The notes beneath the pieces were generated by a model, which had not been told where the DNA came from, ran no database searches, and was given only the letters and a program-made list of their open reading frames with translations. Shown here one piece after another: positions 1-64,000 of a stretch of DNA of 64,000 nucleotides (position 1 is its first letter; each line of letters starts with the position of its first letter). This DNA is from Micropruina glycogenica (GTDB lineage: Bacteria > Actinomycetota > Actinomycetes > Propionibacteriales > Propionibacteriaceae): contig NZ_LT985188.1 in the NCBI RefSeq assembly GCF_900289045.1, forward strand, positions 3,162,001 through 3,226,000. The letters are read 5' to 3'. A program made the position numbers and the translations under genes.

Positions 1-183
1 CCAGACCGCGTAAGCCGTGCCCAGGGGAATGCTCTGCAGCGCTTGGGAAAGAAGCGTGAAGCTGATGCCGGCGCAGATCAGAAACGGCACGATGAACCCC
101 TTGCTGCGCTCCTCGAGCTTGAGGCAGGTGGTGAAACCCACCTCGAACAGACCGGCGAACACCAGGGTGAGCCAGGGATCCAT
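1..183 (-). CDS. Small multidrug resistance (SMR) family transporter, partial
   Basis: The first 61 residues of an SMR family membrane protein; the gene runs off the left edge of the window. The product begins MDPWLTLVFAGLFEVGF, with the conserved membrane-embedded Glu of helix 1 (E14), and ends in the family motif IPLGTAYAVW. These small four-helix proteins act as dimers and exchange protons for cationic compounds or guanidinium. It is divergent from the TetR gene at 276, and the palindrome at 220-268 lies between them, so the pair is probably a repressor-controlled efflux unit. The substrate subgroup cannot be told from this fragment. Confidence 0.85.
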   Translation of the reverse strand, partial: MDPWLTLVFAGLFEVGFTTCLKLEERSKGFIVPFLICAGISFTLLSQALQSIPLGTAYAVW

Positions 184-219
184 GCCGCCTCCCTATTTCG
201 CACAAATGGGCTAAAACCT

Positions 220-268
220 TTGTAGCACGATCGTGCGATCTAGGCAAGATCGCACGGTCGTGCTACAA
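220..268. promoter_or_regulatory. Long near-perfect palindromic operator between SMR and TetR genes
   Basis: Two 22-nt arms, 220-241 and 247-268, are inverted copies with one mismatch and a 5-nt spacer. The left arm contains the perfect 12-mer palindrome GCACGATCGTGC (225-236); the right arm has an imperfect copy at 252-263. This is the expected shape of a site that binds two TetR dimers. It covers the start region of the TetR gene, so autorepression together with pump repression is the natural reading. Confidence 0.8.
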
Positions 269-275
269 CTGGGGA

Positions 276-857
276 ATGCCCAGAGTGGTCGATCACGAGC
301 AACGTCGCGCCGAGCTGATCGACGTCGTGTGGCAGTTGATCGTCGAGGACGGCCTGCCGGGCATCACGATTCGGCGAGTGGCCGAGCGCAGCGGCTGGAG
401 CAGCGGTGCGGTGCGGCACTACCTGCCGACCCGCGAGGCGATGCTCGACGCGGCCGCCGCCCAGGTCGGCGCCGCGATCGAGCAGCGGGTACGCGCCGTG
501 CCCACCGACTCGACCCCCCGCCAGGCACTGGTGGGGGTACTGGCCGCGGTGCTGCCCGACGACGAACGCATGCGGCAGGCGTCCAGGGTGTGGCTGGCGT
601 TCGTGGGGCAATCCGCCAGTGACCGCGACCTCGCCGAGCGGCAGGGCATCGTGTACAGCGACCTCAACGAGTTGCTGGTGCGGTTGCTCGACTGGGCCGG
701 CACCGAAGGACGAGCAGTCGCCGCAGGGCCTGTCGCCTCTGCGACCCAGCTACAAGCCCTCGTGGACGGGCTGACCGTGCACGTGCTGCTCGATCAGGTG
801 AGCGTCGAGAGCGCCCGGCAGGTGCTGCAGAATGCGGTGGACGCGGTGCTCGGCTGA
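276..857 (+). CDS. TetR family transcriptional regulator
   Basis: A 193-residue one-domain repressor. Residues 8-55 form the TetR DNA-binding domain (helix-turn-helix around TIRRVAERSGWSSGAVRHY), followed by an all-helical ligand-binding and dimerisation domain. Length is typical of the family. The start ATG at 276 lies 7 nt after the operator palindrome. Divergent orientation to the SMR pump gene suggests that it senses a toxic cation and controls that pump. No ligand can be assigned from sequence. Confidence 0.9.
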   Translation: MPRVVDHEQRRAELIDVVWQLIVEDGLPGITIRRVAERSGWSSGAVRHYLPTREAMLDAAAAQVGAAIEQRVRAVPTDSTPRQALVGVLAAVLPDDERMRQASRVWLAFVGQSASDRDLAERQGIVYSDLNELLVRLLDWAGTEGRAVAAGPVASATQLQALVDGLTVHVLLDQVSVESARQVLQNAVDAVLG

Positions 858-895
858 CTACCTCTGATCGTCATTCCAGCGGACGCACCCAGGCC

Positions 896-992
896 GTCAT
901 TCCGGCGAACGCCGGAATCTCTGAGGCGTCGAGCGAGTCGTCAGGTTACGGAGAGCTCGTGTGGAGAGAGATCCCGGCGTCCGCCGGGATGA
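896..992. repeat. Pair of family-A palindromic repeats in opposite orientation
   Basis: Two copies of the repeat GTCATTCCGGCG-NNN-CGCCGGAATCTC occur, one at 896-921 and one in inverted orientation at 968-992. A partial copy (GTCATTCCAGCGGACGC) precedes them at about 870-886. They fill the space between the convergent TetR and DinB-like genes. The arrangement resembles the paired REP/BIME elements of other bacteria. Confidence 0.8.
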
Positions 993-1041
993 GGGGGGGA
1001 GCGCCGGGCTGCACGGAACGTTTGGCTACCAGCGGAGCCTG

Positions 1042-1593
1042 CTAGCGGGACCAGTGCGGGTCGCGTCCGATGAAGGCGATCAGCTTCTCTTGCGCCGAGG
1101 CGTCGTCGGCCACCGGCTGTTGGTCGCCGAACTGCCCCGAGGCGCGAATCACCGGCGCCATCTGCTGCATGCCGGCAAGCACTTCTGCACACTCTGCCTC
1201 GTCGAGGGTGTCGTCCTGGCCGCTGGCCCGGGCCAGGTCCCAGGTGTGCATGAACACGTCGGCGGTGTAGAAGTTGCTGACCGCAGCCGCCAGCGACTGG
1301 GTGCCGACGTAGGGGTGGGTGAACTCGGCCTCGGCGGTCTCAGGGTTGTCGAGCAACCTCTGGACGGCCGCCGTCTGCCGCGCCCAGGAGCCGCGCGGGT
1401 CGTCGGGGCGACCCGCGGGAATCGACACCCCGCCGGCGGCGAGAAACTCCGGAAACCACGAGGTCAGGTGAGCCACTACGTCGCGGGCCGTCCATTCCTT
1501 GACCGGGGTGGGGGCGGCCCAGTCGGTGACGCCGTCGATGACGGCGGCGAACCGGGCCGCCCGCTCGCGATGCTGGGTTGCCGCGTCGCTCAC
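1042..1593 (-). CDS. DinB/mycothiol-dependent maleylpyruvate isomerase-like protein (TIGR03086 type)
   Basis: A 183-residue protein of the DinB-like four-helix fold. It has the actinobacterial maleylpyruvate isomerase N-terminal pattern, WTARDVVAHLTSW near residues 35-47 and DVFMHTWDLARA near 112-123, which supply metal-binding histidines. Relatives use mycothiol or other thiols, but most are uncharacterised. The GTG start at 1593 overlaps the stop of the upstream SRPBCC gene (GTGA), so it is the last gene of a three-gene operon with ArsR and SRPBCC. Exact reaction unknown. Confidence 0.8.
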   Translation of the reverse strand: MSDAATQHRERAARFAAVIDGVTDWAAPTPVKEWTARDVVAHLTSWFPEFLAAGGVSIPAGRPDDPRGSWARQTAAVQRLLDNPETAEAEFTHPYVGTQSLAAAVSNFYTADVFMHTWDLARASGQDDTLDEAECAEVLAGMQQMAPVIRASGQFGDQQPVADDASAQEKLIAFIGRDPHWSR

Positions 1594-2081
1594 GCCGTGA
1601 CCGCCGACTCTGCGAACAGCGCGTCGAGCTTGGCGTAGCCGTCAGTGACGCCGACCTCCATGCCCGAGGCCAGCCAGGCGTCGCGGCCCTCGAAGCTGTC
1701 GGTGAGCGACGACGCGCGCAGGCGCGTCCAGCCGTCACCCAGATCGGTCACGGTCAGGGTCTCGAGGGCGACCGATTCGGGCATGCCCTCCCAGGTGAAG
1801 GTCTGCACCAGCCGGTGCTCACCCACCTCGTGAAAGCAGCCGCGAAACGCCTGCACATCGTCGTCGGTGCTGTCGAGATAGCGCCAACTGCCGCCGGTGC
1901 GGGCCTCCCAGTGGTCGATGGTCACGGTGCGGTGGTTGGGGCCGATCCATTGCGTGAACAGTTCGGGGTCGATGTGGGCGCGAATCACCTGGGCCGGCGT
2001 GGCGCGAAAGTCGCGGGTGATGTTGATCGCGGGCACCACCGGGTCGGCCTCAATGGTGGCGGTGGTGAGGTGGTCGGTCAT
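1590..2081 (-). CDS. SRPBCC / AHSA1-like domain protein
   Basis: A 163-residue START-like protein. The stretch from INITRDFRATPAQVIRAHID through TQWIGP and GGSWRYLDS is typical of AHSA1 family proteins encoded beside ArsR regulators in actinobacteria. These beta-barrel proteins are thought to bind small hydrophobic ligands. The start ATG at 2081 has an AAGGAG ribosome site and overlaps the stop of the ArsR gene (ATGA), which indicates translational coupling. Function within the operon is unknown. Confidence 0.85.
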   Translation of the reverse strand: MTDHLTTATIEADPVVPAINITRDFRATPAQVIRAHIDPELFTQWIGPNHRTVTIDHWEARTGGSWRYLDSTDDDVQAFRGCFHEVGEHRLVQTFTWEGMPESVALETLTVTDLGDGWTRLRASSLTDSFEGRDAWLASGMEVGVTDGYAKLDALFAESAVTA

Positions 2082-2425
2082 GGCAGATCTCCTTGCTCGG
2101 CGGGCGGTTGATCCAATGCAGCGAGGACGGCGTCGAGGCGCTGGTAGCGCTGATCGGCGAGCTGGGCGTAGTGCTCGACCCAGCCAGTCAGGGCTCTCAG
2201 GGCGTCGGCTTCGAGGTGTACGAGCCGACGCTGGGCGTCGGGCCGTTTGGTGACCAGGCCGGCGTCTTCGAGCACCTTGACGTGCTTCGAGACGGCCTGC
2301 ACGGTCATGTCGTAGGGGGCGGCCAGTTCGCCGACCGTCGCGTCGCCGATCGCCAGCCGGGCGACGAGGTCGCGGCGGGTGGCGTCCGACAGGGCCGCGA
2401 AGGCCTGATCGAGGCGGTCCGTCAT
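2078..2425 (-). CDS. ArsR family winged-helix regulator
   Basis: A 115-residue ArsR/SmtB-fold regulator: DATRRDLVARLAIGDATVGE, then the recognition helix TVQAVSKHVKVLEDAGLV. It lacks the CxC metal-binding motif of arsenic or zinc sensors, as is usual for the subgroup linked with AHSA1 genes. First gene of the ArsR-SRPBCC-DinB operon. Two palindromes just upstream (2438-2499) are its likely autoregulatory sites. Confidence 0.9.
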   Translation of the reverse strand: MTDRLDQAFAALSDATRRDLVARLAIGDATVGELAAPYDMTVQAVSKHVKVLEDAGLVTKRPDAQRRLVHLEADALRALTGWVEHYAQLADQRYQRLDAVLAALDQPPAEQGDLP

Positions 2426-2437
2426 GCTGCTTCTTTC

Positions 2438-2499
2438 TCAACCATTGGGTTGAATATGACGATAGAGCCCAGTGCCCTAGATGTCAACCAGTTGGTTGA
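2438..2499. promoter_or_regulatory. Two TCAACC-N4-GGTTGA operators upstream of the ArsR operon
   Basis: TCAACCATTGGGTTGA at 2438-2453 and TCAACCAGTTGGTTGA at 2484-2499 are the same inverted repeat, 46 bp apart. They lie immediately upstream of the ArsR start at 2425. Palindromes of this size fit ArsR dimers. Two similar sites placed over a promoter suggest autorepression of the three-gene operon. Confidence 0.75.
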
Positions 2500-2520
2500 A
2501 CATGCTTGTGGTGCGGTTGT

Positions 2521-2668
2521 GAGATCCCGGCGTTCGCCGGTATGACGGGGTGCGTTGAGCGTGGCGCGAGCTGGGGGACGGTTCCTCTGGCGCGAGTTGG
2601 GAACGGTTCCTATCTCGCGCCACCGACCGATGTGGCGCGAGTTGAGAACCGTCCCCAACTCGCGCCAC
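2521..2668. repeat. Family-A repeat followed by a cluster of family-C repeats
   Basis: A family-A copy lies at 2521-2547. It is followed by several copies of a second motif, GTGGCGCGAGTTGGGAACGG: direct copies start at 2561, 2588 and 2632. The last one forms a perfect 13-bp inverted repeat (GTGGCGCGAGTTG at 2632-2644 and its complement at 2656-2668) with an 11-nt loop. No gene is supported in 2500-2770. Confidence 0.75.
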
Positions 2669-2770
2669 GGGGCTGCCGTGGGCAGAACGATGAGCGTGGG
2701 GTGAGGGGCCGGCGTCCGCCAGGGCAAGGCGTCCGATCGGGGCACTCCGCTCGCCGGACGACCCGCTCGT

Positions 2771-3025
2771 TCAGCCCTTGTAGCGCTCGACCGTGTTCTC
2801 GGAACGCAGCTCAGCACCGTCGGGGTTCTCGCCCGCTTCGCGCAGCGCCTCGCGCTGCCGCAGCAGGTCCCACAACTGATCGAGCCGAGCCGACACCTCG
2901 TCGAGCTTGGCCTGCTCGTCTTCGATGCTCACCTCACCCGACGCCAACTGCGCCCGCAACTTGTGCTCGGTATCGACCAGCTCGTTGATCTGCTGATGGA
3001 TGTCGTGGTCGGTGCTGTCTGTCAT
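2771..3025 (-). CDS. DUF2630 family protein
   Basis: An 84-residue, highly charged helical protein matching the actinobacterial DUF2630 family: an N-terminal helix, then LDQLWDLLRQREALREAG, the hallmark of the family. No function is known. Its start ATG at 3025 is preceded by TAGGGT (3032-3037 on the complementary strand) with a 6-nt gap, so the mRNA is probably leaderless. It follows the DUF2252 gene by 13 bp on the same strand. Confidence 0.85.
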   Translation of the reverse strand: MTDSTDHDIHQQINELVDTEHKLRAQLASGEVSIEDEQAKLDEVSARLDQLWDLLRQREALREAGENPDGAELRSENTVERYKG

Positions 3026-3038
3026 GGCCTCACCCTAA

Positions 3039-4484
3039 CTAACCGCCCGGCCGGAACGCCGACCCCATCGCGGCCAGGGCGCCGTCGGCGATCGGCACCC
3101 GTCCGTTGCGGGCGGCTGTCACCAAAGCGGCGTGGTCGGCCTCGGTCTGGTCGGCGTACAGCCGGGCGAACCGCGAGAACGCCTTGGCCGCCTTCTCACC
3201 CTTGCCCAGATACCCCGCGATCATGGACGCCCCCGAGGTTCGCGCATGCCCCTTGGCCAGCAGGTGCCCGACGATGCCGGCGTAGTCGGCCAGGGCGGTG
3301 GCGGTGAGGCCGTCCAGGGGGATGGTGCCCTTCATGTTGCGGAACTGGCGCACGTAGTACTGCCGTCCGTCGACCTCGGTCCAGCCCAGCAGCGGGTCGG
3401 ACACGGTCTGCAGCGCCTGCTGGTATTCGACGACCCGTTGCCCCTGGTGGGCGTGCCAGGCGTTGTCGCCGTGCACGTAGCGGGCCAGCACCGAACGCCG
3501 CGCCTGTTTGAGCTGCAGAAACAGCACGTCGTCGGGCGAGCTGCCCTCGAGCAGAGCAACGTAGGCGCGCAGTCCCACCGAACCCACGCCCACCACCTTG
3601 TGTGCGATGTCGATCAGCGTGTAGCCGGCCACCACCCGCCGCCAATGCGGGGCGAGGGTGTCGAGATAGGCGTCCAAGCCCTCGGCCAGTTGCTCGTACT
3701 CGTCGCCGGTCACCGAGCGAATCAGCGGCGGCTCTTCCACGATGCGTCGCCGCCCGTCCGACTCGTCGGTGAAGCGCGGCAGGGCGCGGTCGGACGTGCG
3801 TTTGCGGGCCACCTTGCCCGCGCGCTTGATCTCGTCGCGCAGGTCCTTCTCGGTGGCGGTCTCGTGCAGTCGCTCGATGTCGAGCCGATTGTACGAGCGG
3901 GCCATCAGCGGCATGTGGGCCAGGAGGTCGACCTCGTCGCGATAGGCCATTACGCAGGCGTGCACCGCCTCGGCGATGTCGTCCTCGCCGTAGCCGTTCT
4001 CGCGACCGGCCACCCACACCGCGGCGGCGAGCCGGCGCAGGTCCCACTCCCACGCGCCCGGATGGGCCTCGTCGAAGTCGTTGAGGTCGATCACCTGCTC
4101 ACCCTCGGGCGAGCGGTAGAAGCCGAAGTTGCCCAGGTGCGAGTCGCCGCAGATCACCGGCATGATGCCCGTGATCGGCAGGGCCGCCACGTCGGACGCC
4201 ATCACCACCGCGGTGCCGCGGTAGAAACCGTAGGGCGAACTGACCATGCGGCCGACCCGAATCGGCACCAGGTCGTCCACCCGACCCTCGTGCGACTCGT
4301 TGATCAGGTCGATGGGGTCGGGACGGGCCTGGGTCGCGTTCCACACCCCCAGCGCCGAGATCGGTACCTTCTCGCGCAGCGACCGGCCGAGCGCGAACCG
4401 CTCGTCGCGGGTGGTGGTGCGCTCGCGCACCGACGCGAACGCGTTGCTGTCGGTGCTTGCCAGAACCGTGTGGCTGAACTGCAT
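3039..4484 (-). CDS. DUF2252 family protein (kinase-like fold)
   Basis: A 481-residue DUF2252 protein. Landmarks include ICGDSHLGNFGFYRSPEG and DLNDFDEAHPGAWEWDLRRL, which resemble the catalytic (HxDxHxxN-like) and metal-binding (DFD) loops of aminoglycoside-phosphotransferase-type kinases. No substrate is established for the family. Length is normal. The start has a clear AAAGGAG site 7-8 nt upstream. It is followed closely by the DUF2630 gene on the same strand. Confidence 0.9.
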   Translation of the reverse strand: MQFSHTVLASTDSNAFASVRERTTTRDERFALGRSLREKVPISALGVWNATQARPDPIDLINESHEGRVDDLVPIRVGRMVSSPYGFYRGTAVVMASDVAALPITGIMPVICGDSHLGNFGFYRSPEGEQVIDLNDFDEAHPGAWEWDLRRLAAAVWVAGRENGYGEDDIAEAVHACVMAYRDEVDLLAHMPLMARSYNRLDIERLHETATEKDLRDEIKRAGKVARKRTSDRALPRFTDESDGRRRIVEEPPLIRSVTGDEYEQLAEGLDAYLDTLAPHWRRVVAGYTLIDIAHKVVGVGSVGLRAYVALLEGSSPDDVLFLQLKQARRSVLARYVHGDNAWHAHQGQRVVEYQQALQTVSDPLLGWTEVDGRQYYVRQFRNMKGTIPLDGLTATALADYAGIVGHLLAKGHARTSGASMIAGYLGKGEKAAKAFSRFARLYADQTEADHAALVTAARNGRVPIADGALAAMGSAFRPGG

Positions 4485-4548
4485 CGTTGCTCCTTTCAGC
4501 CCTCGGAGCCTAAGCCAAGGGGTCGCATCGTGCCCAGAGGTGATCTAG

Positions 4549-5526
4549 TTACAGAAACAGCCCCAGTGATCGCAGGTCGTCGGCCAGGCCCGCCGCGCCG
4601 GTGCTGGTGCGATGCAGGGCGGCGCGCAGCCCTGCGGCCCTCGCCCCGACCACGTTGGGCGGTGCGTCATCGACGAAGGCGATCTGCTCGGGTGGCACGT
4701 GCAGCGTGGCGGCGATGTGCTCGAAGTAGGCGGGGGACGGCTTGGCGTGGCCCATCTCGTAGCTGTAGAAGGCCTGGTCGAAGTGCTCGTCGAAGCCCAG
4801 TACCTCGCGCATGTGAGTGCCGCGGTACGACTGCTGGTTGGTGGCCAGGCCGACGATCAGGCCCTGGCGGCGCAACCGGGCCACCAGGGCGAGCGCCTCG
4901 TCGTTCACCACGATGTCGTGCCAGACGGTCAGCACCTCATCGACCGTGCCGCCGGTGCCCGATCGTTCCAGCAGTTCGGCCAGCAGCGGCCGCAGGTCGC
5001 CCTGGCCGGCCAGGCACTGCACCTCGGCGGTGAAGGCGTCCACCACGAAGTTGGGCCCGCCCAGCCGCACGAAGTCGTCCAGCCAGCCGGGACGGGGCAC
5101 CTGCAGCACCCCGTCTGCGTCGAACAACACCGCGGCAACAGGTGTGTCTTCGGGTGGGTTGGCGCTGTTGAGGTAGTTGGTCGCGGCGGTCAGCAGGTGC
5201 TGCCAGTGCTGGCGGGCTGCCCGTGCATCGGTGTCGGGAATCGCTCGGGCGTCGATCACCAACTCGGGGCCGACGAACACCACGAACCGGCCAGGCTGGG
5301 GCCAGTCGGCGCCGCCCCAGGTGAACTCGAGGCGTCCGGGCTGGACGTCATCGATGGTGCCGCTGCCGCTGCTGCCGCGCAGACTGATGGCCGCGTACGA
5401 GCGACCCGGCACCAGGTCGGGAGCGCCGTGGCCGAACAGCAACTCGGGGTGTTGGGTCAGTTCGGCCCAGGCCGTCTCGGGTGAGCGCAGCCGCTCGGTG
5501 AGGGTGAAGGCGGTCATGCGGGTCAT
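4549..5526 (-). CDS. HAD-like hydrolase with N-terminal START-like region
   Basis: About 325 residues. The C-terminal 210 residues are a HAD hydrolase: nucleophile motif VLFDADGVLQVPRPG, the motif-II Thr in GLATNQQSYRG, the Lys in MGHAKPSPAYF, and the acidic pair in FVDDAPPNVVGARAAG. About 100 N-terminal residues resemble a shortened SRPBCC domain (TLTERLRSPETAWAELTQHP). The fusion is unusual. The start is uncertain: ATG at 5526 or 5517, neither with a strong ribosome site. Substrate unknown; a phosphatase is likely. Confidence 0.8.
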   Translation of the reverse strand: MTRMTAFTLTERLRSPETAWAELTQHPELLFGHGAPDLVPGRSYAAISLRGSSGSGTIDDVQPGRLEFTWGGADWPQPGRFVVFVGPELVIDARAIPDTDARAARQHWQHLLTAATNYLNSANPPEDTPVAAVLFDADGVLQVPRPGWLDDFVRLGGPNFVVDAFTAEVQCLAGQGDLRPLLAELLERSGTGGTVDEVLTVWHDIVVNDEALALVARLRRQGLIVGLATNQQSYRGTHMREVLGFDEHFDQAFYSYEMGHAKPSPAYFEHIAATLHVPPEQIAFVDDAPPNVVGARAAGLRAALHRTSTGAAGLADDLRSLGLFL

Positions 5527-5586
5527 TGTTGCGTGCGGGCCGCGCTGGTGGCGGCGGGGCACCCGGGTATGCCCGATACTGGCCGG

Positions 5587-5979
5587 GTGAGCGTGGCGCG
5601 GCAGGCAAGGTTGTGGCAGTGGGGGGCGTTCGTCTACACCCTGATCGCTTCGGCGTTCTTCGCCTTCATGCCGCTGATTCAGCGACCCAACGGCAGCCAC
5701 GCATCGGCGTACTTCCTGCTGGGGTGGGGCGTGTTCGTGCCGCTGCTGGTGCCCATGGTGTTGACGCTGGTGCCCATCGTGGTGCCGCGCTGGCGGGTGC
5801 GCGTGGCCTGGATCTGCACCGCGATTCTGGGCCTGGTTTGCCTCTACCTGGCGTTCTCGTGGGGCATCGTGTTTCTACCGGCCCCGATTCTGGCGGCCGT
5901 GGGCGCGCACCTGACCGCCCGGGCGCCGATCGAAGATGAGCAACTCGACGACGCACCCTGGACGGTGCCGGGCTCCTGA
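5587..5979 (+). CDS. Small integral membrane protein, unknown function
   Basis: A 130-residue protein with four predicted membrane segments (around VYTLIASAFFAFM, FLLGWGVFVPLLVPMV, VAWICTAILGLVCLYLA and FLPAPILAAVGAH) and an acidic C-terminus. Not recognised beyond being an actinobacterial membrane protein. The GTG at 5587 was chosen because a GATACT -10-like box ends 6 nt before it, the leaderless pattern seen at many genes here. Divergent from the HAD gene. Confidence 0.65.
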   Translation: MSVARQARLWQWGAFVYTLIASAFFAFMPLIQRPNGSHASAYFLLGWGVFVPLLVPMVLTLVPIVVPRWRVRVAWICTAILGLVCLYLAFSWGIVFLPAPILAAVGAHLTARAPIEDEQLDDAPWTVPGS

Positions 5980-6086
5980 CCGCCCCAAATCCCGGCCACT
6001 GAGCCCCCACCCACCTCTCTGTGGTGGTTCGGCGCGCGGCTCCCACGCTCTTGAACGGGCGACAACCCGCCAGGCATGCTTGAGTT

Positions 6087-6106
6087 ACCGGACAACAGTG
6101 TCCGGT
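6087..6106. promoter_or_regulatory. ACCGGACA-N4-TGTCCGGT operator-like palindrome
   Basis: Perfect 8-bp arms (6087-6094 and 6099-6106) with a 4-nt centre. It lies 40 bp upstream of the ribosome site of a truncated SDR gene. The form suits a TetR-type repressor, but no cognate regulator is nearby, so it looks like an orphan site left after the SDR gene was cut. Confidence 0.6.
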
Positions 6107-6146
6107 TAACGGTCGCCCCCGCCGTCAATGTTTGAAGGAGTGCGCG

Positions 6147-6263
6147 GTGCAGATCGCCGACAAAGTGTTCGTGGTGACCGGTGTCGGCAGCGGCATCGGA
6201 CGAGAGGTCGTGCTCGGGCTGCTCCGGCGAGGTGCACGGGTGGCGGCCGTCGACCTGAGCCGA
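6147..6263 (+). pseudogene. N-terminal remnant of a short-chain dehydrogenase/reductase
   Basis: A GAAGGAG site at 6134-6140 precedes GTG at 6147. The next 38 codons encode VQIADKVFVVTGVGSGIGRE and a following VLGLLRRGARVAAVDLS, i.e. the Rossmann TGxxxGIG cofactor loop and beta-2 Asp of a classical SDR. Homology ends at about 6260, right at the stop codon of the convergent ilvD (6265). The remaining ~200 residues, including the YxxxK active site, are gone. A deletion therefore joined the two genes tail to tail. Confidence 0.8.
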
Positions 6264-6264
6264 G

Positions 6265-8136
6265 TCAGAGGTCGTCGGGGTCTCGCCGCGCAGCACCCTT
6301 GTCGGCCGACTGGGCCAGCATGGCGAAGATCTTCAGCGCAGGGGACACCACCCGCACCCGATCCTTCGGCTTCCAGCCCCGCGCCTCAGCGGCCGCCCGG
6401 CGCTGCGCCAACACCTCGTCGTCGACCTCGAGGGTGACGCTGCGGTTGGGAATCGAGAACCGAATGATGTCGCCGTCCTCGACCAGGGCGATGGTGCCGC
6501 CCGAGGCCGCCTCGGGCGACACGTGCCCCACCGACAACCCCGACGAGCCGCCCGAGAAGCGTCCGTCGGTGATCAACGCGCACTTGGGCCCGAGCCCGAG
6601 CCCCTTCAGGTACGACGTGGGGTACAGCATCTCTTGCATGCCCGGGCCGCCCTTGGGGCCCTCGAAGCGGACGACCACGACGTCGCCGGGTTTCACCTTG
6701 CCGCCGAGAATCTTCTCGACAGCCTCGTCTTGCGACTCGGCGACCACCGCCGGGCCCGCGAACTCCCACTGGTCTTCGGGCACGCCCGCGGTCTTGACGA
6801 TGCAGCCGTCCTCGGCCAGGTTGCCGTACAACACCCCCAGGCCGCCGTCGGTGGTGTAAGGCGTAGCCACCGAGCGAATGCAGCCCTTGGCGGCGTCTTT
6901 GTCGAGTGACGCGAACCGCTTGGTCGACGAGAACGCCTCCGTGGTGCGCACCCCGCCCGGCGCCGCGTAGAACAGGTCTTCGTGCTCGGGCAGCGCCTTG
7001 CCGCCGCGAATGTCCCAGTCGCCGAGCCAACTGTCCAGATCGGGCGAATGGACGGCGTGCACGCCCCGATCGAGCAGCCCGCCGCGGTCGAGTTCGCCCA
7101 TGATGGCGACGATGCCGCCGGCACGATGGACGTCCTCCATGTAGTACTTCGTCGAGTTGGGGGCCACCTTGCAGATGCAGGGCGTCACTCGCGACAGAGC
7201 GTCGATGTCGTGCTGATCGAAGTCGACGCCCGCCTCTTGGGCGGCGGCCAGCAGGTGCAGCACGGTGTTGGTCGAGCCGCCCATGGCGATGTCGACCCGC
7301 ATCGAGTTGTTGAACGCCTCTTTAGTCGCGATCGACAGCGGCAGCACCGACTCGTCGTCGTCGTTGTAGTACCGCTTGGCCAGGTCGACCACCAGCCGTC
7401 CGGCGTCGAGAAACAGGTTGCGTCGCGCCGAGGCCGTGGCCAGCGTCGAACCGTTGCCGGGCAGCGACAACCCGAGCACCTCGGTGAGGCAGTTCATCGA
7501 GTTGGCGGTGAACATGCCCGAACACGAGCCGCAGGTGGGGCAGGCGTTCTGCTCGATGTCGCGCAGGTGGTCGTCTTCGATGCTCGGGTCGACGGCCTTG
7601 ACCATCGCGTCCACCAGGTCGAGCCGCGGCGCCACGTTGTGCTCGTCGGGCGCACCCCCGGCCAGCGGGTTGTGCGGAATGCGGCCGGCCTCCATCGGCC
7701 CGCCCGACACGAACACCGTCGGAATGTTCAGCCTCAGCGCGGCCAGCAGCATGCCGGGAGTGATCTTGTCGCAGTTGCTGATGCACACCAGTGCGTCGGC
7801 GCAGTGCGCGTTGACCATGTATTCGACCGAGTCGGCGATGATCTCGCGGCTGGGCAGCGAATACAGCATGCCGTGGTGCCCCATCGCGATGCCGTCGTCG
7901 ACGGCGATGGTGTTGAACTCGCGTCCCACACCCCCGGCCTCGGCCACCGCCTCGGCCACCAGCGCGCCCATGTTGCGCAGGTGCACGTGCCCGGGCACGA
8001 ACTGAGTGAAGCTGTTGGCGATGGCGATGATCGGCTTGCCGAAGTCCGATTCGCCCATGCCCGTGGCGCGCCAGAGCGCCCGGGCACCGGCCATGTTGCG
8101 GCCGTGGGTGGTGGTTCGAGAACGCAGTGCAGGCAT
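6265..8136 (-). CDS. ilvD: Dihydroxy-acid dehydratase
   Basis: 623 residues, full length. It dehydrates 2,3-dihydroxy-3-methylbutanoate and its valerate homologue to 2-oxo acids in isoleucine and valine synthesis. Iron-sulfur ligands are visible: C122 in [11 protein letters not shown] and C202/C205 in [12 protein letters not shown]81 and K124 (the carbamylated Lys of the family) supply the Mg2+ site. The C-terminal [15 protein letters not shown] motif is intact. It stands alone, without other ilv genes. A gene remnant abuts its 3' end. Confidence 0.97.
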
Positions 8137-8260
8137 AGGGGGTAGCGTACGCCCGCGACCCTGGACGGCCCGGGCGAGGATCGTCCAGTGACCTCAGCGA
8201 TCGCCGTGGGCGAACCACCGTGGCGGTAGCGTGACCGAGTGGGCGAGTCGGGGCAGCACG

Positions 8261-10027
8261 ATGAGTGAGCCGTCCGGCTTCACCCGTCCGGCGGCCTGGA
8301 AGTCGTTGGACGCCCCCGCGCAGCCGAGCGTCCCGCCCGCCGGCACTGGCCCACGGCCCAGCAAGCCCAAACGTCGCTGGTTGCGCCGGCGGCCGCGGCA
8401 CCAGGGGCTGGGCAAGCCCGCCGGACCCGACTTCAGTTGGGCGACCCCAGCGGCAGAGCCCGTCCCGACGGCACCACCCCTACCGCCCCCGTCGGCCGCC
8501 GCCCCACCCCGCCTCACGACTCCACCGCCGCCGGAACCCCGCCTCACGGCGGCGCAACGGCGGGCCCAGAGCCGGCCGGCCGAAGCGGCGGCGCAGCGAT
8601 CGCAACGCGCCTGGGACCGCAAGATGCGCGACCTGAACCGGGCCTTGTCGATCGTGCCGATCATGGTGGGCTTGATCGTATTGGTCGTCGTCATCGCGCT
8701 GGTGTGGCAGGTCTTCGGCGGCGGGTCAGGACGCACCCGGCCCGGGCCCACCATCACGCGCAGCACGCAGGCCAGCCTGGGTGCGGTGTGGAAGACCGAA
8801 CCGGAGCAGTTGCGGCCCGACATGATTCAGCCCGAGTTCATCGGCGACGCCGACGGCACCTTCGACGACCATCGGGTGATCGACGCCGGTGCCACCTGGG
8901 TGGTGCTCACCGGCACCCGCAACGACACCGACATCTGGGTGCACGGCCTCGACGCCGCCACGGGCCAGGAACGCTGGCGGCACCCGCTCGACAGCGGGCT
9001 GTGCGCCGCCGATCTGCTGGACGGCCGTTTGCTGTGCGCGTCGGCAGTTGACCACGATCAGGCCACGGGCTTGGGTACTCGCTGGCATCTGGCCCTGCTC
9101 GACGTGGCCTCTGGCAAGGAGATTCGCGGCACCGACTGCACGGGCTGGCTCACCTTTCTGCACGTGCGCGACAACCGGGTGCTGCTGGCCGAACAGCGCC
9201 TGCCCGCCCCGCACGCGGTGTTGACCGGCCTCGACGCCGAGCTCAAACAGACCTGGCAACTCGACCTGATCAACCAGCCCCAGCACGCCGGCCTGTTCAG
9301 CGACAACCGCATCTACAACCGCAAGCTGCCCATACCTGAGGGGCCGGCGTTCGACCGTCCACGCATCAGGCACGTGGGCAAGGGCCTGACGGCGGTGTGG
9401 ATCGGCCAGACGACGGTGTTCGTCGACCTGGCGAAGGGGGTTCTGGTGGGCATGCCCCGCTGCTCGCGGCTGGTGGACGACGGTAAGCGGCTCTGGTGCA
9501 ACCAGGGCGACCTGGCCACCTCGTACAGCTACACAATGACCGAGCTGGTGCACACCGAACTGAACACGCGGCTCGCATTTCCCGGCCGCGATCCCCGGGC
9601 GGGCGACGTCACCCCGCCGGTCTTTCTGCGCGAAGACGGACGCGCGATGCGCGTCGACCCCGACACCGGCAAAACGGTGGGGCAGTTGGTGAACACCCGC
9701 AATGGCTCGGCCTTCGGCCTGGTGACCTCGCCGCGCACGTCGTTCGTCAACGACCTCACCCTGGTGTGGGACAGCTCGGTCGTCTTCGCCGTGCGGGCCG
9801 AGACCGGTGACGAGGTGTGGCAGCAGCCCACCACGGGCTTTTTCGACGACCCGTACGAGTGGCGGGGGCGCATTCTGGTGGCCAGCAGCACCCTGCTACT
9901 GCTCGACCCGGCGACCGGCGAGACGGTGAAGAGCTACCGGCAGTTGCTGGGGTTCGACACCGTGCCCCTGGGCGACGTGCTGGTCGGCGCCGGGCCAGAT
10001 GTGGTCGCCCGGCTGGTCGATCCGTGA
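8261..10027 (+). CDS. Membrane-anchored PQQ-like beta-propeller protein
   Basis: About 588 residues. A Pro/Ala/Arg-rich cytoplasmic N-terminus (~130 residues) is followed by one membrane segment (SIVPIMVGLIVLVVVIALVW). A large extracellular region carries repeated GxxxWxxxL blades (WVHGLDAATGQERWRHPLD, AVRAETGDEVWQQP) typical of PQQ-binding-like propellers. Probably a scaffold or binding protein rather than an enzyme. Start uncertain: ATG 8261 is preferred over an in-frame GTG at 8231. A TAGCGT box at 8227-8232 sits upstream. Confidence 0.75.
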   Translation: MSEPSGFTRPAAWKSLDAPAQPSVPPAGTGPRPSKPKRRWLRRRPRHQGLGKPAGPDFSWATPAAEPVPTAPPLPPPSAAAPPRLTTPPPPEPRLTAAQRRAQSRPAEAAAQRSQRAWDRKMRDLNRALSIVPIMVGLIVLVVVIALVWQVFGGGSGRTRPGPTITRSTQASLGAVWKTEPEQLRPDMIQPEFIGDADGTFDDHRVIDAGATWVVLTGTRNDTDIWVHGLDAATGQERWRHPLDSGLCAADLLDGRLLCASAVDHDQATGLGTRWHLALLDVASGKEIRGTDCTGWLTFLHVRDNRVLLAEQRLPAPHAVLTGLDAELKQTWQLDLINQPQHAGLFSDNRIYNRKLPIPEGPAFDRPRIRHVGKGLTAVWIGQTTVFVDLAKGVLVGMPRCSRLVDDGKRLWCNQGDLATSYSYTMTELVHTELNTRLAFPGRDPRAGDVTPPVFLREDGRAMRVDPDTGKTVGQLVNTRNGSAFGLVTSPRTSFVNDLTLVWDSSVVFAVRAETGDEVWQQPTTGFFDDPYEWRGRILVASSTLLLLDPATGETVKSYRQLLGFDTVPLGDVLVGAGPDVVARLVDP

Positions 10028-10050
10028 GGCCGGCTGCCTACACTGAATCG

Positions 10051-10239
10051 GTGAGCGACTTCTTCGAGCTGTTCAATCCGGGCGCCCGGCATGCCCGGCA
10101 GCAGCGCGACCTCGAGAACTCGATCACGGTCGACTACGAGAAGGGCGCCTGGGGGCCCAAGCCGCACGACCTCGAATCGGGCCACGTGACGATCAAGATG
10201 CCCACGATCAAGCCGAAGCAGAACAAGCCCGCCGACTGA
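10051..10239 (+). CDS. Small hypothetical protein (DUF6191-like)
   Basis: 62 residues, beginning [20 protein letters not shown] and rich in charged residues; no membrane segment. It resembles the small actinobacterial DUF6191 proteins, but this is a weak call from the FELFNPG...H motif. The GTG start is preceded by TACACT (10039-10044) with a 6-nt gap, fitting a leaderless transcript. It follows the beta-propeller gene by 23 bp. Confidence 0.6.
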
Positions 10240-10249
10240 TCGGGCTCTC

Positions 10250-10430
10250 TCAGAGGGTGCCCTGCACGGGGGCAGAATCCTCCAGTTGCCGAGCCGCCCG
10301 GGTCAACGCCGACGCGATCTGTTCGAGCCGCTCCGCAGTCATGCGTTCGATCGGCACCGAGCAGCTGATCGCGTCCATCACGGGGTTGTTGTAGCGCAGC
10401 GCCACGCCCACGCAGCGCGGCCCTCGGGTG
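10250..10430 (-). pseudogene. C-terminal remnant of an IclR family regulator
   Basis: The last ~60 residues of an IclR regulator on the minus strand: [12 protein letters not shown], then [20 protein letters not shown] and an amphipathic C-terminal helix ending at 10250. The helix-turn-helix and most of the effector domain are absent. Homology stops near 10430, where glucarate dehydratase sequence on the opposite strand begins. IclR regulators commonly control sugar-acid catabolic genes, which fits the neighbouring fragments. Confidence 0.75.
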
Positions 10431-10747
10431 CACTCTTCGACATCTCGCTGGCGATGGTGGCGCACTGCGGTGCGGCGGCACCGGGGGAGTACAACGCCCT
10501 GGACACCCACTGGATCTGGCAGGAGGGCCTGGAGCGGTTGACCAAGGAGCCGCCGCAGATCGTCGGCGGCGAGATCGCCGTCACCGACGCGCCCGGTCTC
10601 GGCATCGAGATCGACCGCGACCAGGTGCAGGCCGCCCACGAGCTGTACCTGGAACATGCGCTGGGTGCCCGCGACGACGCCGTCGGCATGCAGTTCCTGA
10701 TCCCCGGCTGGACGTTCGACAACAAGCGTCCCTGCATGGTGCGCTAG
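10431..10747 (+). pseudogene. gudD: C-terminal remnant of glucarate dehydratase
   Basis: An open frame without its own start encodes about 105 residues that match the end of D-glucarate dehydratase closely: [40 protein letters not shown], and the C-terminus [20 protein letters not shown]-type (here [20 protein letters not shown]). Around 340 N-terminal residues with the catalytic Lys and metal ligands are missing. Its 5' end is fused to an inverted IclR fragment near 10430. Confidence 0.85.
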
Positions 10748-10780
10748 CAGCGGCAGGGCAATGGAGCCGAGGAGCACATC

Positions 10781-10922
10781 ATGAAGGTCGTCTGCGCACC
10801 CGATTCGTTCAAGGAGTCGATGTCGGCCGCCGAGGCGGCCGCGGCCATGACGCGCGGCGTGCGCTCGGTGTTCCCGGACGCCCAGTGCGTCGAGGTGCCG
10901 ATGGCCGACGGCGGCGAGGGCA
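10781..10922 (+). pseudogene. N-terminal remnant of glycerate kinase
   Basis: After a GAGGAG site, ATG at 10781 starts MKVVCAPDSFKESMSAAEAA and continues to VFPDAQCVEVPMADGGEG, the signature N-terminus of the GlxK/GarK glycerate 2-kinase family. At about 10920 the frame passes without a stop into galactarate/talarate dehydratase sequence (IEQVLENASRSVEAGIGGIK). About 330 residues of the kinase are missing. Glycerate kinase is the last step of glucarate/galactarate degradation, so it belongs with its neighbours. Confidence 0.85.
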
Positions 10923-11640
10923 TCGAGCAGGTGCTCGAGAACGCGTCTCGCAGCGTTGAGGCCGGCATCGGCGGCATCAAGATCAAGGTCGGCCCCCCGA
11001 TAGAGGTGTCGACATGACCCGGCTGACCGCGATGCGCGAACACCTGGGCGACGACTTCCCCCTGATGGTGGACGCCAACCAGCAGTGGGACCGCCCCAGC
11101 GCCATGCGCATGTGCCGGGCGATGGAGCCGTTCAACCTGGTCTGGATCGAAGAGCCCCTGGACGCCTACGACTACCTCGGCCACGCCGAACTGGCCCGCG
11201 TGATCGACACCCCGATCGCCACCGGCGAGATGCTCGCGTCCGTCGCCGAGTACGTGAAGCTGATCGAGCATCAGTCGTGCGACATCATTCAGCCGGACGC
11301 CCCGCGGGTCGGCGGCATCACCGAGTTCCTGAAGCTCACCACCCTCGCGGCGCAGGCCGGGTTGACGCTGGCGCCGCACTTCGCGATGGAGATTCACTGC
11401 CACCTGGCCGCGACCTACCCGATCGAACCCTGGGTGGAGCACTTCGACTGGCTCGACCCGCTGTTCAACGAGCGCATGGCGATCGCGGACGGCCGCATGA
11501 TCGTTTCCGATCGTCCGCGCCTCGGCGTCACCCTGTCGGAGCAACTGCGCGCGTGGACGGTCGACAGTTGCGTGATCACGGGCGCTGAGCGGACCGTGGC
11601 CCCGGCGAACGCCGGGATCTACCCTCGCCGGGCTACCTGA
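10923..11640 (+). pseudogene. Frameshifted C-terminal remnant of a galactarate/L-talarate dehydratase (enolase superfamily)
   Basis: Begins in the frame of the glycerate kinase remnant. It is then frameshifted near 11000 (GIKIKVG, a garbled stretch, then TRLTAMREHLGDDFPLMVDA in the next frame). The rest is a good enolase-superfamily barrel: metal ligands in LMVDANQQWD, WIEEPLDA and ATGEMLAS, and the catalytic His of APHFAMEIHCH. The ~120-residue capping domain is absent. The reading frame runs on into a family-A repeat (11596-11621), ending with an artificial tail APANAGIYPRRAT. Confidence 0.85.
11596..11621. repeat. Family-A palindromic repeat read through by a pseudogene
   Basis: CCCGGCGAACGCCGGGATCT with flanks, a standard family-A element. 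It lies where the stop codon of the dehydratase would be expected, so the frame continues through it. Confidence 0.7.
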
Positions 11641-12151
11641 TCGGGTCGGGGCACAACTCGCGGCGTCCGCAGCCTTCGCAGTGGTCACCCATCCAGAACG
11701 CGTCGAAGGTTCGCTCCAGCATGGCCACGAACTCGGGTTCGCGGCCGACCGCGCCGAGTTCGAGGTTGCGGTTGCGCTCGCTCTTGGCGCCCAGGCCGGC
11801 GCCGGTGAAGTTGGCCGATCCGGTGTAGCCGAGGGTGCCGTCGACGATCACCATCTTCCAGTGGCTGCGAGGGCAGATCTGCAGTTCCAACCCGCCGTCA
11901 ACCAGAGCGGGCAGTGAGTCGAACGTCTCGCGGAAGCTACGCGAGGGCAGTTCGGCGTGAATCACCCTGATCTGCACGCCGTCGCGGGCGAGCCGGCTGA
12001 ACTCATCGAGAATCGGACGGTAGCGGCGACCGGTACCCGGCACGTACAGGTCTTTGAGGTTGGCGGTGGCGATCCAGATCGACCGTTCGGCGCGCAGTAC
12101 GCCCTCGGTGATCACGGCGCGGTAGAGGTCGCGTCCGGTCAGCCACTCCAT
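11633..12151 (-). CDS. Phospholipase D-like domain protein, single HKD motif
   Basis: 172 residues. One HKD motif is present: H97, K99 and D104 in SHWKMVIVDG, followed by the usual GSANFTGAGL. A C-terminal cysteine cluster (CEGCGRRELC) may bind a metal. One HKD motif per chain means it must dimerise to be active, like Nuc-type endonucleases. Substrate unknown; nucleic acid or phosphodiester cleavage is plausible. The start ATG at 12151 is preceded by TACTGT (complement of 12158-12163) with a 6-nt gap, fitting a leaderless mRNA. Confidence 0.8.
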   Translation of the reverse strand: MEWLTGRDLYRAVITEGVLRAERSIWIATANLKDLYVPGTGRRYRPILDEFSRLARDGVQIRVIHAELPSRSFRETFDSLPALVDGGLELQICPRSHWKMVIVDGTLGYTGSANFTGAGLGAKSERNRNLELGAVGREPEFVAMLERTFDAFWMGDHCEGCGRRELCPDPIR

Positions 12152-12330
12152 GCGGTGACAGTACCCGCGCGGTGCGTCCACAGGTGTGGGTAAGCCTGTG
12201 GAGAACTACACGGCTGTAATCTCGGGCGCGCCCGCTCGGCGTCAGGCGGTAGCTAAGACTGCGACCCAACGAAGACCTGGGTGCTCGTTCAGTGCGAAAG
12301 CTCAATGTCATGTCGGTAATCGAGACGCTT

Positions 12331-13401
12331 CTATGTCTTGTCAAGGGTGGTCGTGTTGAGGTGTCGGAAGATTTGGCGGGCGATGTAGCGCTTGAGGCAG
12401 CGTCGGATTCGGGGTTTGGTTTGGCCTTGCTGTTTGCGTTTCTTGACGTAGGCCTTGGTGGTTTCGTCGTGTCGCATGCGGGTGTTCGCGATGGAGTTCA
12501 GGGCTGAGTTGAGTTGTCGGTCGCCGGTGCGGTTGAGGCGATGATCCTTGGAGTTGCCCGAGGAGATCTCCAGGGGGCAGACGCCGCCGATCTTGGCGAA
12601 GCCGGCTTCGTCATGGATGCGGCCGGGGTGAGACCAGACGGCGAGCACAATGGCGGCGTTGATGGGTCCGAGGCCGGGCAGGTCGAGCAGGGTTGGTTCG
12701 AGTTCACGCACGAGGGCGTTGATGGCTTTCTCGTTGCTGTCGAGGTCGGCGTCCAGGGTGTGGATGCGGGTGGCGAGGCGGTGCGCTTCGGTGCGGGCGA
12801 TCCGGGCCAGGGTGGTGTCGGTGGGCCGCTTGCGCCAGCCCGCAATGAGGCTGATGTGGACCTTGTTGATTCCCTTGCGGGCATCGATGTCGAGGTTGTG
12901 GGTGCGTAGCAGCGCGGTGAGCTGGTTCTTGGAACGGGTCCGGTCGCGTCGCATGCTGTCGCGGGCGGTGAGCAGGATCTGCAGCGCGGCACGGGTATGG
13001 CCGGCGCGTCGGTCGGCGAGCCGTTCGCTGTCCTTGGGTAACGCGCCGCGGGCAGCGACCAGGGCATCGATGTGGTCGTTCTTGCCGCTGCCACGAGCCC
13101 GTTTCGGCGAGGGTGCGTCGACGACCCGGTAACCGCGTGCGGCGAGCAGCTCGGCTGCCTGGGCGCCGTAACTGCCGGTGCCTTCCATGCTGATCAGCAC
13201 CTGGTCGACAGCTGGGTTGTCGTCAACACTGGTGCGGCGGCTGATCCAATCCACGGCCCGCAACAAGCCCGCGGCATGGGTGGGGAACTTCCCGTGGGTG
13301 ATCTGGCCGCCGCTACGGGTCTCCACGATCGCGTAATGATGAGTGGCGGCGTGGGTGTCCACACCCACCACATAGGTGTAGGTATCTGCAACGATGGCCA
13401 T
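12331..13401 (-). CDS. IS110 family transposase (DEDD recombinase)
   Basis: 356 residues from the ATG at 13401, which has an AGGAGG site. The N-terminal RuvC-like domain carries D15 (VVGVDTHAATHH), E73 (SMEGTGSYG), and D109 and D112 (KNDHIDA), the DEDD set of the family. The C-terminal Tnp2 domain has the helix-hairpin-like LPGLGPINAAIVLAVWS and the reactive serine region EISSGNSK (S280/S281). All key residues are present and the frame is intact, so the enzyme may be active. It marks the left end of the accessory island. Confidence 0.95.
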   Translation of the reverse strand: MAIVADTYTYVVGVDTHAATHHYAIVETRSGGQITHGKFPTHAAGLLRAVDWISRRTSVDDNPAVDQVLISMEGTGSYGAQAAELLAARGYRVVDAPSPKRARGSGKNDHIDALVAARGALPKDSERLADRRAGHTRAALQILLTARDSMRRDRTRSKNQLTALLRTHNLDIDARKGINKVHISLIAGWRKRPTDTTLARIARTEAHRLATRIHTLDADLDSNEKAINALVRELEPTLLDLPGLGPINAAIVLAVWSHPGRIHDEAGFAKIGGVCPLEISSGNSKDHRLNRTGDRQLNSALNSIANTRMRHDETTKAYVKKRKQQGQTKPRIRRCLKRYIARQIFRHLNTTTLDKT

Positions 13402-13792
13402 CGGTGTCTGAGCCTCCTGTTTTCGGGATGTTGGGCATCGAGCCGGTCGAACCGGCGCGGCCATCCCGGGGAAAGAGTCACCCGTGGCGTTACTGTGATC
13501 GGTCACCCCGCCAAAGCGGTGGGACGGGCTTCTATCAGGCCAACGAGTGGGCCGGGATGGTCGGCCGGTTCTCCGTGCACGAGCCGGACAGATCTCGACC
13601 AAGACACCCCGCACAATTGCGGACGGTCAGCTTGTCGAAGGGTCACGACCCGCACACGAACAACCGGTCCCACCACCCTGCCAGCTAGCCCCAGGCCAGC
13701 CACCACCAACTCTCACAGCTTGTCGAGTCCGTCCGGTCATGCCGATGATCGAGTCCGTCTGACGGCGCCTCGCGACCTCGGATTCCGCCTTG
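13402..13792 (-). ncRNA. Candidate bridge-RNA region of the IS110 element
   Basis: No gene lies in this 391-bp stretch upstream of the transposase. IS110 recombinases use a structured guide (bridge) RNA encoded in this position. Small GC-rich hairpins are visible: CCGGT-CGA-ACCGG at 13443-13455, CCGC-CAAA-GCGG at 13508-13519 and CCGCA-CAAT-TGCGG at 13609-13622. Partial family-B repeats occur near 13629 and 13719. The RNA limits and target/donor loops are not assigned; this is inference from family architecture. Confidence 0.5.
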
Positions 13793-14755
13793 TTACGCGC
13801 TGTCGGGGTCCACGAGCGAATCGCGCATGATGACTATCGGCTTCGCCTTGCCCGCCTTGCTTGCCGAGGTCTCTGGCGGAAGCGCACGAACGGGCATGAG
13901 GTAGACCCGAACCCCAGAGAGATCGAGGTAGCGAGGTGCGCTCTCGGGCCCGTCGCTCGGGAGGTTCAACGGCCTGCCCGAAAGGTTCATGATTACCAGA
14001 TACGCGCTGTTCTTGCCGTAGTCCTGAGCATAGAGAACGGCTTGATGCAGTCCACCGGCAATGCCTCGCTTGTCACCTGTGAACAGCTTCACTTCACAGA
14101 TTAGGGGGTCTTCGGTGTCCAGATCAGTCAGCACATCTGAGAGGCCAGATGCACTCTTGGCTTGGCTGTAGGGCATGTTGATCCCTTCTCGGAAGAGGAA
14201 CCGCCGCAGGGCTTGGTCGTAGACCCTCTCGCCGTTTGCAGTGTCAGCCTGATAGGCAATGTACAAGTCTTCACGAACGAACCACTCAACGTACCGAACG
14301 AAGCGATCGAGTATATACAGGACACTGCTTTCACCCGCCACGTGGTCAATGAGATAGTCGAAGAAGGGTTGATAGATCCGCTCGACCAGTTCGCGTGCGG
14401 AGTCATTCAGGTTGTTGCTGGAACTCAAACCATGCCCAAAACTCAGGACACCCTGTTGGCCCTGAGGGTCATCGGCGACGGCGTTGATCACGGCCCATGC
14501 CAGCGTCGCTCGCCCTGCCTCAGTTCTAGAGTGCCAGTTGAACCCGTAGTGGCCATAAAACGACTTCATCCAAGTATCGATGTCCAACTCCGGCTCGACT
14601 CTCGCCGCGTCCTCTACCAACGAAATGAGCTTGGCCTGCTTGCTTAACCATTCCCGAAACAGCGCCGTTTCGTGACTCAAGGTCTCGAAGCCTTGGACCA
14701 GGCATCGACGGTACCGCTCGCGCAAGGCAACCTGCAGGTCCTGCTCAGTCCGCAT
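13793..14755 (-). CDS. PD-(D/E)XK nuclease-like protein of a putative defence island
   Basis: 320 residues with two parts. Residues 1-175 are helical and unrecognised. Residues 180-300 contain a PD-(D/E)XK core: D207 in GLSDVLTDL, E221 and K223 in LICEVKLF, then Q238 in LHQAVLYAQDYG, followed by a beta strand. That spacing is typical of restriction-like endonucleases. The start overlaps the stop of the zinc-ribbon gene (TGATG), implying co-translation. Base composition is lower in GC than the surrounding core genes, suggesting transfer. DNA cleavage in defence is inferred from context. Confidence 0.7.
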   Translation of the reverse strand: MRTEQDLQVALRERYRRCLVQGFETLSHETALFREWLSKQAKLISLVEDAARVEPELDIDTWMKSFYGHYGFNWHSRTEAGRATLAWAVINAVADDPQGQQGVLSFGHGLSSSNNLNDSARELVERIYQPFFDYLIDHVAGESSVLYILDRFVRYVEWFVREDLYIAYQADTANGERVYDQALRRFLFREGINMPYSQAKSASGLSDVLTDLDTEDPLICEVKLFTGDKRGIAGGLHQAVLYAQDYGKNSAYLVIMNLSGRPLNLPSDGPESAPRYLDLSGVRVYLMPVRALPPETSASKAGKAKPIVIMRDSLVDPDSA

Positions 14756-14979
14756 CAGAGGAGTCCTTTCAATGCGTCCGCGATCAGATTCTCAATAGTC
14801 CGGCCGGCCAGGCTCATGCCACCATGATCATCCTGCAGTTGAACACGGATCCGGCAGCAGGGACACAAAACAACGGTCTGCACGATGATCTCTGACATCC
14901 GCACCCAGAAGCTGAAGTGACAGTTGGGGCAGTCGAGGTCGACATCCGAATGCAGCCACTGGGTGGATAGGTCTTCCAC
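14755..14979 (-). CDS. Small zinc-ribbon protein
   Basis: 74 residues with two CxxC pairs, CPNC at about 17-20 and CPCC at about 39-42, separated by a beta-rich SFWVRMSEIIVQTVVL. This is a rubredoxin-like zinc ribbon. The C-terminal half ends in a short helix (TIENLIADALKGLL). It is translationally coupled to the nuclease gene and probably works with it, for example as a DNA- or partner-binding subunit. No named family was recognised. Confidence 0.6.
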   Translation of the reverse strand: MEDLSTQWLHSDVDLDCPNCHFSFWVRMSEIIVQTVVLCPCCRIRVQLQDDHGGMSLAGRTIENLIADALKGLL

Positions 14980-15164
14980 CCCGCCATCCTAGAGCCGTAT
15001 CCGGAGCGCAGCACATGTTGCTCACGCATTTCCCGAACACGGAGCAGTGCCCGACGTCACTCGGCCGAACTGCCCACTCTTGAGGGCCAGCAGATGTTGC
15101 CCCAACTTCGGCGGCCCTTGCGTCAAAGAACCCGGAGCCCGCACAGCCGCCGCTGGCCGCGGGT

Positions 15165-17417
15165 TTACATCCCCTTCAACAGGGGGCTGGGGCCCGACGG
15201 TCGCAACACTCTCCAGGAACCGCGCCCTGTAGAGAACGAGAGCTTCAGGTGATCGATAACGGCTTGCTCCTCGCAATTCGGCAGAACCGCTGTGAGACGA
15301 GCGGTGGCTGGAGCATTCAGCTCGGTGTCTAGCTTCACGCGGGCGCTGCCCTCCTGATTAATGCTGCTCAATGAAGCCACCGGCTCGTCGAGTTCCAACC
15401 TCACCTCATCGGCCGTCGCGTGGACGTCCCGGACGCGGGCGTGGCAGTGGCTTCCCCAACTCACGACGAGCGGATCAGACGCCGCAACCGATTGCAGGGA
15501 GTTCAGGTTTCTTCTCGACATTCCCCGAACAATCAGCTCACACAGGTCCTGAACCGGCGATTCGCTGACCTCTGGCACAACCTTGATGCGATCCGCCGAA
15601 ACACCGATGGCCCTTAGCCGGTCAATCACTGGCCCGGGGTTGAGATCGGCGATCACGACCGTGGAGTTGGTCGTTCCAATAGCTGACCGGAGCATCGTGC
15701 CGGTCGTAGTATCCGTTGCCGGTAGCGAGTACCCCAACAAAAACACATGGGACGCGGCCTCGAGGCGCTGACGCGCCTGCTGCCAAAACTCCCGAAGCTG
15801 GGGGGAGCCATAGAACGGTGACTTTGTTGCCGTCGGCGGCACGAGGAAGGGCACGCGTCCGGGTAGCTCTCGTTGGCGATCACCTTCCTCGTAGACGGCC
15901 GGGCGAAGCCAACTCCCCGGTAGCCCACGCTTCGCAACAGTTGCCCCCGTCGAATCCCCTGGGCTCCAGTACCAGTTGAGCGACCCATGCAGCTTCAACA
16001 GTCTCATGGTCTCACGGCGCGTGGCGGCAAGTCGGGCCGGACCCGGTGGCCATGCTGGAACTCCACCTGTGAGTTCGTCCCAGAAGAACGGGTCGAAGTA
16101 CCCCTCCCCGTGCGCATCGTCAAGCGGCCCGAGAGGCGAGGCAACCAAGCACTCGAGCAAGGTGTCGTAGTTGAATGTCACCACGCCCGCCTTAAGTGTG
16201 TGGGCCACCACAATCAACCCCACCAGCCATGGCGGGGGGCCGCTGGCCAGCACCTCGTGTTGGCGTGCGCCGAGAATCGTTCCTATCGCGGAGCTGAACC
16301 GCTCGAACAGAGCATGATTCTCGCCGTTCTCAGCGGAGTCTAGAAACGGTTGATCCGCAGCGAGTGCAGAAAGATAGGTCTCGAAGAAACCGCCGGAGAA
16401 CTCATTCGGTCCGTCGGACGGAAGATGCTGCCTGAGTAGTGGAAGGCATAGGTTCCCAAGCTCATCGGTCAACGGCATGCGGTGATCGACTGCGCGTGAG
16501 AACCCTGCGCCGAGGACGAAAGTGGTCGGGCCCGCCGCCGGGTCAAATGAGCGCTCGTCCCACGCATTCAGACTAGGTGCAGTCATCTTGCGGCCAAGCA
16601 TCGCACGTGCCGGGCCATGGTCCGCCCGAATACTCCGACATCCGATCATGCCGCCGACAGAGACGCATTCCGTGAGTGGTCGGGATCTTGTGGTGCTCGG
16701 GGGGATGGCGCCACGAGCGAGGCGGAAGCCCAGGTCATCGAACTTGGCCGTGGGGTTGGTCTTGCGGCGGACGCCAGCGCGGCAGCTCCACTCTGGGTCG
16801 CTCCATCCACCACCACGGATGATGCGGTATGAACCGTAGACCGCCGTGTCGTACAAGTCCCAGCACCATTCCCACACCCCGCCCAGCATGTCGAACAACC
16901 CCCACGCATTCGGCTCCTTCATCCGCACGCGGTGGATGCTCCCGCCAGAGTTGCCCGCGTACCAAGCGATGTCGTCCAGGTCGCCGTAGCGGGCGCCACT
17001 GCTACCGGCACGGCAGGCGACCTGCCACTCGGCATCGGTGGGAAGACGGTAACCATCAGCCGCGCGGCGCCAGACGACGACCCAGTCGTCGATCTCCGGC
17101 TCGCTGTGCGCCCGCCACTGCGACGGCTCGGGGACGACACGCTGAGAGACCTCGTAGACCGGCGTGAGTCCCTCCCGAACGGACAGCGCATTGCAGAACA
17201 GGACCGCGTCACGCCAGCTCACGTCCGTCTTCGGAAGGTCCGCCTCTGCCAGGTCATTCGGGGTGCGGTGAACCTCGTTCCACAGGCCGCACGTGACCAC
17301 GGTGGCTGACAGTCTGAAGGGCTCGACACGTACCGTCCAGGACAGGTCCGTGCGACGGTCCACCACCGTCTCGTCCACCGCGCCCTGCGGCAGGACTTCG
17401 ACCAGATTCACGCTCAT
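15165..17417 (-). CDS. Formylglycine-generating-enzyme-like / SIR2-like fusion protein
   Basis: 750 residues from ATG 17417. Residues 1-235 are an FGE-sulfatase (SUMF1) domain: RLPTDAEWQVACRAG, WGLFDMLGGVWEWCWD, RIIRGGGW and DLGFRLAR. The first of the two catalytic cysteines of true FGE is missing (only C212 near the end), so it is probably a binding domain. Residues 295-640 are SIR2-like: GAGFS 303-307, TFNYD 414-418, LHGSLNW with H477, and GYSLPATD 562-569. A ~110-residue C-terminal domain is unrecognised. SIR2-like domains in defence proteins hydrolyse NAD+ on phage sensing. A family link to defence is known; the role here is inferred. The 236-285 linker could hide an old gene boundary. 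Confidence 0.8.
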   Translation of the reverse strand: MSVNLVEVLPQGAVDETVVDRRTDLSWTVRVEPFRLSATVVTCGLWNEVHRTPNDLAEADLPKTDVSWRDAVLFCNALSVREGLTPVYEVSQRVVPEPSQWRAHSEPEIDDWVVVWRRAADGYRLPTDAEWQVACRAGSSGARYGDLDDIAWYAGNSGGSIHRVRMKEPNAWGLFDMLGGVWEWCWDLYDTAVYGSYRIIRGGGWSDPEWSCRAGVRRKTNPTAKFDDLGFRLARGAIPPSTTRSRPLTECVSVGGMIGCRSIRADHGPARAMLGRKMTAPSLNAWDERSFDPAAGPTTFVLGAGFSRAVDHRMPLTDELGNLCLPLLRQHLPSDGPNEFSGGFFETYLSALAADQPFLDSAENGENHALFERFSSAIGTILGARQHEVLASGPPPWLVGLIVVAHTLKAGVVTFNYDTLLECLVASPLGPLDDAHGEGYFDPFFWDELTGGVPAWPPGPARLAATRRETMRLLKLHGSLNWYWSPGDSTGATVAKRGLPGSWLRPAVYEEGDRQRELPGRVPFLVPPTATKSPFYGSPQLREFWQQARQRLEAASHVFLLGYSLPATDTTTGTMLRSAIGTTNSTVVIADLNPGPVIDRLRAIGVSADRIKVVPEVSESPVQDLCELIVRGMSRRNLNSLQSVAASDPLVVSWGSHCHARVRDVHATADEVRLELDEPVASLSSINQEGSARVKLDTELNAPATARLTAVLPNCEEQAVIDHLKLSFSTGRGSWRVLRPSGPSPLLKGM

Positions 17418-17499
17418 GCCACCCATTCTTGATGGTCGCACTACCGAGAACGACCACGAGTTCTCTGAACATCCGCCTATGCCGCAGGTAGTTGGATGT

Positions 17500-17793
17500 T
17501 CAGACGGCTTCGAGTGGTTCGATTCGGTCGAGGCTGTTGCCGAGGTGGTCCTTTTCGACTTCGAGGTCGTAGCGGATCTGGAGGTTGAGCCAGAACCGGT
17601 CGGTGGTGCCGAAGTAGCGGGCGAGCCGTAGTGCGGTGTCGGCCGTGATGCGGCGCTTGCCGTGGACGATCTCGTTGATGCGACGTGGCGGCACGCCGAT
17701 TGCGACGGCGAGCCGGTTCTGGCTGACTGCGAGCGGCTCGAGGAACTCCTCCATCAGGATTTCGCCGGGGTGGATGGGTGTAGTGGTCGTCAT
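17500..17793 (-). CDS. higA: HigA-type antitoxin
   Basis: 97 residues, an XRE-type helix-turn-helix protein of the HigA/VapI family: HPGEILMEEFLEPLAVSQNR at the N-terminus, then PPRRINEIVHGKRRITADTA, and DRFWLNLQIRYDLEVEK. It neutralises the adjacent HigB-like toxin and normally represses the operon with it. Toxin-first gene order (HigB at 17803-18084, then HigA 9 nt later) is the classic higBA arrangement. Confidence 0.9.
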   Translation of the reverse strand: MTTTTPIHPGEILMEEFLEPLAVSQNRLAVAIGVPPRRINEIVHGKRRITADTALRLARYFGTTDRFWLNLQIRYDLEVEKDHLGNSLDRIEPLEAV

Positions 17794-17802
17794 GGCACCT
17801 CC

Positions 17803-18084
17803 TCAGTGGTAGTCGACGATCTCGACGTCGATCGGTCCGGCGTCGGTCCAGGTGAAGCAGATCCTCCACTGCTGGTTGATCCGGATGCTGTGCTGGCCGG
17901 CCCGGTCTCCCCGGAGTTCTTCGAGCCGGTTGCCCGGTGGCACGCGCAGGTCGTCCAGGGTCTCAGCGGCATCCAGCATCACCAGCTTCCGCAGGGCGGC
18001 TCGTTCGATGCGTGGGTCGATGGTCTTGACCCGTTGGCGTGACCAGAGCCGCTCGGTTGCCGAGTCGCGAAACGACCTGATCAC
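17803..18084 (-). CDS. higB: HigB/RelE-type toxin
   Basis: 93 residues beginning IRSFRDSATERLWSRQRVKT and ending with RGDRAGQHSIRINQQWRICFTW...VEIVDYH, the standard plasmid-maintenance-killer (HigB) pattern with conserved Arg, Trp and terminal His. Such toxins cleave mRNA on the ribosome. The GTG start at 18084 is preceded by TATAGT (complement of 18091-18096) with a 6-nt gap, so the transcript is probably leaderless. Its 3' neighbour is HigA. Its start overlaps the end of the alcohol dehydrogenase frame. Confidence 0.9.
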   Translation of the reverse strand: MIRSFRDSATERLWSRQRVKTIDPRIERAALRKLVMLDAAETLDDLRVPPGNRLEELRGDRAGQHSIRINQQWRICFTWTDAGPIDVEIVDYH

Positions 18085-19232
18085 TCATTCACTATAACGC
18101 AACGCGTCATGCCCGCTTCTGCCGCAGGTCGCAGGTTTGCATCTTCCCTGCCATCCCGTGGCACTTTGTGCCCAGCAGGGGTCGGTGGTGCTGTCGCCTC
18201 ACGTCCCACGGTCGCGACCACGATGCCTGCCGCGGCAGAGACCGGACGATCCAACGCCATCAACTCCTCGCTCGCCTGGGTCAGGTCGACCACACGCCCG
18301 ACCAACTGGCCGGGGTCGAGGGCGCCGGTCTCGATCAGTGCCAGCAACTGGGGGTATTCGGCCGCGGCCATGCCGTGGCTGCCCACCACGGTGAGTTCGT
18401 GGGCGATCACCCGGTCCCACGGCAACGGGGCGTTCGCGTTGGCGCCGAGCATCAGCCCGGCCTGCACGTGCCGTCCGCGGCGACTCAGGCCGAGCACGCC
18501 GGCGGACGCCGTGGCCGCCGATCCCACGGCGTCGATGCTGACCTGCGCACCGCCCTGTGTGATGTCGCGGATCACCTCGGGGTCGGCCTCGGCCAGCACC
18601 CGGGACGCCCCAAGTTCAGCGGCGCGGTCGCGAGCCGAAGCCGACGGATCGACCGCGATCACGCGAGCGCCCAGGGCGTGCCCGATGAGCACAGCCGACA
18701 GTCCCACCCCGCCGCAACCGATCACCAGCAGCCAGTCGTCGCGTGCGAGCTGGGCCTGAGTGGTCAGGGCGTGGTAAGCGGTGGCGAACCGGCAGCCGAG
18801 TGCGGCAGCGGTGACGAAGTCGACGGCCTGTGGCAGTCGCACCAGGTTGAAGTCGGCGGCCGTCACGACCACCCGCTCGGCGAACGACCCGAGCCGGGTG
18901 AAGCCTGGCTGCTCCTGGTCGGGGCAGACCTGCGCGTGCCCGTCTCGGCACCAGGTGCAGCGGCCGCAACCGTTCACGAACGGCGCCGTCACCCGGTCGC
19001 CGACCGCGAAACCCTTGACCAGGCGGCCAACCTCACTCACGACGCCCGCGAACTCGTGCCCGGGCACCATCGGCAGCGGCACCGGATCGTGCCCGCGCCA
19101 CGCATGCCAGTCCGAGCGGCAGACGCCGGTGGCGCGTACGGCCACCACCGCACCGTCGGGCGGGCAGACGGGCTCGGGCAGGTCGACCATGGTTGGGGTC
19201 GCCCCGTAGTCGGGGTAGCTGATGGCATGCAT
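18081..19232 (-). CDS. Zinc-dependent alcohol dehydrogenase, with an aberrant C-terminal tail
   Basis: 383 residues, MDR superfamily. Catalytic zinc ligands are in GVCRSDWHAW and PGHEF; the structural zinc lobe is CGRCTWCRDGHAQVC; the NAD-binding loop is VIGCGGVGLSAVLIG. Homology ends at about VVATVGREATA (residue ~348). The last ~35 residues look like read-through into foreign DNA and cover the higBA promoter. The island therefore seems to have replaced the original stop codon. Substrate unknown. Divergent from the antitoxin gene at 19335. Confidence 0.85.
   Translation of the reverse strand: MHAISYPDYGATPTMVDLPEPVCPPDGAVVAVRATGVCRSDWHAWRGHDPVPLPMVPGHEFAGVVSEVGRLVKGFAVGDRVTAPFVNGCGRCTWCRDGHAQVCPDQEQPGFTRLGSFAERVVVTAADFNLVRLPQAVDFVTAAALGCRFATAYHALTTQAQLARDDWLLVIGCGGVGLSAVLIGHALGARVIAVDPSASARDRAAELGASRVLAEADPEVIRDITQGGAQVSIDAVGSAATASAGVLGLSRRGRHVQAGLMLGANANAPLPWDRVIAHELTVVGSHGMAAAEYPQLLALIETGALDPGQLVGRVVDLTQASEELMALDRPVSAAAGIVVATVGREATAPPTPAGHKVPRDGREDANLRPAAEAGMTRCVIVNE
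18091..18096 (-). promoter_or_regulatory. -10 box of the higBA operon
   Basis: TATAGT on the minus strand, 6 nt before the GTG of higB, a near-consensus -10 element placed for a leaderless transcript. It lies inside the extended 3' end of the alcohol dehydrogenase reading frame. Confidence 0.7.
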
Positions 19233-19334
19233 GGCAGCCGTACTATCAGACGGCGGCGCCGAGTCGCAGATCGCAGGAAGTATTGTAGATGTAACTGCAA
19301 TGTCCTACAGTTGTAGGTGCAGCCACTTGAGTGT

Positions 19335-19799
19335 ATGAGTGCGTCACGAACGGAGCCTGTCATCATGTCAACGATGCAATCCGGTTCCAGCCGCGTCCTG
19401 GTAACGGGTCATGAGGCGCGCCTGGCTCGAGATGTTCTTGAGCACCTGGAGGGTCCGAAGGGTGTGCTCGCGGTCGAACGCGATGGCCACCGCGCCGACG
19501 CTGTGCCTGCCGAGATCGGCCGTCTGTTGCAGCAGGTGCTCAGTGTGATGGCGCGCGGGGGTACGGTCACGATCGGCTCGGTGCCCGACGTTGTGACCAC
19601 CACCACTGCTGCGGGAATTCTGGGCGTCTCGCGGCCCACGCTTATGAAGATGATCGAAGAAGGAACGATTGCGGCCCACAAGGTGGGCACGCATCATCGA
19701 CTGCGGGCATGCGACGTTTTCGATGCACTCCGTGCGCGCCGTGCCCGCGAGCGGGCCGCTTTCGCCAAGCTTCTCGAACTTGAAGGCGACGAAGACTGA
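19335..19799 (+). CDS. Excisionase-type HTH antitoxin (partner of a PIN toxin)
   Basis: About 154 residues. The C-terminal half has a MerR/excisionase-like DNA-binding helix pair: TTTTAAGILGVSRPTLMKMI, then EEGTIAAHKVGTHHRLRACD, followed by a basic helix. This architecture is standard for antitoxins next to PIN-domain toxins in actinobacteria. The start is uncertain; ATG 19335 is preferred over ATG 19365. Its toxin gene is truncated (next entry), so it may be an orphan antitoxin. Confidence 0.75.
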   Translation: MSASRTEPVIMSTMQSGSSRVLVTGHEARLARDVLEHLEGPKGVLAVERDGHRADAVPAEIGRLLQQVLSVMARGGTVTIGSVPDVVTTTTAAGILGVSRPTLMKMIEEGTIAAHKVGTHHRLRACDVFDALRARRARERAAFAKLLELEGDED

Positions 19800-19838
19800 C
19801 TCCGCCGACAATGCCGACCCGGTGGCTAGTCTTCGTCG

Positions 19839-20020
19839 GTGCTCAACCCCGGCCGCTGGGTCATCTTCGTTGATTCAAACGTGTGGTATTCGCGCACGCT
19901 TCGCGAACGGCTGGGAATGCTGTACGTCACACCCGAAGCGCCGCCCTTCCACGTTCAATGGACCGACGATGTGCTTGCAGAGTTGCTCTACCACCTGCGC
20001 AAGCGGCATCCCCAGCCGCC
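19839..20020 (+). pseudogene. N-terminal remnant of a PIN-domain toxin
   Basis: GTG at 19839 follows TAGTCT (19827-19832) by 6 nt. The first ~58 residues are PIN-like: VIFVDSNVWYSRTLRERLGM with the first active-site Asp, then WTDDVLAELLYHLRKRHP with the Glu. At about 20015 the sequence changes to the inverted remains of a SorC-type regulator. The two further acidic residues of the PIN active site are lost, so no toxin activity is expected. Confidence 0.8.
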
Positions 20021-20412
20021 AGCACCGATTCGCTCCACGACGTGATGCCCACCACGTGACCGCGGGTCAGGGTGATGCCCAGATAGGCGGCGGTGGCGGC
20101 ACCCAAGGCGGCGCGCACCTCGGCGGGCTCTGCGTCGACCACCACCACGTCGCGAAGCCCGTAGTGGGCCTGCAGTTGGTCTTCGAGGTCGCCGTGCACG
20201 CCCGGCGGCATGGTGATCACCGTGGTGACGATGCCGAGGCTCTCGGCCTGCTTCAGCATGCGCGACACCCGGGCCTGTGACAGCTTGAGGGTCTCGGCGA
20301 TCTGTGGTTGCCGCACGCCCTTCTCGTGGTACAGCCGGGCCACCTTGGTGAGCAGGCGCAACTCGTCCAGACCCGGCACGCGGGCGGTGCGTCGCCCCGG
20401 TGTGGTCGGCAT
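20021..20412 (-). pseudogene. N-terminal remnant of a SorC/DeoR-type sugar-responsive regulator
   Basis: ATG at 20412 begins a SorC family regulator with its helix-turn-helix (LLTKVARLYHEKGVRQPQIA, ETLKLSQARVSRMLKQAESL) and the start of the effector-binding domain (GITLTRGHVVGITSWSESVL). Full-length relatives have ~320 residues; here homology stops after ~130 at the junction with the PIN toxin fragment. The DNA-binding part is intact, but the frame continues into meaningless sequence. Confidence 0.8.
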
Positions 20413-20493
20413 CTCACCCCATCGTTCTCTCGGCCTGGTCAGGGTCACGATACTGTGCGGCCCGGCCCGCGATCGCGCTTCTACTCTGGCCCC

Positions 20494-20832
20494 ATGCTTC
20501 CGACGTCCCCCGCCCGCGGCCTGGCAGCCGCGGTCGCCGCCGGCACACTCGCCCTGACCGGCTGCAGCCAGGCGGCAGTATCGGCCGCCGACCTTTACAC
20601 CATCGGCTGCCCCGCCCTGGACGCCGTCGCGGCCTCGGGTTCGGTGGCCGGCAAGGTGGCGCTGACGGGTCTGGAGAAACTGCGTGACTCGGGTCAGGTG
20701 ACCGGCGAGTCGAGGCAGTTTCTCGACCTGGCCATCACCTACCTCAAAGACCCGGCCAAGGTGCCCGCCGAGAGCAAGAAACAGATCAAGGCGGCCTGCA
20801 AGGCCAACGGCCAGGAGTTGAAGAACTTCTGA
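20494..20832 (+). CDS. Small putative lipoprotein
   Basis: 112 residues: a signal peptide ending in the lipobox LTGC (Cys24), then a small helical domain (YTIGCPALDAVAASGSVAGK ... ITYLKDPAKVPAESKKQIKA) with two further cysteines that could form a disulfide. Secreted and lipid-anchored; function unknown. The ATG at 20494 has TACTCT (20482-20487) 6 nt upstream, indicating a leaderless mRNA. Confidence 0.7.
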   Translation: MLPTSPARGLAAAVAAGTLALTGCSQAAVSAADLYTIGCPALDAVAASGSVAGKVALTGLEKLRDSGQVTGESRQFLDLAITYLKDPAKVPAESKKQIKAACKANGQELKNF

Positions 20833-20836
20833 GCGA

Positions 20837-21262
20837 CTACGTCGCGGGGTCGGGCGCACCGAGCAGCCGCCGCACACCGGCTCGGGCGACCAGCAGGAGC
20901 AACAGCAGACCGGTCACCGACCAGAAACCGCCCAGCTTCACCTGATCGGCGAACAACAGAGCTACCAGTTCGAGCACCACGAACTTGCTGCCGATCATCA
21001 ACCCCCACAACAGCAGCCCCGCACCCACCTTGCCCGGCGTGGTGGTAGCCGCCTTGAATCGGCCCTTGACATGGTCTTTCGCCCACACGACCACCTCGAG
21101 CACGACCTTGAGCAGCACTGCGGTCAGCAGCGACATGGTGAAGGTCTCGGTGATCACGACGGGTACGTACTCGATGGCCAGGTTCAGCACCACGACGTAG
21201 ACGAACACGTCGATGACGTCGACCGGGTTGACCACTCGCCGGCGCGCCACTGATTCGCTCAC
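20837..21262 (-). CDS. Integral membrane protein, unknown function
   Basis: 141 residues with four predicted membrane helices (VDVIDVFVYVVVLNLAIEYV, FTMSLLTAVLLKVVLEVVVW, GAGLLLWGLMIGSKFVVLEL, FWSVTGLLLLLLVARAG). GTG at 21262 is chosen because GGGAGG lies 5 nt upstream; an in-frame extension to 21334 lacks such a site. Family not recognised. Convergent with the lipoprotein gene, 4 bp apart. Confidence 0.65.
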   Translation of the reverse strand: MSESVARRRVVNPVDVIDVFVYVVVLNLAIEYVPVVITETFTMSLLTAVLLKVVLEVVVWAKDHVKGRFKAATTTPGKVGAGLLLWGLMIGSKFVVLELVALLFADQVKLGGFWSVTGLLLLLLVARAGVRRLLGAPDPAT

Positions 21263-21339
21263 CAAGGCCTCCCGCCCCATTCTGGCAGTTCCGGTACCGA
21301 TACCCGGGTTCGACGGGCACGGGTTCGTACGCACAACTA

Positions 21340-21641
21340 CCCAGGCGCTACTCGATGCCGCTCTCGGTGCAGTTCGCGGCCTTCGCCGAGGTGGGGCCGT
21401 CCAGCCAGGTGCTCGACGTGGGCTGCGGGCTGGGCGCGCTCACCGGCGAACTGGTGCGGTTGGTCGGCGCCGAGAACGTGCTGGCCTGCGACCCGTCCGA
21501 ACCCTTCGTGGCTGCCTGCGCGGCCCGCCACCCGGGGGTGGACGTGGGCTCGGTACCGCCGAGCAGGTGCCGTTCGGCGACGACTCGGCCGACGCGGCGC
21601 TACTGCCGCGCGATCAACAAATAGCGAGCGCATCAACCTGA
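21340..21641 (+). pseudogene. Truncated, frameshifted SAM-dependent methyltransferase
   Basis: Encodes RYSMPLSVQFAAFAEVGPSS, then the class-I methyltransferase motif I VLDVGCGLGALTGELVRLVG and ACDPSEPFVAACAARHPGVD. A frame change near 21550 follows, after which GTAEQVPFGDDSADAAL (motif II region) continues in the next frame. Both the N-terminal ~25 residues and the C-terminal ~130 residues of the family are missing. Non-functional remnant. Confidence 0.75.
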
Positions 21642-21653
21642 CCGGACACTAGG

Positions 21654-22829
21654 TCACCGCGCGGTCTTCACGACCAGTTCGTTGTCTTCGGGGTCGACGA
21701 TCAGCCAACGGTCGGCAGCTTCGCCCAGCAGGCGTCCGCCGGCGGTCAGGGCGGTCTCGACGCGCGTTCGGGCCGCGTCCGCCGGCACGGCCAGCTCGAG
21801 GTGCATGCGGTTGCGCTGCCGGCGCCGCTCGACCTCGGCAGGGTCGAGCTCTTGAAAGACCAGCACCGGGTTGAGCCGGCGCGGATCGTTGAGGTCGGTG
21901 ACGCCCTCGCGCCGGTCAGGCTCGTAGCCCAGCGCCGCCGCCCAGAACGCCCGCACCGCGGCGACGTCCGCGGCGTCCATGAACAGCTGCACGAAGCGGG
22001 GAAGGGTCGCATCGGCCGTGGCGCCGGCCTCACGAGCCGCCCGCTGCAGCCTGGCCGCAAGCTCGACGAAGTCGAGGTCGAGACCGTGGGCGTCCGCCTC
22101 CCAGCGGTCCTTTCCGCTGTCCAGGACGACCAGGCCGGGGGGCAGGTCGATCAGCAGCGGAAAGCCCGCCTCGTCGGCCAACGCGGCGAGTGCGACGGCC
22201 AGCGCACCCTGGGCCGCCGGTGACGTGGTGCGATAGCTCGCCACCGCGCCGAACACCGCCTGCCAGTCGCTGGTGGCGTCCGTCTCGCCGAGCGGGTCGC
22301 CGGGCACGACGTCGACCTCGTTGCCGTCGGCGTCGGCGTGGCAAACCCCGTAGGCACCGAACGCCTCGCCCAGACCCGCCTGCTCGACGACGGCGGCGGG
22401 TCGCACCACGTCGAGGTGTATGCGGTTGCGCAGCGGCCGCGCGTCCGCCGACTGCCGTAACGACAGGGCCGGATCTCTGCGCAACGGATCGACCAGGTCG
22501 CCCGTCGCCGCAGCTTCGTAGCCGAGCGCGTCCTGCCAGAACCGGCTCAGTGCGGCCGGGTCGGCGGATTCGACGACCACGCTCAGCTGTTGCAGCACGC
22601 CCGGATCGGCGACCAGGCCGAGCTCCTGTGCCGCCGCCGAGACGTCCCCGGTCTGCTCGGCCGCGTCGAGCCGCACCCGCACACCGGCCGACCGCAGGTC
22701 GATCGCGGCGCTGGGCGCCAGGCCCGCGATGCATGTTGCGAGCGCGGCCGCCGCGCTCAACGAAGGGGCGTCGAACCAGGTTGTCACGACGCCTTCGACC
22801 ACTCGCCAATCCGAACCGATCGCCGTCAT
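21654..22829 (-). CDS. Tandem pterin-dehydratase-like / VOC domain protein
   Basis: 391 residues. Two repeats of a pair of domains are visible: residues ~1-75 and ~195-265 resemble 4a-hydroxytetrahydrobiopterin dehydratase (PCD) folds without its active-site histidines. Residues ~85-180 (LSVVVESADPAALSRFWQDA) and ~275-390 (VQLFMDAADVAAVRAFWAAA) are VOC/glyoxalase-like, with metal-ligand-type residues in RIHLDV/RMHLEL and GNEVDV/DNELVV. Probably a small-molecule-binding or resistance-type protein. TACATT lies 7 nt before the ATG. Function unknown. Confidence 0.75.
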   Translation of the reverse strand: MTAIGSDWRVVEGVVTTWFDAPSLSAAAALATCIAGLAPSAAIDLRSAGVRVRLDAAEQTGDVSAAAQELGLVADPGVLQQLSVVVESADPAALSRFWQDALGYEAAATGDLVDPLRRDPALSLRQSADARPLRNRIHLDVVRPAAVVEQAGLGEAFGAYGVCHADADGNEVDVVPGDPLGETDATSDWQAVFGAVASYRTTSPAAQGALAVALAALADEAGFPLLIDLPPGLVVLDSGKDRWEADAHGLDLDFVELAARLQRAAREAGATADATLPRFVQLFMDAADVAAVRAFWAAALGYEPDRREGVTDLNDPRRLNPVLVFQELDPAEVERRRQRNRMHLELAVPADAARTRVETALTAGGRLLGEAADRWLIVDPEDNELVVKTAR

Positions 22830-22953
22830 GAGCGGCAATGTAGGCCACAACCGTGACGATCTGCGTCCGGTTGCCCAACGAAGAAACCGCAGCGCACACG
22901 GAATGAAATCTCCACGCAGGGAATATCGCGGTCACGTGCGGCCTTGTCGACGT

Positions 22954-23448
22954 GTGACCACTTCACCGGAACCCACCACCCTCGCCGACTTCGAAGCCCG
23001 CCGCATCACCGGCCAGGACCAGCGCCTGGCCGACTATCTCGGCTCGGTGGTGCTGGTGGTGAACACGGCGTCCAAGTGCGGTCTGACTCCGCAGTTCCAG
23101 GGTCTCGAGTCGCTGTACAGCGACCTGCGCGAGCAGGGGCTGGTGGTGCTCGGCTTTCCCTGCGACCAGTTCGCGAACCAGGAGTTCGCCGACGACGCCG
23201 AGACCGCCGACTTCTGCCAGCTCAACTACGGCGTCACCTTTCCGATGTTCGCCAAGGTGGACGTCAACGGTGCCGACGCGCATCCGCTGTTCGGCTGGCT
23301 GCGCTCCGAGAAGGGCGGCGTGCTGAATGATGCGATCAAGTGGAACTTCACCAAGTTCCTGATCGACCGCGAGGGACGTCCGGTGCGCCGGTACGCCCCG
23401 ACCGTCGAGCCGGCCGCCATCGAGGCCGACATCAGAAAGCTGCTCTAG
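22954..23448 (+). CDS. Glutathione peroxidase family peroxidase (Cys type)
   Basis: 164 residues of the GPx family. The peroxidatic Cys42 is in VNTASKCGLTPQFQGL; the catalytic Gln is in FPCDQFANQEF; the Trp-Asn motif is in KWNFTKFLID. Bacterial Cys-type GPx proteins usually take electrons from thioredoxin and reduce lipid and organic peroxides. Length is normal. The GTG at 22954 is the natural start (VTTSPEPTTLADFEAR). Confidence 0.93.
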   Translation: MTTSPEPTTLADFEARRITGQDQRLADYLGSVVLVVNTASKCGLTPQFQGLESLYSDLREQGLVVLGFPCDQFANQEFADDAETADFCQLNYGVTFPMFAKVDVNGADAHPLFGWLRSEKGGVLNDAIKWNFTKFLIDREGRPVRRYAPTVEPAAIEADIRKLL

Positions 23449-23462
23449 TAACAACTGATTCT

Positions 23463-23520
23463 CGCTGGTCGAGCCTGTCGAGCCCCCTCAACGCCGTGGT
23501 ATCGACAAGCTCGACCAGCG
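23463..23520. repeat. Family-B inverted repeat pair
   Basis: Arms CGCTGGTCGAGCCTGTCGA (23463-23481) and TCGACAAGCTCGACCAGCG (23502-23520) are inverted copies with one mismatch and a 20-nt loop. It may also terminate the peroxidase transcript, although there is no T-run. Confidence 0.85.
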
Positions 23521-23547
23521 GTGATCTCAGCGCTCGGAGAGTTCTCG

Positions 23548-23797
23548 TCAGAGGCCGGCGAGAAACTCGCGGATCAGCAGGTTCACCTTGACCGGATCGC
23601 GGCCTGCACCAGGTGCCCGCCGCCCTCGATCACGACCGACCGTCCACCGGTCAGCTCGGCCAGCCGAGGTCCGCGCCGAGGGTCCTGGCAGACGTCCATC
23701 GATCCCGAGATGACCAGCACGGGGCACCGCACCTGAGCGCAGACGGCCTCGGCCCCGGCGCCCACGAACCGATCGTCGTGCGGGGCGTCACACTCGA
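23548..23797 (-). pseudogene. C-terminal remnant of an alpha/beta hydrolase
   Basis: Minus-strand fragment: DAPHDDRFVGAGAEAVCAQV, RCPVLVISGSMDVCQDPRRG, VVIEGGGHLVQA with the catalytic His. A one-base deletion near 23600 breaks the frame, after which KVNLLIREFLAGL is found in the next frame before the original stop at 23548. The first ~200 residues, including the nucleophile elbow, are missing. Confidence 0.75.
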
Positions 23798-23839
23798 ACT
23801 ACCGGCGGCAATGCTTCCCTGGCTTGTTAGCGTGGAGGC

Positions 23840-25639
23840 ATGCGACGTTTGCTGGTACTACTGGCCGGTTTGGGAGTCTTTCTGCTCAGCGTGCTGCCCG
23901 CGCCCCGGGCCCTGGCCGATTCGGCCGACGACAGCATCAAGCGGTACGCGGTCACCGCCGACGCGGCGAAAGACGGCACCACCACGGTCACGCTCGACTT
24001 CGACTTCGACTTCGGGCGTGACTCGGGCCACGGTCCCTACATCACCCTGCCGCTGCGGCAAGAGATCGCGAACGATCCCGATCACTGGCGCATGCTCGAC
24101 GTCACCGTGGGTCAGGTGACCAGTCCGTCCGGGGCCAGCGACGACGTGCAGACCCAGACCAAAGACGGCAACCTGCTGATTCGGGTGGGCAGTGAGTTTC
24201 GCACCTGGTCGGGCACTCAGAAGTACCGGATCACCTACACGATTCGCGGCCTGATCGCCCCGAAGCAGGCGACGTCGGGGCTGGACGAGTTCAACTGGAA
24301 CGTGATCGGCACCGGCTGGGAGGTGCCGATCAGCAACATCACCGTGAAGGTGACCGGCCCCGCGGACGTCACCAAGGCGGCCTGCTTCGCCGGCGGCGAC
24401 CTGACCTCGTCGTGCGAGTCGAGTGACAAATCGGGCACCAGCGCCACGTTCAAGCAGGCGTCCGTCGACCCCGGCGAGCCCCTGCAGGTGGTGACCGGCT
24501 TTCCCGCCGGCACCTTCGTGGGTGCCGAGCCGCGGCTCGAGAAGCGGCTGACCGTCGGCAACATGTTCCCGGTCACCCCGGTGACCGGGGGCATCGCGGC
24601 AGTACTCACCGCGGTGGGGCTGGGCGCCCTGCTGCGCCGCACCCGCCGCGGCGCCCGTGACGAGGTGTATCTGGGCCTGACGCCGGGCGTGGTGCCGGCC
24701 GAGGGTCAGCAGGTCAGCGTCGGCTACGCAGCCGATAAGACGCCCGTGGCGGTGCAGTTCACGCCTCCGCGCGGTGCCCGTCCGGGTGAGGTGGGGGTGC
24801 TGGTCGATTCGACGGCCAACAACGTCGACATCACCGCCACCATGATCGACCTGGCAGTTCGCGGCCACCTGCGCATCGAACAGCAGGGCAAGAAGGATTG
24901 GACGTTCGTGCAGTTGGGCGGCCGCGACCAACTGGTCGGTTACGAGCAGAACCTGCTGAGCAAGCTGTTTCAGCACGGCTCGACGGTCACCACCGATGAG
25001 TTGCGCGACCGCGACTACTCCGGTGTGCTCGAAGACACCCGCAGCAAGCTGTACCAACGGGTGACCAGCGAACTGGGCTGGTTTCGGCGCAGCCCGAACG
25101 CCTCCCGTGGCCTGGCCATCGCAGGCGGCGTCGCGTTGATCGCCGCCGGGGCGGCACTCGGCTTCGCGCTCGGACTGGTGGGATTCGGCCTGGTGGCCCT
25201 GCCGTTCGTGATCTGCGGAGTGCTGATGCTGGCGCTGAACAACCGGTTCCCCAGCCGCACCGCCGACGGGTCGGCCGTGCTGGCCCAGGCCAAGGGCTTC
25301 GAGCTCTACCTGACCACGGCAGAGGCCGACCAGATCAAGTTCGAAGAGGGCGTCGACATCTTCAGCCGCTACCTGCCCTACGCGATCGTGTTCGGAGTCG
25401 CCGAGCGCTGGGCCAAGATCTTCGAGCAACTGGCCGCGCAGGGCCTCTACGTGGCCGACAACTCCTGGTACATCGGGTACGGCTACGGCACCCTGTTCAA
25501 CGCCGGCTTCACCTCATCGCTCGACCAGTTGGCCAACACGATGTCGAGTTCGATGCAGGCGGCCACCTCGGCCAGCAGCGGCGGCTCGGGGTTCAGCGGT
25601 GGTGGCGGCTTCGGCGGCGGCGGTGGCGGCGGCTGGTGA
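23840..25639 (+). CDS. DUF2207 family secreted/membrane protein
   Basis: 599 residues. A signal peptide (LLVLLAGLGVFLLSVLPAPR) precedes a large extracellular beta-rich domain. A membrane helix lies near 250-270 (GIAAVLTAVGLGALLRRTRR), a cytoplasmic domain follows, and two more helices lie near 420-465. The low-complexity tail is rich in Gly and Ser (FSGGGGFGGGGGGGW). This is the standard layout of DUF2207 (YciQ-type) proteins, whose role is unknown. TAGCGT at 23828-23833 lies 6 nt before the ATG, so the mRNA is probably leaderless. Confidence 0.88.
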   Translation: MRRLLVLLAGLGVFLLSVLPAPRALADSADDSIKRYAVTADAAKDGTTTVTLDFDFDFGRDSGHGPYITLPLRQEIANDPDHWRMLDVTVGQVTSPSGASDDVQTQTKDGNLLIRVGSEFRTWSGTQKYRITYTIRGLIAPKQATSGLDEFNWNVIGTGWEVPISNITVKVTGPADVTKAACFAGGDLTSSCESSDKSGTSATFKQASVDPGEPLQVVTGFPAGTFVGAEPRLEKRLTVGNMFPVTPVTGGIAAVLTAVGLGALLRRTRRGARDEVYLGLTPGVVPAEGQQVSVGYAADKTPVAVQFTPPRGARPGEVGVLVDSTANNVDITATMIDLAVRGHLRIEQQGKKDWTFVQLGGRDQLVGYEQNLLSKLFQHGSTVTTDELRDRDYSGVLEDTRSKLYQRVTSELGWFRRSPNASRGLAIAGGVALIAAGAALGFALGLVGFGLVALPFVICGVLMLALNNRFPSRTADGSAVLAQAKGFELYLTTAEADQIKFEEGVDIFSRYLPYAIVFGVAERWAKIFEQLAAQGLYVADNSWYIGYGYGTLFNAGFTSSLDQLANTMSSSMQAATSASSGGSGFSGGGGFGGGGGGGW

Positions 25640-25644
25640 GTCGT

Positions 25645-25705
25645 CGGTCAAGCCTTGCCGAGACCACGAGTGATCAGGGGTTTCGACAAGCTCAACCAAC
25701 GAGTA
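25645..25705. repeat. Family-B repeat pair between convergent genes
   Basis: A degraded copy (TCAAGCCTTGCCGAGACC, around 25648-25665) faces a good copy (GGTTTCGACAAGCTCAACCA, 25679-25698). The pair overlaps the last codons of the GyrI-like gene at 25692. Confidence 0.65.
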
Positions 25706-26165
25706 GGTACAGGTCGGTGCGCAGGGTGGTCGGGTCGACGTCGGGCCCCGGTTCGCTGACGTAGACCTCGAGCATGGCGCTGGGCGTCAGCCCATGGCTG
25801 CGGGCGTGCTCGTCGAGCAGCCCCCACGACTGGGGCAGCGACCCGTACGACCCGAGGTGGCTGATCGTGAGGGCTCGTCCGGCCGGCAGTTGCGACGGTT
25901 GCACCGGCACCGGGCCCTCGATCGTGGCCGGCAGGGGTTCGGCCAGCGGAAAGCCGAGCTCGAGGTCGAAGGTGCGGCCCGGGTCGCCCCGGTACACCGC
26001 GAAGGGCGGGCCGGTCACCGCGACACCCGTCTTGAGAATGGCTGGGTAGCCGCCGTCGAAGAGCGGACGCAACTCGGCCACCGTGACGCCCGGGTGGCGC
26101 ACCACGGCGGTGGGGGCCGCCTCGAGAGTGGTGGGGGTCGGTTCGGTGATCACATCCGTGTTCAT
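25692..26165 (-). CDS. GyrI-like effector-binding domain protein
   Basis: 157 residues with the GyrI/AraC effector-binding fold: TVAELRPLFDGGYPAILKTG, GPPFAVYRGDPGRTFDLELG, GRALTISHLGSYGSLPQSWG and LEVYVSEPG. These domains bind small molecules or sequester toxic compounds. The start overlaps the stop of the HxlR gene by 4 nt (ATGA), so both are translated together and the protein may act with that regulator. Confidence 0.85.
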   Translation of the reverse strand: MNTDVITEPTPTTLEAAPTAVVRHPGVTVAELRPLFDGGYPAILKTGVAVTGPPFAVYRGDPGRTFDLELGFPLAEPLPATIEGPVPVQPSQLPAGRALTISHLGSYGSLPQSWGLLDEHARSHGLTPSAMLEVYVSEPGPDVDPTTLRTDLYLLVG

Positions 26166-26539
26166 CGGTCCAGTCTGCCCCCGACGCGGTCGTATGCGCG
26201 CCGCGAGTCGACCACAGCGTCCATGTGCTCGGTGGCCCAGGTCTGCAGCGCGCGCAGCGGCTCTTGCAGGGTGTGGCCGGCTTCGGTGAGCCGATACTCG
26301 ACGCGGGGCGGTACCTCGGCGTACACCGTTCGCGTGATCAGGCCGTCGCGTTCGAGGCTGCGCAGCGTCTGGGTGAGCATCTTCTGCGAGATACCGACCA
26401 CCCGGCGGCCGAGTTCGCTGAACCGGTGCGGACCGTCGCTCAGCACGCCCACCACCAGCACCGTCCAACGGTCGCCGATGCGGTCGAGCAGCATGCGGCT
26501 CGGGCAGTCGCCGCGGTAGGGATCCCATTCCGCACTCAT
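26162..26539 (-). CDS. HxlR family regulator
   Basis: 125 residues with the MarR-like winged helix of HxlR proteins: DCPSRMLLDRIGDRWTVLVV, GPHRFSELGRRVVGISQKML, TQTLRSLERDGLITR and VEYRLTEAG. The N-terminal Cys in DCPSR is conserved in redox- or electrophile-sensing members such as HypR. A GGAGG site precedes the ATG. It is divergent from an NAD(P)-binding oxidoreductase, the usual target of such regulators. Likely operators, GAGT-N5-ACTC type, are in 26540-26667. Confidence 0.9.
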   Translation of the reverse strand: MSAEWDPYRGDCPSRMLLDRIGDRWTVLVVGVLSDGPHRFSELGRRVVGISQKMLTQTLRSLERDGLITRTVYAEVPPRVEYRLTEAGHTLQEPLRALQTWATEHMDAVVDSRRAYDRVGGRLDR

Positions 26540-26667
26540 CGCGCCTCCAAGCTGACCAAGAAGTGAGTTACTTACTCTCAGGTGCCTTATTGCCTCAAGA
26601 AACTTACTCTCCTATGGTAACTAGTGAAGCCCCGGTGGGGGAAGTCGATCGAAGGAAGAAACAAACA

Positions 26668-27312
26668 ATGGCAAGCATCACCGTTCTGGGCGGCACCGGC
26701 TACGCCGGTGGCCACATCGTCGACGAGGCTGCGGCCCGTGGGCACCGGGTCACCTCGTGGTCGCGCTCGCTGCCCGAGCGACAGGTCGAGGGCGTCACCT
26801 ACCGCACCGGCTCGGTGACCGACGAGGTCACCCTCGCCGAGGCCGTCCAAGGCGCCGATGTGGTGATTCTGGCGCTGTCGCCGCGCGGCCCGATGGCCGG
26901 TGAGGTCGAGAAGGTGGCCGACGCGCTGATCACCCGGCTGACCGGCACCGACACCCGGCTGGGCGTGATCGGCGGCGCGGGCTCGCTGCAGGTCGCACCG
27001 GGCGGGCCGCGCCTGGTCGACGGCGACGGCTTTCCCGACGCGTTCAAGGCCGAAGCGCTGGAGTTGACCCGGGTGCTCACAGAACTGCGGGCGTCCGACG
27101 ACAGCCTGGACTGGTTCTTTCTCAGCCCGGCGGCCAACTTCGGCGCCTACAACCCCGGTGAGCGCACCGGCCACTACCGGGTGGGCGGCGACGTGCTGCT
27201 GACCGACGAGCAGGGCACGTCCGCCATCTCGGGTGAGGATCTGGCCGTGGCTGTCGTGGACGAGATCGAGCAGCCTGCCCACCGGCGCGAACGGTTCACC
27301 GTGGCCTACTGA
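26668..27312 (+). CDS. NAD(P)-binding oxidoreductase (atypical SDR)
   Basis: 214 residues: Rossmann motif TVLGGTGYAGGHIVDEAAAR, then GADVVILALSPRGP and GVIGGAGSLQVAPGGPRLVD, the pattern of NmrA/YhfK-type NAD(P)H-binding proteins. It lacks the SDR catalytic Tyr-Lys pair. Start ATG 26668 has GAAGGAAG upstream. Being divergent from an HxlR sensor gene suggests a role in quinone or electrophile stress, but the substrate is unknown. Confidence 0.85.
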   Translation: MASITVLGGTGYAGGHIVDEAAARGHRVTSWSRSLPERQVEGVTYRTGSVTDEVTLAEAVQGADVVILALSPRGPMAGEVEKVADALITRLTGTDTRLGVIGGAGSLQVAPGGPRLVDGDGFPDAFKAEALELTRVLTELRASDDSLDWFFLSPAANFGAYNPGERTGHYRVGGDVLLTDEQGTSAISGEDLAVAVVDEIEQPAHRRERFTVAY

Positions 27313-27373
27313 GGGCCCGGTCGTGCCCCTCGGCTGACAGAATGGCCGAGAGTACGTGAGTCGAGGGGTGACG

Positions 27374-30300
27374 ATGGTCTTCGATCGGTTGAAGTCGATG
27401 CTGGGCGGCCGCGTGGACGGGCCCAGCGAGCCGTTGCGCCAAGCCCTGCTGCCGATCAACGCCGTCTCGAACCCACTGTACGTACGCGCACTCGCCTTCG
27501 TGCACGACGGAAGTTCGCCCGAGGTGCTGCTCGAGTTGGACGGCGCACACCAGCCGGAGCTGATGACGTTGCTCAAGTACCCCGCTCAGCTGCAGTCGTG
27601 GAGCCGGTGGCTGCCTGACGACGTGAAAGTTCGCCTGCGCGAGGCGGGGGTGTCGGGCGACCCCAACAAGACGGTGCCGAACTCGCGCTCGCAGCTGTAC
27701 CGCAACACAACCTTGACCCAGCCGCAGTTTCTGCGGTTCGGCTATGTGCTGGCTGCGATCGGTCACGGGCCCAACCGCCAAGTACCGGGGGTGCCGAAGT
27801 GGCTGACCGCGTTGGCCAACGACTTGTGCATGGTGCTCGACCGGGCGGCTTTGCCGCACCTGCACTGGCCGCCGGAACGCTTCGCCGACTTGCTGAGGAA
27901 CGATGGCATGGCCGAGGGCGACATCGCCGCCACGGTGCTGCTCGCGTTGAGCGAACAGGCGAACATCTACGGCAGTTCGGTGGTGCAGCCGCATGAGCTG
28001 CCGGGCATCGACAACTACCTGCTCGGTTTCGGCCACCAAATCCCTCCGCAAGCGGTGCTGCGGCTCAGCGCCGACGGTCGCAAAGGCATCGCCGAGCGTG
28101 TCACGGCGAACCCGGCGGTTGGCCCCGTGCTGGCTCCGATCATCGCTCGGCTGGCCATTGACAAGGCGAAGGGCGTGCGTGCCGCAGCGATCGCGGCGCT
28201 GGCGTTGCTGCCCGGCGACCTGCAGACCAACGCGTTGAGGCCGGTGCTGCTGACGGCTCCGGTAGCACAAAGCGCAGAACTCATCGAGTACCTGTCGCGC
28301 ACCCAGGCCGGCGGAGCGCTGCTCGACGAGGCGGTGGGCAACGGGGCCAAGCTGGGCGGCGCGGTCGACAAGGCCAACGCTCGACGTGAGGCCCTGCACG
28401 CCTCGGCCGAGGTGCAACCGCTGATCGTGCCCCCGTTCGTCCCACTGCCCGACGCACTCGACGAGGCGCTGGCTTTCCAGCAGCTGCGCAGCTACGTCGA
28501 CGCCGCGCTGAACCGTTCGCAGGGCGGCCAGTTCGAATGGCAGAAGCAGCAGGCGCAGCTCTGGCGCCAGCTCACCGACGGTGACCTGCAGCAGATCGTG
28601 CGCGCTGCCCAGGGCGGGCCGAAACCCAAGGTGCTGCAGCACTTCAACACGGTGCAGCTCGCCCAATCGGTGCCCGCGTTCAACCTGGTGCACCTGATGC
28701 GGCTCGAGACGAACCCCAAGCGCAACTCTGTGCAGTGGCTGGTGCCCCACCGCATCGAGCAGCTCACCGATCTTCGTCAGGTGGACGACGCCGTCGTGCG
28801 TACGTTGAATACCCGCGAAGCGTTCGACATGGTGCCGCGGCTGGCCCGCGAGTCGAGCTGGGGCACCACCCTCGACCCCGAGGTGACCTGGCCCTGGTTC
28901 GCGGTGCACCTGGACGTCTTGCAGGCCTGGTTGAGCGGCGACGCCACCGACGTGGCGGACGCGCTGGCCGTGCTGGCCGGCTTCCCCACCATTCCGCCCG
29001 TGGTGCTGCCCAGTGTCTCGGCCGTGGCGCTGGGCACCTCGCGGCGCAACCGGCCGACCGCACAGGCTCTGCTGGCCCGGCACGGCGCGGCCCCGACGCT
29101 CGCCGCCCAGGGTCTGGCCGACGGCAAGGGCGAGTTGCGGGCGGCGTCCGCGGCCTGGCTGGCCACGATCGGCGACCCGGCGGCGGTGCCGGTGCTACGC
29201 AAGGCCCTGGCGGCCGAGAAGCGTGAGGTGCCGCGGGCCGCGATGCTGGCCGCGCTGCAGCAATTGGGCGACGACATCTCGGCCGACCTCGGGCCCGATG
29301 CCCTGCTCGCAGAAGCGGTGAAGGGGCTGAAGGCGAAGATCCCGCCGGCGCTGGACTGGTTCGGCTTCGACCACCTGCCCGCGCTCAGCTGGGCCGACGG
29401 ATCGTCCGTCGACCCGCGCATCGGCACCTGGTGGGTGGTGTTGGCTAACAAGCTGAAAGACCCCGACGGCTCGGGCCTACTCGACCTGTACGTCGGCCGG
29501 CTCGCACCCGAGTCGGGCGAGGCGCTGGGCCGGTTCGTGCTCGACTCGTGGATCGCGCAAGACACCCGGCACCCAGACCAGGAGCAGAGCCGGGCGCATG
29601 CCGCCGCGCTCGGCCCGCAGCGGTACCAGTGGGCGCAAGACACGCTGAAGCGAATCCTGGCCCGGCCGCAGACCGACCCCCAGTACCTGGGCTGGGTGCG
29701 CGAGAACGCCGCCCGTCCGGTCGAGCAGCACGTGCGCGACGCGTTCAACGAGCACCAGGCCACCTATCTGGGCTCGGCCGCCGCGCACCGCGGCCTGCTC
29801 GCCCTGACCACCCGCGTGCCGGGCATCGAACTCGCGGGCGCCGTGCAGGCCTACATCCGCAGCCACGGTGCGCGCCGGGCCCAGGTGGACGCGCTGATGT
29901 ACCCGCTGTACGCCAACGGCCAGCCGGCCGCCGTGCAGCTGCTGCTGTCGATCTCGAGGCGGTTCAAGCAGGCCAGCGTGCAGGCCACCGCGGCCGCGCT
30001 GGTCGAGCGGCTGGCCGACCGGCGCGGTTGGACGGCCGACGAGCTCGCCGACCGCACCATTCCCACCGCGGGCTTCGACGCCGATGCGCTGCTGCGGCTC
30101 GACTTCGGCTCGCGCCAATTCATCGGACGGGCCACGCCCGCCGGCACCATCGAGCTCAGCACCGACAACGGCAAGCCGATCAAGGCGCTGCCCGCCGCCC
30201 GCGAGGCCGACGACGACGAACTGGTCAAGGCGGCCAAGAAGCAGCTGACCACCTCGCGCAAAGAGCTCAAGGCGGTGCTCGCTCAGCAGACCGCCCGGCT

Positions 30301-30991
30301 GTACGAGGCGATGTGCTCCGGCCGCACCTGGACGACGCGTGACTGGCGCGAGTTTCTGCTCGAGCACCCGCTGGTCGGCCAGCTCGTCAGCCGGCTGGTG
30401 TGGGTCGAGAACCCGGGGCCGAAGGAGCGGTTGTTCCGGCCCACCGAAGACGGCGGCCTGATCGACATCGACGACGAGTCGATCGAACTCGCAGACGACG
30501 CCCGGGTCGGGCTGGCCCACCGGGTGAGCGTGGGCGAGGCGACGTCCGAGGCCTGGGTGGCGCACCTGGCCGACTACGAGGTGGCGCCGCTGTTCGACCA
30601 GTTCGGCAACGCGCTGCCGGCGATCGACCGCAACGCCACCCAGGTCACCGACCTGAAGGGCCACGTCACCGACACGTTCAGCTTTCGCGGGGTGGCCACC
30701 AAGCGCGGCTACCAGCGCGGCCCGGCCGAAGACGGCGCCTGGTTCGACGTGTACACCAAGGCGTTCACCGCCTCGGGGGTCACCGCGGTGCTGGAGTTCA
30801 CCGGCAGCTACGTGCCTGAAGAGAACTTCGCCTGCGCCACCATCGGGCTGAATTTTCTGGGGGTGCGACGTCGTAGCGTGGCGCTGAACCAGGTGCCCGA
30901 CGTGCTGCTGGCCGAGTGCTACGCCGATTACGCGGCGCTGGCGGCGCTGGGGCCGTTCGATCCCGACTGGGAAAGGAAGACCGGGCCATGA
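27374..30991 (+). CDS. DUF4132 giant protein, YehI/MolR-like (yeh-type operon gene 1)
   Basis: About 1205 residues. Roughly the first 900 residues are helical, with HEAT-like stretches (RAASAAWLATIGDPAAVPVL and similar). The C-terminal ~270 residues are a DUF4132 domain: QLTTSRKELKAVLAQQTARL, RTWTTRDWREFLLEHPLVGQ, LAHRVSVGEATSEAW, LFDQFGNALPAI and RGVATKRGYQRGPAEDGAWF. E. coli YehI has nearly the same length (about 1210 residues) but carries a WGR domain that I do not see here. ATG 27374 has GAGGGG upstream; GTG 27356 is an alternative. Its stop overlaps the MoxR start (ATGA). Function is unknown for the family; a large scaffold in a chaperone-like machine is an inference. Confidence 0.85.
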   Translation: MVFDRLKSMLGGRVDGPSEPLRQALLPINAVSNPLYVRALAFVHDGSSPEVLLELDGAHQPELMTLLKYPAQLQSWSRWLPDDVKVRLREAGVSGDPNKTVPNSRSQLYRNTTLTQPQFLRFGYVLAAIGHGPNRQVPGVPKWLTALANDLCMVLDRAALPHLHWPPERFADLLRNDGMAEGDIAATVLLALSEQANIYGSSVVQPHELPGIDNYLLGFGHQIPPQAVLRLSADGRKGIAERVTANPAVGPVLAPIIARLAIDKAKGVRAAAIAALALLPGDLQTNALRPVLLTAPVAQSAELIEYLSRTQAGGALLDEAVGNGAKLGGAVDKANARREALHASAEVQPLIVPPFVPLPDALDEALAFQQLRSYVDAALNRSQGGQFEWQKQQAQLWRQLTDGDLQQIVRAAQGGPKPKVLQHFNTVQLAQSVPAFNLVHLMRLETNPKRNSVQWLVPHRIEQLTDLRQVDDAVVRTLNTREAFDMVPRLARESSWGTTLDPEVTWPWFAVHLDVLQAWLSGDATDVADALAVLAGFPTIPPVVLPSVSAVALGTSRRNRPTAQALLARHGAAPTLAAQGLADGKGELRAASAAWLATIGDPAAVPVLRKALAAEKREVPRAAMLAALQQLGDDISADLGPDALLAEAVKGLKAKIPPALDWFGFDHLPALSWADGSSVDPRIGTWWVVLANKLKDPDGSGLLDLYVGRLAPESGEALGRFVLDSWIAQDTRHPDQEQSRAHAAALGPQRYQWAQDTLKRILARPQTDPQYLGWVRENAARPVEQHVRDAFNEHQATYLGSAAAHRGLLALTTRVPGIELAGAVQAYIRSHGARRAQVDALMYPLYANGQPAAVQLLLSISRRFKQASVQATAAALVERLADRRGWTADELADRTIPTAGFDADALLRLDFGSRQFIGRATPAGTIELSTDNGKPIKALPAAREADDDELVKAAKKQLTTSRKELKAVLAQQTARLYEAMCSGRTWTTRDWREFLLEHPLVGQLVSRLVWVENPGPKERLFRPTEDGGLIDIDDESIELADDARVGLAHRVSVGEATSEAWVAHLADYEVAPLFDQFGNALPAIDRNATQVTDLKGHVTDTFSFRGVATKRGYQRGPAEDGAWFDVYTKAFTASGVTAVLEFTGSYVPEENFACATIGLNFLGVRRRSVALNQVPDVLLAECYADYAALAALGPFDPDWERKTGP

Positions 30992-32088
30992 CCGAGGTCA
31001 CCACGAGCGAACTGCGGCCGCCGGCCGAGGTGCGCTACGCCGCCGAACTGGACGCGCTGGCGCGCGCCGATCAGGCGTCGGGTGCGCCGGTGCCGCCGGG
31101 CTGGCAGCTGAGCGCCCGGGCCGTCCGGGCGTTCGTGGTGGGTGATGCCGGGCTGGGCGTCACCCGCAAGTTCTACGGCGACGACCCGCTGGTCGACCGG
31201 GCCATCGTGTCGCTGCTGGGTCGGCAGGGGCTGATGCTGGTGGGCGAGCCGGGCACCGCCAAGTCGATGCTGTCGGAGTTGTTGGCTGCGGCCATCTCGG
31301 GCACCTCGAACCTGACCATTCAGGGCTCGGCCGGCACCACCGAAGACCATGTGCGCTACTCGTGGAACTACGCCCTGCTGATCGCCGAGGGCCCCACCCA
31401 GCGGGCGCTTGTGCCCTCGCCGGTGTACCAGGCGATGGCCAGGGGCGCGATCGCCCGGTTCGAAGAGATCACCCGTTGTCCGGCCGAGATTCAAGACACC
31501 CTGGTGTCGATTCTCAGCGAGAAGCAGATCATGATTCCCGAGTTCGGCGACGAGGCCCGGTTGGCCGCCCGTCCGGGCTTCAACGTGATCGCCACCGCCA
31601 ACCTGCGCGACCGCGGCGTGCACGAGATGTCGGCCGCGCTGAAGCGCCGGTTCAACTTCGAGACCGTGCGGCCGATCAGCGACCGTGCGTTCGAGGCCGA
31701 GTTGATCGGCCGGGCGTTGGACGCCGAACTCGGCCCTCAGCGGCCGCAGTTGTCGCCGCCGGTGCTCGACGTGCTGGTCACCGCCTTCGCCGACCTGCGC
31801 ACCGGACGCACCGACACCGGCACCCCGGTCAAGCGTCCCGATGCGGTGATGTCGACCGCCGAGGCGGTCAACGTCGCGGTGGCGGCGTCGATGGCGGCCC
31901 GCTACCTGGGCGACGGCACGGTGCGCGCCGGCGACATCGCCCGGCAGATCGTCGGCGTGGCCCAGAAGGGCGAGGAAGAGGACGCCCGGCTGGTGCGGCA
32001 CTACGTCGACAACGTGGTGCGGCAGCGGGCCCGGGGCAGTTCGCCCTGGCGCGAGTTCTTCGACGCCGCCGAGGGGTTGTGGGGCTGA
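30988..32088 (+). CDS. MoxR-type AAA+ ATPase, YehL-like (yeh-type operon gene 2)
   Basis: 366 residues. Walker A GEPGTAKS (86-93), Walker B ARFEEI (156-161), sensor 1 VIATAN (200-205) and the arginine finger in ALKRRFNFE (R220/R221) are all intact. A helical lid follows. MoxR ATPases remodel partner complexes and usually work with VWA proteins; one is two genes downstream. A GGAAAGGAAG site and a 4-nt overlap with DUF4132 indicate coupled translation. E. coli YehL is the closest named counterpart in gene context. Confidence 0.93.
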   Translation: MTEVTTSELRPPAEVRYAAELDALARADQASGAPVPPGWQLSARAVRAFVVGDAGLGVTRKFYGDDPLVDRAIVSLLGRQGLMLVGEPGTAKSMLSELLAAAISGTSNLTIQGSAGTTEDHVRYSWNYALLIAEGPTQRALVPSPVYQAMARGAIARFEEITRCPAEIQDTLVSILSEKQIMIPEFGDEARLAARPGFNVIATANLRDRGVHEMSAALKRRFNFETVRPISDRAFEAELIGRALDAELGPQRPQLSPPVLDVLVTAFADLRTGRTDTGTPVKRPDAVMSTAEAVNVAVAASMAARYLGDGTVRAGDIARQIVGVAQKGEEEDARLVRHYVDNVVRQRARGSSPWREFFDAAEGLWG

Positions 32089-32093
32089 CACCG

Positions 32094-34706
32094 ATGGCCG
32101 AGCCTGTCGAGACCGAGCTTGTCGAGACCCCGCTTGGCGAGACGTCGGTCGATCTTGTCGAGACCCCGTCTGGCGAGCCGAATCCGCCGGTCGAGCTTGT
32201 CGAGACCCCACCCCGCCTCGCCCACGCCCTGGCCGCCCTCACCCGCTGGCGCGACCGGGGGGTGCACTTCGTGGGCATCAGGCACCACTCGCCCGGCTGC
32301 GCGGCCGCTCTTGCCGCGCTGCTCGACGAGGTGCGGCCGGCCGTGGTGCTGATCGAGGGCCCACGCGAGTACGACCGGCTGCTGCCCGCCCTGGCCGACG
32401 CGCGCACCGTCCCGCCCGTGGCGGTGCTCTCGGTGGGCGAGCGGCAGAGCGCTTTCTACCCCCTGGCCGACTTCTCGCCCGAGTGGGTGGCGCTGCGCTG
32501 GGGCATGGCGGCCGGCGCCACCGTGCGGTTCTTCGACGCCAGCTACTCAGACGACCCCGACGCCGACGAGGTGCGCACCCTGCAGGCCGAGCACCACCTG
32601 GCGCGCAGCGAACTGATCGCGGCGGTGGCCGCAGCGCTGGGCTGCCGCGACCACGACGAGGTCTGGGAGCACCTGTTCGAGGTGCGCGGGCCCGAGGCGC
32701 TGGCCGACTGGCGCACGTTCTTCGCCGACACCCTGGCGTGGGCCGGCCTCGCTCGGCTCGACGCCGACCGGGCCCTGCTCGATGGCGACGGCACGCACGC
32801 CCGCGAGGCGGTGATGGCCTCGGTGCTGCAGCAGTACCGCGACGAGCCGGGCGGCGTGGTGGTGGTCACGGGCGCCTTTCACACCCTCGCCCTGATCGAG
32901 GTGTTGGACGGTGCCCCCGAGGCGGCCTGGGTGCGCGCCCACAAGTCCGCGGCGCACCAGCTCGACCGCGAAGCCTGGCTGATCCGCTACGACTTCGACC
33001 GGCTCGACGGCCTGCGCGGCTACGGCGCGGGCATGCCGTCGCCGGGGTTCTGGCAGCGGGCCTGGCTGGCCCGCGCCGCCGGGGCGAGCCCTCGCGACTT
33101 CGCGGTCGAGGTCGTACTCGACGTGGCGGCACGACTGCGCGGGGCCGGCGAACCGATCGGCTCGGCGTCGGTGATGGACGCCGCCGGCCAGGCCGTCCGG
33201 CTCGCCGAACTGCGCGCGCGGTCGTGGCCCGGCCGCACCGACATCACCGACGCCCTGGTGAGCTGTTTCGTGAAGGACGACTCGGGCCTGTCGGGAGCGA
33301 TCGGCGAGGCGCTGCGTGAGGTGTTCGGCGGCCCGACGCTGGGCGAGTTGCCCGACGGGCTGGCCGCACCGCCGCTGGTGGCCGAGGCCCGGCGCATCGC
33401 CACCAAGCTGCGGTTCGTGATCACCGATGCCACGCCCCGGGCGGTCAGCCTCGACACCCAGCGCAAGCCGGCCCACCGCCGGCGCCGCGAGTTTCTGGCC
33501 CGCATGCGGTTCGTCGGCAGCGGCTTCGCCCGGCAGACCGGCGGGGCCGACCTGGTGCAGGGCCTCGGCGCCGGTCTGCTGTTCGAAGACTGGGAGTACG
33601 CCTGGACGCCGCTCGTCGAGGCCAACCTGATCGCGGCCTCGGCGAAGGGGGCCACCCTGGCCGAACTGGTGCGCACCGGGGTTGCCCGACGGCTCGGTCG
33701 CGACGACACCTCGGCGGCCTCGGTGGCGAGCCTGATCACCGAACTGATCGTGATGGGCGAACCCGACGCCCTCGCGCCGGCGCTCGCCGCCCTGCGGCAG
33801 TGCTACGACGACGAGGCGCACCTGGGCTCGGTGGTCGCCAGCCTGCACGCCCTGGCCGGGTTGTTGGCCGACCAGGGCCGGCTCGCCTTGGGCGAGCACC
33901 TGGTCACGGTGCGCCAACTCATCGCCTCGGGTCTGGCCGCCGCAGCCGGACTGGTGCCCCCGCTCACGGGCCTGCGCGCGGACGACCAGGCCAAAGCCTG
34001 CGACGATCTGATCGCCCTGCGGTCGCTGCTGGTGCGCTTCGAAGACTCGTCGGTCGAGCGTGCCGACCGGCCGTCGGTCGAGCCGCCGTCGGTCGAGCTT
34101 GTCGAGACCGGGGTTTCGACAAGCGCAACCAGCGAGGTTTCGACAGGCGCAACCAGCGAGGTTTCGACAGGCTCAACCAGCGAGGTTTCGACACGTTCAA
34201 CCACTGAGCCCGTGCGCCGCGAACTCCGGCGGCTGCGCCGCGACCCCGCCCTGCCCGCCCGGTTGCACGGCTGCCTGCTGGGGCTGGCGTTCAGCGACGC
34301 CGAGCTCGACCCCGACGAACTCGCCGGCGCCGCCGCCGCGCACCTGGCTCCCGGCGCCGACGCCGACCGGGTGGCCGGCTTTCTGCTCGGCCTGCTGCAG
34401 GCCGCGCCCGACCTGCTGCTGCACACCCCCGAGTTGGTGGCGGCGCTCAACGCCGCGCTCGCAGCGATGGAGGCCGAGGCGTTCCTCGCGGTGCTGCCCG
34501 ACCTGCGCCGGGCGTTCACCTGGCTGAAGCCGTCCGAAACCTCGCGGCTGGCCGGCCAACTGGCCGAACTGACCGGCGCGCGGGCGTCCGACCTCGACGC
34601 GGTGCTGTCGATCGACCCCGCCGTGGCCGAGCAGGCGGCGGCCCTCGAGCGTGAACTCACCGGGTCGCTGGTGCGCGACGGACTCGCCGCGTGGCTGGCC
34701 TCGTGA
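32094..34706 (+). CDS. DUF5682 family protein, YehM-like, with two repeat-derived insertions (yeh-type operon gene 3)
   Basis: 870 residues. The conserved domain begins at about residue 57 (VHFVGIRHHSPGCAAALAAL, then RPAVVLIEGPREYDRLLPAL). The G-x-x-H and VxxEG pattern recalls TraB/ChaN-type folds, but that is only a resemblance. Residues 1-40 are built from in-frame copies of the family-B repeat (ELVETP repeated), so the true start may be lower, e.g. the GTG at 32259. Residues ~666-705 are a second insertion with four 8-residue units VSTxxTSE. E. coli YehM (about 760 residues) is shorter, consistent with added sequence. Role unknown. Confidence 0.85.
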   Translation: MAEPVETELVETPLGETSVDLVETPSGEPNPPVELVETPPRLAHALAALTRWRDRGVHFVGIRHHSPGCAAALAALLDEVRPAVVLIEGPREYDRLLPALADARTVPPVAVLSVGERQSAFYPLADFSPEWVALRWGMAAGATVRFFDASYSDDPDADEVRTLQAEHHLARSELIAAVAAALGCRDHDEVWEHLFEVRGPEALADWRTFFADTLAWAGLARLDADRALLDGDGTHAREAVMASVLQQYRDEPGGVVVVTGAFHTLALIEVLDGAPEAAWVRAHKSAAHQLDREAWLIRYDFDRLDGLRGYGAGMPSPGFWQRAWLARAAGASPRDFAVEVVLDVAARLRGAGEPIGSASVMDAAGQAVRLAELRARSWPGRTDITDALVSCFVKDDSGLSGAIGEALREVFGGPTLGELPDGLAAPPLVAEARRIATKLRFVITDATPRAVSLDTQRKPAHRRRREFLARMRFVGSGFARQTGGADLVQGLGAGLLFEDWEYAWTPLVEANLIAASAKGATLAELVRTGVARRLGRDDTSAASVASLITELIVMGEPDALAPALAALRQCYDDEAHLGSVVASLHALAGLLADQGRLALGEHLVTVRQLIASGLAAAAGLVPPLTGLRADDQAKACDDLIALRSLLVRFEDSSVERADRPSVEPPSVELVETGVSTSATSEVSTGATSEVSTGSTSEVSTRSTTEPVRRELRRLRRDPALPARLHGCLLGLAFSDAELDPDELAGAAAAHLAPGADADRVAGFLLGLLQAAPDLLLHTPELVAALNAALAAMEAEAFLAVLPDLRRAFTWLKPSETSRLAGQLAELTGARASDLDAVLSIDPAVAEQAAALERELTGSLVRDGLAAWLAS
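32100..32216. repeat. Family-B repeats forming the 5' end of the DUF5682 frame
   Basis: CTTGTCGAGACC recurs at 32118, 32154 and 32196, spaced 36 and 42 bp, both multiples of three. All copies are in the same orientation and frame, giving the peptide unit LVETP. The same sequence is intergenic elsewhere in the window. Confidence 0.85.
34091..34207. repeat. Family-B tandem array inside the DUF5682 gene
   Basis: A copy GTCGAGCTTGTCGAGACC (34091-34108) is followed by four 24-bp tandem units at 34112-34135, 34136-34159, 34160-34183 and 34184-34207. Each unit begins GGTTTCGACA, the inverted form of the same element. The 24-bp period keeps the frame and encodes VSTSATSE, VSTGATSE, VSTGSTSE and VSTRSTTE. 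Confidence 0.92.
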
Positions 34707-35821
34707 GCGGCGAGCAGGCCCGACGCTGGCGGCTGGTGCTCGGCCGCTACGCCGACGGCAACCTGCCCCGCGACTCGTCCGATGCCGGGCTCGACGAAAC
34801 CCTGGGCTACCTGTACGACCGCGAGTACACCCGCCGCGGCCACCGGCACGCCCGGGGCGGGGGCGGCACGCTCGACCCGTCGGCCATCAAAGCGCTCAAC
34901 TGGCTGGGCAAGGCGCGCACACTGTTTTCCGCCTCGACACTCGAGCGGCTGCAGGCCGACGCGGTCACCCGCTACGGCCTGGACGACCTGCTGGCCGACC
35001 CCGGCACCGTCGACGCGCTCGGCCCCAACCAGCAGCTCGCCACCGCCCTGATGCGCATGAAGGGCCGTCTCTCGCCAGCGGCAGCCGACGGCCTGCGCAC
35101 CCTGATCGCGAAGGTGGTGGCCGACATCGTGGCCCGGCTCAAACCCCGGTTCACCACGGCCTTGACCGGCATGCGCGACCGCAGCCGACGCAGCCCGCAC
35201 GCGTCGTCGGCCAACTTCGACGCCAAGCGCACCATCGCCGCAAACCTGGCCAACGTCGACCCGGCCACCGGGCGCATGCTGGTCGAGCAGGTGCGGTTCG
35301 CCGCCCGCAGGCGCCGCACCAACCTGCAGTGGGACGTGATCGTGCTCGTCGACCAGTCGGGTTCGATGGCCGACTCGCTGCTGCACGCTGCGGTGTCGGC
35401 GTCGATTCTGGCCGGGCTGCCGGGGGTGAGCGTGCGGCTGATCCTGTTCGACACCTCGCTGGTCGACCTGACCCACCTGGCCCACGACCCGGTCGAGGTG
35501 CTGCTCACCGCCCAACTCGGTGGTGGCACCAACATCGCCCAGGCGATGAAGCACGCCGAGAGCCTGGTCAGCCAGCCGACCCGCACGGTGGTGGCGCTGA
35601 TCAGCGACTTCGAAGAGGGCGGGTCGGTGACGGCGTTGATCGCCAGCGTGCGCCGGCTGGCGGCGAGCGGCGTCACGCTGCTGGGGCTGGCGGCGCTTTC
35701 TGACGAGGGCGAACCCTGGTACGACGCCACCACGGCCGCCCGGCTGGTGGCCGCGGGTATGCCGGTGGCCGCCATGACGCCCGACCGGTTCGCCGAGTGG
35801 CTGGCCGAGGTGATGGCATGA
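34703..35821 (+). CDS. VWA domain protein, YehP-like (yeh-type operon gene 4)
   Basis: 372 residues. An N-terminal ~200-residue helical region ends in a basic linker. The von Willebrand A domain follows: MIDAS motif DQSGS (217-221), the Thr region QLGGGTNIAQAMKHAE and the acidic loop LISDFEEGGSV. It lacks a signal peptide, so it acts in the cytoplasm, as expected for a MoxR partner. GTG at 34703 overlaps the DUF5682 stop (GTGA). E. coli YehP has about the same size and position. Confidence 0.9.
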   Translation: MSGEQARRWRLVLGRYADGNLPRDSSDAGLDETLGYLYDREYTRRGHRHARGGGGTLDPSAIKALNWLGKARTLFSASTLERLQADAVTRYGLDDLLADPGTVDALGPNQQLATALMRMKGRLSPAAADGLRTLIAKVVADIVARLKPRFTTALTGMRDRSRRSPHASSANFDAKRTIAANLANVDPATGRMLVEQVRFAARRRRTNLQWDVIVLVDQSGSMADSLLHAAVSASILAGLPGVSVRLILFDTSLVDLTHLAHDPVEVLLTAQLGGGTNIAQAMKHAESLVSQPTRTVVALISDFEEGGSVTALIASVRRLAASGVTLLGLAALSDEGEPWYDATTAARLVAAGMPVAAMTPDRFAEWLAEVMA

Positions 35822-37821
35822 CACCGGCGTGGCTGGCCACCTATGCGGACCTCGACGACGACGCCCTGGCCACGTTGGCCAACAAGGGGCTGGTGCGCCG
35901 CGGGCACAAAGAGGCCGAGCGCATCGAGCTGGTCGAGGCCGGCGAGCCGTCCGTGCTGCTGCGTTACACCGGCATGCCGGGCGCCGAGGTGCGGCTGCTG
36001 CCCGGGAGTCCGCGGCGGGCGACCTGCAGCTGCCCGGTGGCAGGGGTGTGCGTGCACATCGTGGCGGCCTGCGTGTGGGCGCGTGGGCCGGTCATCCGGG
36101 CGAACGACGCCGTCATCCCGGCGGACGCCGGGATCTCTCCCGACGCCTGCCGACCATCTTTACCGGCGGACGTGCTGGCCGAACTGCTCGCGCTCGATCC
36201 CGCAGCGGTCAACCGACAGGCCGGCGTGGCCGCCGTCCGCAAGCTGGCGGCAGCGCCACCCGCCGGCCCGACATCCATCGAGCAAAGGCCTGGCTCGCTG
36301 CGCATCAGCTGGGCCGATTCGCCCGAGATCGTCGCCGTGCCGGGCGGAGGGTTCGCGGGCATGTTGACGTCCGGCACTCACAGCGACGTGGCCGAGCGGG
36401 CCTGGCGGCTCGAGGCTCTGGTCAGGCTTTTCACCGAGAACGGACGCCCCTGGGTCTGGCCCGAGCACGCGCCCGACGTGGTGCAGCCCGGCCAGCGTGA
36501 GGCCATGCACCAGGCGGTCGAGGCGACCGAGAGCCTGCTGCGCCTCGGCCTGTCGCGGCTCGGTTCCGACGGCGTCGACCGGTTGCCCGCGGCCGCCCAG
36601 CGGGCCCGGCTCGAGGCCCTGCCGCTGCTCGGCGCCGTGCTGACCCGCGCCGCCGGACGCGCCGCGCGCATCGCCGCCCGCGCCGATGACACCACCGAAC
36701 GCGACCTGCTCGACGTGCTGGCCAGGGCCTGGGCGCTGGCGACGGCCCTGGCCGCCGCGAACGCGCCGCTGCCCACCCACCTGCTGGGGGGTACCCGCGG
36801 CCCCGGCGACGACGCCGACACCGGCGTTCTGGTGCCGCTATCGGTGCGCTGGTGGACCGGCTCGTCAGGGTCGCGCGGCCTCACCCTCACGGTGTGGGAT
36901 CGCACCAACGCCCGCCTCGAAACCGCCACCACCGGACGGGCCGCGGGCGCCGACCCCGGCTTCGCCCGCTCGTGGACGACGCCGTTGCTGTGGGGCGCCT
37001 CCGCCGAGACGCTCGCCGCCGGACCGTTCACACTGCAGGGGGCCGAACGGCGCGACGACGGCACGCTGAGCGCCACCACCCGCACCCGCGTCAGGGCCGA
37101 GTCGGCCTTCTCCACGGCACCGGTCGACCTGGACGCCTTCGCGGAGTCCGTCAACGGCGGCGGGGGAGCGCGCGGTCTGGCCTTTCTGCCGCCTCCGGCT
37201 CAGGTGCGGCTGGTGGTGCCCCGACGGCTGCTGGGCGTGGGTGAGCCCGAACTGGATGAGATCAACCAAGAGCTGGTGTGGCCGATCACCGACCGGTCGG
37301 GCGTGCGGCACCCGGTGCGATTCGATGCGACGGGCGCCGAGCAGGACGTGATCGGCTGGGTGCTGCACGACGGGCTGCCGGTTCACGCCGTGGTGCTCGA
37401 CGAGCACGACCACCTGCTCTCGCTGTTCGTCACCCACCAGGGCACCCAACGGCTGATCTCACCCACCCTGACCCCGGCCGAACGTAAGCCGCGGCGCGGC
37501 TGGCTGGCCCGCAAGCCCAAGCCGCAACAGCCGCGGGCCTACACCGGGGCGTCCGGGCAGGTGGTGGGCCCGATCGGTCAACTCGCTGACGCGGTGCTCG
37601 ACGTGTGCGAAGCGCTGGCGTCCACCGGCAGGCCGGCCCTGTCGCCCCGGCAGCGCGACACCCTGCAGCAGCGGGCGAGGCAGGTTGGCGACCTCGGCCT
37701 CGGGGCGCTGGCCGACGCGGTGGGGGCCCTGCTGGCCGAACCCACGCCGGCCAATGTGCTACGGGCCACGTTAGTGGCCGACCGCACCCGCACCCTGGCC
37801 GGGCTCACAACACCCAGGTGA
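35818..37821 (+). CDS. SWIM zinc-finger protein, YehQ-like (yeh-type operon gene 5)
   Basis: 667 residues. The SWIM finger is close to the N-terminus: C70-x-C72 ... C78-x-H80 in RATCSCPVAGVCVHIVAAC. Residues ~91-112 (PVIRANDAVIPADAGIS...) are encoded by one partial and one full family-A repeat (36091-36137). The remaining ~550 residues are helical then beta-rich and have no named domain. SWIM fingers bind DNA or proteins. The start overlaps the VWA stop (ATGA). It ends 17 nt inside the convergent acetyltransferase gene. Confidence 0.88.
   Translation: MTPAWLATYADLDDDALATLANKGLVRRGHKEAERIELVEAGEPSVLLRYTGMPGAEVRLLPGSPRRATCSCPVAGVCVHIVAACVWARGPVIRANDAVIPADAGISPDACRPSLPADVLAELLALDPAAVNRQAGVAAVRKLAAAPPAGPTSIEQRPGSLRISWADSPEIVAVPGGGFAGMLTSGTHSDVAERAWRLEALVRLFTENGRPWVWPEHAPDVVQPGQREAMHQAVEATESLLRLGLSRLGSDGVDRLPAAAQRARLEALPLLGAVLTRAAGRAARIAARADDTTERDLLDVLARAWALATALAAANAPLPTHLLGGTRGPGDDADTGVLVPLSVRWWTGSSGSRGLTLTVWDRTNARLETATTGRAAGADPGFARSWTTPLLWGASAETLAAGPFTLQGAERRDDGTLSATTRTRVRAESAFSTAPVDLDAFAESVNGGGGARGLAFLPPPAQVRLVVPRRLLGVGEPELDEINQELVWPITDRSGVRHPVRFDATGAEQDVIGWVLHDGLPVHAVVLDEHDHLLSLFVTHQGTQRLISPTLTPAERKPRRGWLARKPKPQQPRAYTGASGQVVGPIGQLADAVLDVCEALASTGRPALSPRQRDTLQQRARQVGDLGLGALADAVGALLAEPTPANVLRATLVADRTRTLAGLTTPR
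36091..36137. repeat. Family-A repeats inserted in frame in the SWIM gene
   Basis: A partial copy (GTCATCCGGGCGAACG, 36091-36106) and a full copy (GTCATCCCGGCGG then ACGCCGGGATCTC, 36112-36137) lie between the zinc finger and the next conserved region. They add about 20 codons without breaking the frame. Confidence 0.9.
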
Positions 37822-38980
37822 AGCACCGGGCGCGGGCCAGCCGCTCGGGGTGGTAGCCCGTCCACTTGCCGGGCGGCACGTCGTCGCGCGACACCTCGGT
37901 GAAGCCGCGGTGCAGAAAGAAGGCCGCGGCGTCGTCCGACACGGTGACGGCGAACACCGAGGTCAGACCGCGGTCGAGCGCGCGTTTGAGCAGCGCGCTG
38001 ATCAGCAGGCCGCCGGCCCCGGCACCCGAGAACTCGCTCACCGTGATCAGGGCCGACACCTCGCCCACGCCGGCCACCCCGTAGGCGTCCACCTCGAGGC
38101 CGACCAGGCCCGCGAGATGCCCCGTGCGAATCAGCCGGGCGCCCAGCCCGCCGATCATCATGCGGGCGATCTGCTGCCGGGTGCGGGGCTTGAGAATGCC
38201 CGCGGCCACGCCGCGGTTGACGAGCTCTTCGGCGGCGGGCAGGTCGTCCACCCGCAGATCGGTGACCTGCAGGTAGCCGCCCAGGGTGATCAGGGTGCCC
38301 GCACCGTCGAAGGTGAACAGCTCGAGCTCGACGTCTTCGGGGCGGCAGAGGTTCACCGAGAAGGCGCCGCCGCGCAGCGCTGTTTCGATCGCCTGCAGCA
38401 GCAGCGGGTCGGCGCGATCGGCGAGCGCCCGTTCGAGGGCCCGGCGGTGCACCCGCAATTCGGCGAAGCTGCGCGGAGGGTCGCCCCAGCCGCCGCCGGC
38501 GTCGGTGAGCACCACCTTGGACGCCCCCAGCCCCACCGCGATGCGCGCCGCGTCAAGCGCCGTGGCTTCGGCCACCACCACCAGCACGCGGGCGTCGGTG
38601 GTGGCGATCCACAACTCCGCGAGTTCGTCGACGGCCCAGGTGTTAGGGGCGTCCAACGCCCGGTCGGCGCCGATCGCGGCAGCCAGTCGTGCGGCATCGG
38701 CATGGCTGCCGGTGACCAGCACGAACCTGGTGTCGCCGCTGGCGAACCCGCTGATCGAGCGGGCCAACCCCGCGAGCGCGGCATCGGTGAGCACCGGCAG
38801 AGCGATCACGATGGTGACGCCGCGAAACTCCTCGACGAAGAACGCGTGCTCGGCCTCGGTGCCGGCACTCTGGGCGCGGCTGCCGTCCATGGCGTCACGG
38901 GGGTGCTCCACCCGCACCGTCGGTGCGACCGGACGGCCCCGGCGCGGGCGTGGGGTGCTGGCGATCGGTGAGCGGGCCAT
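37805..38980 (-). CDS. ArgA-like N-acetylglutamate synthase (AAK-like domain + GNAT)
   Basis: 391 residues. The N-terminal ~240 residues resemble a degenerate amino-acid-kinase domain (HAFFVEEFRGVTIVIALPVL ... VLTDAGGGWGDPPRSF). The C-terminal ~150 residues are a GNAT acetyltransferase: LQVTDLRVDDLPAAEELVNR, VGEVSALITVSEFSGAGAGG (acetyl-CoA loop) and FFLHRGFTEVSRDDVPPGKW...YHPER, close to ArgA. It probably makes N-acetylglutamate for arginine synthesis. The kinase-like half is weakly conserved, so the call is moderate. Start ATG 38980. Confidence 0.7.
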   Translation of the reverse strand: MARSPIASTPRPRRGRPVAPTVRVEHPRDAMDGSRAQSAGTEAEHAFFVEEFRGVTIVIALPVLTDAALAGLARSISGFASGDTRFVLVTGSHADAARLAAAIGADRALDAPNTWAVDELAELWIATTDARVLVVVAEATALDAARIAVGLGASKVVLTDAGGGWGDPPRSFAELRVHRRALERALADRADPLLLQAIETALRGGAFSVNLCRPEDVELELFTFDGAGTLITLGGYLQVTDLRVDDLPAAEELVNRGVAAGILKPRTRQQIARMMIGGLGARLIRTGHLAGLVGLEVDAYGVAGVGEVSALITVSEFSGAGAGGLLISALLKRALDRGLTSVFAVTVSDDAAAFFLHRGFTEVSRDDVPPGKWTGYHPERLARARCFTWVL

Positions 38981-38993
38981 GGGCACCAGTGTG

Positions 38994-40274
<1,281 letters not shown>

Positions 40275-40369
40275 GGCTGCTCCCTTCGACGGCGCCGGAG
40301 TCGTTGGGGCCGCGCCGCCTGCCGCCACCCTAGCCAAGTGCGCCCAACCACTAGTTGCGAATTGATGGT

Positions 40370-40397
40370 TGACAGATCAATCAAAGCGTCTATGATG
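40370..40397 (+). promoter_or_regulatory. Consensus promoter and operator-like sites of the YceI gene
   Basis: TTGACA (40370-40375) and TATGAT (40392-40397) are 16 bp apart, the best sigma70-type promoter in the window. ATTGAT-N9-ATCAAT overlaps the -35 box. An imperfect palindrome around TAGTTGAGATTTCAAAC follows the -10 box, resembling MarR-type operators seen before actinobacterial yceI genes. Confidence 0.75.
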
Positions 40398-40447
40398 GAG
40401 ATGTAGTTGAGATTTCAAACAGTCCGCCCCATGAAGGAGTTCCCGGA

Positions 40448-41011
40448 ATGACCGCAGCAGCCACCCCCGCCACCCTGGCCGACCTGAGGGGCACGTTCGT
40501 GCTCGACGCCAGCCATAGCCAGCTGGGCTTCGTCGCCCGGCACGCCATGGTCACCAAGGTGCGCGGCAGCTTCACCGACGTGACCGGCACGGCCAGCGTC
40601 GACGGCGCGAACCCGTCCGCGTCCAGCCTGAGCGTCACCATCAAGTCCGACTCGATCAACACCCGCAGCGAGGGCCGCGACGCGCACCTTCGCTCGGCCG
40701 ACTTCTTCGACGTCGAGAAGTACCCCGAGATCACCTTCACGGGCACCGACTTCTCGATCGACGGCGACACCGTCGACGTCACCGGTGACCTGACCATCAA
40801 AGGCACCACCCACTCGGTCACCGTGCCGCTGGAATACCAGGGCGCAGTCATCGACCCGTGGGGTAACGAGCGCATCGGCTTCGAGGGCTCGGTCGTGGTC
40901 AACCGCAAAGACTGGGGCCTCACCTGGAACGCCGCCATCGAGTCCGGTGGCGTGCTGGTCAGCGAGAAGGTAACCCTCGAGTTCGAGATCTCGGCGGTGA
41001 AGCAAGCCTGA
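40448..41011 (+). CDS. YceI family protein
   Basis: 187 residues of the YceI lipocalin-like fold: GTFVLDASHSQLGFVARHAM, VTKVRGSFTDVTGTASVDG, RDAHLRSADFFDVEKYPEIT and LTIKGTTHSVTVPLEY. These proteins bind polyisoprenoid-like lipids and are often induced by stress. No signal peptide is present, so it should be cytoplasmic. A GAAGGAG site lies 7 nt before the ATG. The upstream palindromes suggest control by a MarR-type regulator. Confidence 0.93.
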   Translation: MTAAATPATLADLRGTFVLDASHSQLGFVARHAMVTKVRGSFTDVTGTASVDGANPSASSLSVTIKSDSINTRSEGRDAHLRSADFFDVEKYPEITFTGTDFSIDGDTVDVTGDLTIKGTTHSVTVPLEYQGAVIDPWGNERIGFEGSVVVNRKDWGLTWNAAIESGGVLVSEKVTLEFEISAVKQA

Positions 41012-41057
41012 ACCCAGGTGCCTGGAATCGCCTTCGGGGGTAGGCGATTCACAACAC

Positions 41058-41110
41058 AGCAGCCGCAAGGATGCATGATTGCTTATGCGATCCATGTCCT
41101 TGCGGCTGCT
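41058..41110 (+). promoter_or_regulatory. 14-bp stem-loop enclosing the start codons of the TIMP-like gene
   Basis: AGCAGCCGCAAGGA (41058-41071) is perfectly complementary to TCCTTGCGGCTGCT (41097-41110). The 25-nt loop contains ATG at 41085 and at 41094. Within the loop GCAT and ATGC can pair again. The hairpin could limit or regulate initiation, or displace the true start to the ATG at 41112. Confidence 0.7.
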
Positions 41111-41654
41111 CATGTCTGTGCTTGTGGCGCTGGGTGTGGGGGCCGCGGTGCCGGCCCAGGTGGCCTGCGCGTGCTCGTGCGCCGAGGTCGACACCGCCGA
41201 AGCGTTGCGCACGGCGTCCGCGGTGTTCGAGGGCGACGTGGTGTCGTCGACCCAGCCGTCCACCGGTTCGTCGGACGAACCGATCGCATACACGGTGGCG
41301 GTGACGAGGATCTACAAGGGCAGCCTGCCGGCCACCGTGGTGGTGCGCTCGGCGGCGTCCGAGGCCAGTTGCGGCGTTGAACTCAAGGGTCACGTCACGG
41401 TCTTCGCGCACGGCGACAACGATGCGCTGAACGCCACCCTCTGCTCGGCCCCGGTTCGGTTGAACCGCGCTGAGCTGGGCGAGGGGCACACGCCGGTAGC
41501 GGTGCCGTCAGCAGCGACCGTGACGACGCCGGCGGGGCGGACGACACCGGCACCGACTACCCAGCCCACCAGCACCGAACCGTTGCTGTGGGGCGGCGTG
41601 GCGCTGTTACTGGGCGCGGCAGCGCTGGTGATCTGGCTGACGCGCCGGCGCTGA
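41085..41654 (+). CDS. Secreted TIMP/NTR-like protein with C-terminal membrane anchor
   Basis: About 189 residues. The signal peptide ends before CACSCAEVDTAEALRTASAV. This cysteine-rich start, followed by a beta-barrel (VFEGDVVSS, YTVAVTRIYKGSLPATVVVR), resembles the NTR/TIMP-like fold found in bacterial secreted proteins. A Thr/Pro-rich linker and a membrane helix (LLWGGVALLLGAAALVIWLT) with RRR tail anchor it. Molecular role unknown. Start uncertain because ATG 41085, 41094 and 41112 all lie in or next to a strong hairpin. Confidence 0.7.
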   Translation: MRSMSLRLLMSVLVALGVGAAVPAQVACACSCAEVDTAEALRTASAVFEGDVVSSTQPSTGSSDEPIAYTVAVTRIYKGSLPATVVVRSAASEASCGVELKGHVTVFAHGDNDALNATLCSAPVRLNRAELGEGHTPVAVPSAATVTTPAGRTTPAPTTQPTSTEPLLWGGVALLLGAAALVIWLTRRR

Positions 41655-41655
41655 T

Positions 41656-41755
41656 TCGATGCCGGCACCGGTGACTGATGCCGGCTTGGGTCACTGGTGC
41701 CGGGGTATTTCACGTCAGCTGTGACGGTTCGCGGCACCGGTCACCGATGCCGGCA
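41656..41755. repeat. Family-D imperfect inverted repeat, possible bidirectional terminator
   Basis: GATGCCGGCACCGGTGAC (41656-41673, continuing as TGATGCCGGC) and its near-complement GCACCGGTCACCGATGCCGG (41732-41751) form a ~25-bp imperfect stem between two convergent genes. A middle copy (GTCACTGGTGCCGG, 41688-41701) lies in the loop. Confidence 0.7.
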
Positions 41756-41790
41756 TCGATGGCACCGCACGCTACGTCGACGTGACGCGA

Positions 41791-43032
41791 TCAGCCCTTC
41801 TCGGCGCGGGCTTCGGCCAGGGCGTCCACCAGGGCGTCGATGGCCTGGTCGAGCTCTGCTTCGGTGATCACCAGCGGCGGGGCGAGCCGAATGGTCTTCT
41901 CGTGGGTGTCCTTGGCGATCACGCCGCGGCTGAGCAGCTTGTAGCAGATGCTGCGGGCGGTGCCGAGGTACGGGTCGATGTCGACGCCGGCCCACAGCCC
42001 CTTGCCCCGGACGGCGTCCACACCGTTGCCGATCAGCGTGCGCAGCCGCTTGTGCAGGTGTTCGCCCAACTCGGACGACCGCTGCTGCAACTCGCCGGTC
42101 TTCAACAGTTCGACCGCGGCCAGGCCGACGGCGGACGCCAGCGGGTTGCCGCCGAAGGTGGAGCCGTGCTGGCCCGGGTGCAACAGGCCCAGAATGTCGC
42201 GGTTGCCCACCACGGCCGAGACGGGCAAAATGCCGCCGCCCAGCGCCTTGCCCAGCAGGTACAGGTCGGGCACCACGCCGCTGTGCTCGCAGGCGAAGGT
42301 CTTACCCGTGCGGCCCAGGCCCGACTGAATCTCGTCGGCGATCATCAGCACGTTGCGCTCGGTGCACAGCTCGCGCAGGGCCGGCAAGAAGCTCTTCGGC
42401 GGCACCACCACACCGGCCTCGCCCTGAATCGGCTCGACCAGCACGGCCACGGTGTTGTCGTCGATCTCGTCTGCGATCGCGGTGACGTCGCCGTACGGCA
42501 CGGTGCGAAAGCCCGGGGTGAAGGGGCCGAAGTTGCGCCGCGCGGTCTCGTCATTGCTGAACGAGATCACCGTGGTGGTGCGGCCGTGAAAGTTGTTGGC
42601 CATCACGATGATGTTGGCGTGCCGCTCTTCGACGCCCTTGGTCTCATACCCCCACTTGCGGGCCAGTTTGATGCCCGACTCGACGGCCTCGACGCCGGTG
42701 TTCATCGGCAGCACCATGTCTTTGCCGCACAGCTCGGCCAGCGCCTTGACGAAAGGGCCGTAGGGCGCCGAGAACACCGCCCGCGAGGTGATGGTCACCT
42801 TCGCGAGCTGGTCGATCGCGGCCTGGGTGAGCACCGGGTTTCCGTGGCCGAAGTTCACCGCCGAGTAGGCCGACAGAAAGTCGAGGTAGCGGTTGCCGTC
42901 GATGTCGGTGAGCCAGGCGCCCTCGCCGGAGTCGATCACCACGGGCAACGGCAGGTAGTTGTGCGCCCCCCACGTTTCGGTCTGGGCGATCGCGGCCTGC
43001 TGGGCCGGGCTGACGCCCTTGCGGTCGGTCAT
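41791..43032 (-). CDS. rocD: Ornithine aminotransferase
   Basis: 413 residues, class-III PLP aminotransferase. It converts ornithine and 2-oxoglutarate to glutamate semialdehyde and glutamate. Diagnostic stretches: NYLPLPVVIDSGEGAWLTDI, LPMNTGVEAVESGIKLARKW, IADEIQSGLGRTGK, and the PLP Lys in LLGKALGGGILPVSAV. Length and N-terminus match RocD rather than ArgD. An AGGATT-type site (CGGAGGATT) precedes the ATG. It stands alone rather than with arginase genes. Confidence 0.95.
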   Translation of the reverse strand: MTDRKGVSPAQQAAIAQTETWGAHNYLPLPVVIDSGEGAWLTDIDGNRYLDFLSAYSAVNFGHGNPVLTQAAIDQLAKVTITSRAVFSAPYGPFVKALAELCGKDMVLPMNTGVEAVESGIKLARKWGYETKGVEERHANIIVMANNFHGRTTTVISFSNDETARRNFGPFTPGFRTVPYGDVTAIADEIDDNTVAVLVEPIQGEAGVVVPPKSFLPALRELCTERNVLMIADEIQSGLGRTGKTFACEHSGVVPDLYLLGKALGGGILPVSAVVGNRDILGLLHPGQHGSTFGGNPLASAVGLAAVELLKTGELQQRSSELGEHLHKRLRTLIGNGVDAVRGKGLWAGVDIDPYLGTARSICYKLLSRGVIAKDTHEKTIRLAPPLVITEAELDQAIDALVDALAEARAEKG

Positions 43033-43107
43033 GGCAATCCTCCGGTGTCGAAGCTACGCAACGCTCATTCTTTCGGCTCTAGTGGCGAACAACGCGATAA
43101 AGAGCAG

Positions 43108-43128
43108 GCCTCCAAGCCTACCGGAGGC
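43108..43128. terminator. GC-rich hairpin downstream of the ABC-2 operon
   Basis: GCCTCC and GGAGGC arms (43108-43113, 43123-43128) with a 9-nt loop, 33 bp after the stop codon of the exporter permease (transcribed leftward). No T-run follows, so an intrinsic terminator is only possible. Confidence 0.4.
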
Positions 43129-43160
43129 GAAAACGTGGCGCCACCGGCGCTCGTCCGACC

Positions 43161-44402
43161 TCACTGTTGCCCGCCCCACCCCAGCGCCCGACCGATCTTC
43201 ACCCGGCTGCTGTAGCTGATCGACCCGGTGCGAAAGAGCCGCACCCCGAGCATCAGGAACAGCCAGCCGAAGCCGGCCAGCATGACCAGCGCGATCGCGG
43301 CTTCCCACCAGTAGAGCCCGCCGGTGGCGTTGCGCAGCAGCGCCGACACGGGAGCGGTGAGCGGAAAGAACGTGAACACCTGCGACACCACCCCGTGCGG
43401 GTCGCTGACCAGCAGGGAGGCGGCGTACAGCGGAATGAACATCGCCATCACCACCACGCCGAACGCGTTGCCGGCCTCTTTTGCCGACGGCATGACCGCA
43501 CCGATGGCCACCAGCAGCCCGGTGAACATCAGAAAGCTGAACAGAAACAACGCGAAGCCGATCAGCGCGGGCCACAGGTCGAGCGGCACGCCCAACAGCG
43601 ACGCGGCGCCGTCGGTCGGCGGGACGGCTCCGATTGCGTTGGTGAGCAGATTGAACGCGAAGCCGGCCGGAATCGCCACCACCAGACCTTGCACGATGCC
43701 GATCAGCACCAAGGCGATCACCTTGCCGACGATCATCGTGGTGGGGTTCATCGTGGTGAGAATCATCTCGGTGACCCGGTTCTCTTTCTCTTCGAGCGTC
43801 ACGTTGAGCATCTGGTTACCCAACATCAGCACCGCCATGTAGAACAGCACCAGAAACAGCCCGGGAACGATCACCCCGGCGAACCCCGCGGTGCGGGTGC
43901 CTGCGGCGTAGGTGACGAGTTCGACGTCCGGCTCGTTCACCGCCAGAGCGGCCAGCTTGGGGTCGCCGATGCGGGCTGCCACCGATTGGCTGAACACCGA
44001 CGACGCCACCGCGCTGTAGCGGCCCGAGTCGAACAACCCGAGGTCTTGACCCTGCACCGCGATCGGCTGGCTCAGCGGGTCTTCGGGGTAGTCGACGTGG
44101 CATTGCGAGGTGCCGGCCACCACGGCTGCTCGCGCCGCGGGGGCGTCGGTCACCGGGCTTCCCCCGGCCGCTGCGGCCACCGCCGCGTCGACCAGCCCGG
44201 ACGCGTCGGTGTAGGTGAAGCTGACCGTCTGCTTGTCTTGGCTGTCGGCGCGGTTGGCGGTGGCCTGGCTGCTGATCGTGACGAGCCCGACCACGACGGC
44301 GATCAGCAGCGGCACCGACAGTGAGATCAGCCAGAACTTCGGCTTCAGCACGGTGCGGGTGAACTCGAACCGGATCACGGTGCCCAGATTGTGCCGCTTC
44401 AT
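43161..44402 (-). CDS. ABC-2 type exporter permease (NatB-like)
   Basis: 413 residues. An N-terminal membrane helix (FWLISLSVPLLIAVVVGLV) is followed by a ~150-residue extracellular domain and then five or six helices (GVIVPGLFLVLFYMAVLM, VIALVLIGIVQGLVVAIPAG, GFALFLFSFLMFTGLLVAIG, PLTAPVSALLRNATGG). This NatB/YhaP-type layout is typical of exporters of Na+, drugs or peptides. Start overlaps the ATPase stop by 4 nt. Substrate unknown. Confidence 0.88.
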   Translation of the reverse strand: MKRHNLGTVIRFEFTRTVLKPKFWLISLSVPLLIAVVVGLVTISSQATANRADSQDKQTVSFTYTDASGLVDAAVAAAAGGSPVTDAPAARAAVVAGTSQCHVDYPEDPLSQPIAVQGQDLGLFDSGRYSAVASSVFSQSVAARIGDPKLAALAVNEPDVELVTYAAGTRTAGFAGVIVPGLFLVLFYMAVLMLGNQMLNVTLEEKENRVTEMILTTMNPTTMIVGKVIALVLIGIVQGLVVAIPAGFAFNLLTNAIGAVPPTDGAASLLGVPLDLWPALIGFALFLFSFLMFTGLLVAIGAVMPSAKEAGNAFGVVVMAMFIPLYAASLLVSDPHGVVSQVFTFFPLTAPVSALLRNATGGLYWWEAAIALVMLAGFGWLFLMLGVRLFRTGSISYSSRVKIGRALGWGGQQ

Positions 44403-45310
44403 GCCGCCGCCTCTTGCTCGCCGTACACCTTGAGAAAGATCTCTTCGAGAGACACCCGCGCCGACTCGAAGCCGCGCAACTGCACGCCCGCGTCGAGCAG
44501 TTCGCGAATCACCAGGTTGGGCTCGACGCCGTCGGGCAGATCGAGTTCGGCGTAGTTGCGTTCGCTCACCTCGACCCGGTAGTTCGGCGACTGGGGCAGG
44601 GTGCCGCTGAAGGTGAGCCGCAGGCGCCGTCCGCCGAACGCGTCCTGCACCTCGGCGACCGTGCCGTAGGCCTCGGCGCGGCCGTCCTTGAGCAGCAGAA
44701 TGCGGTCGCAGAGCCGCTCGACCTCGTCCATCTGGTGGGTGACCATCACCACCGTCGAACCCTGCTGGCGCTGCTCGTCGACCAGGTCCATCAACAGCCG
44801 GCGGTTCACCGGGTCGAAGCCCTTGGTGGGCTCGTCGAGAATCAGAATGCTGGGCGAGTTCATGATCGTGACGCCCAACTGCACCTTCTGCTGCTGCCCG
44901 CCCGACAGCTTGTCGACCCGCACCTTGGCGTGATCGGCCAGGCCGACCCGGCCCAGGTATTCCCGAGACCAGCCGGACGCCGCGTCTCGGGTCTGGCCCT
45001 TGAGTTGGCCGAAGTAGGTCATCACGTCCAGCACCGACTCTTTGCGGTACAGCCCGCGCTCTTCGGGCAGGTACCCCAATCGCGATCCCTGGGCAGGGTC
45101 GAACCGTCGGCCCTCGACCAGCAGCGTGCCGGCGGTGGGGGTGTAGATGCCCAGCAGGGCGCGAATGGTGGTGGTCTTGCCCGAGCCGTTCGAGCCCAAC
45201 AGCCCGAATGTTTCGCCGGGGCGTACCTCGAAGCTCAGGTCGTCGATCACGACCTGCTCGCCGAACCTCATGCGAAAGTCGCGAACGTCGATGACGGGGG
45301 TGTCGCTCAT
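44399..45310 (-). CDS. ABC transporter ATP-binding protein (NatA-like)
   Basis: 303 residues. Walker A GLLGSNGSGKTTTI, signature LSGGQQQKVQLGV, Walker B SILILDEPTKGFDPVNRRLL and the H-loop VTHQMDEVERLC are intact. A ~80-residue C-terminal DUF4162-type domain follows, as in ABC-2 exporters of the NatA/EcsA type. It energises the permease encoded directly downstream. Confidence 0.95.
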   Translation of the reverse strand: MSDTPVIDVRDFRMRFGEQVVIDDLSFEVRPGETFGLLGSNGSGKTTTIRALLGIYTPTAGTLLVEGRRFDPAQGSRLGYLPEERGLYRKESVLDVMTYFGQLKGQTRDAASGWSREYLGRVGLADHAKVRVDKLSGGQQQKVQLGVTIMNSPSILILDEPTKGFDPVNRRLLMDLVDEQRQQGSTVVMVTHQMDEVERLCDRILLLKDGRAEAYGTVAEVQDAFGGRRLRLTFSGTLPQSPNYRVEVSERNYAELDLPDGVEPNLVIRELLDAGVQLRGFESARVSLEEIFLKVYGEQEAAA

Positions 45311-45371
45311 GCTGTTAGCTCATCACACGCGGCCAAGCCCTCGGGTGCGTCCCACGCACTAGAGTCGGTGC

Positions 45372-45869
45372 ATGGACGCCACTCAACTGCCCATCGTGGT
45401 CGGCAACGACGGTTCTGACTTCGCCCGGCTGGCGTTGCGCAAGGCACTCTGGCTCGCCGACAAGCTCAAGGCCGAGGTGCGGGTGATTCGCGCCTGGTCG
45501 ATCAGCACCGCGCCGCGCCCGTCCACCTGGTCGCCCGGTTACGTGCCCCCCGCCGACGACTTCGAGGCCGTGGTGCGCGAACGGCTGGCCAAAGAGGTCG
45601 ACCCGATCGCGGCCGAGTTTCCCGACGTGAAGGTCATTCTCGAAACGCCCCACGGCCCGGCCGGACGAGAGTTGCTCAAGGCAGCGGTGAACGCACGGCT
45701 GCTCGTGGTGGGCACGCGAGGCATGGGCGGGTTCAAGGGTCTGCTGATGGGTTCGGTGTCGAACCAGGTCGTCGAGCACGCCCCCTGCGACGTGCTGGTG
45801 GTGCGCAAGGGCACCGACGAGCCCGCGCCCGATCGCCGGGTGCCGCTCGACCGCATTCTCGACCAGTGA
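45372..45869 (+). CDS. Universal stress protein, UspA family
   Basis: 165 residues, single Usp domain. The ATP-binding signature G-x2-G-x9-G-S is visible in VVGTRGMGGFKGLLMGSVSN. The N-terminal strand IVVGNDGSDFARLALRKALW has the conserved Asp. TAGAGT at 45360-45365 lies 6 nt before the ATG, so the mRNA is probably leaderless. The stop overlaps the barstar GTG start, linking this stress gene to the barstar-barnase pair. Confidence 0.93.
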   Translation: MDATQLPIVVGNDGSDFARLALRKALWLADKLKAEVRVIRAWSISTAPRPSTWSPGYVPPADDFEAVVRERLAKEVDPIAAEFPDVKVILETPHGPAGRELLKAAVNARLLVVGTRGMGGFKGLLMGSVSNQVVEHAPCDVLVVRKGTDEPAPDRRVPLDRILDQ

Positions 45870-46315
45870 CCGCAGCCTGGACCTGTCTGGCCGACGAGTT
45901 GGGGCTGGACGGCCAGCGCATGCTCTTCGCCGATGCGAGCCGACGCCCCGAGTTGCTCGCGGGGTGCCAGGACGCCGGCTACACGGTGGTGGCGCTCGAC
46001 ACCCAGGGGGTGAGCCGCTTTCGCGCCGCGCAGGCCGCCCTGGCCACGGCGCTGCGTTTGCCCGCCAGTGCGGGCCGCAACCTGGACGCCCTCGCCGACA
46101 GCCTGGGCGATCTGGCCCGCTACTGGCCGGACGCACCCCGCCTGGTGCTGGCCTGGAGCCACCCCGAGCAGCTGATGCTCGACGACGAGAGGGGCTGGTT
46201 TCGCCTCGTCGAGGTGCTGGCGAACGCGTCCGACCGGCTGTGGCAGGGCGAGGGCGACGACCCGGACGACCGGCTGTTCGAGACCCTGGTCTTGATCGAG
46301 GGCTACGCGTCATGA
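45866..46315 (+). CDS. Barstar family ribonuclease inhibitor
   Basis: 149 residues. The barstar fold is recognisable: YTVVALDTQGVSRFRAAQAA, the Leu-rich ALRLPASAGRNLDALADSLG, then LVLAWSHPEQLM and the closing helix. Barstars bind and block barnase-type RNases inside the cell. GTG start overlaps the UspA stop; its own stop overlaps the start of the RNase gene (ATGA). Inhibitor-first order ensures protection before toxin is made. Confidence 0.85.
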   Translation: MTAAWTCLADELGLDGQRMLFADASRRPELLAGCQDAGYTVVALDTQGVSRFRAAQAALATALRLPASAGRNLDALADSLGDLARYWPDAPRLVLAWSHPEQLMLDDERGWFRLVEVLANASDRLWQGEGDDPDDRLFETLVLIEGYAS

Positions 46316-46776
46316 GTCCGACCCGGCAACGCACTCTGCTGGTGGTCGGCCTGGTGCTGGTCGTGCTCGCCGGGCTGATCGTCTGGGCGTCGGGTGGTCG
46401 TCCGGGTAGTCCGACCACGGCCGAGACCAAGCCCGTCATCGCCACCCCGAGCCGCACCGCGCCCACCTCGAGTTCGGGGCTGCCAGTGTGCACCCATGTG
46501 CCGGCCGAGGTCGACGACACCGTCGCCGCGGTGCGCAACAACGGCCCCTACCTGCGCCCGCGCGACGACGGGGGCACGTTCGGCAACTACGAGCGGCTGC
46601 TGCCCCGCAAACCGAGCGGCTACTACCGCGAATACACCGTCGAGGCGCCGGGCGAACGCTTTCCCGGCCCCCGGCGACTGATCACCGGGGGCCAGGCCAA
46701 GCTGGGCGCAGAGCCGGCGGTGTGGTTCTACACCGCCGACCACTACGAGTCGTTCTGCGAGCTCGTCGTCGGTTGA
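46312..46776 (+). CDS. Barnase-type secreted or membrane-anchored ribonuclease
   Basis: 154 residues. An N-terminal hydrophobic segment (LLVVGLVLVVLAGLIVWAS) and a Ser/Thr/Pro linker precede a microbial ribonuclease (N1/barnase) domain: VRNNGPYLRPRDDGGTFGNY, YYREYTVEAPG, RLITGG and WFYTADHYESF. Glu107, Arg121/122 and His144 align with the barnase catalytic Glu, Arg and His. It is probably an extracellular guanyl-preferring RNase. The paired upstream barstar supports the call. Confidence 0.88.
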   Translation: MSPTRQRTLLVVGLVLVVLAGLIVWASGGRPGSPTTAETKPVIATPSRTAPTSSSGLPVCTHVPAEVDDTVAAVRNNGPYLRPRDDGGTFGNYERLLPRKPSGYYREYTVEAPGERFPGPRRLITGGQAKLGAEPAVWFYTADHYESFCELVVG

Positions 46777-46866
46777 GCCCGTCGACGGTCGAGTTTGTTG
46801 AGACCACTGGGTCTCGACAAGCCCGAACGTGGAGCGGTTGGGAGATCCCGGCGTAAGCCGGGACGG
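46777..46866. repeat. Family-B pair followed by a family-A repeat
   Basis: GGTCGAGTTTGTTGAGACC (46787-46805) and GTCTCGACAAGCCCGAAC (46811-46828) are divergent family-B copies. GAGATCCCGGCGTAAGCCGG (46843-46862) is a family-A copy. They fill the gap between the RNase gene and the convergent osmoprotectant-binding protein gene. Confidence 0.75.
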
Positions 46867-46870
46867 CGGG

Positions 46871-47794
46871 TCAGCCGAGCAGCCCCTTGCCGGTCAGCCA
46901 GGTCTTGGCGATCTCGCTCGAGCTCTGCTGCTTGTTCACGCTCAATGCGTTCAGCCCCACCAACTCGTCGGTGGTCAATGCAGCACTCACCTTGTCGATC
47001 ACCGCGGCGGCCTTCTCGTCGACCTTCGCGCTCACCACCGGCACCACGTTCTGCGGCAGAATCAGCGCCTTCGGGTCGGTCAGCGTCACCAGTTCGTTGG
47101 CGGCGATGGACGGGTCGGCCGAGTAGATGTCGGCGGTGTCGCACTTGCCGTCCTTGAGCGCCTTGACCGTCAGCGGGCCGCCCGAGTCCTCAACCGGAAT
47201 CACCTCGAGGTTCAGCCCGTAGTCGTTCTTGAGCCCGGGGGGTCCGTAGGGGCGCTTGGCGAGCTCGGAGTTGGCGCACACCTTGAGCGAGTCACCCACC
47301 TTCGACAGGTCGGCGATGCTGGCCAGGCCGTACTTGTCGGCGTTGGCCTTGGTGACGTTGTAGCTGTCCTGGTCGGTGGCCGGCGACGCGGTCAACGGTC
47401 GCAGGCCGCTGCCCAGGGCAGCGGGCAGGGCCGCCATCACCTCGTCGCCGGTCTTGGCGGTGGCGTTCTTGTCGAGGTACTGCAGCAGGTTGCCGGAGTA
47501 CTCGGGAAACACGTCGATCTTGCCGCCCTGCAACTCGGGCAGGTACACCTCGCGCTGCCCGATCTGGTACTGCCGGGTGATCGTGTAGCCGCCGTGCTCC
47601 AGCGCCTGCGCGTACAGCTCGGCGATGATCTCGTTGCTGTAGTACTGCTGCGAGCCGACCACCAGCGTGGTGCTGCCGGCCGCACTGGACGAGCCGGACG
47701 CCGCCGGGCTCGCCGAGCCCAACGGATTCGAGGACGAGCAGGCGCTCAACGCCAGCACGCCGGCCGCCACGAGGGCAGCGAAACGGGTCTTCAT
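46871..47794 (-). CDS. Osmoprotectant ABC transporter substrate-binding lipoprotein
   Basis: 307 residues. Signal peptide with lipobox LSAC (Cys19), a Ser/Ala linker, then an OpuAC/OsmF-type binding domain: TTLVVGSQQYYSNEIIAELY, IDVFPEYSGNLLQYLDKNAT and DIYSADPSIAANELVTLTDP. It captures glycine betaine, choline or a similar compatible solute for the permeases encoded upstream in the operon. Ligand not predictable. It is the last gene of the four-gene operon. Confidence 0.92.
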   Translation of the reverse strand: MKTRFAALVAAGVLALSACSSSNPLGSASPAASGSSSAAGSTTLVVGSQQYYSNEIIAELYAQALEHGGYTITRQYQIGQREVYLPELQGGKIDVFPEYSGNLLQYLDKNATAKTGDEVMAALPAALGSGLRPLTASPATDQDSYNVTKANADKYGLASIADLSKVGDSLKVCANSELAKRPYGPPGLKNDYGLNLEVIPVEDSGGPLTVKALKDGKCDTADIYSADPSIAANELVTLTDPKALILPQNVVPVVSAKVDEKAAAVIDKVSAALTTDELVGLNALSVNKQQSSSEIAKTWLTGKGLLG

Positions 47795-47829
47795 GGTCAG
47801 AGGGGTCCTCTCGGTGGGGGTTTCGTCGA

Positions 47830-48492
47830 TCAGTGGGTGTGCAGACGGCGCGCCGTCACGCGTTCTGAGATCTCGAACACTCCTTCCAGAATCAGTGCCA
47901 GTACCACCACCAGCAGGGCGGCGGCCAGCATCTGTGGGTAATCCTGCGTCTTCAGGCCGAGAAACAGGAAGCGTCCCAAGCCGCCTGCCCCCACATAGGC
48001 GGCCAGAGTGGCGGTGGCGACCACCTGCAGGGTGGCCGAGCGTAGTCCGCCGATCAGCAGGGGCAAGCCCAGCGGCATCTCGACCCGGGTGAGAATCTGC
48101 CATTCCGACATGCCCATCGCGCGGGCGGCGTCCACAGTGCGGGGGTCGATCGCCTCGATGCCGGCGTAGGCCCCGGCCAGCACCGAAGGCACGGCCAGCA
48201 GCACCAGCGCCACCATGGGCGCGATCAGGCCGACGCCCAGCACCAGGCCCACCAGGGTGACCACGCCCAGCGTGGGCAGCGCCCTGGCTGCGCCGGACGA
48301 CGCCACCACCAGGCCCCGTCCGCGTCCGGTGTGGCCCACCAGGTAGCCCAGCGGAATGGCGATCACAGACGCCAGCACGACCGCCAGAATCGTGTACCAC
48401 AGGTGCTCCCACGACCGGGCCCATACCCCGTTCGGCCCACTCGCGTTGGCGGGGTCGGCGATCCAGGCGATGGCTTGGCTGAAGTAGTTCAT
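47830..48492 (-). CDS. Osmoprotectant ABC transporter permease (second)
   Basis: 220 residues, with five or six membrane helices and the permease EAA-type loop AARAMGMSEWQILTRVEMPL that contacts the ATPase. Starts MNYFSQAIAWIADPAN, then HLWYTILAVVLASVIAIPLG. Pairs with the similar permease encoded at 48489-49127. The start overlaps the previous stop by 4 nt. Confidence 0.93.
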   Translation of the reverse strand: MNYFSQAIAWIADPANASGPNGVWARSWEHLWYTILAVVLASVIAIPLGYLVGHTGRGRGLVVASSGAARALPTLGVVTLVGLVLGVGLIAPMVALVLLAVPSVLAGAYAGIEAIDPRTVDAARAMGMSEWQILTRVEMPLGLPLLIGGLRSATLQVVATATLAAYVGAGGLGRFLFLGLKTQDYPQMLAAALLVVVLALILEGVFEISERVTARRLHTH

Positions 48493-49127
48493 CGGCGCGC
48501 CTTCGTCCAGGGCATCAGCGCTCGGCCGGCCAGCACCAGCAGACCGTCCACGATCAGCGCCAAAGCGACGGTGGCCATGATGCCGGTGAGCACCTCGGCG
48601 ATGATGCCGCGTTGAAAGCCGTCCACGAACAGCAGGCCCAGGTTGTCGACGCCCAGCAGCGAACTCACCGTCACCAGGCTGATCGTGCTCACCGACACCA
48701 CCCGCAGCCCGGCCAGCAGCACCGGGCCGGCCAGTGGCAGCTCGACGGCGAAGAACCGTCCGGCGGCCGAGTAGCCCAGAGCTGTGGACGACAGCACCAC
48801 CGGCATGCCGACCGACGCCAGGGCGTCGGCGGCCGAGCGCACCATCAGCGCCAGGCCGTACAGGGTGAGCGCCACGATCACGTTGATGCGGTCGCGCACC
48901 CCGAAGCCGAGTACCGAGGGCAACACCACGAACAGCGGCAGCGACGGAATCGCGTACAGCAGGCCGGCGGCGGTCAGCAGGGTGGCCCGCGACCAGCGGT
49001 ACCGGTTGGCCACCCAGCCCAGCGGCAGCGCCAGCACGAACGAGGCGACGATCGCCGGAATCGCGAGCAGCAGGTGCGACAGCGTGCGCGACCCGATCAG
49101 CTCGAGGTTGTTGAGCACCCAGGTCAT
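48489..49127 (-). CDS. Osmoprotectant ABC transporter permease (first)
   Basis: 212 residues with helices LSHLLLAIPAIVASFVLALP, ATLLTAAGLLYAIPSLPLFV and VIVALTLYGLALMVRSAADA. The coupling loop is ALGYSAAGRFFAVELPLAGP. OpuCB/OsmW-type. Its start shares one base with the stop of the ATPase gene, and its stop overlaps the next permease, so all four genes are co-translated. Confidence 0.93.
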   Translation of the reverse strand: MTWVLNNLELIGSRTLSHLLLAIPAIVASFVLALPLGWVANRYRWSRATLLTAAGLLYAIPSLPLFVVLPSVLGFGVRDRINVIVALTLYGLALMVRSAADALASVGMPVVLSSTALGYSAAGRFFAVELPLAGPVLLAGLRVVSVSTISLVTVSSLLGVDNLGLLFVDGFQRGIIAEVLTGIMATVALALIVDGLLVLAGRALMPWTKARR

Positions 49128-49945
49128 CAGCCGGGCTCCACCAGCCGGCCGGCCGGACGTCCGTGGCCGTCCACCACGAGAGTGCCGGTCGGGGTCTCGC
49201 GCAGGTGCAGGTCGAGGGTGCCGCGGCCGAGACCCAGGAAGTCGGCCACGAAGTCGTCCGCCGGCTCGGCCACCACCTGCTGCGGAGTACCGGCCTGCGC
49301 GATGCGGGCACCCTTGGCCAGAATGACGATCTGGTCGCCGAGGGCCAACGCCTCGGCGATGTCGTGGGTGACGAACACGATCGTCTTCTCGAGTTCGCGC
49401 TGAATGCGCAGCAGTTCGGCCTGCAGGTCGGCCCGCACCAACGGGTCGACGGCGCCGAACGGTTCGTCCATCAGCAGAATGTTGGGGTCGGCGGCGAGCC
49501 CGCGGGCCACGCCGACCCGCTGCTGCTGGCCGCCCGAGAGCTGGTCGGGGTAGCGGTTGGCCTGGCGGGCCTCGAGCCCGACCAGCTCCATCAGTTCGGC
49601 CGCCCGGGCGTGCGCCTGCGCCTTCGGCACGCCGTTCAGCAGCGGCACGGTGGCGATGTTGTCGATCACCTTGCGGTGCGGCAGCAGGCCCGCGTTCTGC
49701 ATCACGTACCCGATCCGCCGGCGCAACGGCACCGGTGGAACGTCCGCCACGTTCTCGTCGTCGATCCACACCGCACCGCTGGTCGGGTCGACCATGCGGT
49801 TCACCATGCGCAGCAGGGTGGTTTTGCCGCAGCCGGACGATCCGACCAGCACGGTGGTCTTGCCCGTGGGCGCCTCGAGAGTGAAGTCGCGCACGGCCTC
49901 GGTGCCGTCGGGGTACGACTTGCACACGTCCTGAAATCGGATCAT
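49127..49945 (-). CDS. Osmoprotectant ABC transporter ATP-binding protein
   Basis: 272 residues. Walker A VGSSGCGKTTLLRM, signature DQLSGGQQQRVGVARGLA, Walker B NILLMDEPFGAVDPLVR and H-loop VTHDIAEALALGD. A short C-terminal extension replaces the CBS pair found in OpuCA-type subunits, so osmotic gating through CBS domains is not expected. First gene of the operon; divergent from a GNAT gene. Confidence 0.93.
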   Translation of the reverse strand: MIRFQDVCKSYPDGTEAVRDFTLEAPTGKTTVLVGSSGCGKTTLLRMVNRMVDPTSGAVWIDDENVADVPPVPLRRRIGYVMQNAGLLPHRKVIDNIATVPLLNGVPKAQAHARAAELMELVGLEARQANRYPDQLSGGQQQRVGVARGLAADPNILLMDEPFGAVDPLVRADLQAELLRIQRELEKTIVFVTHDIAEALALGDQIVILAKGARIAQAGTPQQVVAEPADDFVADFLGLGRGTLDLHLRETPTGTLVVDGHGRPAGRLVEPG

Positions 49946-49977
49946 TGCCCTACTCAACCCCACCACGGCCCGATTCG

Positions 49978-49983
49978 TATACT
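49978..49983 (+). promoter_or_regulatory. -10 box of the GNAT gene
   Basis: TATACT followed by 6 nt and GTG at 49990: a leaderless-type start in the intergenic space shared with the osmoprotectant operon. Confidence 0.7.
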
Positions 49984-49989
49984 CACCCT

Positions 49990-50274
49990 GTGGGTGAAAC
50001 CGTCGAGCACAACGCGCGAAAGTCACGTTTCGAGATTCATGTCGACGGCGCACTGGCCGGCGTCGCGCACTACGACCTGAGCAACGGCGTGGCCGACTTC
50101 GACCACACCGAGGTGTCGCCTGCCTACAACGGACGAGGGCTCGGCACCACGTTGGTGAAGGGTGCGCTCGACCAGGTGCGGGCCGCCGGCACGTGGAAGG
50201 TGCGGGCCACCTGCCCGTTCGTGGTCACGTTCTTGAAGCGGCACCCCGAGTACGACGACCTCGTCGTGCCTTGA
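49990..50274 (+). CDS. GNAT-like N-acetyltransferase domain protein (NATD1/YjdJ type)
   Basis: 94 residues: RKSRFEIHVDGALAGVAHYD, VADFDHTEVSPAYNGRGLGT, LVKGALDQVRAAGTWKVRAT and the terminal CPFVVTFLKRHPEYDDLV. This is the compact acetyltransferase-like family known as NATD1 or YjdJ, which binds acetyl-CoA at the RGLGT loop. Substrates are unknown. GTG start supported by the leaderless pattern. Confidence 0.9.
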   Translation: MGETVEHNARKSRFEIHVDGALAGVAHYDLSNGVADFDHTEVSPAYNGRGLGTTLVKGALDQVRAAGTWKVRATCPFVVTFLKRHPEYDDLVVP

Positions 50275-50782
50275 ACGATTCCGTTGGCTGAGCTGGTCGA
50301 ACCCCTCTTGGTGGTGACGCTCTGGCGGCTGGGCGTCCTGCTGGTGACCGTCATCCCGACGAGTCGGGATCTCCGTCTTGAGGTGCGCGGTGGTGAGATC
50401 CCGGCTTCCGCCGGGGTGGCGAGTGCGCTGGGTTCCACCGCGACGACAGAGGTCTCGACATGCTCGACCAGCGGCGGTCGTCCGAACGTTCGCTCGTGAA
50501 ATGACGACCGATTCTGGGGCCAGTCGGCCTCAGCAGGCGTGCGAGTCGCGAAATCGGTCGTCATGTGACGGACGACCTCGCCCCAACAAGTACCGGCGCT
50601 CACCGAGATGTCGGACTCGGATTGGGGGCCTTGGCCCGCCATCTCTCAGTCGGGACGGCCGGCAGGAAGGCCGCCGAGGTCGTTCTTTCGGACGAGTCGA
50701 GTCGGGCCGCATGGGGGATGGTTCAGGGGCCGCAGCCAGCCATCCTGGTGCAACCGATCCAACTCAACGAAGGCGATTGCAC
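50275..50782. repeat. Gene-free 508-bp stretch filled with repeats
   Basis: No gene is supported here. It holds family-B copies (GGCTGAGCTGGTCGAACCCC, about 50286-50305; GTCTCGACATGCTCGACCAG, about 50452-50471) and family-A copies (50350-50373 and 50395-50418). A separate perfect 13-bp inverted repeat is also present: ATGACGACCGATT at 50501-50513 and AATCGGTCGTCAT at 50552-50564. The last ~200 bp before 50783 must contain the promoter of the next gene. Confidence 0.75.
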
Positions 50783-51259
50783 ATGGCAACCAAGACCGAC
50801 AACCCGTTTCAGAGCCGCGAAGTTCCCATCCAGTCGAAACTCGCAGCAGCCTGGACGAGCTTCATGTTCCTGTACGTCTACGTCGACCTGCTCGGGCTGT
50901 ACAAGCCGGGCATGGTCGACGACATCCTCAACGGCAAGGTCTTCACTTTCGAGATCACCGAGACCTTCGCTGCCAGTGCTCTGGCGGCCACGGTGCTCCC
51001 GACCCTGATGATCCTGCTCTCTGCGACACTGCCCGCCCGAGCCAACCGCGTCACGAACCTCGTGGTGGCCACCCTGCTGATTCCGTACATGGCGTTCAAC
51101 CTGGCCGGCGGGGAGTGGCTGTTCTACTACGGGCTCGGGCTCGCCGTCGAACTGCTCGTGCTCGCGTTCATTCTGCGCTCTGCCTGGACGTGGCCCCGCA
51201 CCTCGCCGGCATCGACGGACGCGGCCGGGCGGGACGCGATACCGGTGGCTCTACGCTGA
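50783..51259 (+). CDS. DUF6326-like four-helix membrane protein
   Basis: 158 residues with four predicted membrane helices (AAAWTSFMFLYVYVDLLGLY, FAASALAATVLPTLMILLSA, VTNLVVATLLIPYMAFNLAG, YYGLGLAVELLVLAFILRSA). The LYVYVDLLGLYKPG motif matches the small DUF6326 family. Function unknown. It lies directly upstream of a sensor kinase gene (4-bp gap), so it may be the signal-side partner or a target of that two-component system. Confidence 0.75.
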   Translation: MATKTDNPFQSREVPIQSKLAAAWTSFMFLYVYVDLLGLYKPGMVDDILNGKVFTFEITETFAASALAATVLPTLMILLSATLPARANRVTNLVVATLLIPYMAFNLAGGEWLFYYGLGLAVELLVLAFILRSAWTWPRTSPASTDAAGRDAIPVALR

Positions 51260-51263
51260 ACCG

Positions 51264-52403
51264 GTGACTGCTGTGTGGCACTCGATCTGGGGCGAGCCCC
51301 GGCCGGCAGACCCGCCGCCCATCGGTCGCCTGGATTGGCTGCTGGTGGGTGTGTTGGCAATCGCCGCACTGATCGAAGGCATCGCCCGGCCCGGCCTGGT
51401 GGGGCAACCGTTCGTCACCGGGCTGGCTGTGGCGCTGATGCCAGCCCTGGTCTGGCGCCGGAACCGTCCACTGTTGATGTGTGTGATCGGCTTTGCTGTC
51501 GCGGGGCTGTTGTCTGCCCTGGCCTGGGCGACGGCGACAGACGAGATCGGCCTGTACTCGATGATGGCCGTGCTGATCCTGCTGTACTCGTTGGTGCGCT
51601 GGGGTTCGGGCCGAGAGATCGTGCTGGGCCTGGTCTGTGTGGCCATCAGCGCCGGATTCGGCCTGTCTGTCACCTCGGCGGGCCCGGCCGAGGTGATCGG
51701 CAGCGTGCTGTTGCTGCTGCTGTTCGTTGCCTTCGCGGCGGTGTTTCGTTACCGAGCTGCGCTGTGGGATCGCCAGCAGCGGGCCGTCCGCAATCACGAG
51801 CGGTTGGCGCTCGCTCGCGAGCTGCACGACACCGTTGCCCACCACGTGTCGGCCATCGCTGTGCAGGCGCAGGCCGGCGGTGTGGTGGTGGGCACCCAAC
51901 CCGATCAGGCGTCCGGAATCTTCGCGGCGATCGAGTCCGAGGCGTCGCTGACCCTGGCAGAGATGCGTGCCATGGTGCGGGTGCTGCGCGATGATCAGGC
52001 GGACGCCTACGCGCCGCGGTTGGGCGTCACCGCGCTGACTGGCCTGGTTCGCTCAGACAGCACGCCGGCGGTGGAAGTGTCGCTGACGGGAAGCCTTGCC
52101 GGGTTGCCGCCCGCCGTGGACGCCGCCGTCTACCGGATCGCGCAAGAGGCACTGACGAATGCTCTGCGCCACGCACGCAACGCGACCCGGGTCGTGATCG
52201 AGGTGCGGGCCGAGGGCGACGTGGTGCGGGTGCGGGTCGTCGATGACGGGCTGCCCGCGTCACGGGCGGGCGTAGAGCACGGTTTCGGGCTGCCTGGCAT
52301 GACGGAACGGGCACTCATGCTGGGCGGGTCGTTGCGGGCCGGACCCGGTGCCGACCGCGGCTGGGTGGTCGAGGCCGTCCTGCCGGCGCGGGGGCTCACG
52401 TGA
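51264..52403 (+). CDS. NarL-type sensor histidine kinase
   Basis: 379 residues. The N-terminal ~160 residues hold five or six membrane helices. The HisKA_3 dimerisation helix ERLALARELHDTVAHHVSAI has the phospho-accepting His188. The ATPase domain ends with VRVVDDGLPASRAGVEHGFG and LPGMTERALMLGG. TACGCT at 51252-51257 lies 6 nt before the GTG, so it can be translated without a leader. The stop overlaps the response regulator start. Confidence 0.93.
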   Translation: MTAVWHSIWGEPRPADPPPIGRLDWLLVGVLAIAALIEGIARPGLVGQPFVTGLAVALMPALVWRRNRPLLMCVIGFAVAGLLSALAWATATDEIGLYSMMAVLILLYSLVRWGSGREIVLGLVCVAISAGFGLSVTSAGPAEVIGSVLLLLLFVAFAAVFRYRAALWDRQQRAVRNHERLALARELHDTVAHHVSAIAVQAQAGGVVVGTQPDQASGIFAAIESEASLTLAEMRAMVRVLRDDQADAYAPRLGVTALTGLVRSDSTPAVEVSLTGSLAGLPPAVDAAVYRIAQEALTNALRHARNATRVVIEVRAEGDVVRVRVVDDGLPASRAGVEHGFGLPGMTERALMLGGSLRAGPGADRGWVVEAVLPARGLT

Positions 52404-53047
52404 GCATTCGGGTGGTTGTGGTCGACGACCAGGATCTGGTGCGCACCGGGCTGGTGATGATCGTGAACGCGCACCCCGATTTCGAGGTCGTCGGTGAGGC
52501 AGCCGACGGGCTGGCCGCCATCGAGCTGGTCACCAGGCTTCGCCCCGACGTGCTGCTGATAGACATTCGCATGCCGGGGCTCGACGGCGTCGAGGTGACC
52601 CGGCGGCTGGCCGGGCCCGGCGTCGCCGACCCGGTTGCGGTCGTGGTGATCACCACCTTCGACTCCGACGACTACGTGCTCGGGGCAGTGCGCGCCGGGG
52701 CGCGCGGATTCCTGCTCAAGGATGCGGGCCCAGCGCTGCTGATTCAGGCCATTCAGGCCGCCGCCGACGGTGAGGCGCTGATCGCCCCCAGCGTCACCCC
52801 ACGGCTGTTGGCGACCCTCGTCGACCGTGCGCCAGGACCAGTCAGCCAACCCGTCGACCGGCTGACCCCGCGCGAAGAAGAAGTGTTGGTGCTGGTGGCG
52901 AAGGGCGGCACCAACGCCGAGATCGCCCAGGAGTTGTTCATCAGCCTGACCACCGTCAAAACCCACGTGGCCGCACTGATGGCCAAGCTGGGCGTGCGCA
53001 ACCGGGTCGAGATCGCGATGTGGGCCTACCAGACACACCGCGTGTGA
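52400..53047 (+). CDS. LuxR/NarL family response regulator
   Basis: 215 residues. The receiver domain has the acidic pair VVDDQD and the phosphoacceptor D55 in LLIDIRMPGLDG. The C-terminal LuxR helix-turn-helix is LTPREEEVLVLVAKGGTNAE...LFISLTTVKTHVAALMAKLG. It is overlapped by and cognate to the preceding kinase. Targets unknown; the upstream DUF6326 gene is a candidate. Confidence 0.95.
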   Translation: MSIRVVVVDDQDLVRTGLVMIVNAHPDFEVVGEAADGLAAIELVTRLRPDVLLIDIRMPGLDGVEVTRRLAGPGVADPVAVVVITTFDSDDYVLGAVRAGARGFLLKDAGPALLIQAIQAAADGEALIAPSVTPRLLATLVDRAPGPVSQPVDRLTPREEEVLVLVAKGGTNAEIAQELFISLTTVKTHVAALMAKLGVRNRVEIAMWAYQTHRV

Positions 53048-53059
53048 CGACGTGCTGCT

Positions 53060-53791
53060 TCAGTCGGTCGCGTACCGGGTAACGAAGTTGCGCAGCAGCA
53101 GGTGCGGGTACTCGCGCACGCCCGAGTTGCGGGCCATCTCGATCAGAATGTCGTAGTCGTCGGGGTGAAAATAGCCGGCGTTGCGGTAAATCTGCATGCG
53201 TTGCGCCAGCGACTCGATGTCGAGCTCGGGGTGAAACTGGGTGACGTACACGTTGCTGCCGTACCGGTACATCTGCACCGGACAGGCCTGACCCGCGCCC
53301 AACAGCACCGCGCCCGGCGGCACTCCGTTGCAGGCCTCCTTGTGGCCGACGAACGCGTAGAACGACTGCGGAATGCCGTTCAGAATCGGGTCGCCGGCGG
53401 CCGCCTCGGTGAGCCGCACCTCGATCGCGCCCAGGCCTTCGCCGTAGGTGCGGTCGACCGTGCCGCCCAGGTGCACCGTCACGGTGCCGATGCCGTAACA
53501 CATGCCCAGAAACGGAAAGTCGGCCGCGACGATGTGGTCGACCACGTTGCGAATGTCGCTCTCGATGCGCAGTTGCAGGTCGCTCTTCACCGCGTCTGAG
53601 ATGTTGAACGGGCTGCCGCCCAGCAGCACGCCCGAGTAGTCCTCGAGATGCAGCCGCGGCAGCGGCCCCGCCTCGACGCGCAGGTGCACCAGTTCGTCGG
53701 GCGCCAGGCCGGCGTGCAGCCGCACCGACTCGTACTCGTCACGAGCAGCCTTGTCGTGGTCGCGGGTGGCCAGCAGCACGAACGGTTTCAC
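53060..53791 (-). CDS. Class-I glutamine amidotransferase-like protein
   Basis: 243 residues. The GATase-1 triad is visible: Cys98 in FPFLGMCYGIGTVTVHLGG, and His and Glu in VYVTQFHPELDIESLA. Related to GMP-synthase-type GATase proteins that stand alone and may act on gamma-glutamyl compounds. The next gene upstream is a glutamate-cysteine-ligase-like enzyme, so they may form a small operon for gamma-glutamyl metabolism. GTG start at 53791; TAACCT lies 7 nt upstream. Confidence 0.88.
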   Translation of the reverse strand: MKPFVLLATRDHDKAARDEYESVRLHAGLAPDELVHLRVEAGPLPRLHLEDYSGVLLGGSPFNISDAVKSDLQLRIESDIRNVVDHIVAADFPFLGMCYGIGTVTVHLGGTVDRTYGEGLGAIEVRLTEAAAGDPILNGIPQSFYAFVGHKEACNGVPPGAVLLGAGQACPVQMYRYGSNVYVTQFHPELDIESLAQRMQIYRNAGYFHPDDYDILIEMARNSGVREYPHLLLRNFVTRYATD

Positions 53792-53801
53792 GGCGAGAAG
53801 G

Positions 53802-54917
53802 TTAGCCCCAGGTCGGACGGTCGGCGCCGGTGGAGTCCACCAACTGACGCAGCGCCTGCTCGGGGCCGCCCGCGGCGCGCTGCCGCAGGTAGCTCGGGCC
53901 ATGCTCGAGCAGGTCGTTGATGAAGGCCAGCTCGTCGGCGCAGTGCAGTTCGGCGGCGATCGGCTCGAGCCGGTTGAGCCAGTCGAGAATGCCCTCGCGC
54001 ATGGGCCGCAGCTTCTGCCCGACCCGGGGCGTGACCACGTCGGTGTCGAGGCCGTAGCGGGCGGCCCGCCACTTGTTCTCTTTCATGAACCACATCGGCA
54101 GCCGGGCGATCGCGCGGCCGTCGTCCAACTCGCGCGACATGTACTCGGCCAGGCATTGGGTGAGCGCAGTCATCGCACCCAGTTCGGCGAACGTGGGCAC
54201 CGAGTCGAGCACCCGGTTCTCGATCGTGCCGAACGTGGACGGCCGCACGTCCCACCGAATCTCGTTGGGTGCGGTGATCATGCCGGCCTCTTCGAGTTCG
54301 GTGGCGTAGTGCTCGAACTCGTCCCAGCCGTCCATCGGGTAGGGCAGGCCGTTGGTGGGCAGTTGTTGAAAGATCATGGTGCGCTGTGACGCGTAGCCCG
54401 AGTCGACGCCCTCCCAGAACGGCGACGACCCGGTGAGCGCGATGAAGTACGGCGAGAACCGGGCCAGGCCGTAAGTGATCGGCAGCGCCTTGTCGCGGTG
54501 GTCGATGCCGACGTGAATGTGGGTGCCGAAGATCGCCATCTGCCGGCCCCAGTAGCCGTTGCGGTCGGCCACCACGTTGTAGCGCCAGAAACCGAAGTGC
54601 TGCTGCTCGGCGGCCTTCGAGATCGGGTGCGCGCCTGCGCCCAACAGCCGGGTGTCGTCGCCGGCCAGGTTCTGCACGTGCCGCAGGTGGCCGCGCAGTT
54701 CGTCCACGGCCTCGTCGACGCGATGGTGCACGCCGGTGACCAGCTCGATCATGCCGGTCAGGTACTCGCGGCGAATCGGGCCGGCCTTGGGGTCGTCCAC
54801 GCCGTCGAGCACACGTTGCGCGCGCGGCGCGAGTTCAAGGGTGTCTGCATCGACCAGAGCGAGTTCCCACTCCACGCCGATGGTGGACTTGCCGCCCGGC
54901 ACGAACTCGAACCGCAT
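53802..54917 (-). CDS. YbdK-type carboxylate-amine ligase (glutamate-cysteine ligase family 2)
   Basis: 371 residues. Landmarks: STIGVEWELALVDADTLEL (metal and glutamate site), LLGAGAHPISK, GTHIHVGIDHRD, and NEIRWDVRPSTFGTIENRVL. YbdK proteins have weak glutamate-cysteine ligase activity, but their physiological substrate is uncertain, especially in an organism expected to use mycothiol. GAGGAGG precedes the ATG. It lies 10 bp upstream of the GATase gene. Confidence 0.93.
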   Translation of the reverse strand: MRFEFVPGGKSTIGVEWELALVDADTLELAPRAQRVLDGVDDPKAGPIRREYLTGMIELVTGVHHRVDEAVDELRGHLRHVQNLAGDDTRLLGAGAHPISKAAEQQHFGFWRYNVVADRNGYWGRQMAIFGTHIHVGIDHRDKALPITYGLARFSPYFIALTGSSPFWEGVDSGYASQRTMIFQQLPTNGLPYPMDGWDEFEHYATELEEAGMITAPNEIRWDVRPSTFGTIENRVLDSVPTFAELGAMTALTQCLAEYMSRELDDGRAIARLPMWFMKENKWRAARYGLDTDVVTPRVGQKLRPMREGILDWLNRLEPIAAELHCADELAFINDLLEHGPSYLRQRAAGGPEQALRQLVDSTGADRPTWG

Positions 54918-54951
54918 CCACTCCTCCTCGACTCGGGGGAGAGTCTAAGGG

Positions 54952-55785
54952 CTAAGCGTCGACCCACCCATAGATGCCTTTGAGGGCGACGGTTCGCTCA
55001 GCCACGGTGCCCTTGTAGTCGCCGCCGATCACCTTGAGCCTGCCGTCGGCCAGCACCTCGGTGACGATGGCGACCCCGGTGGACGTCTTGGGCGTGTCGG
55101 GCGCGGTGCCGAACAGCACCAGGTCGCCCGGCCCGACGCCGTCGGTGCCCAGGTGCGCCCGGTTGTGCATGGCGCCCCAGGCGTACAGGTCGCCCGAGAA
55201 CGAGAACTTGGGCACCACGTTGCCGGCCTTGTTCCAGGCCCAGGTGGCGAACAGCGACGACCACGGCATGCAGCCGCCGTAGGGGTTGCAGTTGTTCTTC
55301 TTCTCGGCGATGCCGCGCTGGCTGCGGGCGGCCTTGACGATGGCCTGCTCGACGTTGGGCGGCCGGGTCGTGGCCGTTGTGGACGGCTGGCTCGTCTTCT
55401 CTTGGCAGATGCTCAGAGCCGCCGAGTCGCCTCCGTCGACGAAGACGGACGCCACGTACCCGGTCTTCTTCTTGTAGGTGACCTTGTTCCACACGTTCGA
55501 GGCCTTGACGCCGTTGCTGACGGTGTCGCCGATGGTTTTGCAGGCCATGGTGATGACGGTCTTGTGCGGAATGCGGATCAGCCGGGCGCTGGACGTGGTG
55601 GGCTGCTCACGCAGCGACAACGGGGTCTTCTTGTTCGTGGCCACCGTGCCCTTGACCGAGGGCTGCTGCGCGAGGCCGGTGGCGCTCGGCTGGGGGGCCG
55701 GGGTGCTCTGCTCGCTGCTGGGTGAACCCGAGCAGCCCGCGAGCGCGATCAGCGTCAACGCGGTTGCCGCCAGCCGTGCCCTCAT
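54952..55785 (-). CDS. Lipoprotein with SH3-like and degenerate CHAP domain
   Basis: 277 residues. Signal peptide with lipobox LAGC (Cys18); an SH3-like domain around LSLREQPTTSSARLIRIPHK; a Thr-rich linker; then a CHAP-type fold (AWNKAGNVVPKFSFSGDLYA, GPGDLVLFG, GVAIVTEV). At the usual catalytic position of the PWCxxF motif, Ser replaces Cys (MPWSSLFATWAW), and the usual His before VAIV is Gly. It is therefore probably a binding protein, not a peptidoglycan hydrolase. Confidence 0.75.
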   Translation of the reverse strand: MRARLAATALTLIALAGCSGSPSSEQSTPAPQPSATGLAQQPSVKGTVATNKKTPLSLREQPTTSSARLIRIPHKTVITMACKTIGDTVSNGVKASNVWNKVTYKKKTGYVASVFVDGGDSAALSICQEKTSQPSTTATTRPPNVEQAIVKAARSQRGIAEKKNNCNPYGGCMPWSSLFATWAWNKAGNVVPKFSFSGDLYAWGAMHNRAHLGTDGVGPGDLVLFGTAPDTPKTSTGVAIVTEVLADGRLKVIGGDYKGTVAERTVALKGIYGWVDA

Positions 55786-55880
55786 GGGCCCGACGGTAAC
55801 ACGGCGGCGAAGCGCCGACGGAGACGTGCGGTGCGGCATGGTTGCCGCACCGCACGATGTCTCCCACAGGGGTGGGTGGG

Positions 55881-57368
55881 TCAGGGTGTGGCGAGCGTCG
55901 CGCCGAAGTGGGTGTCGGCGGGCGGGTCGACCGCACCGGTGTCTTCGAGCAGCAGCGAGTTCCAGACGTCGGTGCTGCGGGTCCAGGTGACCGAACCGGC
56001 GTCGTTGATGGTGCCGATGTCTTCGCCGGGGGCTCCGATCACCACGCCGTCGACCATCGACTCGCCGTCGGCCAGGTCGCCGCCCAGCACCGAGACGGTG
56101 GCGCCGAAGTGGTCGGCCGCCTCGGGGGTGCCCGCGATGTAGCCGTCGCCCTGCCGTACCGACCAGGCGAAGCCGCCGGCCTTGTTGGCCCGGAACATGG
56201 TCACCGCGCCGGCGCCGAGCACGCTGCCGATGGCCTCGCCTGGTGCACCGACGACGGCGCTCAACTGGTCGACGGTGTTGACGCCCAGGGCGACGGACGA
56301 GCCGAAGCAGTCGCCGGTCTCGTTGGCACCCGGAATGCCGGCGGTGTTCTGGTTGACGGCGCGCAGCGACTTCACCGTGCGGGTGGCCGGGTTGAAGTTG
56401 AGCACGTGCACCTGGCCGGTGTACGTGGCCGAGCCGATGGTTTCGCCCGGCACACCGACGAGCACATAGTGGTCGCGGTAGGCGACCGCCTCGCCGAACC
56501 GGTCACCGCTCTCGGCCGTGCCGGGCACTCCTGCCGAGTTCTGGGTGACGCCGACGCCGGCGAACGTGGTGGGTGCGGCGTCCGTGGCCGACAGCATCGT
56601 CACAGAGCCGGCGTTGCTGCGGGTGCCGACGGCCTCGTTGGGCGTACCGATCACGATGGCCCGGCCCTGGCCGGCCAGCGCGGTGCCGAACCGGTCGCCG
56701 TTCTCTGAGCTGCCGGGTACGCCCGGCGAGTTCTGCGTGATGGTCACCTTGCCGCTGCCGAGGGCGCCGCTGCTGGTGAGCGGCTGCACGACCACCTGGC
56801 CCGCTTCCCAGGCGCTGCCGTCGTCGGCGGTGGGCGCCGACGCGACGAGCTGCTGCCCGGTGCGCACGTAACCGGTGGCGGTCAGCTTCTCGGTGGTCAG
56901 CAGCAGCACCTGGGCGCCGAAGCTGCCGTGGGCGGCGGTTCCGGTGAGAGTGCTGCCCATGGCGAGCGTGTGGTCGGTGCGGCCGAACAGCAGGCTCACC
57001 CGACCCTTGCTCGAGTCGTAGCCGGGCGCGCCCACGGCCAGATCGTCGCAGCCGTCGTTGTCGACGTCTGCGGTGGCCACCGATTCGCCGAACCGGTCGC
57101 CGGGGTTCGAGGTGAGGCCCAGGCTGGCGGCTGTGCGAAAGCTGCGGGTGCCGTCGCTGAAGGCGATGTCGACGGCGCCGCGCTCGCCGTCGTAGTCGGG
57201 CACGCCGACCACGACGTCGGCGACGCCGTCGGAGTTCAGGTCGCCGGCGACCGCGTTGTCAGGATTGCAGCCGGTGGCGGCGACGCTGGTGGGAGCCGTC
57301 AGGTGAAGCATGGGCACCGCGAGACCGATGGCGGTTGCGACGATCAGGGCACGACGAACGCGGGACAT
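55881..57368 (-). CDS. Secreted FG-GAP repeat (integrin alpha-like propeller) protein
   Basis: 495 residues. A signal peptide (ALIVATAIGLAVPMLHLTAP) is followed by seven or so FG-GAP blades: GDLNSDGVADVVVGVPDYDG, ATADVDNDGCDDLAVGAPGY, NGDRFGTALAGQGRAIVIGT, SGDRFGEAVAYRDHYVLVGV, TGDCFGSSVALG and DHFGATVSVLGG. The Asp-rich loops bind Ca2+ in known members. An AGGAGG site precedes the ATG at 57368. Exported; partner unknown. Confidence 0.9.
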   Translation of the reverse strand: MSRVRRALIVATAIGLAVPMLHLTAPTSVAATGCNPDNAVAGDLNSDGVADVVVGVPDYDGERGAVDIAFSDGTRSFRTAASLGLTSNPGDRFGESVATADVDNDGCDDLAVGAPGYDSSKGRVSLLFGRTDHTLAMGSTLTGTAAHGSFGAQVLLLTTEKLTATGYVRTGQQLVASAPTADDGSAWEAGQVVVQPLTSSGALGSGKVTITQNSPGVPGSSENGDRFGTALAGQGRAIVIGTPNEAVGTRSNAGSVTMLSATDAAPTTFAGVGVTQNSAGVPGTAESGDRFGEAVAYRDHYVLVGVPGETIGSATYTGQVHVLNFNPATRTVKSLRAVNQNTAGIPGANETGDCFGSSVALGVNTVDQLSAVVGAPGEAIGSVLGAGAVTMFRANKAGGFAWSVRQGDGYIAGTPEAADHFGATVSVLGGDLADGESMVDGVVIGAPGEDIGTINDAGSVTWTRSTDVWNSLLLEDTGAVDPPADTHFGATLATP

Positions 57369-57449
57369 CTGGGCCTCCTGCTGGGCGATTGAACAACCCA
57401 CAGGTGCCGCTGGGTGCGGCGATGATACCTCAGCAGCCGCGGTAATGCC

Positions 57450-57770
57450 TCAACTGCTGAAAAACAGCCCGCCCAGGCCGCCTCGCCGGTAGTGCTTGCC
57501 GCCGCGATGACCCCAGTCGGGCCCGTAACCGTACCCCGGCTGAGGGGGCGGCGAGGCCACGAAGCGGGCCTCCAGCCGGGTGATGTTCTCGAGTTCGCCG
57601 AAGTCGAGAAACACCCCGCGGCAGTTCAAGCACTGCTCGATGTGAATGCCGTTGCGGTCAACCGTGCGCATGCTGCCGCCGCACTTGGGGCAGGTGTAGC
57701 CGGCTGGTGCCGCGCCCCCGGCCTGGTACGGCTCGTAGCGGGGCAGCGGGTCGTTCGGTTGGCTGGTCAT
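57450..57770 (-). CDS. TFIIB-type zinc-ribbon protein
   Basis: 106 residues. The zf-TFIIB motif CPKCGGSMRTVDRNGIHIEQ and CLNCRGVFLDFGELENI provides four cysteines for zinc. A Gly/Tyr-rich tail ends in RGGLGGLFFSS. Small actinobacterial proteins of this kind are common and uncharacterised. It lies next to the phosphotransferase-like gene on the same strand, 4 bp apart. Confidence 0.85.
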   Translation of the reverse strand: MTSQPNDPLPRYEPYQAGGAAPAGYTCPKCGGSMRTVDRNGIHIEQCLNCRGVFLDFGELENITRLEARFVASPPPQPGYGYGPDWGHRGGKHYRRGGLGGLFFSS

Positions 57771-57774
57771 GTTT

Positions 57775-58521
57775 TCACTGTGCCATCCGGCGGCAAGCCT
57801 CGACCAGTGCGTCGGCTGTGCCCCCGCTGTGCACCGCGGCGACCAGCACGGCGCAGCGGGCCGGCAGGTCGAGCACCGGCCACGGGTCGCCGTGCCGCGG
57901 CACCGCCGGGCCGCCGGCCGCCCGGTAGGCGTCGAGAAAGGCGTCCCAGTCGTCGTCGGGCAGCAGTCCGGCCGCCCAGAACCCCGCCGGACGAGCCAGG
58001 TCCCAGGCGGGGTCGCCCAGGCCGACGTCGTCGATGTCGATCAGCCGCCAGCCGTCCGTCCAGTGGCCGAGTTGGCCGAGGTGCCAGTCGCCGTGCACCA
58101 GCCGGGCGGGCTCGGCCCGCGCAGCCAACTGGGCCAGCAGCCGGTCGGCGAGCGGAACCAACTCGGCGGGCGCCCGGTTGCGCACCCGGGCCAGCCGCTG
58201 CGCCCATCCATGCCGGGGCAGTCCCGCCGGTGCCGGGCTCAGGTGCAGCCGGGCCAGCAGCCTCGCGGCCTCGACCCAGGGGTGCTCGGCGTCGTTCGGG
58301 TCGAGCACGGGCACCCGCGGCCAGAGGGTGACGGGGCGTCCGTCGGCATCGGTGAGCGGCGTCGACCGCAGCGGCGGCACGAACGCGGGGTGGTCGGCGG
58401 CCAGGGCCAGCCGTTCGGTCAGCGGGGTGCCGGGCCGGTGCCGCTTGACCACCACCGAGCCGGCCACGGCGATCTCGGCCCCCGATTCGGTGCCGCGCCA
58501 GAAAGAGGGACCGGTCGACAC
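57775..58521 (-). CDS. Aminoglycoside phosphotransferase-like kinase
   Basis: 248 residues. Catalytic loop LVHGDWHLGQLG (HGDxHxxN-type, with Gln in place of the last Asn) and the metal-binding loop LIDIDDVGLGDPAWDLA. The N-terminal lobe is short, and the ATP Lys is in GSVVVKRHRPG. It is probably a small-molecule kinase; drug resistance cannot be assumed. GTG at 58521; GGAGGG lies directly before it. Confidence 0.85.
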   Translation of the reverse strand: MSTGPSFWRGTESGAEIAVAGSVVVKRHRPGTPLTERLALAADHPAFVPPLRSTPLTDADGRPVTLWPRVPVLDPNDAEHPWVEAARLLARLHLSPAPAGLPRHGWAQRLARVRNRAPAELVPLADRLLAQLAARAEPARLVHGDWHLGQLGHWTDGWRLIDIDDVGLGDPAWDLARPAGFWAAGLLPDDDWDAFLDAYRAAGGPAVPRHGDPWPVLDLPARCAVLVAAVHSGGTADALVEACRRMAQ

Positions 58522-58558
58522 CCCTCCATTCTGGGCCGCATCGTGGAAGGATCGGCTC

Positions 58559-58984
58559 ATGGACACCAGCCCGATCGTGCATGAGCTCACCCTGACCTGC
58601 ACCCCCGACCACGCCTTCGAGGTCTTCACCAGCCGCATCGGCGAGTGGTGGGATCCCCAGTACAGCGGCAACCCCGAGACCCTGACGTCGGTGACCATCG
58701 ACCCGCGCATGCGCGGCCAGATCACCGAACGGCATAGCGACGGCTCCGAGCACGACTGGGGCGAGGTGATCGCGTGGGATCCGCCCGCCAAGGTCGCCTT
58801 CAGCTTCACTCTGGCGCAAGACCGCACCGTGCCGTCGGTGGTGCGGGCCACCTTCGTGCCGTCGGACGAAGGCACCCGCATGACCTTCGAGCATGACGGC
58901 TGGAACGAGCTGAACGCCGAGGCCAGGGGCAAGTTCAACGAATGGCCGCACCTGCTGGAGCGGTTCGTCGAGGCGACCCGATGA
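58559..58984 (+). CDS. SRPBCC / AHSA1-type protein
   Basis: 141 residues: HELTLTCTPDHAFEVFTSRI, GEWWDPQYSGNPETLTSVTI, GQITERHSDGSEHDWGEVIA and FVPSDEGTRMTFEHDGWNEL. It is a START-like fold close to activator-of-Hsp90-type bacterial proteins. Ligand unknown. Overlaps the next gene by 4 nt (ATGA), so the two are co-translated. Confidence 0.88.
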   Translation: MDTSPIVHELTLTCTPDHAFEVFTSRIGEWWDPQYSGNPETLTSVTIDPRMRGQITERHSDGSEHDWGEVIAWDPPAKVAFSFTLAQDRTVPSVVRATFVPSDEGTRMTFEHDGWNELNAEARGKFNEWPHLLERFVEATR

Positions 58985-59268
58985 TCACCACGGTCTGCAA
59001 CGTGCACGTCACCGACAACGGCATCGAAGCGTTTCGCGCGGCGTCGCTGGCCAACGCCGAGGCGAGCCGCAACGAGCCGGGCGTCACCCGCTTCGACCTG
59101 CTGCAGCAGGTGGACGACCCGACCCGCTTCATTCTGTACGAGGAGTACGTCGACGAGGCGGCCACGCAAGCGCACAAGACCACGCCGCACTACCTGACCT
59201 GGCGCGAGGCGGTGGCCGAGCTGATGGCCACCCCGCGGGTCACCTACAGCTTCGGCGACAAGCTCTAG
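58981..59268 (+). CDS. Antibiotic biosynthesis monooxygenase (ABM) domain protein
   Basis: 95 residues, a single ABM ferredoxin-like domain: VCNVHVTDNGIEAFRAASLA, EPGVTRFDLLQQVDDPTRFI, YEEYVDEAATQAHKTTPHYL. Relatives include LsrG-like and quinone-modifying monooxygenases that work without cofactors. Substrate unknown. It ends inside the last codons of the convergent channel gene. Confidence 0.9.
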   Translation: MITTVCNVHVTDNGIEAFRAASLANAEASRNEPGVTRFDLLQQVDDPTRFILYEEYVDEAATQAHKTTPHYLTWREAVAELMATPRVTYSFGDKL

Positions 59269-59942
59269 CGTGCGACCCGACCTCGCTTGAAGGTGAGCCC
59301 GACGATGCGGGCCACCACCATGGCCAGGTAGAGCATGCCCGCGATCTGCTGGATCATCACCAGCGAGCGGGCGTGCGGCTTCACCGGAATCACGTCCGAC
59401 AAGCCGGTCGAGGTCATGGTGGTGCACGACAGGAACAGCAGCTCGAACCAGGTGCGCTGGCCTCCGTCCACGCCGTAGGCGGCGAACGAGTCGGGCACCA
59501 GGGTCTGGCAGATCGAGTAGATGTAGGCGAACAGCCAGATGCCGATGGTGAACGTGGCGCCGATCGCGTACAGCTCGTCGGTGGTCACGTGCTCGTCGGC
59601 GAACATGTAGCGCAGTAGCGCGACCAGCGTGTAGGCGTAGAAGGCGGCGTGAAACAGGTCGCTGATCGAATGCCACGGCTGGGCGTTGTTGCTGAACACG
59701 TCCACGAAGGTGAGCGCCACGGCGGGCACGCCGATCAGCACTGCCACCCAGGTGAGCGACGGCGTGGCCCGCACGGCGGCGACCGCCAGGCCGAGCACCA
59801 CCAGGCCGAACAGCGACAGCACCAGGGTGCCGAGCTTGTCGCTGGGCCCCTCGAGAAACGGGTAGAGCAGAAGGCCGCCCAGTTGCACGTACAGCAGCAC
59901 GGCGCTCGGGTTGCGCTGCGCCCAGCGCCAGGCGTCGGTCAT
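59265..59942 (-). CDS. Two-TM ion-channel-like membrane protein with atypical filter
   Basis: 225 residues, six membrane helices. The C-terminal part has the pore-loop layout of bacterial K+ channels (Ion_trans_2): FELLFLSCTTMTSTGLSDVI followed by a final helix. The filter reads TSTGLSD, where K+ channels have T-x-G-(Y/F)-G-D, so the aromatic residue is Leu and the second Gly is Ser. Selectivity may differ or be lost. Confidence 0.75.
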   Translation of the reverse strand: MTDAWRWAQRNPSAVLLYVQLGGLLLYPFLEGPSDKLGTLVLSLFGLVVLGLAVAAVRATPSLTWVAVLIGVPAVALTFVDVFSNNAQPWHSISDLFHAAFYAYTLVALLRYMFADEHVTTDELYAIGATFTIGIWLFAYIYSICQTLVPDSFAAYGVDGGQRTWFELLFLSCTTMTSTGLSDVIPVKPHARSLVMIQQIAGMLYLAMVVARIVGLTFKRGRVAR

Positions 59943-60118
59943 GACGGGCAGCCTAACGGGCGTCGGTTTCTGAAGAGTTGCTGAAGATTGTGGCGCGGCG
60001 TTGTCTGTGAGCCGGCTGGGGGCACATTAGGTGCAGGAGAATGACGACCGGGAAGCGCTTTCGATAATCGCACCCCCGACCCCGGCCCGTCGCGGCTTCG
60101 GCCGACGAGTAGAGAGCG

Positions 60119-62005
60119 ATGTACCCCATGCGTCAACCCACCGTTCGATCATGCCTGCGCGCAGGCGTATCGACCCTTGCGGTAGCGGCATTGACCGCCA
60201 CCGGCCTGGCTGCGGCCACCACGCCCGCCCGGGCGGCCACCACGGCGTTCTGCGCCGACGGCAGCACTCCGATGGCGGCCGTGGCCGACGTCGAGGCGTA
60301 CCCCGCCGGCACCCCCGTCACCGGCACGAGCGTGGTCAACGGCACCACGCCCACCGGATTCACCGGCAGCTACATCGGCTATGTGGCCGACGGCTTGGGC
60401 AAAGGCAAAGACATGCTGCTGTTTCAGCTCAGCAGCCCGGTGATCGACGGCACGGGAGGGCTGAAGCCGGCCGGCATCTGGGCGGGCATGTCGGGCTCAC
60501 CGGTGTACTCCAGCGACGGTGCCCTGATCGGCGCGGTTTCGTACAGCCTGAACTACGACAACCTGCCCGTGGCCGGCGTCACCCCGGCCGAGTACATGAA
60601 GACCATCGGTTCGACGCTCGCGGACGCACCCGTGACCGTCCGGGTCGACAAGCAGAACCTGAACCGGGCCGAGGGTCGCACGACCGCGGCGCAGAGTGCC
60701 GCCCTGAACGGCGGCACCGCGATGCACCAGGTGTCGCTGGCCAACGTGGCGGTCACCTCGACGCAGGGCACCAAGCTCACCAACGCGCTGCTGTCACGCA
60801 TGCCCAAGGGCAGCAGCGAGGCGGCCGCGCGACTGCGCAGCAAGTCGTTCAACGCGGTGGGCGTCGAGGCGGCCGGTGGGCCCGCGAACCAGCCGCTCGT
60901 GGTGGGCGGCAACATCGCCGCGGTGTACAGCACCGGTGACGGAATGATCGGCGCCGTGGGCACGGTGACCGCGATGTGCGGCACCGACGTCTGGGCGTTC
61001 GGGCACCCGATGGACTTCGCCGGCAAGACCACCCTCGGCCTGGCCAACGCGAGCGCGGCGCTGATCGTGCCCGACGCCACGGGCATCATCGGCTCGTACA
61101 AGCAGACCTCGATGATCGGCGACCCGCAGGGCATGATCACCCAGGACCGCCTGGTCGGCATCAAGGGGTCGATCGGGGCCACCACCGGGTACCCGGTCAC
61201 GCTGAGCGTGCGCAACGCGGAGGGCGTGCAGGTCGACCGGCGCAGCTCGACCGTGGTGCTGCCCGACGCCGGCCCCAGCGTGGCGGCCAACGTGGTTGGC
61301 AACGCGGTGATCGAAGACCTCGACAACTACTACAACGGCACGCTGCGGTTCGCCTGGAACATCTCGTACCGCACCGAATCGGGCCTCACCGGCACGTTGA
61401 AGAAGCATCAGAGCTACGCGTCGACCGACCTGGTGGCGGCCTATCCGGCCGACGCGGTTGGGCAAGACGTCTACGACCTGCTGACCAACGATTTCACCGA
61501 CGTCGCGATCACCGGCATCAGCATGAATCTCACGCTGGTGAGCGCCGACGCGTTGATCTACCAGCCCACCGGTGTGCAGTACAAGAAGGGCAGCAACTGG
61601 CTGACGCTGAGCGGCAAAACGCTCAAGCACGGCAGCAGCTACTCGGTGCGGCCGGTGTACCGGTTGAGCGTGAACGGCAAGAAGAGCGGCGAGACCGTAT
61701 ACGGCGCCACCCGCACCGTGAAGCTGTCGAGCAAGGCGACGAAGAAGGGTTCGCTGGGGTACTCGGCGCTGGCCGACGAATCGGTGTGCGACATCGAAAC
61801 CGACGAGTGCGACGAGTACGAGTCGCCCGAGGTGTCGAGCTTCGACGAACTGATGGACTATCTAGCCACCCAGGTGCAGAACGATCAGGTGACGCAGAAG
61901 CTCAGCTACTCGCGCAAAGGCAGCAGCGCCTACACGGCGCGGTCGGTGTTCACCGGCAAGGGCGTCACCGAAGGTGCGGCGTCGGTGTCGTTCAAGATCT
62001 CGTAG
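60119..62005 (+). CDS. Secreted SpoIVB/S55-like peptidase domain protein
   Basis: 628 residues. A signal peptide (STLAVAALTATGLAAATTPA) is followed by an S55-like domain: IWAGMSGSPVYSSDGALIGA with the candidate nucleophile serine (S125/S127), and further on GTDVWAFGHPMDFAGKTTLG with a candidate His. In SpoIVB the His precedes the Ser; here the order is reversed, so activity is unproven. The C-terminal ~250 residues are beta-rich, ending with an acidic stretch and VSFKIS. Exported; likely cell-envelope related. Confidence 0.8.
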   Translation: MYPMRQPTVRSCLRAGVSTLAVAALTATGLAAATTPARAATTAFCADGSTPMAAVADVEAYPAGTPVTGTSVVNGTTPTGFTGSYIGYVADGLGKGKDMLLFQLSSPVIDGTGGLKPAGIWAGMSGSPVYSSDGALIGAVSYSLNYDNLPVAGVTPAEYMKTIGSTLADAPVTVRVDKQNLNRAEGRTTAAQSAALNGGTAMHQVSLANVAVTSTQGTKLTNALLSRMPKGSSEAAARLRSKSFNAVGVEAAGGPANQPLVVGGNIAAVYSTGDGMIGAVGTVTAMCGTDVWAFGHPMDFAGKTTLGLANASAALIVPDATGIIGSYKQTSMIGDPQGMITQDRLVGIKGSIGATTGYPVTLSVRNAEGVQVDRRSSTVVLPDAGPSVAANVVGNAVIEDLDNYYNGTLRFAWNISYRTESGLTGTLKKHQSYASTDLVAAYPADAVGQDVYDLLTNDFTDVAITGISMNLTLVSADALIYQPTGVQYKKGSNWLTLSGKTLKHGSSYSVRPVYRLSVNGKKSGETVYGATRTVKLSSKATKKGSLGYSALADESVCDIETDECDEYESPEVSSFDELMDYLATQVQNDQVTQKLSYSRKGSSAYTARSVFTGKGVTEGAASVSFKIS

Positions 62006-62006
62006 C

Positions 62007-62029
62007 CCGTTGGTCGAGCTTGTCGAGCC
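62007..62029. repeat. Family-B repeat between convergent genes
   Basis: GTTGGTCGAGCTTGTCGAGC (62009-62028) fills the whole gap between the S55-like and Nei2 genes. Confidence 0.75.
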
Positions 62030-62811
62030 TAGGTCGGTCCACCCTGGCAGCGGGGGCAGTAGCACAGGCCCCGCTGCCGGGTGGGCGGCCCGACCGTCGC
62101 CGTTTGGACCGTTGTGCCGCACCGGCGGCACGGCTGGTTCGGGCGTGCGAACACCCAGGTGGTTTCACCGCGGCGTCGGTTGCCGGTTGTCGACTGCAGC
62201 GCGTGGTGGCGGTTGTGATCGAGCAACTTGTGGGCGCGCTCGACCAGGGCGGTGCGCTGGTCGGCGGTCAGGTGTGCGGCGGGTGTCAGCGGGTGAATGC
62301 GCTGCATGAACAACGAGTCCGACGCATAGAGGGTGCCGACTCCGGCCAGGTTGGTCTGGTCGAGCAGGGCGGCACCGATGGTGTCGCCGGCGTTGCCCAG
62401 GTTGGTGGCGGCCACGGCGGGGTTCCAGTCCGGCCCGAGCACGTCGGGGCCGAGGTGGCCCACCAGGGTGTATTCGTCGGCGGCGCGTACGACGTCGAGC
62501 ATGCCCAGGCGCTGGCCGAGGGCCGTCCATTGGTTGGTGGCGAGCAGGGCTCGGGTCTGGCCGTTGGCGCGGGTGCCGGGCGGTTCGATGCGCCACTGGC
62601 CCTCCATGCGCAGGTGGCTGTGAATCGTCCAGCCGGAATCGAGGCGATGCAGCAGGTGTTTGCCGCGGCTGATCACCTCGGTGGTGGTGTGGCCGGTGAA
62701 GTCGAGGGTGGACAGCTCGGGCCAGCGCAAGTCGCAGCGGGTGAGAATGTGCCCGGCGAAGACCTGGTTGAGGCGCTGGGCTGTGCGCCAGACGGTGTCG
62801 CCCTCAGGCAT
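62029..62811 (-). CDS. nei2: Endonuclease VIII family DNA glycosylase (Nei2-like)
   Basis: 260 residues of the Fpg/Nei family. The N-terminus MPEGDTVWRTAQRLNQ gives the catalytic Pro2 and Glu3. The conserved Lys is in VISRGKHLL; the helix-two-turn-helix is LAGVGTLYASDSLF. A C-terminal zinc finger (CRRCGT ... CPRC) is intact. MPEGDT is typical of actinobacterial Nei2. It removes oxidised pyrimidines in base-excision repair. It is 9 bp from the Lhr gene on the same strand, a common actinobacterial neighbourhood. Confidence 0.93.
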   Translation of the reverse strand: MPEGDTVWRTAQRLNQVFAGHILTRCDLRWPELSTLDFTGHTTTEVISRGKHLLHRLDSGWTIHSHLRMEGQWRIEPPGTRANGQTRALLATNQWTALGQRLGMLDVVRAADEYTLVGHLGPDVLGPDWNPAVAATNLGNAGDTIGAALLDQTNLAGVGTLYASDSLFMQRIHPLTPAAHLTADQRTALVERAHKLLDHNRHHALQSTTGNRRRGETTWVFARPNQPCRRCGTTVQTATVGPPTRQRGLCYCPRCQGGPT

Positions 62812-62820
62812 AGCGGGTCG

Positions 62821-64000
62821 TCACCGGCGCAACCTCAGGCCCTGCGGCGTCAGCCGAAAGCCGGCGGCGGCAAGGGCTTCGGCCAGAGCGTGATCGGAAC
62901 CAAGCACGTCGGCACCGTCGATCTTGGCCACGGTGAGCTTGCCCAAGACGCCCGAGTGGACGGCGTTGGCGAGCGCGCCAGCCGCCGCGTTGAGGCCGGC
63001 TGTGTCGTCGGTGAAGGCGAGCAGGGTGCGTCCGCCGCGTTCGACGTAGAGCACGAGGTCGCCGTCGACCAGCACCACCAGCGCGCCGGCCTTGCGGCCC
63101 GGTTGATGTTTGCTGCCTTCGGCCCGGGCCGGCCAGCCCAGGGCGGCGCCGTAGGGGTTGGCCGGGTCGGTGGCCGCGAGCACCACCGCGCCCGGCACCT
63201 CACCCACCTCGCGCAGCAGGTCGACAGCGTGCCGGTCGCCGAACTGGGCGGCACCCAGACCCTCGACGAAGTACCCGCGGCGCACCTGGCCCGACTCCTC
63301 CAGGGCGGCGAAGACCCGGTAGGCGCGGGCGAACCCGCCGGTGACCTCTTCGTTGGCCACGCTGCCGCGGGTGACCACGCCGTAGCGGTCGAGCAGCACC
63401 TCAGCCCGAGAAGCGGCCAGCACCGTGGGGTCCGATTCGGGTGCTGGCAGCAGCGACCAGCGTCCGGTCACCTCGGGCGGGCCGGACGGCCTGGGTAGGG
63501 GCCCGCGGGCGAGCGGGCGTCGTCCGTAGCGAAGCCGCGCGGCGGTTGGTCGTTGCTTGAGCGTCGCCCGTCCGCCGCCGAGCAGGCTGCGCAGCGGGGC
63601 CAGGGTGTCGTTGGTGACGTAGCCGGCCCACACCAGCCGCCACAGGGCGGCGCTCAGTTCGGTGTCGCCGACGCCCAGACGTTCCGACAACGACCGAAAC
63701 AGGTGGCTGCCGCCGCCGGCCAGCGCCTCGAGCAGGTGCGTGCCGAGGTCGTCGGGGGGCTCGGTGGGCGTCGTCAGGGTCAGCGGTGCCGATTCCGCGG
63801 GGTGCAGGCTCACCCAGCCGTCGGTGCCGGCGAACGCACCAACGCCTTGCCAGAGCACCTCGCCCGCCGCCAGCAACTCATCCAGCATCGCCGGGGTGTA
63901 GTCGCGCACCCGCGCGGGCAACACCAGCGATTCGAGCGAGCTGGCCGGCACTGGGTAGCCGGCGAGCTGTTGGACGGCCGACAGCACCCCTTCGGTGCCG
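62821..64000 (-). CDS. lhr: Lhr-type ATP-dependent helicase, C-terminal part only
   Basis: At least 393 residues; the frame is open to the right edge of the window, so the start and the helicase core lie outside. The visible part is the Lhr C-terminal region: PARVRDYTPAMLDELLAAGE, WVSLHPAESAPL, LSAALWRLVWAGYVTNDTLA, RWSLLPAPESDPTVLAASRA and DRYGVVTRGSVANEEVTGGF, ending with AAGFRLTPQGLRLRR. Lhr translocates on single-stranded DNA and unwinds duplexes in repair. Pairing with Nei2 supports the call. Confidence 0.9.
   Translation of the reverse strand, partial: GTEGVLSAVQQLAGYPVPASSLESLVLPARVRDYTPAMLDELLAAGEVLWQGVGAFAGTDGWVSLHPAESAPLTLTTPTEPPDDLGTHLLEALAGGGSHLFRSLSERLGVGDTELSAALWRLVWAGYVTNDTLAPLRSLLGGGRATLKQRPTAARLRYGRRPLARGPLPRPSGPPEVTGRWSLLPAPESDPTVLAASRAEVLLDRYGVVTRGSVANEEVTGGFARAYRVFAALEESGQVRRGYFVEGLGAAQFGDRHAVDLLREVGEVPGAVVLAATDPANPYGAALGWPARAEGSKHQPGRKAGALVVLVDGDLVLYVERGGRTLLAFTDDTAGLNAAAGALANAVHSGVLGKLTVAKIDGADVLGSDHALAEALAAAGFRLTPQGLRLRR

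What the first reader, a model, noticed from the sequence alone, without database searches (positions are those of the whole stretch)
13402..13792. Likely bridge RNA of an intact IS110 element
The transposase keeps all DEDD residues and the reactive Ser, and the 391 bp upstream is gene-free and hairpin-rich, the position of the guide RNA in IS110-group elements. If active, it is a programmable recombinase with its own guide in a high-GC host.
Basis: inference. Interest (0 to 1): 0.5.

Follow-up and report, generated by a model that had tools for sequence, protein, structure and literature searches.

The report
IS110 element with repeat-aimed bridge RNA
This is a complete jumping gene of the IS110 kind that appears to carry its own guide RNA, aimed at a short repeat found a few hundred times in its host's chromosome; it is a well-supported new example of a known type rather than a new type of system.

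Summary
The interval lies directly upstream of an intact IS110 recombinase gene (window 12331-13401, minus strand), but its last 75 bp (13718-13792) are flank. Twelve near-identical copies in the same genome fix the element at 12324-13717 (1394 bp). A covariance model built from 24 orthologues without the window finds the window RNA at 89.2 bits (next hit 9.1). The RNA has a 5' hairpin, target-binding loop and donor-binding loop, in the IS621 order. Across 25 elements both target guides match their own insertion flanks far better than other elements' flanks (0 of 20,000 permutations), with signal at one alignment position each; donor guides covary with the element ends. The majority target, TCTCGACAAGCTCGACCA, occurs 226 times (at most 1 mismatch) in the 3.84 Mb genome, reversed control 0. 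A second, distantly related IS110 of this genome and a recombinase-less target loop carry guides to the same repeat, cut 4 nt away. Some orthologues fit poorly, and transcription and activity are inferred, not shown. New member of a known kind.

The parts
12324..13717 (-). complete IS110-family element (1394 bp between the two inferred cut points, read from the minus strand)
   Evidence: 12 copies in the same genome share exactly this stretch; outside it only the target is shared
12331..13401 (-). IS110 recombinase CDS, 356 aa plus stop; AGGAGG upstream of the ATG
12324..12330 (-). short right end (RE) between stop codon and cut; ...ATAGAAGCGTC is the left donor sequence; TTGAC lies 20 nt before the core C
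   Evidence: same TTGAC in 31 of 31 orthologous copies listed
13402..13717 (-). left end (LE), the non-coding region that encodes the predicted bridge RNA
   Evidence: alignment of 25 LEs; held-out covariance model match 13484-13653, 89.2 bits
13681..13703 (-). 5' hairpin of the bridge RNA
   Evidence: helices 1 and 2; coordinates
13583..13651 (-). target-binding loop (hairpin with internal loop)
   Evidence: helices 3 and 4; coordinates
13629..13639 (-). left target guide (LTG) TTCGACAAGCT; contains the left target half TCGACAAGC
   Evidence: 9 of 9 in the window copy; own-versus-other tests
13594..13600 (-). right target guide (RTG) GGTCGAG; reverse complement of C|TCGACC
   Evidence: 7 of 7 against the target of 11 of 12 copies; 5 of 7, or 7 of 7 counting two G-T wobbles, against the window copy's own right flank
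13487..13541 (-). donor-binding loop
   Evidence: helix 5; coordinates
13523..13533 (-). left donor guide (LDG) AGAAGCCCGTC, resembles the RE AGAAGCGTC
13493..13498 (-). right donor guide (RDG) TCACAG, reverse complement of the core and LE start CTGTGA

Best explanation
A complete, recently mobile IS110-group insertion sequence whose long left non-coding end encodes a bridge RNA. Inferred mechanism, by analogy to IS621: the element excises as a circle and recombines at a core base C. Joining of RE and LE brings a TTGAC -35-like box next to the LE, which could drive bridge RNA transcription. [quoted passage not shown] The donor-binding loop pairs LDG and RDG with the RE-LE junction ATAGAAGCGTC|TGTGA. 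The DEDD/Ser recombinase then exchanges strands and inserts the circle without target duplication. Shown here: element ends, target, conservation of the RNA structure, guide-target and guide-donor correspondence, intact catalytic residues. Inferred: transcription, RNP formation, circle, cut position, strand exchange.
For: 12 copies define the ends and a common rejoined target. Held-out covariance model: 89.2 bits, E 1e-17 at 13484-13653, next window hit 9.1 bits; 12 of 12 copies found genome-wide. Structure: 94.9% of 631 cells paired; 15 of 26 pairs with changes on both sides; 0 of 500 shuffles reach any of five measures; slid versions at most 48.1% paired. Target guides, 25 elements: LTG own match 7.36 of 10 against 3.65 for others' targets, RTG 5.56 of 7 against 2.62; 0 of 20,000 permutations each; scanning the whole alignment, the own-minus-other difference is 3.71 and 2.94 at these starts and at most 0.51 and 0.53 elsewhere; subsets made non-redundant by guide (14 and 9 elements) also 0 of 20,000. 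Donor guides, 25 elements: left 6 of 6 in 24, right 6 of 6 in 22; 0 of 20,000 permutations each, with matched changes such as L091 (AAAAGA/AAAAGA, TTAAAG/TTAAAG). Majority target: 226 sites at most 1 mismatch, reversed control 0. Recombinase family and residues.
Against: No RNA, protein or recombination data. Rfam 15 has no match. The window copy's own right flank fits the RTG at only 5 of 7 by Watson-Crick pairing. Guide fit is poor in some orthologues even with a 2-nt shift: left L111 3, L112 4, and L056, L078, L083, L090 6 of 9; right L111 3, L056 and L093 4 of 7. The own target is the (tied) best in only 16 of 25 left and 21 of 25 right (some left cases are off by one alignment column). 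An unrestricted best-match search put the right guide outside positions 102-123 of the RNA in 17 of 32 elements, as 5-8 nt matches also arise by chance; the fixed-column tests are the stronger ones. The left core base is not C in L062 and L111. The single-sequence minimum-energy fold lacks the donor-loop stem. No -10 box of the supposed circle promoter was established.
Confidence: 0.95

Rival explanations
1. The upstream region is only a long leader or DNA-level recombinase binding site; target choice is by protein-DNA recognition, and the RNA-like hairpins are incidental.
For: Many characterised IS elements recognise their ends through protein-DNA contacts (PMC11208160, section 4); no transcript was shown here.
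Against: Changes on both sides in 15 of 26 pairs and, at fixed loop positions, guide sequences that change together with the insertion flanks of the same element are not expected of a leader or a protein binding site.
Confidence: 0.03
2. The resemblance between the LE and the target is a by-product of insertion into a repeat (captured repeat DNA), not a guide.
For: The target is an abundant repeat (226 sites), so a match within the LE of one element could come from capture.
Against: Orthologues with unrelated targets carry their own target sequence at the same two alignment positions, on the two sides of one hairpin and in opposite strand senses; 0 of 20,000 permutations, and the scan along the alignment shows at most 0.53 difference elsewhere.
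Confidence: 0.01
3. The element is real but dead: the 12 copies were spread by an earlier burst and the RNA or protein no longer works.
For: No activity data; the window copy sits in a slightly divergent target.
Against: 12 copies differ at one base in one copy within the element; all 12 carry an open 356-aa frame without stops, 11 with the same top score and one slightly lower; catalytic residues are kept.
Confidence: 0.1

Closest known systems
IS621 and its bridge RNA (IS110 group; PMC11208160: abstract, sections 4, 5, 6, 12 and passages; PMC11208158: passages)
   Same: Recombinase with DEDD RuvC-like and Ser-containing Tnp domains; RNA encoded in the left end; 5' stem-loop, then target loop, then donor loop; 5' side of each loop reads the bottom strand, 3' side the top strand; -35-like box in the RE; insertion into a repetitive host sequence (REP elements are named for IS110 elements in section 5).
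   Different: Recombinase only remotely similar (no single-sequence hit in the PDB copy; profile hit to 8wt6 E 2.2e-22). RTG about 7 nt (native IS621 RTG 4 bp). The shared base at the cut is C alone, where IS621 has CT with T nearly invariant.
ISEc21 seekRNA (IS110 type; PMC11187229: abstract, sections 12 and 13)
   Same: Upstream non-coding region, bottom-strand match 5' of top-strand match, promoter formed at the circle junction, no target duplication.
   Different: Its target is a conserved transposase codon region of certain IS3-family members, not a host repeat; its RNA (74-nt short form) was measured, nothing was measured here.
IS elements that insert into REP sequences, such as ISPpu9, ISPpu10, ISPa11 (PMC1525189: abstract only)
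   Same: Insertion into an abundant short interspersed host repeat.
   Different: Different hosts and repeats; the abstract mentions no guide RNA.

Membership tests
[quoted passage not shown]
IS110 family (IS110 group) | RNA-coding long left end and short right end (IS1111: the reverse) | tested here: met
   LE 316 bp, 7 bp between stop and cut; RNA model match in the LE
IS110 family (IS110 group) | Scarless, sequence-specific insertion around a short core | tested here: met
   12 rejoined targets share CTCGACAAGC|TCGA, element length 1394 in all 12; empty sites exist as 226 uninterrupted repeats
IS110 family (IS110 group) | No long terminal inverted repeats | not tested
   no dedicated search was run
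Bridge RNA | Conserved structure with two internal loops | tested here: met
Bridge RNA | Loop 1 guides match left and right target on opposite strands | tested here: met
   poor in a minority of orthologues
Bridge RNA | Loop 2 guides match RE and LE donor ends | tested here: met
   24 and 22 of 25 at 6 of 6
Bridge RNA | Transcribed and bound by the recombinase | not testable with these tools
   needs RNA-seq and a binding assay
Bridge RNA | Promoter reconstituted across the RE-LE junction | tested here: inconclusive
   TTGAC 19-23 nt before the core in 31 of 31 orthologous copies listed; no -10 box established
IS621-type CT core | CT dinucleotide shared by target and donor | tested here: not met
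   across orthologues only C is shared; the base after C on the target side is T, C, G or A. The window element itself reads CT on both sides

The most novel reading that the evidence does not exclude
This genome holds at least three separately acquired bridge-RNA guides against the same repeat: the window element, a distantly related three-copy IS110 (L107 type, cut 4 nt upstream), and a recombinase-less target loop at G000:C1:2890200-2890288. The boldest reading is that the last is a functional, non-autonomous, trans-acting guide (or mini-element) served by the other recombinases, so that repeat and guides form a small network that keeps IS110 elements in sites the host tolerates.
Probability: 0.07. 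Interest if true: 0.6.

Novelty: new member of a known kind. Interest (0 to 1): 0.36.

Why it matters
It gives a complete, 12-copy, probably recently active bridge recombinase with ends, core, both target guides and both donor guides assigned, which is what is needed to test it as a programmable recombinase remote from IS621. The single shared core base C, the roughly 7-nt right guide and the correlated guide-target changes across 25 elements make the rules of this subgroup testable. Two distantly related IS110s aimed at one repeat in one genome suggest that guides adapt to whatever repeat is abundant in the host.

Tried and rejected
Rfam 15 found nothing, with gathering scores on the window or with E <= 1 on 13300-13800, so an own model was built. 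The scan of genome contigs gave only two remote loci, not used. The plasmid collection gave partial matches of at most 26% of the query, not used. Single-sequence PDB search gave nothing; the profile search did. First idea rejected: that the element begins at CTCGACAAGC. All 12 copies share that string, but so do the uninterrupted repeats, and orthologues share only C|TGTRA or close variants, so it is target. Second idea rejected: a CT core as in IS621. The open-frame measure around 20 intact repeats is uninformative and not used. The RNAalifold helix pairing columns 1-6 with 260-265 was left out of the structure count because it coincides with RDG pairing to the LE start as DNA. Whether the window copy's divergent right flank is the original target or a later change was not resolved. 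The stretch used for the held-out model was cut at alignment columns chosen with the window in view, although the window's letters were not in the model. The columns of the guide tests were chosen after inspection; the scan along the alignment makes no such choice.

Rows: 60 loci were fetched (56 of other genomes, 4 of the own genome's other IS110s), only part of the matches. 31 of the 60, plus the window, were anchored at both ends. The other 29 were 22 further copies of elements already held and seven without a clear end (L055, L059, L060, L073, L074, L104, L110). Of the 32, 25 went into the alignment and guide tests; second copies L057, L068, L072, L079 and the distant L097, L100, L107 were left out. 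Of 11 multi-copy sets, L075-L077 were alike over the whole fetched stretch and L104-L106 on the left, and gave no ends there.

Full report
Observation. The recombinase ORF (12331-13401, minus strand) and the upstream non-coding stretch are present as described. The family assignment is firm (Pfam; NCBIfam RNA-guided IS110 transposase above cut-off). D15, E73, D109, D112 and S281 are invariant in the 24 aligned sequences, and the profile aligns with IS621 (8wt6) in both domains. PMC11208158 (passages) reports that mutating D11, E60, D102, D105 or S241 abolishes IS621 recombination.

Ends. The genome has 12 copies. Fetched with flanks and aligned, they vary within the element at one base in one copy. 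Rejoined targets read TCTCGACAAGC|TCGACCA in 11 of 12 copies; from position -10 to +7 all 12 agree except at +5 and +6 in the window copy, and the element is 1394 bp in all 12. In the window it is 12324-13717, so 13718-13792 of the finding is flank.

Target. The rejoined 18-mer occurs 226 times (122 forward, 104 reverse, at most 1 mismatch) in the 3.84 Mb genome; the pattern read backwards 0 times. Of 37 genomes searched, the own included, 10 have a match: 226, 9, 119, 11, 24 and 335 in the six of the genus, and 3, 1, 4 and 4 in four others; the backwards control gives one hit in each of four genomes. So the target is a short interspersed repeat largely confined to this genus within this sample, and very unevenly abundant there. 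Among 20 intact sites read with 200 bp on each side, 15 have a further direct copy and 5 an inverted copy at 4 mismatches or fewer; 0 of 2000 shuffled stretches have such an inverted copy. The rejoined target of the closest orthologue (L061) occurs 10 times in its own genome at 1 mismatch or fewer, control 0.

Orthologues. Relatives were found in searches of 96, 394 and 391 genomes (38, 8 and 20 genomes with a match, the last two at E <= 1e-70). Those in the protein alignment are 33-61% identical to the window protein. Most multi-copy sets fix their ends without reference to any guide, and single copies were anchored by the motifs these share: LE usually begins C|TGTRA, RE usually ends ATAGRAGMRT|C.

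RNA structure. 25 LEs were aligned. A structure of 26 pairs (5' hairpin, target loop with outer and inner stem, donor-loop stem) has 94.9% of 631 cells paired and 15 pairs with changes on both sides. None of 500 shuffles reaches any of the five measures, and slid versions reach at most 48.1%. The shuffles do not keep relatedness, and the structure came from this same alignment, which favours it. A model built from the 24 sequences other than the window finds the window at 13484-13653 with 89.2 bits, E 1e-17, the next at 9.1 bits. In the whole genome it finds 14 places at E <= 0.001: the 12 copies, L110 and an orphan. It did not report the L107-type copies there, though it scores 29.8 bits on L107 alone. 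The 235-nt window RNA folds with z -4.94, but its minimum-energy fold lacks the donor-loop stem.

Guides. At fixed alignment columns the 10-nt LTG matches its own left flank at 7.36 on average against 3.65 for other elements' flanks; the 7-nt RTG 5.56 against 2.62; 0 of 20,000 permutations in each case. Scanning the whole alignment gives own-minus-other differences of 3.71 and 2.94 at these starts and at most 0.51 and 0.53 elsewhere. Subsets made non-redundant by guide (14 and 9 elements) also give 0 of 20,000. Allowing a shift of up to 2 nt, 19 of 25 have at least 7 of 9 on the left and 22 of 25 at least 5 of 7 on the right; other elements' targets reach that in 32 and 74 of 600 cells. Below those marks are L056, L078, L083, L090, L111 and L112 on the left and L056, L093 and L111 on the right. 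A free best-match search without fixed columns placed the left guide at RNA positions 65-86 in 26 of 32 elements, but the right guide outside 102-123 in 17 of 32, as expected of such short matches. Donor guides match their own ends at 6 of 6 in 24 of 25 (left) and 22 of 25 (right), means 5.96 and 5.88 against permutation means 5.25 and 5.32, 0 of 20,000; L091 shows matched changes on both sides. For the window element the RTG fits the majority target 7 of 7 and its own right flank 5 of 7, or 7 of 7 if two G-T wobbles count.

Core. In IS621 the core is CT with T nearly invariant, and the top strand is cut just 3' of it. Here the base at that place is C on the right end of 31 of 31 anchored orthologous copies and on the left end of 28 of 31 as anchored (not L062, L111, L107; L107 reads C when its ends are re-read), while the bases before and after it vary. 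I read this as target NC, donor TC, cut after C. This rests on alignment only.

Same repeat, other guides. A three-copy IS110 of the same genome (L107-L109) is 36% identical to the window protein and pairs with L110 in the tree at 100/98 support, away from the window element, which pairs with L061 at 100/99. It is inserted in the same repeat 4 nt upstream, GGTCTCGAC|AAGCTCGACCA in 3 of 3 copies, with an LTG at 9 of 9 and an RTG at 5 of 7, or 7 of 7 with wobble, in a register set by analogy. Its guide covers another part of the repeat, so it is not simply the same inherited guide. The model also finds, at 41.3 bits, a target loop at G000:C1:2890200-2890288, where the recombinase search has no match; LTG 9 of 9 and RTG 6 of 7, lying between GGTCTCGAC and GACCAGCGG. 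Of 37 genomes it is found whole only here; three others give matches of 23-35 bases. A deletion remnant is the plain reading. Of six genomes of the genus, only this one and G002 have model matches, although G005 has the most repeats.

Known or new. Bridge RNAs of IS110 elements are established (PMC11208160: abstract, sections 4, 5, 6, 12 and passages; PMC11187229: abstract, sections 12 and 13), and so is insertion of IS elements into abundant REP repeats (PMC1525189: abstract). I file it as a new member of a known kind. Transcription, RNP formation and recombination are inferred.

Noticed in passing
L113:5001-5089 (-), G000:C1:2890200-2890288: Orphan target-binding loop without recombinase match or donor loop; its guides fit the same repeat and it lies between two repeat halves; remnant or mini-element.
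   Followed up: partly
L107, L108, L109 (G000:C1:302232, 1055172, 2280708): Second IS110 type, three copies, inserted into the same repeat 4 nt upstream of the window element's cut, with its own matching guides.
   Followed up: partly
L110 (G000:C1:220104-221111): Third IS110 type, one match, RNA model 55.1 bits; its target was not determined.
   Followed up: no
L058, L075, L080, L083: Orthologues share a left target AGCGGGWANNKC, in what looks (from recall) like an IS3-type transposase gene; guides follow the target differences in part, best on the right side (L075).
   Followed up: partly
L111, L112: Orthologues inserted in what looks (from recall) like the P-loop codons of an istB-type gene; their guide fit is poor in my register.
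   Followed up: no
L079: This copy sits directly behind what looks like the right end of another IS110 (left flank ends ...ATAGAAGCATC), a tandem insertion.
   Followed up: no
window 13793-14755 (-): 320-aa protein next to the element without Pfam, NCBIfam or PADLOC match; nuclease-like motif run by eye.
   Followed up: partly
window 15165-17441 (-): 758-aa open frame with an FGE-sulfatase domain and a weak SIR2-type stretch (PADLOC 4.1e-7); possibly two merged genes.
   Followed up: partly
window 17500-18084 (-): HigB-like toxin and helix-turn-helix partner by Pfam.
   Followed up: partly

Follow-up and report, generated by a model that had tools for sequence, protein, structure and literature searches.

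A zinc-ribbon and putative nuclease gene pair in an acquired region of Micropruina glycogenica, probably a divergent relative of the candidate defence system PDC-M14

Composition and setting of the locus

The window analysed here is a stretch of 64 000 nucleotides from the Micropruina glycogenica genome, which is 3.84 Mb in length and assembled as a single contig. The features that concern us are listed in window coordinates; FGE denotes formylglycine-generating enzyme and G156 the genome of a congener.

12211..23819, no strand: acquired region of 11.6 kb, missing from G156 at the corresponding position (L084 compared with the window by blastn)
12331..13614, minus strand: IS110-family transposase ORF (PF01548, PF02371)
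13793..14755, minus strand: gene for the B protein (P0003), 320 aa, putatively of PD-(D/E)XK nuclease type (ORF, motifs)
14755..14979, minus strand: A-type zinc-ribbon gene (P0002), 74 aa, PDC-M14A-like (C17/C20/C39/C42)
15165..17417, minus strand: ORF P0001, 750 aa, with FGE-like and SIR2-like parts in one open frame
15165..16586, minus strand: SIR2-like gene standing alone, 473 aa when read from the probable native ATG at 16586 (GAGFS, FNYD, LHGS); outside the conserved pair
16651..17484, minus strand: block with the FGE-like ORF (start at 17417), 99% identical to G156:C4 from position 2123 onwards
16699..16704, no strand: run of six C, five in G156 (alignment with G156)
17500..17793, minus strand: HigA-like HTH antitoxin (PF01381)
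17803..18084, minus strand: HigB-like toxin (PF05015, E = 3e-21)

An initial annotation had described three same-strand genes as a putative defence module on an acquired island. The open reading frames at 15165–17417, 14755–14979 and 13793–14755 are indeed present, and the flanking IS110 element and HigBA pair are borne out by Pfam matches. The island also stands. At the syntenic place G156 carries 1.9 kb of other DNA (blastn) instead of the 12211–23819 segment, which contains the IS110, HigBA, FGE-like, SIR2, ribbon and nuclease genes. The lower GC content attributed to the module holds for the nuclease, ribbon and SIR2 genes (0.56–0.62) but not for the FGE part, where a value of 0.67 represents no drop. 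The third-position values divide in the same way, at 0.69–0.70 for SIR2, ribbon and nuclease and 0.82 for the FGE part.

The SIR2 and ribbon genes are separated by 185 bp on the same strand. A scan for consensus promoters found none where 0.7 would be expected by chance and is hence uninformative about a shared transcript. Among viral contigs no relative was found of either P0001 or the nuclease family, and a PHROGs search gave weak, unrelated matches only. By eye, an inverted repeat, CTGAACATCC...GGATGTTCAG (17466–17504), crosses the 5' edge of the FGE block shared with G156 and adjoins higA.

The FGE-like and SIR2-like parts of P0001

Both domains assigned to P0001 in the initial annotation are present. 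Residues 51–235 match the FGE-sulfatase family (PF03781, E = 4e-31) and residues of about 300–640 form the SIR2-like region, which matches a PADLOC SIR2 model (E = 4e-7) and, short of the curated cut-off, Pfam SIR2_2 (E = 0.0035). The GxGxS, NYD and HG motifs of SIR2 all occur, as GAGFS at 303, FNYD at 415 (N416) and LHGS at 476, and are kept in the aligned homologues; His477, the active-site residue named in the initial annotation, lies in LHGS. The fusion of the two domains does not, however, withstand scrutiny as an evolved architecture.

A search of 78 genomes of the same family located the FGE part in G156 at 99% DNA identity, compared with mostly about 67–85% in the syntenic DNA of the two genomes. 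The shared block is confined to 834 bp (16651–17484), and the close identity stops at about 16651, just past the FGE-like domain and ahead of the SIR2 part. The run at 16699–16704 has six C here and five in G156, a difference that shifts the reading frame: read with five C the FGE-like ORF reaches a stop at the junction, and with six it enters the SIR2 frame. The extra C may be a true mutation or else an artefact of sequencing. Three other FGE-like relatives are standalone proteins of 246–247 residues and the G156 copy continues into 80-odd residues of differing sequence, so the 3' side of this gene is variable. FGE and SIR2 homologues were separate in all the relatives read. An old FGE–SIR2 fusion was rejected on account of the end of the 99% identical block at 16651, the joining of the frames by a single C and the standalone relatives. 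As judged from these sequence comparisons, the apparent fusion is a recombination junction combined with a one-base frame shift, its parts being of separate origin, and the FGE-like gene appears to be a recently arrived passenger.

In G156 (L050:1144–3158) the FGE-like gene with 99% identity lies divergent to what is, by eye, a likely tyrosine recombinase, which could explain the mobility of the FGE-like gene.

Six clear homologues of the SIR2 part were found, in G006, on a Curtobacterium plasmid and in four more genomes of the class, together with two weak ones. The six are standalone genes of 350–460 codons, one of which (in G441) has a TGA inside the joined match. Since the aligned homologues begin shortly ahead of the GxGFS motif, the ATG at 16586 is most likely the native start of the SIR2-like gene. 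No nuclease, ribbon or FGE homologue was detected at the eight SIR2 loci searched. By eye, two of the SIR2 relatives adjoin a tyrosine-type integrase-like gene. On the Curtobacterium plasmid pW21 (L008:5995–7251) the annotated SIR2 start, at 6058, is too far downstream and omits the GSGFS motif. A sequence search of the PDB gave chance matches only for the SIR2 region, and a single-sequence structure prediction (mean pLDDT 39) was set aside.

The zinc-ribbon and nuclease pair

The ribbon and nuclease genes overlap by one base in the sequence TGATG, the coupling noted in the initial annotation, and its ribbon and nuclease assignments, including Lys223, have both gained support. The four cysteines of the ribbon CxxC...CxxC motif are invariant in all 18 aligned sequences. 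The B protein comprises an N-terminal helical module (residues 11–140 approximately) and a C-terminal domain with a signature of the QxxxY-type PD-(D/E)XK nucleases: Asp207, Glu221-x-Lys223 and Gln238xxxTyr242. Asp207, Lys223, Gln238 and Tyr242 are invariant in 25 of 25 sequences, and position 221 is Asp or Glu. The structure model (mean pLDDT 83) has a helical N-terminal half and a strand–helix–strand core (220–225, 230–245 and 250–257) that carries ExK and QxxxY; confidence is low for residues 195–215, Asp207 included. Foldseek returned nothing significant for this model, the best restriction-enzyme match being OkrAI (E = 0.33), with BamHI likewise among the insignificant matches, and a sequence search of the PDB found no relative of the nuclease. 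The nuclease assignment therefore relies on motifs and secondary structure, which point to a PD-(D/E)XK nuclease as the C-terminal effector of B.

The nuclease family is sparse in the sampled genomes. In the order it was found in one of 295 genomes, the window's own, and in the class in the same genome with one marginal match among 395. In total 36 loci were assembled, from five plasmids and 31 genome contigs. A ribbon gene lies directly upstream of the nuclease gene in 24 of these by tblastn and, by motif, in L034, which gives 25 of the 33 loci with enough upstream DNA (L020, L028 and L039, at contig ends, are left out of the count), distributed over five phyla. About a quarter of the loci thus have no recognisable ribbon, both cyanobacterial copies among them. 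The pair occurs in Streptomyces and other Actinomycetota, Chloroflexota, Neobacillus, Bacteroidota and Polaromonas, and in the pair loci A overlaps B by one or four bases. No homologue of the window's SIR2 or FGE parts lies in the flanks of any of the 36 loci, which were followed for 8 kb or until the contig ended; the comparison concerns homology to these particular proteins, other SIR2 families being outside it.

Two side observations concern individual copies. In the cyanobacteria (L035:4608–7514 and L037:4626–7514) the ribbonless nuclease gene follows a UvrA-like gene, assigned by domains in L037 and by position, size and a common Cys-motif stretch in L035. Four Streptomyces copies (L006, L025, L026 and L027) have the nuclease split into two frames near the middle; these are possibly decaying genes or sequence errors.

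Some copies of the pair are embedded amongst restriction genes. In L036 (4672–12655) the pair is flanked by the hsdS and hsdR genes of a type I system, and at L038 (4669–8636) it follows directly after hsdM–hsdS. The neighbours of other copies include NACHT, ABC-3C CTD2, HsdR and other defence-type genes.

Models of PDC-M14, a candidate in the PADLOC collection, detect part of this family. PDLC04449, a PDC-M14B model, matches 16 of 25 nuclease sequences (best E = 1.1e-7); P0003 itself has no PDC-M14B match, and the link goes via its homologues. All of the alignments inspected fall within the N-terminal 140 residues or so of B (from about residue 10 to 141), so that the homologues match in their N-terminal half and not over the whole length of the model. 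The PDC-M14A model scores P0002 at E = 0.0017 and matches four of 18 ribbons (best E = 0.00016), and the A and B genes are adjacent, as in PDC-M14. An hhalign comparison of the nuclease family with a profile built from four relatives of PDC-M14B, taken from the order that includes the Neobacillus metagenome-assembled genome, aligned the same N-terminal region over 122 columns (Prob 94, E = 1.4e-7).

PDC-M14B was detected in none of 198 genomes of the window's phylum and in 16 of 199 from the order of that Neobacillus genome. Weak matches restricted to the C-terminal part were taken as chance, since an earlier one (L102) proved to be a TetR-like regulator. Among the five strongest loci, which were read, L104 and L105 have A and B in tandem, L106 has them divergent, and L107 and L108 show no obvious ribbon gene beside B. 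In L108 (943–2091, minus strand) a PDC-M14B-type N-terminus is fused to a TIR domain (PF13676, E = 1.9e-9), which suggests that effectors have been swapped. This fusion, together with the restriction of the matches to the N-terminal region, leads us to regard B as a common helical module joined to a variable effector.

Interpretation and comparison with known systems

The reading that we favour, with a probability of about 0.62, is that a mobile insert has gathered these genes by chance. The ribbon–nuclease pair, a relative of PDC-M14, would be the only evolved unit, with the SIR2 gene separate and the FGE-like gene a passenger. We take the pair to be a candidate defence system on the grounds of its relatives in restriction and defence islands, the homology to PDC-M14 and the TIR-bearing relative.

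The initial annotation proposed instead a single three-gene module; in such a module the FGE-like domain would sense or modify something, SIR2 deplete NAD+ and the ribbon and nuclease cut DNA. The genes are close and co-directional, the FGE–SIR2 frame is open in this assembly, and GC3 is alike in SIR2, ribbon and nuclease. Nevertheless, we consider the proposal very improbable. The annotation itself had named a lack of co-occurrence elsewhere as grounds for refutation, and the families are not found together at the 36 nuclease and eight SIR2 loci (six of them clear): the nuclease loci lack SIR2 and FGE, and the SIR2 loci lack nuclease, ribbon and FGE. The FGE block is, moreover, of independent recent origin and its frame is joined to that of SIR2 by one C. 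The three-gene system was dropped for want of co-occurrence; a putative defence role survives for the pair.

It is also conceivable, if unlikely, that SIR2 and the pair moved together on a single composite island and work jointly at this locus today while remaining mutually dispensable elsewhere. Their common strand, the 185 bp spacing and their similar GC3, as against that of the FGE part, would fit such a history, but nowhere else in the two sets of loci do SIR2 and the pair occur together. Slightly less probable again is a role for the pair in maintenance of a mobile element, or as a toxin–antitoxin-like unit with the ribbon restraining the nuclease. A small protein gene followed by an overlapping nuclease gene, and the plasmid and island locations, would suit that role, whereas the embedding in restriction operons and the homology to PDC-M14, with its TIR-bearing relative, favour defence; some nuclease genes, in addition, have no ribbon partner.

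If the pair is indeed a defence system, A and B may form a complex in which A, as a nucleic acid- or protein-binding ribbon, acts with the helical module of B to restrain the nuclease until a signal of infection arrives. The helical module would couple sensing to the C-terminal nuclease, which might then cut phage or host DNA. The SIR2 protein would act alone, depleting NAD+ by analogy with DSR2 (PMC10981675).

Separating these components spares the pursuit of a false FGE–SIR2 and nuclease system. It also points to a branch of a catalogued defence candidate that probably carries a nuclease and has gone undetected, present in several phyla and sometimes within type I restriction operons, and suggests for PDC-M14 that effectors are exchanged on a common N-terminal module. 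We suggest tentatively, at somewhat less than even odds, that this module is a general adaptor for a zinc-ribbon partner with interchangeable effectors: PD-(D/E)XK here, TIR in L108 and the short C-termini of catalogued PDC-M14B. PDC-M14 would in that case be a modular, multi-effector immune family of which current models miss the nuclease branch.

The FGE-like protein resembles the SUMF1/FGE-like superfamily (formylglycine-generating enzyme, PvdO, EgtB) in its PF03781 match and its standalone relatives of 246–247 residues. Canonical FGE has two active-site cysteines, whereas the motif RGGGWSDPEWSC of the window protein has a single one (Cys212), which makes a role as a sulfatase activator unlikely.

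The SIR2-like gene is possibly a separate, single-gene candidate for NAD+ depletion. It shares with solo SIR2 anti-phage NADases, of which DSR2 is an example (PMC10981675), the SIR2 motifs including Asn and His and the standalone gene. It differs in that the SIR2-type core is its only recognisable part, and an NADase role and any phage trigger are putative.

The literature searched contained no mention of PDC-M14. According to PMC12988326, which cites Payne et al. (2024), the PADLOC PDCs are putative candidates identified by 'guilt-by-embedding', most of them awaiting validation. The pair is like PDC-M14 in having two genes, a small CxxC...CxxC ribbon protein A and a protein B with the same N-terminal helical module. 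It differs in that B, at 320 residues, has a PD-(D/E)XK-type C-terminus, the PDC-M14B models (261–276 positions) aligning over approximately the first 145, and in that A is one ribbon of 74 residues, whereas the A-like proteins of L104, L105 and L106 have 144–169 residues and a second Cys cluster. On these sequence comparisons the pair is best read as a nuclease-effector variant and divergent relative of PDC-M14, and the position of its relatives within restriction operons fits the 'guilt-by-embedding' definition given in PMC12988326.
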